A stretch of 20,218 bases of DNA, taken from IMG/VR virus record IMGVR_UViG_3300032731_001350, positions 1 through 20,218 of that record; one strand, given 5' to 3'. Position 1 is the first letter of the stretch, and each line of letters starts with the position of its first letter. This stretch comes from a virus. Below, piece by piece: positions 1 through 20,218 of this stretch. A program made the translations under genes and the position numbers. The notes beneath the pieces are model-generated. The model was not told the origin of the DNA. It was given only the letters and a program-made list of their open reading frames with translations, and searched no databases.

Positions 1-579
1 CTAACTAGGGGTGCGAAGAATGCCGGTAAGAGTCCTTTCCTCCCGAAGGGGATAGGATATACACCATTTGGCTATGGGCCGCGGGAGATTAGTTTTATTA
101 AGGGTAGACAGTCTGTAAAGGAGGAGATCTGTAACAGTTATGGACAAAGCCTGGCTATGTATGATGAGAAGGCTAACAGAGCCAATGCTGAAATGGCGGA
201 GTATTCGTTTCAGAAGTCTGCGATAAAGCCGAGGTTGATGCGAATCGAGCAGAAGATTAATGAGAAGGTAATGCCGAGATATGACGAGAACCTGTTTGCG
301 GCCTTTGATGATAACGTTCCTGAGGATCGGGATGCGAAGGTCAAGGAGAGGACTGAGTATGTCGGCGCAGGGATAGTAGCTGTGAATGAGATTAGAACGG
401 AAGATGGCCTGGAGCCGTTTGAGGGATTTGATGAGCCATGGGTTGCCACTAATATTGTTCCTGCTAGTACGATGGCTGGAATGGAGATGGGTGGGGGATT
501 GTCCCCTGAGGACTTGGAGGAGGTAGCCGAGACGGTTGCCAAGGCCATTGGCAGGAAGGCGAAAAGATACTGGCATTAA
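1..579 (+). CDS. Phage portal protein, C-terminal part (5' end outside window)
   Basis: The reading frame is open from base 1 to TAA at 577-579, giving 192 residues with no start, so the gene begins upstream. The portal is the dodecameric ring at one capsid vertex through which DNA enters and leaves. The fragment resembles the C-terminal part of HK97/SPP1-type portals: an aromatic/Gly stretch (GYTPFGYGPREISFIKG), a helix ending in a run of basic residues (IKPRLMRIEQKINEKVMPRY), and the typical late motif VNEIRTEDGLEPFEG. The acidic, helical C-terminus (SPEDLEEVAETVAKAIGRKAKRYWH) is also usual. Its place upstream of the minor head protein, protease and capsid genes fits the standard head-gene order. 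An internal ATG at 157 is not the true start, because portal-like sequence continues upstream of it. Confidence 0.85.
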   Translation, partial: LTRGAKNAGKSPFLPKGIGYTPFGYGPREISFIKGRQSVKEEICNSYGQSLAMYDEKANRANAEMAEYSFQKSAIKPRLMRIEQKINEKVMPRYDENLFAAFDDNVPEDRDAKVKERTEYVGAGIVAVNEIRTEDGLEPFEGFDEPWVATNIVPASTMAGMEMGGGLSPEDLEEVAETVAKAIGRKAKRYWH

Positions 580-581
580 TT

Positions 582-734
582 ATGATATATAGATTTTTAC
601 GAAATTTGATTTGTCATTGTTATTACCGAATAGATTTTGTGAAGAGATTTCCAAAGTCTAAAAATAGTTTTCCGTCTTATTTTAGGACTATTTATAATGT
701 ATGGCTTAATGTAAAGAGCAAAAGAGATTATTAA
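582..734 (+). CDS. Small basic protein, unknown function
   Basis: A 50-residue open frame starts 2 bases after the portal stop. It begins MIYRFLRNLICHCYYR and ends WLNVKSKRDY. It is strongly basic and aromatic, with a possible amphipathic N-terminal helix. No good ribosome-binding site precedes it; a purine-rich GGAAGG lies about 25 bases upstream. I do not recognise a family. It is reported because it fills most of the gap to the next gene and has protein-like composition, but it could be chance. Confidence 0.35.
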   Translation: MIYRFLRNLICHCYYRIDFVKRFPKSKNSFPSYFRTIYNVWLNVKSKRDY

Positions 735-765
735 AAAAATAAAGATAATATTAAGCTTTTTGGGT

Positions 766-780
766 TTTTATAATATAATA
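766..780 (+). promoter_or_regulatory. Candidate promoter -10 element
   Basis: Two overlapping perfect TATAAT hexamers lie at 769-774 and 774-779, about 30 bases before the ATG at 808, inside an AT-rich intergenic stretch. No convincing -35 hexamer sits at 16-18 bases spacing. In AT-rich DNA such matches also occur by chance, so support is weak. Confidence 0.25.
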
Positions 781-807
781 TATTTAAGGTTTAAGAAAGG
801 AGCAACA

Positions 808-1110
808 ATGAAATACCGTGATATATTGGCGGCTAAAGAAAAATTAAATCGCTTAGAAAATGAGAAAAAAGGATTGGTTTTGGCTAGAAATATTTTATGT
901 CATTATTGGAATCAACTTGATAAAAAGATAAATGAGATTCGTGATCTCAATAAAATTAAAAACGAGCAGGAAAAAATTAGCGAAAAAGATATATGTGATA
1001 TGGAAACGATGGCTGCAAAAGAGTTGAAGTTATGGGCAGCGGAGATTGAGCCCCAGATTCAAGAGAAGATTTCCGCTAAGAAACAGGAAATTGAGAATCT
1101 TGAGGTTTAA
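808..1110 (+). CDS. Small coiled-coil protein, unknown function
   Basis: This encodes 100 residues, beginning MKYRDILAAKEKLNRLENEK. The ATG at 808 is chosen over an in-frame upstream ATG at 760 because AAGGAG (798-802) lies just before it. The protein is almost wholly helical and highly charged (Lys/Glu), with two heptad-like stretches at about 8-60 and 75-100, and no membrane segment or signal peptide. It is the first of a series of small genes between portal and minor head protein. The leader GGTTTAAGAAAGGAG recurs before the next two genes. I do not recognise a family; a small structural or accessory role is only a guess. Confidence 0.7.
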   Translation: MKYRDILAAKEKLNRLENEKKGLVLARNILCHYWNQLDKKINEIRDLNKIKNEQEKISEKDICDMETMAAKELKLWAAEIEPQIQEKISAKKQEIENLEV

Positions 1111-1123
1111 AAAAGGAGAATTA

Positions 1124-1576
1124 ATGAAAGAAGATAATACACAATATATGACAGTGAACGATATTATTGATTCTATTAAAAGTAAACCAGATCTAAACTA
1201 TGAATTTTTTGATGAGGGTAAGATAAAGATTTGGATTAGGCTGAATGATCAATATTTTAATACAAAGGTTAATGGGATAAAGGAGGCAGAGGCGGTTTTA
1301 GACACATTAGTTAAGTATCATAGGTTTTTTAAACTCCAGGGTTATCCTCCTGACGAGATTATGAAGAGTTGTGGAATAAAAGCCTTTGATAAGAATGAAA
1401 AAAAATGGCTTACTATGATTTGTTATGGCGGTATTCAGTGGAGCTGGATTAATAATATTAAGAAAAATGTTAGATGGAAAACGAAAATAATACGAATAAA
1501 GAGTCGATTTTTTAGAGCGGTTCTTAGGCTTATTGGCATGAATCATATTACAATAAAGATTTTTGATTCGGTTTAA
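1124..1576 (+). CDS. Hypothetical phage protein
   Basis: This encodes 150 residues. The ATG at 1124 follows AAAAAAGGAG at spacing 5, and the gene starts 13 bases after the previous stop. An upstream in-frame ATG at 1046 lies inside the preceding gene and is rejected. The middle of the protein is mixed alpha/beta (KIKIWIRLNDQYFNTKV). The C-terminus is a strongly basic amphipathic stretch (RWKTKIIRIKSRFFRAVLRL) that could bind nucleic acid or a membrane surface. No family is recognised. Confidence 0.65.
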   Translation: MKEDNTQYMTVNDIIDSIKSKPDLNYEFFDEGKIKIWIRLNDQYFNTKVNGIKEAEAVLDTLVKYHRFFKLQGYPPDEIMKSCGIKAFDKNEKKWLTMICYGGIQWSWINNIKKNVRWKTKIIRIKSRFFRAVLRLIGMNHITIKIFDSV

Positions 1577-1590
1577 GAAAGGAGATTTGA

Positions 1591-1899
1591 ATGGACTGGA
1601 TAATAGCGATTACGATATGGATATTTTGGACGGTATTTATTTTTTGGATGATCTGGCATGATATATGGTCCAAGACAATGGTTTGGAGGCACGTCACGGA
1701 GTATTTTCAAGCGTCTGGTTCCGATTGTGTCTGTTATTATGGTGATGCTGCTGCTCAGGATTTATTTCTTTCCAATTCGTCGGTTACTCTAAGTCCTGGT
1801 CAGCAGTATAAAATCTCATATAGTATCGGAACAATAAGAAAAATTTGGCTGAAAAATTGGTTAAAAAATACGAAGTTGGTTAAGATTAGAGTGGGTTGA
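1591..1899 (+). CDS. Small membrane-anchored hypothetical protein
   Basis: This encodes 102 residues. The ATG at 1591 follows AAAGGAG at spacing 6, part of the same leader used by the two genes before it. Residues 3-25 form one hydrophobic, Trp-rich membrane helix (IIAITIWIFWTVFIFWMIWH). It is followed by a mixed soluble segment with a Cys pair (DCVCYY) and a basic C-terminus (KNWLKNTKLVKIRVG). A one-pass membrane protein in a head-gene cluster is unusual. It could act on the host envelope, but nothing in the sequence shows how. Confidence 0.6.
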   Translation: MDWIIAITIWIFWTVFIFWMIWHDIWSKTMVWRHVTEYFQASGSDCVCYYGDAAAQDLFLSNSSVTLSPGQQYKISYSIGTIRKIWLKNWLKNTKLVKIRVG

Positions 1900-1911
1900 A
1901 AGGATCTATTA

Positions 1912-2058
1912 ATGAATCCGAATAAAAGAAGAGATGACGAGACACTGGATAAATATCATACTCGATTAAAGATGGCCCAGTATAAGCTAGGGGTTTACCT
2001 GAGAGGCTATATCTGGTGGGCATCAAAATATAAAGGAACATATAGGAAAGAAAAATAA
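1912..2058 (+). CDS. Small basic hypothetical protein
   Basis: This encodes 48 residues, from MNPNKRRDDETLDKY to GTYRKEK. The start follows GAAAGGA at good spacing, 12 bases after the preceding stop, which fits the local series of small genes. It is basic and aromatic at the C-terminal half (YIWWASKY). No family is recognised. It is the last coding sequence before the structured RNA region. Confidence 0.55.
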   Translation: MNPNKRRDDETLDKYHTRLKMAQYKLGVYLRGYIWWASKYKGTYRKEK

Positions 2059-2068
2059 ATAAGTAAAC

Positions 2069-2212
2069 TACTTGCCATGTAGGGCGCGGGTCGGTTGTTA
2101 CGGACTTAGGAATGCCTAACCTTAACGGAGGTCGCCCGAGTTGACAGCAATGATGCGGTGGGCAGCATGGCCGGTCAACGTAAAAACGAGAAATAACAAC
2201 CCTTGGCAAGTA
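2069..2212 (+). ncRNA. Candidate structured RNA with pseudoknot, unassigned class
   Basis: This stretch has no credible ORF on the + strand and is visibly richer in G and C than its flanks. It holds several exact complementary segments: a 9-bp closing stem 2069-2077/2204-2212; 2082-2086/2133-2137 (GGGCG/CGCCC); 2093-2100/2194-2201 (GGTTGTTA/TAACAACC, 8 bp); hairpin 2106-2110/2115-2119 with loop AATG; 2140-2145/2174-2179 (GTTGAC/GTCAAC), enclosing 2153-2156/2165-2168. The 2093-2100 pairing starts inside the 2082/2133 helix and ends outside it, so it makes a pseudoknot. An alternative helix 2097-2103/2120-2126 competes with that pairing, so two exclusive folds are possible. It does not match tRNA, tmRNA, RNase P, or the group I or group II cores I know. 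Structure is seen by pairing only; function is unknown. Confidence 0.6.
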
Positions 2213-2278
2213 TTAATGATTGGTAGACATTTTCCCGGTGCACAAACGGCCGTTTCATATTTTTTCCTCCTTGTTTGG

Positions 2279-2323
2279 GCGAAGGGCTCCATATAATTAC
2301 TACGGAGCCCTTCGCTGTTTTTA
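2279..2323 (+). terminator. Strong Rho-independent terminator-like hairpin
   Basis: A perfect 12-bp stem GCGAAGGGCTCC (2279-2290) / GGAGCCCTTCGC (2304-2315) has a 13-base loop and is followed by TGTTTTTA. It lies 66 bases after the structured RNA and ends where the minor head gene begins. It may end the RNA transcript, or attenuate transcription into the following head genes. Its presence argues against translation of the head protein starting upstream of it. Confidence 0.75.
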
Positions 2324-2327
2324 TGGA

Positions 2328-3920
2328 ATGTTAATGAGAGAATTCGTAGATATAAGCCCTACCTTATGGCGTGATCCGGGATTTCAAGCCCTCCTTGCCG
2401 AGAAGATATTGGAGGAGTTAGATGATGGATCTATGACCCGCCGGGAATGGGAGACTGCTATTTGGCGAGAGTTTATTGAAAAGGTTGCAGATCCCGGCGA
2501 GAAAAAGTTTTATGATGTCCTAATGGTTCTTTTTAGAGGGATGGAGAAGGATATTCTTGGTAAAATGCCAAAAGGTAAGTCTGTCTCTAAAGCGAAGGAA
2601 TCGGATATCGAACATTGGATGTTCTCTGGAAGGCAGTGGAAACAACGTTTTGCACAGCAGGGTGGCGAGGTTATAGAGGGCGTTGCGGTCACCGCCGGTA
2701 GTAGGGCGATGGATAGCATACCTGTTGTGGGTGTTGGCTTTGATGTAACTAATCCGGCTGTCCAGAATCTACTTCAGGCGAGGACAATCAGGTTTGCTAA
2801 AGAGGTTGTAGGAACCACCGAGACACAGATTCGAAAAAGACTAGCCACAGGTATTGCCGCTGGGGAGGGGATGCCGACCCTAAGAAATCGAATCAAGGAT
2901 TACTTCGAGGGTGATGCAATACCGAATCGGGCCGAGATGATCGCTAGGACCGAGACTATTTGGGCCAGTAATGCTGGGGCCGAGGAGGCATACGTTCAGA
3001 GCGGTGTTGTTTCTGGAAAGGAATTTTTAACAGCAGAAGATGAACGTGTCTGTATTTTTTGTAAGGCTGCGGGAGAAAGGTTTGGTGAGGAGCATGGAAT
3101 TAAGCTTGGGGAGGCGTTTTATAAGCTGGGTGATAAGATATCCGGTCATGACTCGGATCTAGATAGGACTGCTACCTATGAGATAACTTATGAGAATGTA
3201 AGGTTTCCGCCTCTCCATGTGCGGTGCAGATGTACATTGATCCCTGTGATTGATGAGAAAGCGGTTGCAAAACCTTTTAAACCGGCCAAAACATTAGACG
3301 AGGCCGAAAAGTGGGTTAAGGATAAAGATTTAGTTGATCAAATTGCGTATAAAAATAGTCGCCCAAAATTTTGGGGTGGTCAATTATTAAGTAAGAAAAA
3401 GAAATTAGAAAAATTTAATATAATTAATTCGGAAATTGATAGGTTCCAGAAAGATTTTAATATCAAATTACCTAAAATATCTATTTTACATATAAATAAA
3501 AATAGAACAGGGAAGGCATCGTATTCATCTAATTGGAAACAAAGACAAATAACATTTGCTGAGGAATGGACATCAAAAGAATGGGATAATATTGAAAATT
3601 GGGAAAAGAAAAATAAAAGAAGGTGGGATTGGATTAAAGATGAAAGCCATATAAAGAAAAATGTTAGGCATGAATATGCTCATATTATAGATGGTGATTT
3701 AAAAATGATATCGTCATCAACGAAATTTGAGAAGGTATTAAAAGATATTTATAAAGCGGGTTTTCATGCCCATAAAATTTCTGATTATGCTAATTCTAAA
3801 CGTACAGAATTTTTTGCTGAAGCTTTTTCTCAATATACAAGTCCCTTTTATAAAAAACATTTGCCTAAAAAACTAGAAAAATTTTTCGAAGAAGAAGTTT
3901 TAGATAGGATAAGAAGATAA
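2328..3920 (+). CDS. MuF/SPP1 gp7-type minor head protein with C-terminal HExxH metallopeptidase domain
   Basis: This encodes about 530 residues if started at ATG 2328 (ATG 2334 is equally possible; neither has a clear ribosome-binding site). A TTG at 2220 would extend the frame but would put the terminator hairpin inside the gene. Residues about 155-310 form the Phage_Mu_F head-morphogenesis domain: RAEMIARTET, then DERVCIFC (C242, C245), then FPPLHVRCRC (C300, C302). Such proteins sit at the portal vertex and can be packaged with the genome. After residue about 330 comes an extra domain with the zincin signature HEYAH (448-452, bases 3669-3683) and a downstream RTEFFAEAFSQY whose Glu (about 498) would be the third zinc ligand. 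Base composition becomes clearly more AT- and Lys/Asn-rich from about 3300 on, as if the tail was acquired separately. This is the layout of MuF polymorphic toxins. A virion-borne peptidase acting on host or capsid proteins is inferred. Confidence 0.8.
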   Translation: MLMREFVDISPTLWRDPGFQALLAEKILEELDDGSMTRREWETAIWREFIEKVADPGEKKFYDVLMVLFRGMEKDILGKMPKGKSVSKAKESDIEHWMFSGRQWKQRFAQQGGEVIEGVAVTAGSRAMDSIPVVGVGFDVTNPAVQNLLQARTIRFAKEVVGTTETQIRKRLATGIAAGEGMPTLRNRIKDYFEGDAIPNRAEMIARTETIWASNAGAEEAYVQSGVVSGKEFLTAEDERVCIFCKAAGERFGEEHGIKLGEAFYKLGDKISGHDSDLDRTATYEITYENVRFPPLHVRCRCTLIPVIDEKAVAKPFKPAKTLDEAEKWVKDKDLVDQIAYKNSRPKFWGGQLLSKKKKLEKFNIINSEIDRFQKDFNIKLPKISILHINKNRTGKASYSSNWKQRQITFAEEWTSKEWDNIENWEKKNKRRWDWIKDESHIKKNVRHEYAHIIDGDLKMISSSTKFEKVLKDIYKAGFHAHKISDYANSKRTEFFAEAFSQYTSPFYKKHLPKKLEKFFEEEVLDRIRR

Positions 3921-4141
3921 TGGGACAGTCAATTCCTCCACATATAGATATTTGTGTAAATTGTAGGAATTATAAAGGATTGCATTTTATAAATTTAAGT
4001 AAGGATATAGAAGATGATTATGTAAATTTTTGTAAGGCATTTTCTGATGAGATTCCTAATGAAATTCTTATAGGAGATAACAAACATACTAAGCCTTTAA
4101 AAGATCAAAAGAATGATATAGTATTTGAACCCATAAAATAA
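3920..4141 (+). CDS. Small Cys-containing protein, candidate immunity partner of the MuF effector
   Basis: This encodes 73 residues. The stop of the MuF gene and this start share one base (TAATG), so translation is probably coupled. It has Cys at 12, 15 and 38 (ICVNC ... FCKAF) and the pattern CKAFSDEIPNEILIGDNKHTKPL ending DIVFEPI. From memory this resembles a family of small phage-associated proteins with a C-C-CxAFPxGIPxEI-H motif, often near head genes, with no function I can name. Its AT-rich composition matches the metallopeptidase tail just upstream rather than the flanking head genes, and a terminator follows directly. This suggests that tail, small gene and terminator move as one cassette. 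An immunity role is inferred from position alone. Confidence 0.65.
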   Translation: MGQSIPPHIDICVNCRNYKGLHFINLSKDIEDDYVNFCKAFSDEIPNEILIGDNKHTKPLKDQKNDIVFEPIK

Positions 4142-4166
4142 CTTAAAACAACCATAACCCAGACCG

Positions 4167-4202
4167 AAAGGCCACTACCAAAAAGGTAGATGGCCTTTTT
4201 TA
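4167..4202 (+). terminator. Rho-independent terminator
   Basis: GGCCACTACC (4170-4179), an A-rich loop and GGTAGATGGCC (4185-4195) form a 10-bp stem with one bulged base, followed by six T. It closes the MuF-effector/small-gene unit 26 bases after the stop codon at 4141. Confidence 0.75.
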
Positions 4203-4246
4203 TTGGAAAAATTGAAAGAAGGAAATAAGTCCGGAGGTAAAACGAA

Positions 4247-7201
4247 ATGGAGCTTATAACGAAACGAATTCCGTTGGAGAATACAAATCTGCCCGACTGG
4301 GCCGCGAAGGCAATGAAGGAGGCTGGGGTTAATCCTGAGGGAGCGGAGCTTGTACGGAAGGGGCTCGTGCCATCGGATACACAGTTTAAGGAAAACGAAA
4401 ATGCGAGTGTCGATTATATAACTACTAAGGCTAGGGATCGAGATAATGAGTTGGTGGTTCCGAAGGGAATAGAGCTGGGTGATTACCGTAAGCATCCTGT
4501 TGTTCTATACTGCCATAATTACAGGCCCGATGATGTACCTCCTGGAAGGAATATGTGGATCAAACTGGACGATAAAGGTTTGGTAGCCAAAACGGAATAC
4601 TTTGTCGGAGACGAGAGTAGTATTGGGCATAAGATATATAATTATAGAAAAGCTGGCTTTCCAATGGCCAAGTCAATAGGCTTTATTCCTATCGAGCAGG
4701 TGGAGGAGGCTGATTTCAAGAACCTGGATCTAAAGGCTTTGGATCTAAACGAGAAGGATCTTGAGGGCGTAAAAAGGGTGTATCCGAGGAGCTTACTTTT
4801 AGAGTATAGCGATGTGCCGGTTCCGAGTAACCCTGATGCCTTACAGTTGGCTGTTTCTAAGGGTTTATTTTTAGATATTGATGATGCAAAGAAATCCGCT
4901 AATGAGGATGATGCGTTTGTGATAGAGATCGTTGAGGATAATAATGAAAAGAAAGGCCGGACATTGATTCGGAACGAGACACCTGGGGAAGAAGGAACCA
5001 TTGAGATAGATATGACTGATACGGTAACAGTATCAAAAGATGAAATGACGGCTGTTGTTGAAAAGGTGACTGAGGAGGTTGCTGAAAAAATTGAAGGGAT
5101 TGGTGTGGATCAGCCTCTGGGTGTTCTAAAGGTCGACGATGAACCCGAGAAGGTTAACTGCCCGGATTGTGATTTTGAATATGCATCTGACGGAGAAGAG
5201 GATGAGTGTCCAAAGTGTGGATCCAAGAAGCCGCCTAGAAAATCTAATAAAGAGGAAAAGCCTGAGGGTGAGTATTATTGTAAGTGCCCTGACTGTGGAT
5301 ATAAGGGGCTGAGTGCGACTGTATGTAGTACTTCCGACTGTCCGGAGTGTGGCAAAAAGATGACCGATGGGGCAGAAGGAGAGGAGAAACCAGAGGAAGA
5401 GAAAAAGTATTTTAATCCATTAAAAGCAAAGACATTTAACTATGAGAACGATGTTGACGAAGAGAAAAATGTAAGATGGAATCCGACTCTTTCAAAGGAG
5501 TTTGATATAGCCGAAGAACCTCTGGAGGCTAGTACTGTGGAGTATGGGCTTATACAGAAGTTTTTGGGCTGTGAGATGAAAAATATCTCAGAGACAACGA
5601 TTACGATACCGTCTGTTTCAATTGGTAATTATTTAAGTGGATTAAAGGTTGCAGTAAAGGATTGGGAAGTTCAGGATGTTCGGAATATTGGCTATGACGG
5701 GACAGAGAGACCTCCGGCTAGATCGGTTATTCAGCTTAACTCTAAGATCAGTGAAGAGTTTTTAATTGAGGGAACAATTTTTTATAAGGCATACAAGGAG
5801 AAGGAAGCCAATGAAATAGAAATAGAGAAGATCCCTATTGTTATGAAGCGGAGACCATCATGGGGCGGTCTGGTACTAACGATGTTCGTTGAACACAAGC
5901 ATATTGGTGTTTACTATAAGGCTATGAACATTGTTCACAAGTGGATCGAGGAGAACAACTGGCTGAAAGGAGAGAGGTTCTCCCTTAGTGGGCAGTTTAT
6001 TGAGAAAACAGATCATAACTGGGATGATGTATTCCTAACTGAGAAGAATATTAAGGCGCTTCAACTATCTCTTAGATCGTTGGAGAAAAAGAAACAGCAT
6101 GCTCCGAATAGAGGACTTTTATTGATTGGACCTCCTGGTACAGGTAAAACTCTGTCTGGAAGGATTATGGCGAACGTGCTTGATGATGTAACGTTTATAT
6201 GGATATCCGCTAGGGATTTTTATAGGAGTGGGGCTGCTGGAGGGATAGGATTTGGATTTGATATGGCTCGTAAACTGGCTCCTTCTATTTTATTTGTAGA
6301 GGATATTGATAATTGGCTTCATGCACGAGCCACCGATCTATTAAAGACCGAGATGGATGGATTGAAACAGTCCACCGGTGTTGTTACTATGCTGACAAGT
6401 AATTATCCGGAAACTTTGCCGGATGCCCTGATAGATAGGCCTGGTAGATTTCATGATGTTCTAAATTTCGATCTACCTGACTCAGATATTCGTTCTAAGA
6501 TGATTCAGAAATGGACCGGAGGGCAGGTGGTAGAGAAGGATCTGGATGGTTTTGTTTCTGAGACTATAGGATATAGTGGGGCACATATTTACGAGTTAGT
6601 TGCGTTTGCAAAATCCCTAATGGAGGATGATGAAGAGTTGGAGATGCCCGAAGCTGTTAGAATGAGTTTGAGAAAAATTGAGGAACAGAGGGAGCTGATA
6701 TCTAATGTTAGGGGTGAGAAAAAAGAACTTGTTGAGCATCTAGTTGAGATTGATAAGAATGTGGAATCAGATACGACCTTTTATATAATTGACGAGGAAG
6801 GTAAGATTAAGGCTCCTCAGGAAGATTTTGTAGAACTGGATTTTATAAATAAAGATGATAATCAAATAATAGAGCTGACGGATGATTTGGTTGAGAAGGC
6901 AGGAAGAGTTATATCAGCCAAGAATCGGAAAACAATTCAGTCGGCTATTGACGGAATGGATCAGGCCACATTGGCATTAAAGGCTTTAATGTCTGCTACA
7001 GAGTTATCCGAAGAGGATGATAGTGGTCCGGCTGTGGACATTTCGAGGGATATAGATGTAAAACGGATTTTAAAAACGGTTAAGGAATCCTTAACGGAGG
7101 CTCAGAAGGAAAATCTTAAGGATCTGAAATCGTCAGTTAGTGGAATGATCGACGAGCGTCTTGATGTTGCTCGTGGTCGTGTTATACGGAGAAGGAGCTA
7201 A
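4247..7201 (+). CDS. Fusion: HK97-type prohead protease, two zinc ribbons, AAA+ ATPase, coiled tail
   Basis: This encodes 984 residues. The ATG follows CCGGAGG at spacing about 9. Residues about 50-215 form a phage prohead protease (S78/U35 type): RDRDNELVVPKG, VVLYCHNY (His90), FPMAKSIGFIP (Ser143) and the closing LLLEYSDVPVPSNPDA. Residues 305-324 and 347-368 are two zinc ribbons (CPDC...CPKC and CPDC...CPEC). After a linker and an alpha/beta domain (about 405-600) comes a full AAA+ module: Walker A GPPGTGKT (628-635), Walker B ILFVEDID (681-688), sensor 1 Asn719, arginine fingers in DRPGRF (730-735) and GYSGAH for sensor 2 (775-780). Residues about 800-984 are acidic coiled coil with a basic C-terminus (RGRVIRRRS), like a scaffold or delta domain. 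Prohead proteases usually have about 200 residues and no ATPase. The gene lies directly before the capsid gene, so it should act in procapsid assembly. The frame is intact, with no sign of a frameshift joining two genes. Confidence 0.88.
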   Translation: MELITKRIPLENTNLPDWAAKAMKEAGVNPEGAELVRKGLVPSDTQFKENENASVDYITTKARDRDNELVVPKGIELGDYRKHPVVLYCHNYRPDDVPPGRNMWIKLDDKGLVAKTEYFVGDESSIGHKIYNYRKAGFPMAKSIGFIPIEQVEEADFKNLDLKALDLNEKDLEGVKRVYPRSLLLEYSDVPVPSNPDALQLAVSKGLFLDIDDAKKSANEDDAFVIEIVEDNNEKKGRTLIRNETPGEEGTIEIDMTDTVTVSKDEMTAVVEKVTEEVAEKIEGIGVDQPLGVLKVDDEPEKVNCPDCDFEYASDGEEDECPKCGSKKPPRKSNKEEKPEGEYYCKCPDCGYKGLSATVCSTSDCPECGKKMTDGAEGEEKPEEEKKYFNPLKAKTFNYENDVDEEKNVRWNPTLSKEFDIAEEPLEASTVEYGLIQKFLGCEMKNISETTITIPSVSIGNYLSGLKVAVKDWEVQDVRNIGYDGTERPPARSVIQLNSKISEEFLIEGTIFYKAYKEKEANEIEIEKIPIVMKRRPSWGGLVLTMFVEHKHIGVYYKAMNIVHKWIEENNWLKGERFSLSGQFIEKTDHNWDDVFLTEKNIKALQLSLRSLEKKKQHAPNRGLLLIGPPGTGKTLSGRIMANVLDDVTFIWISARDFYRSGAAGGIGFGFDMARKLAPSILFVEDIDNWLHARATDLLKTEMDGLKQSTGVVTMLTSNYPETLPDALIDRPGRFHDVLNFDLPDSDIRSKMIQKWTGGQVVEKDLDGFVSETIGYSGAHIYELVAFAKSLMEDDEELEMPEAVRMSLRKIEEQRELISNVRGEKKELVEHLVEIDKNVESDTTFYIIDEEGKIKAPQEDFVELDFINKDDNQIIELTDDLVEKAGRVISAKNRKTIQSAIDGMDQATLALKALMSATELSEEDDSGPAVDISRDIDVKRILKTVKESLTEAQKENLKDLKSSVSGMIDERLDVARGRVIRRRS

Positions 7202-7277
7202 GAAGCGTTAGGTCCTTGACGGGCCGGAGATGCCTTATGGAGAAAATAAATATTAATTTTATGGAGGACAATTGATT

Positions 7278-8603
7278 ATGGGTGAGAAATTAAATATGAG
7301 TCAGCTTGAGGAAATGATCGGTAACGCCGTCAAAGATTCGGTAAAGCTGTTAGCGGACGAGCATAAGGTGTCCATGGACGAGATCAAGGATGAAGTTGAC
7401 GAGAAAATCAAAGAGATTGTGGATCAGATAGGTGTCGGTGGAGAATCCATTGAGCAGAAAAGAGCCAGAGTATTAGTAGATACCGAGGAAACGGACGTTA
7501 GCGGACTACCTAACTTGGCCAAGGACCCTACAGGAGGATTTTACACTCTTTCGCAGTTTGCGCATGATGTCTATAAGACAACCAAATCTGGATATCGGAC
7601 CATTTCTCCCGAGCTTAAGGCATGGGAAGAGGTTACCAAAGCCGCAGATGCAACCACATTGTCTACAGATGATGCCGAGTATGGTGGATTTTTGATTCCG
7701 CCTGAGTTTAAGAATGAGCTTTGGCTTGCGGTTGAACAGAAAAATGAGATCCTGCCTCGGTGTACAAACGTTCCGATGAGGGTTAATACCATTAAGATTC
7801 CTTATGTCAATGGTTTTGATGAGAGTGGTGGATTGGTATATGGAGGAATTGAATGGAAGTGGCTAGATGAGCTTGCGGCTAAAACTGCATCACGCCCCAA
7901 GATTGGACGGATCACCTTAAGTCTGAAAAAGATAGCAGGATTGGCTTACTCTTCGGATGAGTTGTTAGAGGATAGCCCGATCTCGATGGAGAACATTCTT
8001 AAGAATGGTTTCCGTGACGGGCTTAATTTTCAGATCACTCGGGCACTTATTCGGGGAACAGGCGCAGGTCAACCTCTAGGAGTTCTAAATGCACCTTGTT
8101 ATCATGGGATTACGATTGAGACCGGACAGGCAGCCTCTACGATAGTCTTCGAGAATATTATTAAAATGTATGCAGCTATTAATGATAGCGGAAATGCGAT
8201 ATGGCTCGCAAATGAGAATACCTTGCCTCAGCTGGCAACAATGGCTTTGGATGTAGGGACAGGCGGCGTTCCGGTATTTATGCCCGCTAATGGGGCTGCA
8301 GGGATTCCTTATAATACCTTGATGGGCCGTCCGTTGGTATTTAACAAACATTGCTCTACATTGGGAACTGCCGGGGATATACTCCTGGTGGATTGGAGTC
8401 AGTATCTTGTTGGAATGAAGGCTGGTCAGGGAGCGACAGGTAAGTTTGATACTTCTATTCATTTGAAATTTGCCGACGATCAGACTGCTTTTAGGTTTGT
8501 ATTTCGGATTGATGGGCAGCCCTGGTGGCCTACATACCTGACCCCACCTCAGGCGACGACTGATTATATCAGTCCTGTTGTTGGGTTGGATGCAAGGGCA
8601 TAG
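7278..8603 (+). CDS. Major capsid protein, HK97 fold
   Basis: This encodes 441 residues. ATG 7278 lies 10 bases after GGAGG (7263-7267); a TTG at 7272 would add two residues but is too close to the ribosome-binding site. Residues 1-65 are a charged coiled coil, typical of the delta/scaffold region removed by the prohead protease. The rest matches HK97-type capsid proteins: DDAEYGGFLIPPEF opens the folded core, RITLSLKKIAGLAYSSDELLEDS is the E-loop/spine region, LIRGTGAGQPLGVLNA is the classic glycine-rich motif, and the A-domain ends with GRPLVFNKH...GDILLVDWSQYLVGMK. Size is normal for the family. The gene directly follows the fused protease and is followed by a hairpin with a T-run, so it is likely the most abundant product of the operon. 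Confidence 0.93.
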   Translation: MGEKLNMSQLEEMIGNAVKDSVKLLADEHKVSMDEIKDEVDEKIKEIVDQIGVGGESIEQKRARVLVDTEETDVSGLPNLAKDPTGGFYTLSQFAHDVYKTTKSGYRTISPELKAWEEVTKAADATTLSTDDAEYGGFLIPPEFKNELWLAVEQKNEILPRCTNVPMRVNTIKIPYVNGFDESGGLVYGGIEWKWLDELAAKTASRPKIGRITLSLKKIAGLAYSSDELLEDSPISMENILKNGFRDGLNFQITRALIRGTGAGQPLGVLNAPCYHGITIETGQAASTIVFENIIKMYAAINDSGNAIWLANENTLPQLATMALDVGTGGVPVFMPANGAAGIPYNTLMGRPLVFNKHCSTLGTAGDILLVDWSQYLVGMKAGQGATGKFDTSIHLKFADDQTAFRFVFRIDGQPWWPTYLTPPQATTDYISPVVGLDARA

Positions 8604-8623
8604 GATTAACTGGTAATTTTGAT

Positions 8624-8654
8624 GGGATGTATTTTTTTGGTGCATCCCGTTTTT
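8624..8654 (+). terminator. Terminator-like hairpin after capsid gene
   Basis: GGGATG (8624-8629) pairs with CATCCC (8643-8648), with a 13-base T-rich loop and TTTTT after. The stem is only 6 perfect bp, so it is probably a partial terminator that lowers expression of later genes relative to the capsid. Confidence 0.6.
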
Positions 8655-8685
8655 CTTAAATTTTTTTGTATGGAGGTAAGTAAAA

Positions 8686-9159
8686 ATGGATCAAATGTTA
8701 AGTCAAACAACTAAATTAGTGATTATTGCTGCTCCTTTGGATTGGACTTCCGCTGCAGTTACGACCGAGTGGATTTCGATGAAGGGATACGATCGCTTGA
8801 GATTTATAGTTGTGACCGGCGCTTTTGCTGGTGGAACAGCTGCTGTTACTTTGAATCAAGCAATTAATGTATCTGGCTCTAGTTCAACATCTTTAGCTAT
8901 GGCAGAATACTGGACTGGTACGGGGGATACTCTTACCAGGACTACAGCCACTTCGAGTACCTTTAATTTAGCTGCGGCTAATACGAAGTATGTGGTGGAG
9001 GTTCATAGCTCTATGCTGACTTCTACCTTTACGTATCCTAGAGACTGTGTGAATATTGCTATTGGTTCGCCTGGAACTAATACTGATTTCTATTCTGTTA
9101 TTGCTGAGCTGTATAACGCAAGGTATGAGGGCAATCTGCCCACGTCGATTACAGACTAA
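8686..9159 (+). CDS. Probable capsid decoration or head-surface protein
   Basis: This encodes 157 residues. ATG follows TGGAGG at spacing 9. The sequence is rich in Thr, Ser, Ala and Val and poor in Lys, with alternating beta-strand pattern (LRFIVVTGAFAGGTAAVTLNQ, NTKYVVEVHSSMLTSTFTYP). There is no signal peptide or membrane segment. Size, composition and place directly after the major capsid gene match decoration or head-fibre proteins that bind the outer capsid. No specific family motif is recognised, so the role comes mainly from position. Confidence 0.6.
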   Translation: MDQMLSQTTKLVIIAAPLDWTSAAVTTEWISMKGYDRLRFIVVTGAFAGGTAAVTLNQAINVSGSSSTSLAMAEYWTGTGDTLTRTTATSSTFNLAAANTKYVVEVHSSMLTSTFTYPRDCVNIAIGSPGTNTDFYSVIAELYNARYEGNLPTSITD

Positions 9160-9166
9160 CCTTTTA

Positions 9167-9209
9167 TTTGTATTTGAAGGGAGATTTTTAGGCTCCCTTC
9201 AAATACAGA
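9167..9209 (+). promoter_or_regulatory. Long hairpin immediately upstream of a ribosome-binding site
   Basis: A perfect 14-bp stem (9170-9183 with 9193-9206; GTATTTGAAGGGAG / CTCCCTTCAAATAC) with a 9-base loop extends to about 17 bp with a G-U pair. No T-run follows; instead AAAGGA (9209-9214) and the ATG at 9222 come next. It may act as an RNA processing site, a barrier to 3'-5' decay, or a weak terminator for the decoration gene. Confidence 0.6.
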
Positions 9210-9221
9210 AAGGATTTTTGG

Positions 9222-10127
9222 ATGAAGTATCAGGACAGGAAAAACTATTATAAATATCTTTTTCAGCATGACGTTATTGGTAAGGTGAGTATTCTTCTTG
9301 AGGACGCGGGATTCTATATTGATGAGACGGAGGATTATAAGCTTAATGTTATAGGAAGAATGCCCGTCATTGGTTATGGCTGGCATCATACCCTTCATAG
9401 TGCGATTCTTAACTGTGGACTCTGGCATAAGATCATGTTTGATGTAATTAATATTATTCCGTCGAATTGTCAGGAGTGCTATAAGGTGGTTGTTAAGCCC
9501 AAAAATCTGAAGCAGCTATTCGCTTTATTAGATCTTCAACTTGCACTTAATCTTCCGTGTAAATGTGGGATTGAAAAAGTAAGGCCTACAGTCCATACTA
9601 ATTATGGAGGGTATTTCTATAACAAAGGGCTAGAGAATGGCCTTAAGTGCTATAAGACGGTTAAAGAGGCAATAGGAAATGATCAGGTTCTGTCTGTATT
9701 ATTAGACGAAGTTGATGTAGTGGAGGATACGGAGATCCCTAAGAGGGTGATTCTTAAAAGAGGCTGTACTGAGTTTGAGAATAAGTTTGGTCGATCTGAT
9801 ATGTGGAAGGTTACAGATGAACAGTTAGAGCAGGAGAAATTGATTACAGATACATTTGTGGATAAGTCTTCTTCAGCGACTCAGCCTCAGAGGGTGATTG
9901 ATTATATTCATAAATTGTGGATTGAGTATGCCTATGAGCATGAGGATGATACTTATTTGGAGTTTACAGACGATAAGTTTCTTTATAATCCCGTCGTAAC
10001 GTATCACCATTTTGCTGAGGGGCTTAAGCCAAAGAAAGATAGTAGTGGGCTTGAGAAGGTTGAAATAAAGGTTTTTAAAGAGGATAAGGCCGGTGAGCTC
10101 CATGAAGTTGAAAGGGAAGAGAAATGA
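9222..10127 (+). CDS. Cys-rich phage protein of unknown function
   Basis: This encodes 301 residues. ATG follows AAAGGA at spacing 7. No known family is recognised with confidence. Visible features are a CxxC at 83-86 (SNCQECYKVVVKP), a CxC at 113-115 (LPCKCGIEK), then TNYGGYFYNKGLENGLKCYK with C143, and a later LKRGCTEFENKFGRSDMW with C182. The first four cysteines could bind zinc or an Fe-S cluster. The C-terminal third (about 200-301) is acidic and helical (WIEYAYEHEDDTYLEF). The stop overlaps the next start by ATGA, so the two are translated together. Between head and surface-protein genes it could be a virion component or a completion factor; neither is shown. Confidence 0.7.
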   Translation: MKYQDRKNYYKYLFQHDVIGKVSILLEDAGFYIDETEDYKLNVIGRMPVIGYGWHHTLHSAILNCGLWHKIMFDVINIIPSNCQECYKVVVKPKNLKQLFALLDLQLALNLPCKCGIEKVRPTVHTNYGGYFYNKGLENGLKCYKTVKEAIGNDQVLSVLLDEVDVVEDTEIPKRVILKRGCTEFENKFGRSDMWKVTDEQLEQEKLITDTFVDKSSSATQPQRVIDYIHKLWIEYAYEHEDDTYLEFTDDKFLYNPVVTYHHFAEGLKPKKDSSGLEKVEIKVFKEDKAGELHEVEREEK

Positions 10128-10333
10128 GAAAAAATGAATTTACGAAGATAAAACTGAAGACTGAGTGGATGGGTAATCCAAAGGGACATACAATGACAAT
10201 AAAAAAGGCTACGGCTGATATACTTATCTCCAGAGGTGCTGCGAAACTTCTTAAGGATAAGGAAGAAAAGACAGAGAAAATGCAGGCTCCGGCGAAGCAT
10301 AGAATGTTGGCTAGGGCTGTTAAATCCAAATAA
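10124..10333 (+). CDS. Small basic phage protein
   Basis: This encodes 69 residues and overlaps the previous gene by four bases (ATGA). It has the pattern EWMGNPKGHTMTIKKATADILISRGAAKLL followed by a charged basic tail. Similar short proteins with a GNxxG...A..LI.RGAA pattern are common beside phage head and connector genes, but I cannot name a function. A small virion or connector-associated role is likely from position only. Confidence 0.65.
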   Translation: MRKNEFTKIKLKTEWMGNPKGHTMTIKKATADILISRGAAKLLKDKEEKTEKMQAPAKHRMLARAVKSK

Positions 10334-10362
10334 TTCCACAGGTGGTTTAAACCCATCGGGAG
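10334..10362 (+). repeat. Leader cassette copy 1 (hairpin plus ribosome-binding site)
   Basis: First of three copies of a roughly 29-base element, TTCCACA + GGTGG TTTAAAC CCATC + GGGAG. The hairpin arms are GGTGG and CCATC; compared with the other copies the right arm has T for C, which still pairs as G-U in RNA. It ends 8 bases before the ATG at 10371. Confidence 0.85.
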
Positions 10363-10370
10363 AAAACAAT

Positions 10371-11126
10371 ATGCACAGAATAAATAGTAAAAGCGTAGGA
10401 GGTTGGTTGGCTTTTACCTCTGGAGCCCCAACTAGAGAGATCCTGAGTCTGCCGGGGGATAAGGGAGGAGTCTCTAATTTCACTCAGCTTCGAGCGATGC
10501 ATATTAGTCCGGAATTGGCCTATGGTCACTTTGACGATTTTACACCGAGCGATCTTGTAGGGACATCGTCTTTGCCTGGATATACTGCAACGGCTGTCGG
10601 TGCTAGTACTTTAGTGATGGCTGATGCCGCTACAGGAGTGCTTCAGTTAACCTCGGGAGGGACGGAGAATAATGGTATCCAGATCCAGACAGACGGTGAG
10701 ATATTTCTTCCTGCCGCCAATAAGGATATATGGTTTGAGTGTAGGGTAAGAGGAAATGATGTAACGGAGGTTGATTGGTTTATAGGGCTATGTACAACAG
10801 ATACCTCTATTATCGCAACAAATCCTGATGATGCTATTGGCTTCTGGACTCATGACGGGGATGTAAATATTGATTTTGAGGTTTCTACAGGGACGGGAAC
10901 CCCGACAGATACGGGAGATGATCTTGCCAATAATACATGGGTTCAGTTGGGTTTTTATATTAATGGTGTTACGTCTGTGACTCCGTACATTAACGGAACG
11001 GCTGAAACTGCAATTACGGCGGATATTCCAGCTGTTGAGATGGCCCTATCTTTTGCTTGTCTAACTGGGGAGGGTTCGGTTAACCGCTTAGATATAGACT
11101 GGTACAAGATTGTACAATTGAGATAA
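10371..11126 (+). CDS. Jellyroll/lectin-like virion surface protein, paralogue 1
   Basis: This encodes 251 residues. The ATG at 10371, 8 bases after GGGAG, is chosen because it lines up with the start of the paralogue at 11172. The N-terminus (RINSKSVGGWLAFTSGAPTREILSLPGD) may be a virion-anchoring part. Residues about 50-250 look like a concanavalin/LamG-type beta sandwich: GEIFLPAANKDIWFECRVRGNDV, DWFIGLCTTDTS, DDLANNTWVQLGFYINGVTSVTPYINGT and a final LDIDWYKIVQLR. Such folds on phage surface proteins often bind carbohydrate. It shares its whole length with the next gene. Confidence 0.7.
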   Translation: MHRINSKSVGGWLAFTSGAPTREILSLPGDKGGVSNFTQLRAMHISPELAYGHFDDFTPSDLVGTSSLPGYTATAVGASTLVMADAATGVLQLTSGGTENNGIQIQTDGEIFLPAANKDIWFECRVRGNDVTEVDWFIGLCTTDTSIIATNPDDAIGFWTHDGDVNIDFEVSTGTGTPTDTGDDLANNTWVQLGFYINGVTSVTPYINGTAETAITADIPAVEMALSFACLTGEGSVNRLDIDWYKIVQLR

Positions 11127-11132
11127 ATAGGA

Positions 11133-11162
11133 TTCCACAGGTGGTTTAAACCCACCGGGAGG
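11133..11162 (+). repeat. Leader cassette copy 2
   Basis: TTCCACA + GGTGGTTTAAACCCACC + GGGAGG, identical in its core to copy 3. Arms GGTGG/CCACC flank loop TTTAAAC; the centre also reads as the perfect palindrome GGTTTAAACC. It ends 9 bases before the ATG at 11172. Confidence 0.9.
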
Positions 11163-11171
11163 TAAATAATA

Positions 11172-11948
11172 ATGGCACATAGGATTAGTGCAAAAGATGC
11201 TGGCGGATGGATGGCATGGTATTCAGGGACTGAAAATAAGGAAATTCTCTCTCTTCCGGGAGACGTAACAGGAGTTGCAAATTTTAATCTTTTGAGGTCT
11301 ATGCATGTTAGTCCAGAATTAGCCTATGGAATGTTTGAGGATTTTGCTCCGTCGAAAATAGTTAGTACATCGTCATATCCTGGCTTTACAGTGACTGCTA
11401 TTACAACTGGAACTTTAGTGATGGCGGATAGAGTAGGGGGTTGGCTTCAGTTGACTCCCAACAACTCTACCGGGCATGGGGTCCAAATGCAATCAGACGG
11501 TGAGATATTTCTTCCTGCCGCTGATAAGGATATATGGTTTGAGTGTTCGGTGAGGGGAAATGATATTACAAAGGTTAATTGGTTTATCGGATTAGCTACT
11601 ACGGATACGGATATTATAGGTAGTAATCCGGCGGATCTTATTGGATTTCATACCCATGACGGAGATGCTAATATTGATTTTGAGGTTAGCGCAACTGCTG
11701 GAGCTGGTTCAGAAGTTGATACCTTGTCTGATCTCTCTAATAATACAGCGGTCAGACTGGGGTTTTATGTGAATGGGGTGACTTCGGTGACGCCTTATAT
11801 TGATGGAACAGCAAATACTACGGCAACCTCAACTACGGTTGCGAATATTCCAGCAGTAGAGATGGCTCTGTCGTTTGCTTGTACTACAGGGGAAGGACAG
11901 GTTAATACATTGGATATAGATTGGTACAAGATTGTACAATTAAGATAA
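11172..11948 (+). CDS. Jellyroll/lectin-like virion surface protein, paralogue 2
   Basis: This encodes 258 residues. ATG follows GGGAGG of leader copy 2. It is collinear with the preceding gene (AKDAGGWMAWYSGTENKEILSLPGD; SPELAYGMFEDFAPS; DGEIFLPAADKDIWFECSVRGNDITKVNWFIGL; and the same ending LDIDWYKIVQLR). Differences cluster in loops such as NPADLIGFHTHDG and the Ala/Gly/Thr-rich insert around residue 180. The two look like a tandem duplication that has diverged, with blocks of exact DNA identity (for example 10690-10717 and 11494-11521). It probably forms a second virion surface protein, possibly of different ligand specificity. Confidence 0.7.
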   Translation: MAHRISAKDAGGWMAWYSGTENKEILSLPGDVTGVANFNLLRSMHVSPELAYGMFEDFAPSKIVSTSSYPGFTVTAITTGTLVMADRVGGWLQLTPNNSTGHGVQMQSDGEIFLPAADKDIWFECSVRGNDITKVNWFIGLATTDTDIIGSNPADLIGFHTHDGDANIDFEVSATAGAGSEVDTLSDLSNNTAVRLGFYVNGVTSVTPYIDGTANTTATSTTVANIPAVEMALSFACTTGEGQVNTLDIDWYKIVQLR

Positions 11949-11956
11949 TTTTTTGA

Positions 11957-11985
11957 TCCACAGGTGGTTTAAACCCACCGGGAGG
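11957..11985 (+). repeat. Leader cassette copy 3
   Basis: TCCACA + GGTGGTTTAAACCCACC + GGGAGG, matching copy 2 from the second base on. It precedes the ATG at 11996, which opens a gene unrelated to the two paralogues, so the cassette is not simply carried along by the gene duplication. Confidence 0.9.
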
Positions 11986-11995
11986 CAGTAAAGAA

Positions 11996-13417
11996 ATGGC
12001 AGAACTTAAAACAAAAACACCTTTATTTGTTAGAAAACAGAAAGGAGGTATGTTTACGGTTGTTAATGAGTCGATGACCACGGGAGATATTTGGTTTGTT
12101 GATTCTGGGAAGACCACTACTGGGGCGGATTCAGCGAGTTATGGAAGAAGTCCGGATGCGCCGTTTTTGACTCTTGATTATGCTGTAACTCAAGTGACGG
12201 CGAATAATGGAGACCGGATCTATGTGATGCCCGGCCATGCTGAGAATGTTGCTAGTGCCGCTGATATTGCGGTTGCAATAGCGGGGGCTCATATAATAGG
12301 GATTGGTGGTGGTGCTGATAGACCTACTTTTACGTTCACGGCGACTGCAAGCACCTGGACAATTACGGTAGCCTCAGTCACACTGGAGAATTTACTCCTG
12401 GTAAACGCGATAGATAATCTCAACAATGGGCTGGTTATATCTGGAGCTGATTGTTTTCTGAATAATATAGAGACGAGAGATAATAATGCCTTATATCATG
12501 CGGATGATTTTATCGCTGCTGCTGCTGGTGCTGCCCGCCTTCATATAGACGGATGGCTCCATAGAGCAGGAGCAGGAAAAACTGGGGCGATTTCAGCGAT
12601 AGCACTCGATGGCGTTGATGATCTAATTCTTGAGAATTTTCATGTTCAGGGAGAGTTTTCGGTTGGATGTATTGATAATACAACAGGGGCAGATGAGGTT
12701 TTAAGAGCTTCTATTAAAAGAGGGACTTTAATTAATACGGCCACTCAGCCTGGAATAGATGCTGATACTGATGCTACTGGGGTTGTGGAAGATGTCTATA
12801 TTAGGGTTGCTTCTGGGACAACTTATATTGATAGCGCTCCAAATTTCTCTTATGTTAATTGTTTTGGGATGAGCACTGATTCCAGTGGATGGGAGAGAAT
12901 TGGGACTGAGATAGCAGGGTCTATTGAAGGCCAGATTTCTGATATTGCTGATGAGATGAGTATAGTTGAAACCATAGTTTCTGATGCAGCCGAGCTTCTC
13001 TCTGATATGAATAGCGATATTGTAGCTATAGAGGGCAAGGTTGATGCGGTAGAAACTATAGTCTCAGATGCAGCCATAGCCATTGGTGTAGTCGAAACTT
13101 ATGTTTCTGATGCGGCTGAGACCCTCTCAGATATAGGCTCTGATATAGTGGCTATAGAGGGAAAAATTGATGCGGTCGAGACCATAGTCTCAGATGCAGC
13201 CATAGCCATTGGTGTAGTCGAAACTTATGTTTCTGATGCGGCTGAAACTCTCTCTGATATAGGAAGTGATATAGTGGCCATAGAGGGAAAAGTAGATGCT
13301 TTAGAAACTATTTGTTCTGATATTGAAGCTACACTTGGTACTCATTTAACCGCGTGGGCTGCGTTTGAAACTATTATGTCAGACTTTGTAGCAAAATATA
13401 CGTCTGATGTGCCGTAA
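11996..13417 (+). CDS. Beta-helix fibre/spike-like protein with C-terminal heptad repeats
   Basis: This encodes 473 residues. The start is set by leader copy 3 (GGGAGG, 10 bases upstream). Residues 1-30 are a short basic N-terminus, possibly for attachment. Residues about 30-300 look like a right-handed parallel beta-helix, opening with DIWFVDSG...GRSPDAPFLTLDYAVTQVTANNGDRIYVMPGHAENV, the usual start of pectate-lyase-like phage proteins, and continuing with repeated strand-turn units (ASVTLENLLLVNAIDN, DDLILENFHVQGEFSV). Residues about 310-455 are tandem heptads (SDIVAIEGKVDAVETIVSDAA) that should form a trimeric coiled coil. The DNA has a 126-bp repeat there. Beta-helix trimers with coiled-coil stalks are typical of tail spikes and head fibres that bind or cut surface glycans. 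No catalytic residues could be identified. Confidence 0.75.
   Translation: MAELKTKTPLFVRKQKGGMFTVVNESMTTGDIWFVDSGKTTTGADSASYGRSPDAPFLTLDYAVTQVTANNGDRIYVMPGHAENVASAADIAVAIAGAHIIGIGGGADRPTFTFTATASTWTITVASVTLENLLLVNAIDNLNNGLVISGADCFLNNIETRDNNALYHADDFIAAAAGAARLHIDGWLHRAGAGKTGAISAIALDGVDDLILENFHVQGEFSVGCIDNTTGADEVLRASIKRGTLINTATQPGIDADTDATGVVEDVYIRVASGTTYIDSAPNFSYVNCFGMSTDSSGWERIGTEIAGSIEGQISDIADEMSIVETIVSDAAELLSDMNSDIVAIEGKVDAVETIVSDAAIAIGVVETYVSDAAETLSDIGSDIVAIEGKIDAVETIVSDAAIAIGVVETYVSDAAETLSDIGSDIVAIEGKVDALETICSDIEATLGTHLTAWAAFETIMSDFVAKYTSDVP
12961..13321 (+). repeat. Tandem 126-bp repeats encoding heptads
   Basis: Two nearly identical 42-residue (126-bp) units plus partial units on both sides. 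A 62-base block at 13058-13119 recurs exactly at 13184-13245. Each unit equals six heptads, so adding or losing a unit keeps frame and coil register. Confidence 0.9.
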
Positions 13418-13441
13418 ACAATAAAATGAAAGGTAGTAAAT

Positions 13442-14458
13442 ATGAAGGTAGCACATTTTGCTATTTTTGCACCTCACGGCTCTGGCCAATATGAGACTGT
13501 TAAAGATCTTATATTGGCCGAGAGATCCGTGGGAATTGATGCTCAGTTTGTGGATTTTGGATCTGATAAAAAAGGAACCAATCGAAATGAACTAAGTGAC
13601 GGAGAGGTTCATACAGTTCCTCTTGCTTGGGCTTTTGATGAGGCGGATATTGTAGTCCGCCATACATCTATTCCTGAGAAGATTTTAGATGAGAAGCCTG
13701 TAATATGTGCGCTGCATGGGAGACCTGAAAACTCCTTTAGATTGGAGCAGTATAAAACAGCGTTTGTTATTTCTTCTTTAAGAAAGGCAGCAAGTGAAGG
13801 GAAGCATAAGGCATTTATAACATTCTGGCCTGAGTATCTATTTTACTGGTCAAGAATGCTAGGGATTAAGATATTTTTTGTTCCTCCTCCGGTAGATTTG
13901 AATACATATATTCCAGATGGACTTCGACATAGTTTTGGAAAGCATGAAGGAAGTCCAAATATTGTTGTTGCTGATAGATGGAGGGAGGATAGAACTCCAT
14001 TTAATCTGATTTTTGCAGCACAGTACTTTAGAGAGAATTTCTATCCAGATGCGAAACTCCATATATACGGGATTTCGATTACTAAATCAAGCGCTATTAA
14101 CTTTTTTGCCCGTATGCAGAAGAGAAAGAATAATGGAGTGGTTGGACAAACATTTGGGGTGATGGCGTATATAGCGGACGTATATAGAGGTGCCGACTTT
14201 ATTCTTACCCCGAATATGATTGCGACCAGGATAGTGAGGGAGTCGATGGCTAGTGGATTACCAATGGTAGCACCGCTTGGCTGTCAGTATACACCTTTTA
14301 CTGCGGAGCCGAGGGATTTAAAATCATTTGCCTTGGCAATGAAGGAATGCTGGGAATATCCGACTGACCACATTGCTTTAAGAAAACAAGCAAAGGATCT
14401 CTTTGGTCCCGAAAAGGTCGGACAGATGATGAAGCAATTACTGGAGAGATTCGCTTAA
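13442..14458 (+). CDS. GT4-like glycosyltransferase
   Basis: This encodes 338 residues. ATG follows AAAGGTAG. The GT-B fold shows an N-terminal Rossmann part (MKVAHFAIFAPHGSGQYETVKDLI), a linker with the typical VPPPVDLNTYIP (147-158) and a C-terminal donor domain with TRIVRESMASGLPMVA (262-277), where Glu267 belongs to the EX7E-like nucleotide-sugar site. It should transfer a sugar from a nucleotide donor to a glycan, lipid or protein; the specific sugar cannot be told. It is the first gene of the glycan cluster, 24 bases after the fibre gene, which links it to virion decoration or host-surface change. Confidence 0.75.
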   Translation: MKVAHFAIFAPHGSGQYETVKDLILAERSVGIDAQFVDFGSDKKGTNRNELSDGEVHTVPLAWAFDEADIVVRHTSIPEKILDEKPVICALHGRPENSFRLEQYKTAFVISSLRKAASEGKHKAFITFWPEYLFYWSRMLGIKIFFVPPPVDLNTYIPDGLRHSFGKHEGSPNIVVADRWREDRTPFNLIFAAQYFRENFYPDAKLHIYGISITKSSAINFFARMQKRKNNGVVGQTFGVMAYIADVYRGADFILTPNMIATRIVRESMASGLPMVAPLGCQYTPFTAEPRDLKSFALAMKECWEYPTDHIALRKQAKDLFGPEKVGQMMKQLLERFA

Positions 14459-14470
14459 GAAAGGATAAAG

Positions 14471-15436
14471 ATGAAGATAGCTTTGGTTTACAATCCTTTA
14501 GATAATAAACTCAGGCCGGATACGTATAGTTATATATACCGAGGGATGCTTGAGGCTATATTCAAAAGGTGGGGAAGGCAGGATGAGATAACGCATATAT
14601 CGACTAGCTGCTCGATGGAAGATATCAATGTCGATGTAGTTCTTTTTTACGATATAAACTCTAAGCATCATATTGAGCTGGAAGGTCTCGCTAAGCATTC
14701 GGCTCTTAAAATCGAGTGTATGGGTGATCCATTTCAGCATGAGCTGTATGGTATACATTCACAGTATGATATGAAATTTCATAAGTTGAACGCCGAACAG
14801 CGTCTTGATAGGGCGCAAAGAAGGGGTATAGAATATATTGTTTGTGCTACCAAAGAAGGATATTTTCAATATTTCTCTCCTATTCTTGGAGAAGATCAAG
14901 CTGAGAAAATGCTAATTTATTTTCCTTTGGCTCCGTCTTTTCCATCATATGATATTCCGTTGAAAGAGAGAAAACAAGAGGTCTTGGGTAATGGAGCAAT
15001 AACAGAATTTGATTATACCTTTGGATATGTAATGAGAAAATGGGCGTTTCTACAGCCTTATATCACCTTTATTAAGCCATGGGTATATGATCATAGTACA
15101 CCGAAGGGCTCTCAATATGGTAAGTTTTTGAAGCAGTGGGCTGGTGCATTAGCATTGAATGACTACTATATTGTCGGTAAGTATTTTGAGATGCCTTTGG
15201 CGGGATGTGTGACCTTCGCTCAATATTATAAGGAGTATGAGGACCTTGGGTTTAAGGATTATGAGCATTGTATATATGTCGATGTAAAGAATTTTGAGGA
15301 GAGAGTTAAAGGGTTTCTTGCGGATATTAGTGGACATCAGTTAATTGCAGATACAGGTCGCAAATTAATAGAAGAGAACTATACAGCGGATCATTTTGCT
15401 GATTTTTTGTATAAACAGATTGAAGAAAGGATATAA
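14471..15436 (+). CDS. Glycosyltransferase, CgeB-like C-terminal domain
   Basis: This encodes 321 residues. ATG lies 12 bases after the previous stop, with AAAGGA in the gap. The N-terminal part is a Rossmann-like domain (MKIALVYNPLDNKLRPDTYSYIYRGML; NVDVVLFYDINSKH). The C-terminal part holds LALNDYYIVGKYFEMPLAGCVTFAQYYKEYEDLGF (about 227-261), the pattern of the CgeB/Glyco_trans_1_2 donor-binding region, with Glu240 in the expected place, then the usual FEERVKGFLAD helix. A second, different transferase next to the first suggests that at least two sugars are added. Acceptor and donor are unknown. Confidence 0.65.
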   Translation: MKIALVYNPLDNKLRPDTYSYIYRGMLEAIFKRWGRQDEITHISTSCSMEDINVDVVLFYDINSKHHIELEGLAKHSALKIECMGDPFQHELYGIHSQYDMKFHKLNAEQRLDRAQRRGIEYIVCATKEGYFQYFSPILGEDQAEKMLIYFPLAPSFPSYDIPLKERKQEVLGNGAITEFDYTFGYVMRKWAFLQPYITFIKPWVYDHSTPKGSQYGKFLKQWAGALALNDYYIVGKYFEMPLAGCVTFAQYYKEYEDLGFKDYEHCIYVDVKNFEERVKGFLADISGHQLIADTGRKLIEENYTADHFADFLYKQIEERI

Positions 15437-15440
15437 CGAA

Positions 15441-16235
15441 GTGATTGAATTAGTTAGTCAGACCTCGGGATTGAAGGAATCAAGAAATCCGAATTTTGTT
15501 TTTGTGGTTCCTTCGGAGACGAATTATTTCGAGCTGTTGGATTCGATAAATGGAGATGGTGTTTTATTTGGACAGATAGGAAAACAATCGAATAAGGAAG
15601 TATTTATTCGTCATGATATTGATGTGAGTCTGGATCTTGCTTTGCTATTTGCGAGGGAAGAATATCGGAGCAATATTCACTCAACTTATTATCTCCTTTC
15701 AAGTTCGGTATATTGGAAACAGTCAGAAGAGTTTCTTTTCAAGGTAAAGAGTATTCAGGATTGGGGCCATGATATAGGGCTACACAATAACTATTTATCG
15801 GTATATTTAGTTGAAAATATTCCTTTAAAGGATCTTATTAAAAGAGATCTTGATTTTCTTAGGGAAAACGGAATTAGAATTGAAGGGGTTGCAGCCCATG
15901 GAAGTCCTCACTCCAGCAATATGGGATATTACAATTATGAGATTTGGAAAGAATTTGATTTATTAAAAAACGTAGGAGGAACAGATTTCTCTTTTGAGAA
16001 GGTATCTCTAAAGGATTTTGATCTGAAGTATGAGGCGAGTTTTATGCTATATGATGCTTATCTCTCAGACTCAAGGGGAGACTGGATAGGTCTTGTTACA
16101 AAACCAGGAGAAGCAAAACCATTTGAGCCCAGAGATGCTACGGATGGTCTGGGTATTATTTCGTATTTTAATGCGATGGAGAAGGGGTTATTACAATTAT
16201 CACTCCATCCAGAAAGGTGGATTAAAAAAGTATGA
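15441..16235 (+). CDS. Polysaccharide-deacetylase-like (NodB fold) enzyme
   Basis: This encodes 264 residues from GTG 15441, 9 bases after AAAGGA (15426-15431). An ATG at 15396 would overlap the preceding gene by 41 bases and is less likely. The fold is that of glycoside hydrolase/deacetylases: FIRHDIDVSLDLALLF (HDID at 58-61, Asp and His of the metal site), DWGHDIGLHNN (H110, H115), GVAAHGSPHS (H153, H157), and LQLSLHPERW near the end. NodB-type enzymes remove N-acetyl groups from amino sugars. Related proteins without proven activity are common in O-antigen and capsule clusters, so the substrate is uncertain. The stop overlaps the next start by ATGA. Confidence 0.65.
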   Translation: MIELVSQTSGLKESRNPNFVFVVPSETNYFELLDSINGDGVLFGQIGKQSNKEVFIRHDIDVSLDLALLFAREEYRSNIHSTYYLLSSSVYWKQSEEFLFKVKSIQDWGHDIGLHNNYLSVYLVENIPLKDLIKRDLDFLRENGIRIEGVAAHGSPHSSNMGYYNYEIWKEFDLLKNVGGTDFSFEKVSLKDFDLKYEASFMLYDAYLSDSRGDWIGLVTKPGEAKPFEPRDATDGLGIISYFNAMEKGLLQLSLHPERWIKKV

Positions 16236-16720
16236 AACAGGGAATGAGTAATATCTTTACCGAACCGATTACATATGGAGCGGATGTGACAGTAGGTCAT
16301 TTTTGTGTAATAGGAGCAGGAGTAGCAATAGGTAAAGGCGTAGTAATTGAAAATTATGCGGAGATTCAGGAAGGTGTTGAGATAGGGGATAATGTTTGGA
16401 TACGTAGTTATTCTCGGATCGGTTGGAATAGTATTATAGGAGAGCAGACAATTATAAAGTGCGGGGCTATTTTGGGACCGTTAACACAGATTGATCCGAA
16501 GGTATTTATTGGACCTGGCGTAATATGTATGTCTGGCGATAATGATAAGGTGGCAGGAACCATTATTCGTCTCGGCGCCTATATAGGAGCTGGAGCGAAG
16601 ATTATGCCTAGGGTGATAATAGGATCAGAGGCTGTAGTGGGGGCTCAAGCCTTTGTTAATTCTGATATCCCAACAGGAGAGACTTATGTTGGTATACCAG
16701 CTAGAAAGATTCAGAGATGA
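16232..16720 (+). CDS. Left-handed beta-helix acyltransferase
   Basis: This encodes 162 residues from ATG 16232, overlapping the previous stop by four bases; a second in-frame ATG at 16244 (MSNIFTEP) is possible. The whole protein is hexapeptide repeats ([I/V]-G-x-x-x-x): VTVGHFCVIGAGVAIGKGVVIENYAEIQEGVEIGDNVWIRSYSRIG, ending SDIPTGETYVGIPARKIQR, the usual cap of sugar O- or N-acyltransferases that work as trimers with acyl-CoA. In a cluster with a WlbA-type dehydrogenase it may acylate an aminosugar nucleotide. Which of the four acyltransferases does which step cannot be read from sequence. Confidence 0.75.
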   Translation: MKQGMSNIFTEPITYGADVTVGHFCVIGAGVAIGKGVVIENYAEIQEGVEIGDNVWIRSYSRIGWNSIIGEQTIIKCGAILGPLTQIDPKVFIGPGVICMSGDNDKVAGTIIRLGAYIGAGAKIMPRVIIGSEAVVGAQAFVNSDIPTGETYVGIPARKIQR

Positions 16721-17268
16721 GGAAATTTCCGGTATTAAGACAAGGTGTATCGATTAATAAGAATATTAGACTTGGTGGTATTATAAGAGCTGGTTTTGGA
16801 ACAATTATAGAGTCTAATGTTGTAATAGGAAAGGATTCATCGATTGGCCTTTATTGCTATCTAGGAAAAGATATTACTCTTGGGGATCGTTGTCTGATTC
16901 GAGATTATTGCCGATTGGAGGGGAATGCTACTATTGGTAATAGGGTTCATATTTATCAGTATGCCAATATAGGATATGGTTCAATAATTGAGGATGATGT
17001 TTATATTGGCGCCCGGTCCATGTTGACCAATACTAGAAATATTCAGCATATTCGTGGTAAAGCGAAGATCGAACCAGTTACGATTAAGAGGGGAAGTCGT
17101 CTCGCTGTTCATTCGGTGATCTTACCAGGGGTTACAATAGGTGAGCAGAGTCTTATTGGCGCCGGTGCGATTGTGACTAAGGATACAAAACCATTTGGGG
17201 TATATTTTGGAAATCCCGCTAGATATGTGAGGGATGTATCGGAAAGTGAGATTATTCACTATGATTAA
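16717..17268 (+). CDS. Left-handed beta-helix acyltransferase
   Basis: This encodes 183 residues and overlaps the previous gene by four bases (ATGA). Hexapeptide repeats run from about residue 20 (IRLGGIIRAGFGTIIESNVVIGKDSSIGLYCYLG) to 165, interrupted by a loop (TNTRNIQHIRGKAKIEPVTIKRGSRLAVHSVILPGVTIGEQSLIGAGAIVTKD) in the place where WbpD/WlbB- and DapH-like enzymes have their acetyl-CoA and substrate loop. It ends with VYFGNPARYVRDVSESE. It may be the acetyltransferase partner of the WlbA-like enzyme at the end of the window; this is inferred from family and neighbourhood. Confidence 0.75.
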   Translation: MRKFPVLRQGVSINKNIRLGGIIRAGFGTIIESNVVIGKDSSIGLYCYLGKDITLGDRCLIRDYCRLEGNATIGNRVHIYQYANIGYGSIIEDDVYIGARSMLTNTRNIQHIRGKAKIEPVTIKRGSRLAVHSVILPGVTIGEQSLIGAGAIVTKDTKPFGVYFGNPARYVRDVSESEIIHYD

Positions 17269-17905
17269 TGATGAGATGAAACATGTATTGGTATTGGATC
17301 CACATGCCGATGATGGTATTCTTGGGTGTGGCGGAACCATTTCGAAACTGATAAGAAATGGTATTGCCGTAAGTTATATAATTTTTAGTATATGCGAAGA
17401 ATCAAAAGAGCCTCCTTTTGATATAGATATTGCTGATAAAGAGGCAAGAGAGGCTACTGGTAGTTTAGGAATTTATGAAGAGCGCCTAAAGATTTTAAGA
17501 TTTAAAGTTCGGAAATTTAGTTATTTTCGGCAGGAAATTCTTGAGATATTAACTCAAGAGAGAAAAAGAATTGACCCAGATCTCGTTCTGATTCCGTCGA
17601 CGTATGATACCCATCAAGACCATAAGGTTATATCAGAGGAGGGAATTAGGGCATTTAAATTTAGGAGTATCTTAGGATATGAGATGCCAAGAAATAATTT
17701 TAGGTTTCCATCTAATTTTTTTATTGAGTTATCCGAGATGGATGTTGAGGCAAAATTTTATGCTTTAGATGCCTATGAGTCGCAGAAGGAAAGAGAGAAC
17801 TATAGCGATCCTCAATTTGTCCATAGCCTAATGAGGTTTAGGGGTGGCCAGGTTAATGGTAAGTGGGCAGAAGCGTTTGAGCCCATACAGTTAATTATAA
17901 AGTGA
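17261..17905 (+). CDS. PIG-L/LmbE-family zinc deacetylase
   Basis: This encodes 214 residues from ATG 17261, overlapping the previous stop by eight bases; ATG 17234 would give nine more residues and a 35-base overlap. N-terminal motif HVLVLDPHADDGILGCGGT (8-26) is the LmbE zinc site (H15, D18), and STYDTHQDHKVI supplies the third ligand (H118 or H121). These enzymes remove N-acetyl from sugars such as GlcNAc-linked lipids or nucleotide sugars. The usual PHPDDE has Gly in place of the last Glu, seen in a subset of sugar-cluster members. Paired with acyltransferases, it could free an amine that is then re-acylated with another group. Confidence 0.8.
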   Translation: MINDEMKHVLVLDPHADDGILGCGGTISKLIRNGIAVSYIIFSICEESKEPPFDIDIADKEAREATGSLGIYEERLKILRFKVRKFSYFRQEILEILTQERKRIDPDLVLIPSTYDTHQDHKVISEEGIRAFKFRSILGYEMPRNNFRFPSNFFIELSEMDVEAKFYALDAYESQKERENYSDPQFVHSLMRFRGGQVNGKWAEAFEPIQLIIK

Positions 17906-17919
17906 AAGGATTATATGAA

Positions 17920-18825
17920 ATGAAAGCGTTAGACTTGGCGACAAAAGTAGGAGGACAACTTTTTGGAGAAAATAGAGAGGTAGGAAAACCAGTATCTATA
18001 TTTGAGGCAGCGGATGGAGATTTGCTTTTTTGTTCCCCGGAATATTATGAAAGAACAAAACAACTTAAGAATTGTATTATTTTTGTACAATCTGGGAGAA
18101 CAGACATAGAAGATTTTAGTAAAAATACTCATATTATGTGTCTTAATCCAAGATTAAATTTTGCTAAAGCTTTAAAGTTACTTTATCCAGAGCCAGGTCC
18201 ATCTTATATTAGCTCCAATAACCATGAGATTTTCTTTGATAAGGAATGTACTATTGGTACCAATGTTAGAATTTATAACAATGTTACCATGATGGGAAGG
18301 GTTATCATAGGTGACAATGTAATTATAAATGCTGGCTCTGTGATAGGAATTAATGGCTTTGGATATGAAAGGGATGAAAATAATAAGTTAGTTCAGTTTC
18401 CTCATATTGGAGGGGTGACGATAGGCGATGACGTTCATATTGGCGCGAATACAGTTATTAATTGTGGCACACTATCTGATACAGAAATAGGAATTGGATC
18501 TAAGCTGGATAGTCATATTCATATTGCCCATAATGTTAAGATTGGGAAACATTGCTCAATCGCGAGTTTTAGTGTTTTTGGAGGAGGAACTGTTTTGGGT
18601 GATTACTCAACCGTCGCGACAGGGGTCAGTACTCGAAATGGAATATCAATTGGGAAAAATGCATTTCTTGGTCTTGGGGCCGTTATTACAAAGAATGTTC
18701 CTGACGATACGACGGTTATGGGAAATCCTGCGAGGCCGATAAATGATGCCAAAAAGTATCTAAGGTTTATAAAGAAAATTATTAGTCAGGAAGAAAGGAT
18801 TAAAGAAAATGGCCTATGTGTATGA
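17920..18825 (+). CDS. LpxD-like N-acyltransferase
   Basis: This encodes 301 residues from ATG 17920, 9 bases after AAAGGA (17905-17910); an upstream GTG at 17902 lacks such a site. It has an N-terminal LpxD-type domain (1-95) and a hexapeptide-repeat helix (about 105-270). The family signature is clear: INGFGYERDENNKLVQFPHIGG, DDVHIGANTVINCGTLSDTEIG, GSKLDSHIHIAHNVKIGKHC with the catalytic-type His204 in IAHNV. A C-terminal helical tail (KKYLRFIKKIISQEERIKE) matches the ACP/trimer tail. True LpxD adds a 3-hydroxyacyl chain to UDP-3-acyl-glucosamine in lipid A synthesis. Its place in a phage sugar cluster suggests N-acylation of an amino-sugar nucleotide, not lipid A itself. Confidence 0.75.
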   Translation: MKALDLATKVGGQLFGENREVGKPVSIFEAADGDLLFCSPEYYERTKQLKNCIIFVQSGRTDIEDFSKNTHIMCLNPRLNFAKALKLLYPEPGPSYISSNNHEIFFDKECTIGTNVRIYNNVTMMGRVIIGDNVIINAGSVIGINGFGYERDENNKLVQFPHIGGVTIGDDVHIGANTVINCGTLSDTEIGIGSKLDSHIHIAHNVKIGKHCSIASFSVFGGGTVLGDYSTVATGVSTRNGISIGKNAFLGLGAVITKNVPDDTTVMGNPARPINDAKKYLRFIKKIISQEERIKENGLCV

Positions 18826-19378
18826 GGAGAAATATGCTAGTCTACTCGGTGAAGAATATCCAATTCATTGGTCAACCAAATTTGGGAAGAATGTAAGAAT
18901 TGGTCATGGAGTAATAATTGAGAAGGATTGCGAGATAGGAGATAATGTCATAATTACCCATCACTGCGTTCTGCGACCTGGAACGAAAATAGGTAACAAT
19001 TCTGTGGTAAGTCACCTAACAGTATTCGAGGGAGATAGTATCATAGGGGATAGGGTTTTAATCGAGCCTCAGTGTCATATCACTAAGGGGTGCGTTATTG
19101 AGGACGATGTCTTTATTGGCCCTGGAACAATTACAACCAATACAAAAAACATTGTCCACGGTAGAGATATAGAGCTTGTGCTAGCCGGTCCAATGATAAG
19201 GAGGGCTGCTAGAATAGGAGGGGCTTGTCATATAACGCCTGGCGTAACAATAGGAGAGAATTCGTTTATTGGTATGGGTAGTACCGTTACCAAAAATGTA
19301 CCACCGAGGGAGATGTGGCTTGGCTCTCCTGCGAAATATTATAAGGATATTCCTGAAGAGGAGATCCTGAATGGTTAA
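18809..19378 (+). CDS. Left-handed beta-helix acetyltransferase, WlbB/WbpD-like
   Basis: This encodes 189 residues from ATG 18809, 17 bases inside the previous gene, with AAAGGA 10 bases upstream. Hexapeptide repeats begin VRIGHGVIIEKDCEIGDNVIITHHCVLRPGTKIG. The segment CVIEDDVFIGPGTITTNTKNI and the ending ARIGGACHITPGVTIGENSFIGMGSTVTKNVPPREMWLGSPAKYYKDIP match the WlbB/WbpD layout (EDDVFxGP...TN...; GSxVTKxVPP). That family N-acetylates the 3-amino group of UDP-2-acetamido-3-amino-uronate, the step that follows WlbA and an aminotransferase. The WlbA-like gene directly downstream overlaps it by eight bases. Confidence 0.75.
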   Translation: MAYVYEEKYASLLGEEYPIHWSTKFGKNVRIGHGVIIEKDCEIGDNVIITHHCVLRPGTKIGNNSVVSHLTVFEGDSIIGDRVLIEPQCHITKGCVIEDDVFIGPGTITTNTKNIVHGRDIELVLAGPMIRRAARIGGACHITPGVTIGENSFIGMGSTVTKNVPPREMWLGSPAKYYKDIPEEEILNG

Positions 19379-20218
19379 TTTTGTTCTAATCGGGGCGGCT
19401 GGATATATTGCTCCTCAACATATGAAGGCCATTAAGGATATTGGCGGAAACCTTCTCGCTGTAATGGACCCTCATGACAGTGTTGGGATACTTGATTCCT
19501 ATTTTCCAAATGCTTTATATTTTCGAGAGTTTGAACGGTTGGATCGGTATTGTGAACGAATTATACATGATGGAAATATTATAGATTATGTTTCTATCTG
19601 TTCTCCTAACTGGCTTCATGATGTTCATTGTGGATGGGCAATGAGACTTGGGGCCGATGTGATCTGTGAAAAACCAACCGTTCTACGGGAGAGAAATCTT
19701 GATCGTTTAATGATGATAGAGGAAAGGACTGGAAATTGCGTATGGACAGTTTTACAGTTACGTTATCACCCTATAACGGAAAAGATTAAGAATCACCTCG
19801 ATAATATTAAAATCGACAATGATGTAGTTGTTAAGTATTCGGCGCCACGCGGTAATTGGTATGACTTTTCGTGGAAGGGAACAGAAGGGATGTCCGGAGG
19901 GATGGTAAGTAATCTTGGAATACACCTTCTTGATGTTCTAGGCTGTTTATTCGGATTGCCAGTTAGTTTTAATATTATTGAATGTCAAAAGGATGTACTG
20001 ACATTTGGATTGATCTTTTCTAGGGCAGATGTTGTTATTAGATTATCGAAAAGTATCAATGAAAAAAAGGAAAGACTATTTATCGTAAATGACTATGAAT
20101 ATAGTTTTTTAAATGGTTTTGACGACCTTCATACAACCGTTTATCAAAATATTCTTGATGGAAATGGTGTAAGCTTACAGGACGTTAGACCATCGATCCG
20201 GATGGCAGATAGGATTAG
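19371..20218 (+). CDS. wlbA: WlbA/WbpB-type UDP-GlcNAc(A) 3-dehydrogenase (3' end outside window)
   Basis: This encodes 282 residues visible, with no stop, so it continues past the window. The start ATG overlaps the previous stop (19376-19378). It is a Gfo/Idh/MocA oxidoreductase of the WlbA/WbpB subgroup: NFVLIGAAGYIAPQHMKAIKD (NAD site), MDPHDSVGILDSYFPNALYFREFERLDR, IDYVSICSPNWLHDVHCG, the catalytic-lysine motif CEKPTVL (99-105) and SGGMVSNLGIHLLDVLG (His185). These stretches are nearly unique to the enzyme that oxidises C3 of UDP-N-acetylglucosaminuronate on the way to 2,3-diamino-uronic acids in O-antigens. The aminotransferase and epimerase of this path would be expected just downstream. 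Full WlbA proteins have about 315-350 residues. Confidence 0.85.
   Translation, partial: MVNFVLIGAAGYIAPQHMKAIKDIGGNLLAVMDPHDSVGILDSYFPNALYFREFERLDRYCERIIHDGNIIDYVSICSPNWLHDVHCGWAMRLGADVICEKPTVLRERNLDRLMMIEERTGNCVWTVLQLRYHPITEKIKNHLDNIKIDNDVVVKYSAPRGNWYDFSWKGTEGMSGGMVSNLGIHLLDVLGCLFGLPVSFNIIECQKDVLTFGLIFSRADVVIRLSKSINEKKERLFIVNDYEYSFLNGFDDLHTTVYQNILDGNGVSLQDVRPSIRMADRI

Follow-up and report, generated by a model that had tools for sequence, protein, structure and literature searches.

Phage morons are accessory genes sandwiched between genes that phages conserve; many of them bring a promoter and a terminator of their own. The viral DNA analyzed here (the window, 20,218 bases) carries a cassette that is like the morons in its insertion between genes adjacent in relatives, its deviating base composition, and its terminal terminator; it is unlike them in that its terminator is preceded by a candidate structured non-coding stretch, no clear promoter was found, and its genes have no known family. 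This stretch, positions 2069-2212 on the plus strand, also invites comparison with the terminator-ended small RNAs of bacteria and phages that derive from 3′ untranslated regions (UTRs). A structured domain, a pyrimidine-rich linker, and a terminator with a T-tract are common to both, but the candidate described here is without a homologue.

A third comparison concerns helix topology. HDV-like ribozymes are known in phages in the form of theta ribozymes, which often adjoin tRNA genes and in which J4/2 opens with the catalytic cytosine (PMC10879173). In R2 ribozymes, P1 is typically 6 or 7 bp and P2 at least 5 bp, P1.1, P3, and L3 are conserved, and P1′ lies directly 3′ of the P3/L3 element (PMC3774820).

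The explanation that we favor tentatively, giving it somewhat less than an even chance, is that a moron-like cassette here terminates its own transcription, with 2069-2212 as its untranslated, structured 3′ end, and that a small RNA may result. That this is a structured non-coding stretch ending at the terminator is plausible.

The insertion between the portal and MuF-type head genes

PHROGs matches place the end of the portal gene at positions 1-579 of the window, the end of the MuF-type minor head protein frame at 3920, and the major head protein gene at 7272-8603. Among the relatives that we fetched by their major head protein and in which the portal end is readable, there is little space between the portal stop and the next gene, and no comparable RNA lies there; this makes 580-2325 an insertion in this lineage, an arrangement that favors the moron-like 3′ end. 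Read on the plus strand, this insertion of ∼1.75 kb comprises AT-rich small open reading frames (ORFs), then a GC-richer stretch, and finally a terminator with a 12-bp stem. The start of the head gene sits tight against the portal stop in relatives, whereas here it is an ATG at 2328 or 2334, directly behind the terminator, and no clear ribosome-binding site belongs to it.

The cassette is unlike its neighboring phage genes in base composition: GC content is 0.22 to 0.44 over 580-2060, compared with ∼0.45 to 0.50 in the core head genes. Four small plus-strand ORFs (808-1110, 1124-1576, 1591-1899, and 1912-2058; together spanning 808-2058) show only weak, sub-cutoff family matches, and we found no relative of the ORF at 1124 in IMG/VR or in phages, nor of the ORF at 1591 in phages. 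An AT-rich block with small ORFs that have no family is consistent with a moron-like cassette; the region's 11 promoter-like sites do not exceed the number in shuffled sequence (13.2 expected), which counts against it. A 15-mer, GGTTTAAGAAAGGAG, made up of a stop codon or TAA plus a ribosome-binding site, is repeated ahead of three successive cassette ORFs (788-802, 1104-1118, and 1570-1584), as if the cassette had grown by copying of gene borders.

GC content begins to rise to ∼0.5 at position 2069 and is 0.53 over 2069-2212. A sequence-only reading of this DNA had described the stretch as GC-richer; this is accurate relative to the upstream insert, but not relative to the core head genes, which it resembles. 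The 2069-2325 part of the insertion does not deviate from the neighboring phage genes in this respect, a point against its belonging to the cassette, and the stretch may have a separate origin. GC skew speaks for the explanation that we favor: it falls to ∼0 over 2101-2400, as expected of non-coding structured sequence, while the surrounding genes are strongly G-skewed.

An intrinsic terminator closes the block at 2279-2322 on the plus strand. Its GC-rich 12-bp stem, GCGAAGGGCTCC/GGAGCCCTTCGC (2279-2290/2304-2315), encloses a 13-nt loop, is followed by TTTTT at 2318-2322, and is present in all predicted folds; a simple terminator scan missed it because that scan was limited to loops of 8 nt. 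Judged by sequence, this is a terminator belonging to the cassette itself, and a scan of 23 related loci turned up nothing comparable, which again favors the moron-like reading. A minus-strand match to the hairpin ribozyme at 2287-2320 (15.8 bits against a gathering score of 65; E = 1.6) sits on this terminator stem and was rejected.

In the linker before the terminator, the plus-strand motif CCUCCUU (2266-2272) is complementary to Shine-Dalgarno sites. Predicted duplexes with 19 start regions of this phage have energies of −9 to −22 kcal/mol; calculated with no shuffled control, these energies indicate nothing beyond the shared Shine-Dalgarno motif, and we regard pairing in trans with ribosome-binding sites, which could occur, as a lead only.

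Under the explanation that we favor, the insertion that separates the portal gene from the MuF-type minor head gene would be an accessory cassette, and transcription of its small ORFs would run on into 2069-2212. There, the transcript would fold into a closed RNA domain, with a 9-bp outer helix, inner hairpins, and possibly a pseudoknot, before stopping at the strong intrinsic terminator at 2279-2322. Fold and terminator together would end the transcript and may protect its 3′ end, and a small RNA of ∼150 to 260 nt could be released. If expressed, the stretch, now a candidate without relatives, would be one more orphan non-coding RNA ending a phage accessory cassette; its expression would also raise the question of how head-gene transcription in this phage gets past a strong terminator inside the head operon.

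Pairing, folding, and coding potential of positions 2069-2212

The complementary pairs claimed for this stretch are all present, as exact Watson-Crick pairs on the plus strand: an outer helix of 9 bp (2069-2077/2204-2212), an inner helix of 8 bp (2093-2100/2194-2201), hairpin stems of 6 bp (2140-2145/2174-2179, in hairpin 2140-2179) and 5 bp (2106-2110/2115-2119, in hairpin 2106-2119), and a possible crossing helix of 5 bp (2082-2086/2133-2137). Their presence supports a structured 3′ end. Because the 5-bp crossing helix crosses the 8-bp helix, the strand order claimed for the stretch, with its one pseudoknot, likewise holds as a potential of the sequence, and a pseudoknot is possible on paper.

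Energy rules nevertheless prefer a nested fold. The best nested structure of 2069-2212 has an energy of −50.4 kcal/mol; it lacks the 8-bp helix, and GGUUGUUA (2093-2100) pairs locally in it. A scaffold with both long helices and with the bases of the crossing helix (P1) left free reaches −41.0 kcal/mol, to which P1 contributes ∼−12.3 kcal/mol of stacking before any pseudoknot penalty. With an assumed value for this penalty, we estimate the pseudoknot fold at roughly −44 to −46 kcal/mol, higher than the nested fold by a difference that is within the error of the energy rules; the pseudoknot is thus possible but not favored by them. The energy of folds without pseudoknots gives a z-score of −1.5 for 2060-2225; the two strands of 2060-2325 score −1.4 (plus) and −3.2 (minus). 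The plus-strand values are modest and the minus-strand value is stronger, which weakens the case for a plus-strand 3′ end and makes the choice of strand less than certain.

The two mutually exclusive pairings of 2093-2100, and a terminator placed within an operon of essential head genes, would also suit a cis-acting attenuator or antiterminator, in which the domain sets polymerase passage into the head genes, for example by holding GGUUGUUA in either the long-range or the local helix. We consider this unlikely: neither pairing involves the terminator stem, which forms whichever fold is adopted, the element has no homologue, and relatives do without it.

How much the pairing says about selection depends on the background chosen. 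It had been called unlikely by chance, and for the fixed 144-nt stretch this stands: two disjoint perfect helices, one ≥9 bp and the other ≥8 bp, occur in 16 of 20,000 dinucleotide shuffles. Measured against related phage DNA it does not: 150-nt stretches with such helices number ∼2.3 per 20 kb there, and a second one lies in the window itself, around 13369-13540. The exact 9/8/5 layout of outer, inner, and crossing helices has a frequency of 2.3 per Mb of strand in relatives and of 1.7 per Mb in block-shuffled DNA, so that ∼0.1 would be expected in both strands of the window. The pairing is suggestive, in that it hints at a selected RNA but does not alone prove one.

Chance pairing in spacer DNA is accordingly a serious rival, even if we judge it rather unlikely: there would be no selected RNA, only chance complementarity before a real terminator, noticed as the best-looking stretch of 20 kb. 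The frequency of comparable stretches in related phages, the modest z-score, a nested alternative that beats the pseudoknot, and conservation found nowhere all fit such a spacer. The rarity of the helix pair among shuffles and of the layout per window speak against it, as does the position of the stretch in a GC-raised, skew-free gap directly 5′ of the terminator.

Contrary to its description as ORF-free, the stretch is overlapped by a plus-strand ORF of 51 codons (2141-2296), whose TTG start lies 9 nt after GGAGG (2127-2131). With its plausible ribosome-binding site, this ORF tells against an untranslated 3′ end. Its codon score of −0.056 falls between the 5th percentile of coding sequence (−0.068) and the 95th percentile of non-coding sequence (0.022), and so neither demonstrates coding nor rules it out. 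A minus-strand ORF of 27 codons (2258-2175) begins with an ATG shortly after a textbook AAGGAGG, the same bases as the plus-strand CCUCCUU. A coding element in one or the other, with mRNA structure as a by-product, would account for Shine-Dalgarno-like sequences well placed on both and for the ambiguous score of the first; we think it improbable, given that the minus-strand ORF has a codon score equal to the mean of non-coding sequence and that ORF 2141-2296 has no family match and extends into the terminator stem.

Comparison with ribozymes and search for relatives

The stretch shares with HDV-like and theta ribozymes the strand order P1, P2, hairpin, P1′, hairpin, P2′, and its potential P1 and P2 helices cross as they do in HDV. 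This part of the topological likeness that had been pointed out is accurate, but the remaining features differ. P1 is ∼6 to 7 bp in HDV-like ribozymes and here 5 bp, with neither Watson-Crick nor G-U pairs available to lengthen it. The P3 hairpin of HDV-like ribozymes is joined directly to P2; here, one hairpin, with a CCU/AGG stem (2120-2131), adjoins P1′, but 18 nt that include an extra hairpin separate it from P2. A 2-bp P1.1 helix is not possible between the loop UAACGG and the two bases that follow P1′, and an HDV-like descriptor gave no hits with P1.1 on either strand. J4/2 starts with a cytosine in HDV-like ribozymes, whereas the first base after the 6-bp P4 is G2180 here; C2179 could serve only upon opening of the outer P4 pair. 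The stretch further differs in its long junctions, its extra outer helix, and the absence of a tRNA beside it, and no catalytic core was found.

A self-cleaving ribozyme of HDV-like topology would be in keeping with the strand order and with the presence of HDV-like ribozymes in phages (PMC10879173). However, P1.1, the P1 length, the flush P2/P3 junction, and the first-position J4/2 cytosine were not found, and both the descriptor and Rfam (HDV-like models unmatched at E up to 10) are negative, on which grounds we rejected this candidate. Ribozyme function is unsupported, and we keep for it a very small probability because the lack of a family match could also mean a far relative. Group I introns were rejected as well: Intron_gpI (RF00028) was negative on the window, also at a relaxed threshold on 560-2340, while the same Rfam library finds three group I introns in a related locus, L034, as a positive control.

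Searches of the window with Rfam covariance models, which had been suggested as a check, brought no family support. No family reached its gathering score, and relaxed thresholds yielded only chance matches (E up to 10), which agrees with the description of the stretch as an unassigned RNA. The window contains no tRNA or tmRNA. Searches for relatives were also negative, to be read with the proviso that the collections may omit records very near the window: 2069-2212 had no match beyond chance in 36 relatives (blastn and nhmmer) or in 117 related loci (blastn), pattern scans of IMG/VR with four pieces of the stretch found nothing, and a single-sequence covariance model, R1, run against the related loci gave a meaningful score for the window alone. 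Similarity matches in phage and plasmid DNA were short pieces (16 to 22% of the query) with E values of 0.1 to 6, as expected by chance. R1 also matched one of 199 Planctomycetota genomes; this match is a long, near-perfect palindromic hairpin, and we rejected it because the hairpin matches on both strands. A loose topological descriptor was uninformative, with about 900 matches in relatives.

No homologue was found, hence neither conservation nor covariation backs the fold or its pseudoknot, which weighs against the moron-like 3′ end that we favor. A new class of pseudoknotted RNA, carried on a phage accessory cassette, with a cis or trans effect on late gene expression, and without a relative in the collections searched, has in our estimate only a slight chance of being correct; antitermination and binding of ribosome-binding sites may be examples of its action.

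Other head-region genes of the window and its relatives

The MuF-type minor head protein (2334-3920) has an AT-rich C-terminal extension, from ∼3330, that carries an HEYAH motif and a weak, sub-cutoff match to an ATLF metallopeptidase-like Pfam domain; MuF appears here to be fused to a variable enzymatic tail. It is followed by a 73-codon ORF (3920-4141), a short piece of which matches behind the head gene of L027.

Between the head genes, a protein of 984 residues (4247-7201) combines a prohead-protease-like N terminus, a zinc-ribbon-like part, an AAA+ ATPase domain (Pfam AAA; E = 7e-19), and a conserved C terminus. In L004, L005, and L007 only its ends match, and the AAA+ part seems to be absent.

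Some relatives have interrupted head genes. The three group I introns of L034 (RF00028; 73 to 86 bits) lie at 3118-4388 in one major head protein gene and coincide with breaks in the protein match. Interruptions of ∼1 kb also occur in the head gene of L012 (4243-5231) and in the portal gene of L022 (2672-3825), where no Rfam intron reached its gathering score.

Farther downstream in the window, the tandem ORFs 10236-11126 and 11172-11948 have protein products with clear similarity to each other (for example, HRINSKSVGGWLAFTSG and HRISAKDAGGWMAWYSG), a recent-looking duplication.

Follow-up and report, generated by a model that had tools for sequence, protein, structure and literature searches.

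We report that an S78-type prohead protease and an AAA ATPase of the Bcs1/YjoB fold class are joined in one chain in the head gene cassette of a virus, and that the same fusion recurs on many independent viral contigs. The gene occupies positions 4247–7201 of the DNA analysed, a whole stretch of 20,218 bases from an IMG/VR virus record, which is called the window here. Both the protease and the fold class of the ATPase are known, but their combination in this architecture is not described before; the literature searched contained no description of a protease–AAA fusion, and its function is probably not described before either. We hold with moderate confidence that the protein is a capsid-maturation protease-scaffold with an inserted Bcs1/YjoB-type AAA chamber, which would remodel folded head proteins during procapsid assembly. 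The features on which this argument is built are as follows, and all are on the plus strand.

2220–3920, plus strand: MuF-like minor head protein gene, upstream of the fusion (PF04233)
4233–4237, plus strand: ribosome-binding site GGAGG of the fusion ORF
4247–7201, plus strand: fusion ORF, in the order prohead protease, zinc ribbons, Bcs1/YjoB-type N-domain with AAA, helical tail (same one-frame architecture in 51 dereplicated ORFs)
4247–4861, plus strand: S78-type prohead protease, aa 1–205 (H90, S143, E186 and S188 invariant)
4862–5158, plus strand: acidic low-confidence linker, aa 206–304 (pLDDT mostly <50; composition)
5159–5218, plus strand: zinc ribbon 1, CPDC...CPKC, aa 305–324
5279–5350, plus strand: zinc ribbon 2, CKCPDC...CPEC, aa 345–368
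5471–6082, plus strand: N-domain preceding AAA, YjoB/Bcs1-like, aa 409–612
6083–6691, plus strand: AAA ATPase domain with lid, aa 613–815
6128–6151, plus strand: Walker A, GPPGTGKT, aa 628–635
6299–6310, plus strand: Walker B acidic pair, EDID, aa 685–688 (E and D invariant in 62/62)
6395–6403, plus strand: sensor 1, TSN, aa 717–719
6434–6451, plus strand: arginine fingers, DRPGRF, aa 730–735 (invariant in 62/62)
6869–7198, plus strand: helical scaffold-like tail, aa 875–984 (also in AAA-less proteases)
7272–8603, plus strand: HK97-fold major capsid protein (MCP) gene, directly downstream of the fusion (PF05065, E=3e-45; phrog_10)

The original prediction, made from the sequence of the window, described one uninterrupted frame with two CxxC...CxxC ribbons and a coiled basic tail. 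The frame is indeed single and uninterrupted, with 984 codons and an ATG located 9 bases after the GGAGG, and the four CxxC pairs of the ribbons are present at aa 305, 321, 347 and 365. The tail is helical as expected, while the expected basic character was found only in the last 25 residues; aa 881–984 contain 20 K+R versus 18 D+E and are nearly neutral. A ribbon resembling zinc ribbon 2 occurs also in the AAA-less relatives L020, L039 and L040, and most AAA-bearing relatives are without zinc ribbons. Ribbons of the CxCxxCGxxx...CxxCGGxMRR type (5279–5350 in the window, and in L020, L038, L039 and L040) are placed at varying positions in these protease-scaffold proteins, on either side of the tail helix, in the manner of a small mobile module.

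The gene order in the window is portal (C-terminal end), MuF-like gene, fusion and HK97-fold capsid gene, which constitutes a head cassette, and the same MuF–fusion–MCP order was found in L002. A search for other genomes having this order next to an HK97 capsid gene had been proposed with the original prediction; the MCP gene is the next capsid-type gene in 37/51 fusions, and 9 of the remaining 14 stop at the contig end.

Several other genes in the window deserve separate mention. The MuF-like protein (2220–3920) has a C-terminal metallopeptidase-type fold match (PF07737, E=7e-5, below the cut-off) and an HExxH-like motif, HEYAH, and possibly carries a MuF-linked effector domain. Two adjacent paralogous ORFs, 10236–11126 and 11172–11948, share the motif HRIxxKxxGGWxAxxSG at the start and YKIVQLR at the end, and the latter ORF had no Pfam or PHROG match. 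ORF 11996–13417 encodes a tail-like protein whose C-terminus contains a tandem repeat, VETIVSDAAE... (12900–13380). At the record end, 13442–19378 contains a glycosyltransferase-like gene, a PIG-L deacetylase gene and several hexapeptide acyltransferase-like genes, one of which is LpxD-like; modification of surface glycans or of the virion is a possible role of this sugar-related cluster.

An HK97-type prohead protease with His90 and Ser143 had been predicted, and both residues, together with Glu186 and Ser188, are identical in 90/90 distinct related protease domains. The Pfam profile Peptidase_S78 (PF04586) was matched by 22 of 30 diverse family members; the window's own protease, searched alone, was below the threshold for this profile, and a search of the protease sequence against PDB gave no match. 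On the basis of catalytic residues, profile and gene position, we assign the window protease to the S78 prohead protease group. Prohead proteases are incorporated in the procapsid core and activated upon completion of the shell. The procapsid core of T4 contains about 55 copies of the protease, as pentamers (PMC9958956).

The ATPase module, composed of the N-domain and AAA (aa 409–815), has 407 residues. PF00004 (AAA) was matched at residues 624–742 of the window protein with E=7e-19, and in 62/62 aligned modules, which have 42–54% identity to that of the window. The intact Walker A, Walker B, Asn sensor and arginine fingers that had been predicted are present and invariant in all 62: the G, G, K and T of Walker A, the ED of Walker B, T717 and N719, and DRPGRF, the histidine after which is also unchanged. 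Walker B of the window is E-D (FVEDID), not D-E; that of Bcs1 is also E-D. With catalytic residues that do not vary in the protease alignment or in the ATPase alignment, both enzymes are strongly constrained.

No Pfam family was matched by the N-domain of the 62 members. A structure model of the module built from the 62 sequences was confident (pLDDT 92.3, pTM 0.86), and its best matches to PDB structures by Foldseek were Bacillus YjoB (E 5e-18) and mitochondrial Bcs1 (E 9e-16). These two align over about 400 columns with the N-domain included, versus about 240 columns and AAA only for FtsH, PAN and Vps4. TM-scores to YjoB and Bcs1 were only about 0.5 with large rmsd, and we therefore treat this as a fold-class assignment, not a close relationship: according to the model, the module is a classical AAA of the Bcs1/YjoB fold class without close kinship. 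The model also points to a packing of the N-domain and AAA that differs from that in YjoB and Bcs1. In the family profile, a three-residue gap versus Cdc48 is found at pore loop 1, where the strict aromatic-hydrophobic-Gly pattern occurs in only 9/62 modules; a tyrosine is common at one pore-loop position (23/62), so that the pore may still grip substrate to some extent.

Three more specific identities were considered and rejected. The window ATPase is not assigned to Bcs1 itself, as it has no predicted membrane anchor; no membrane helix was predicted in the window protein, whose top 19-residue hydropathy mean is 1.12. FtsH membership was rejected on the absence of HExxH in the 984 aa and on FtsH structure matches covering AAA only, and Lon membership because the Pfam search, with E up to 1, gave no Lon family and because the peptidase is of the S78 type.

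When the protease fragment was used as a query, 47 viral loci were found, with best-segment identity up to 66%. The same open frame with N-domain and AAA was present in 13 of these (some cut at the contig end), and in others the protease is joined to the same tail with AAA absent. The aligned ATPase module as a query gave 136 viral relatives, 80 of which were kept, and pattern scans of viral contigs with the whole protein or the AAA fragment gave no match. In total, 64 dereplicated ORFs with the module, including that of the window, were collected from IMG/VR or MAGs: 51 protease–AAA ORFs, 4 AAA–protease–MCP ORFs, 7 with no protease in the same ORF and 2 cut at the 5' end. Searches with the whole protein and with AAA alone had been proposed as a check, on the view that the prediction would fail if related phages always carried separate genes or if the frame were a misassembly; 51 one-frame fusions on independent contigs exclude both. 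Joining of a host gene, or an assembly error, was likewise ruled out by the many independent contigs with the same fusion.

The layouts in which the AAA ORF has no protease part are informative in themselves. L023 and L073, each with the fused chain divided between two overlapping reading frames, look like frameshifted fusions. In L062, a separate protease gene is located directly upstream and the AAA gene begins at the protease stop; its protein begins with MERWNKSF, exactly at the module boundary, and a purine-rich stretch precedes the start. In L074, L100, L102 and L114, the gene immediately after the AAA gene matches head maturation protease families, and in L100 and L114 a portal gene precedes the AAA gene. 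The standalone AAA genes L074:4196-5250, L100:4981-5990 and L114:2695-3670 encode an N-terminal region of about 330–350 aa before the module, and that of L100 had no PHROG match. In four other cases (L061:2693-5998, L085:968-4303, L090:5908-9225 and L103:4142-7354), AAA, protease and HK97 MCP form one chain, matching phrog_617 with E down to 1e-143. L103 has a possible internal start at aa 623, before the capsid part, with a Shine-Dalgarno-like AAGGA; the capsid protein may additionally be produced unfused from this start. A clade composed of L080:4738-10875, L062 and L068 has very long extensions after AAA, up to 2046 aa in total, with no PHROG match.

The module is essentially phage-borne, because among 84,980 prokaryote genomes only one relative was found, in a Cloacimonadota MAG, where a short contig carries this fusion as well; another Cloacimonadota genome has a more distant standalone AAA of 490 aa. 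Among 50,697 phage records, none matched the whole module. In eight AAA-bearing records searched whole, one module copy each was found, and in 16 AAA-less records (fragments of 7.6 to 53 kb) no separate AAA was found elsewhere except for one weak 56-residue match. AAA-bearing records of at least 20 kb had a median length of 44.7 kb versus 27.7 kb for the others (p=0.005); other cut-offs gave no difference, and we make no claim on this point.

Since relatives lacking AAA have their protease attached to this same tail, AAA is an optional insert between the protease and the scaffold-like tail, and the predicted insertion of an ATPase between protease and scaffold parts is thus upheld. In the protease tree, AAA presence needs 8 parsimony changes, 3 to 4 of which are forced by well-supported branches, and the AAA-less L015 and L017 are nested inside AAA-bearing clades; judging from this nesting, some capsids of this type must be able to do without AAA. 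The four layouts are intermixed in the AAA tree, with L061 beside the fused L086, and L062 with the fused L068 and L080. This scatter indicates that joining and splitting recurred while adjacency stayed, and the AAA link has been broken and remade several times with fusion or adjacency to protease and capsid genes kept. Since this association persists despite repeated breaking, the fusion argument strongly favours a process shared with the head genes, and involvement of the module in head assembly has good support from the repeated fusion and the synteny.

As to the mechanism, we infer the location in the procapsid, the substrate and the use of ATP there. The tail and protease would bring the fusion into the growing procapsid; the behaviour of known prohead proteases makes a location of AAA inside the procapsid plausible. 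The AAA parts would form ATP-hydrolysing rings in the procapsid or on assembly intermediates, with their N-domains making a chamber, and before maturation, or at its onset, such a ring may remodel folded head proteins: the capsid subunits or the delta regions at their N-termini, the scaffold, or the portal. Bcs1 is reported to be without a canonical pore loop and to translocate folded substrate held in its chamber (PMC11143374), and because of this parallel we prefer a folded-substrate mechanism to threading. The ring would pull on or release folded domains, with no threading of an unfolded chain into the protease, and the protease would then cleave the scaffold and probably also the long linkers of its own chain.

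A somewhat different role, which we consider rather unlikely, is that of a cytoplasmic chaperone acting before assembly: AAA would help the capsid protein to fold or to stay soluble, like a phage-encoded substitute for GroEL, and be cut off by the protease before or during assembly. The AAA–protease–MCP polyproteins would fit such a non-permanent attachment, as would the separate AAA genes of L062, L074, L100, L102 and L114, but most members keep AAA in the protease chain, many with the tail that would take AAA into the procapsid. The original prediction instead proposed a Lon- or FtsH-like machine in the procapsid, able to pull on capsid delta domains or misassembled subunits; in such a machine, the AAA ring would unfold the delta domains or the scaffold and feed them by threading to the protease of the same chain. 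The one-chain protease and AAA, the complete ATPase motif set and an AAA sequence nearest in PDB to that of Cdc48/VCP, a threading unfoldase, agree with this idea; however, the protein has no HExxH, its N-domain is YjoB/Bcs1-like and its pore loop 1 is shortened and unconserved, so that the Lon- or FtsH-like designation was not sustained. Nor is a sealed protease chamber suggested by the linker that separates protease and AAA, which is long, variable and modelled with low confidence, and because AAA is on the opposite side of the protease in four ORFs, there is no fixed geometry between the two; we regard a threading machine as unlikely. It is very unlikely that AAA is a cargo that enters the head on the protease-scaffold, stays inside it and, upon ejection into the next host, acts on host proteins or defences: a core-targeting sequence of T4 can bring foreign proteins into the head (PMC9958956), but a position between protease and scaffold would expose AAA to cleavage, and the link to the capsid gene persists through four layouts, the MCP fusion included. 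A chance or neutral fusion or an assembly artefact with no functional link, to which the existence of AAA-less relatives might be thought to point, is extremely improbable and is refuted, as far as sequence allows, by the independent contigs, the catalytic residues kept in 62/62 modules despite their divergence from the window, and the repeated joining and splitting of genes that nevertheless stayed adjacent.

In model tailed phages, assembly and maturation of the capsid are described as independent of a phage ATPase, DNA packaging and host chaperones aside. Many uncultured tailed phages have a predicted remodelling ATPase fused to or adjoining the maturation protease, which suggests an ATP-using head assembly unlike that of model phages, and one group joins a catalytically conserved ATPase to the capsid protein itself. 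We put forward, tentatively, the wider possibility that head building in a widespread class of uncultured tailed phages employs a procapsid-integral, ATP-driven ring that remodels folded proteins and is part of one chain with the maturation protease or with a protease–capsid polyprotein. In that case, an AAA ring could be positioned beneath single capsomers or beneath the portal, driving or proofreading assembly and maturation, and the fusion would be a natural single-chain design uniting protease, scaffold and remodeller. Whether some phages spend ATP on correcting or driving capsid assembly becomes directly testable, and a role is suggested for YjoB/Bcs1-like AAA proteins that have been found in phages without an assigned role.

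Several known systems share features with the fusion. Known prohead proteases of the HK97/T4 type (PF04586) have the same His-Ser-Glu set, the same position from portal/MuF to capsid gene and a scaffold-like C-terminal tail as in the window protein; however, they are small and have no ATPase, whereas the window protein has the ATPase module between protease and tail. YjoB (PDB 7w42) and Bcs1 (9gs2, 8t14), the latter a heptamer, combine an N-domain and AAA over the same extent as the module, but with 16–18% identity, and the module is phage-encoded within a head gene and has no predicted membrane helix; like Bcs1, for which this is reported (PMC11143374), the module has no canonical pore loop. 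FtsH and Lon also carry an AAA ATPase and a protease in one chain, but the protease type is unrelated and the N-domain different, and the HExxH and conserved pore loop are lacking in the window protein. Standalone phage AAA proteins, for example BFVD A0A6J5RXQ2 and A0A7M1RWE9 and the "putative ATPase YjoB" of Xanthomonas phage phiXF1, have a similar predicted fold or AAA sequence but are separate proteins. In protease–MCP fusions (phrog_617), which are known in thaumarchaeal proviruses (PMC6563490), the protease shares one chain with another head protein, as it does here; the partner there is the capsid protein, and L061, L085, L090 and L103 add AAA in front of such a fusion.
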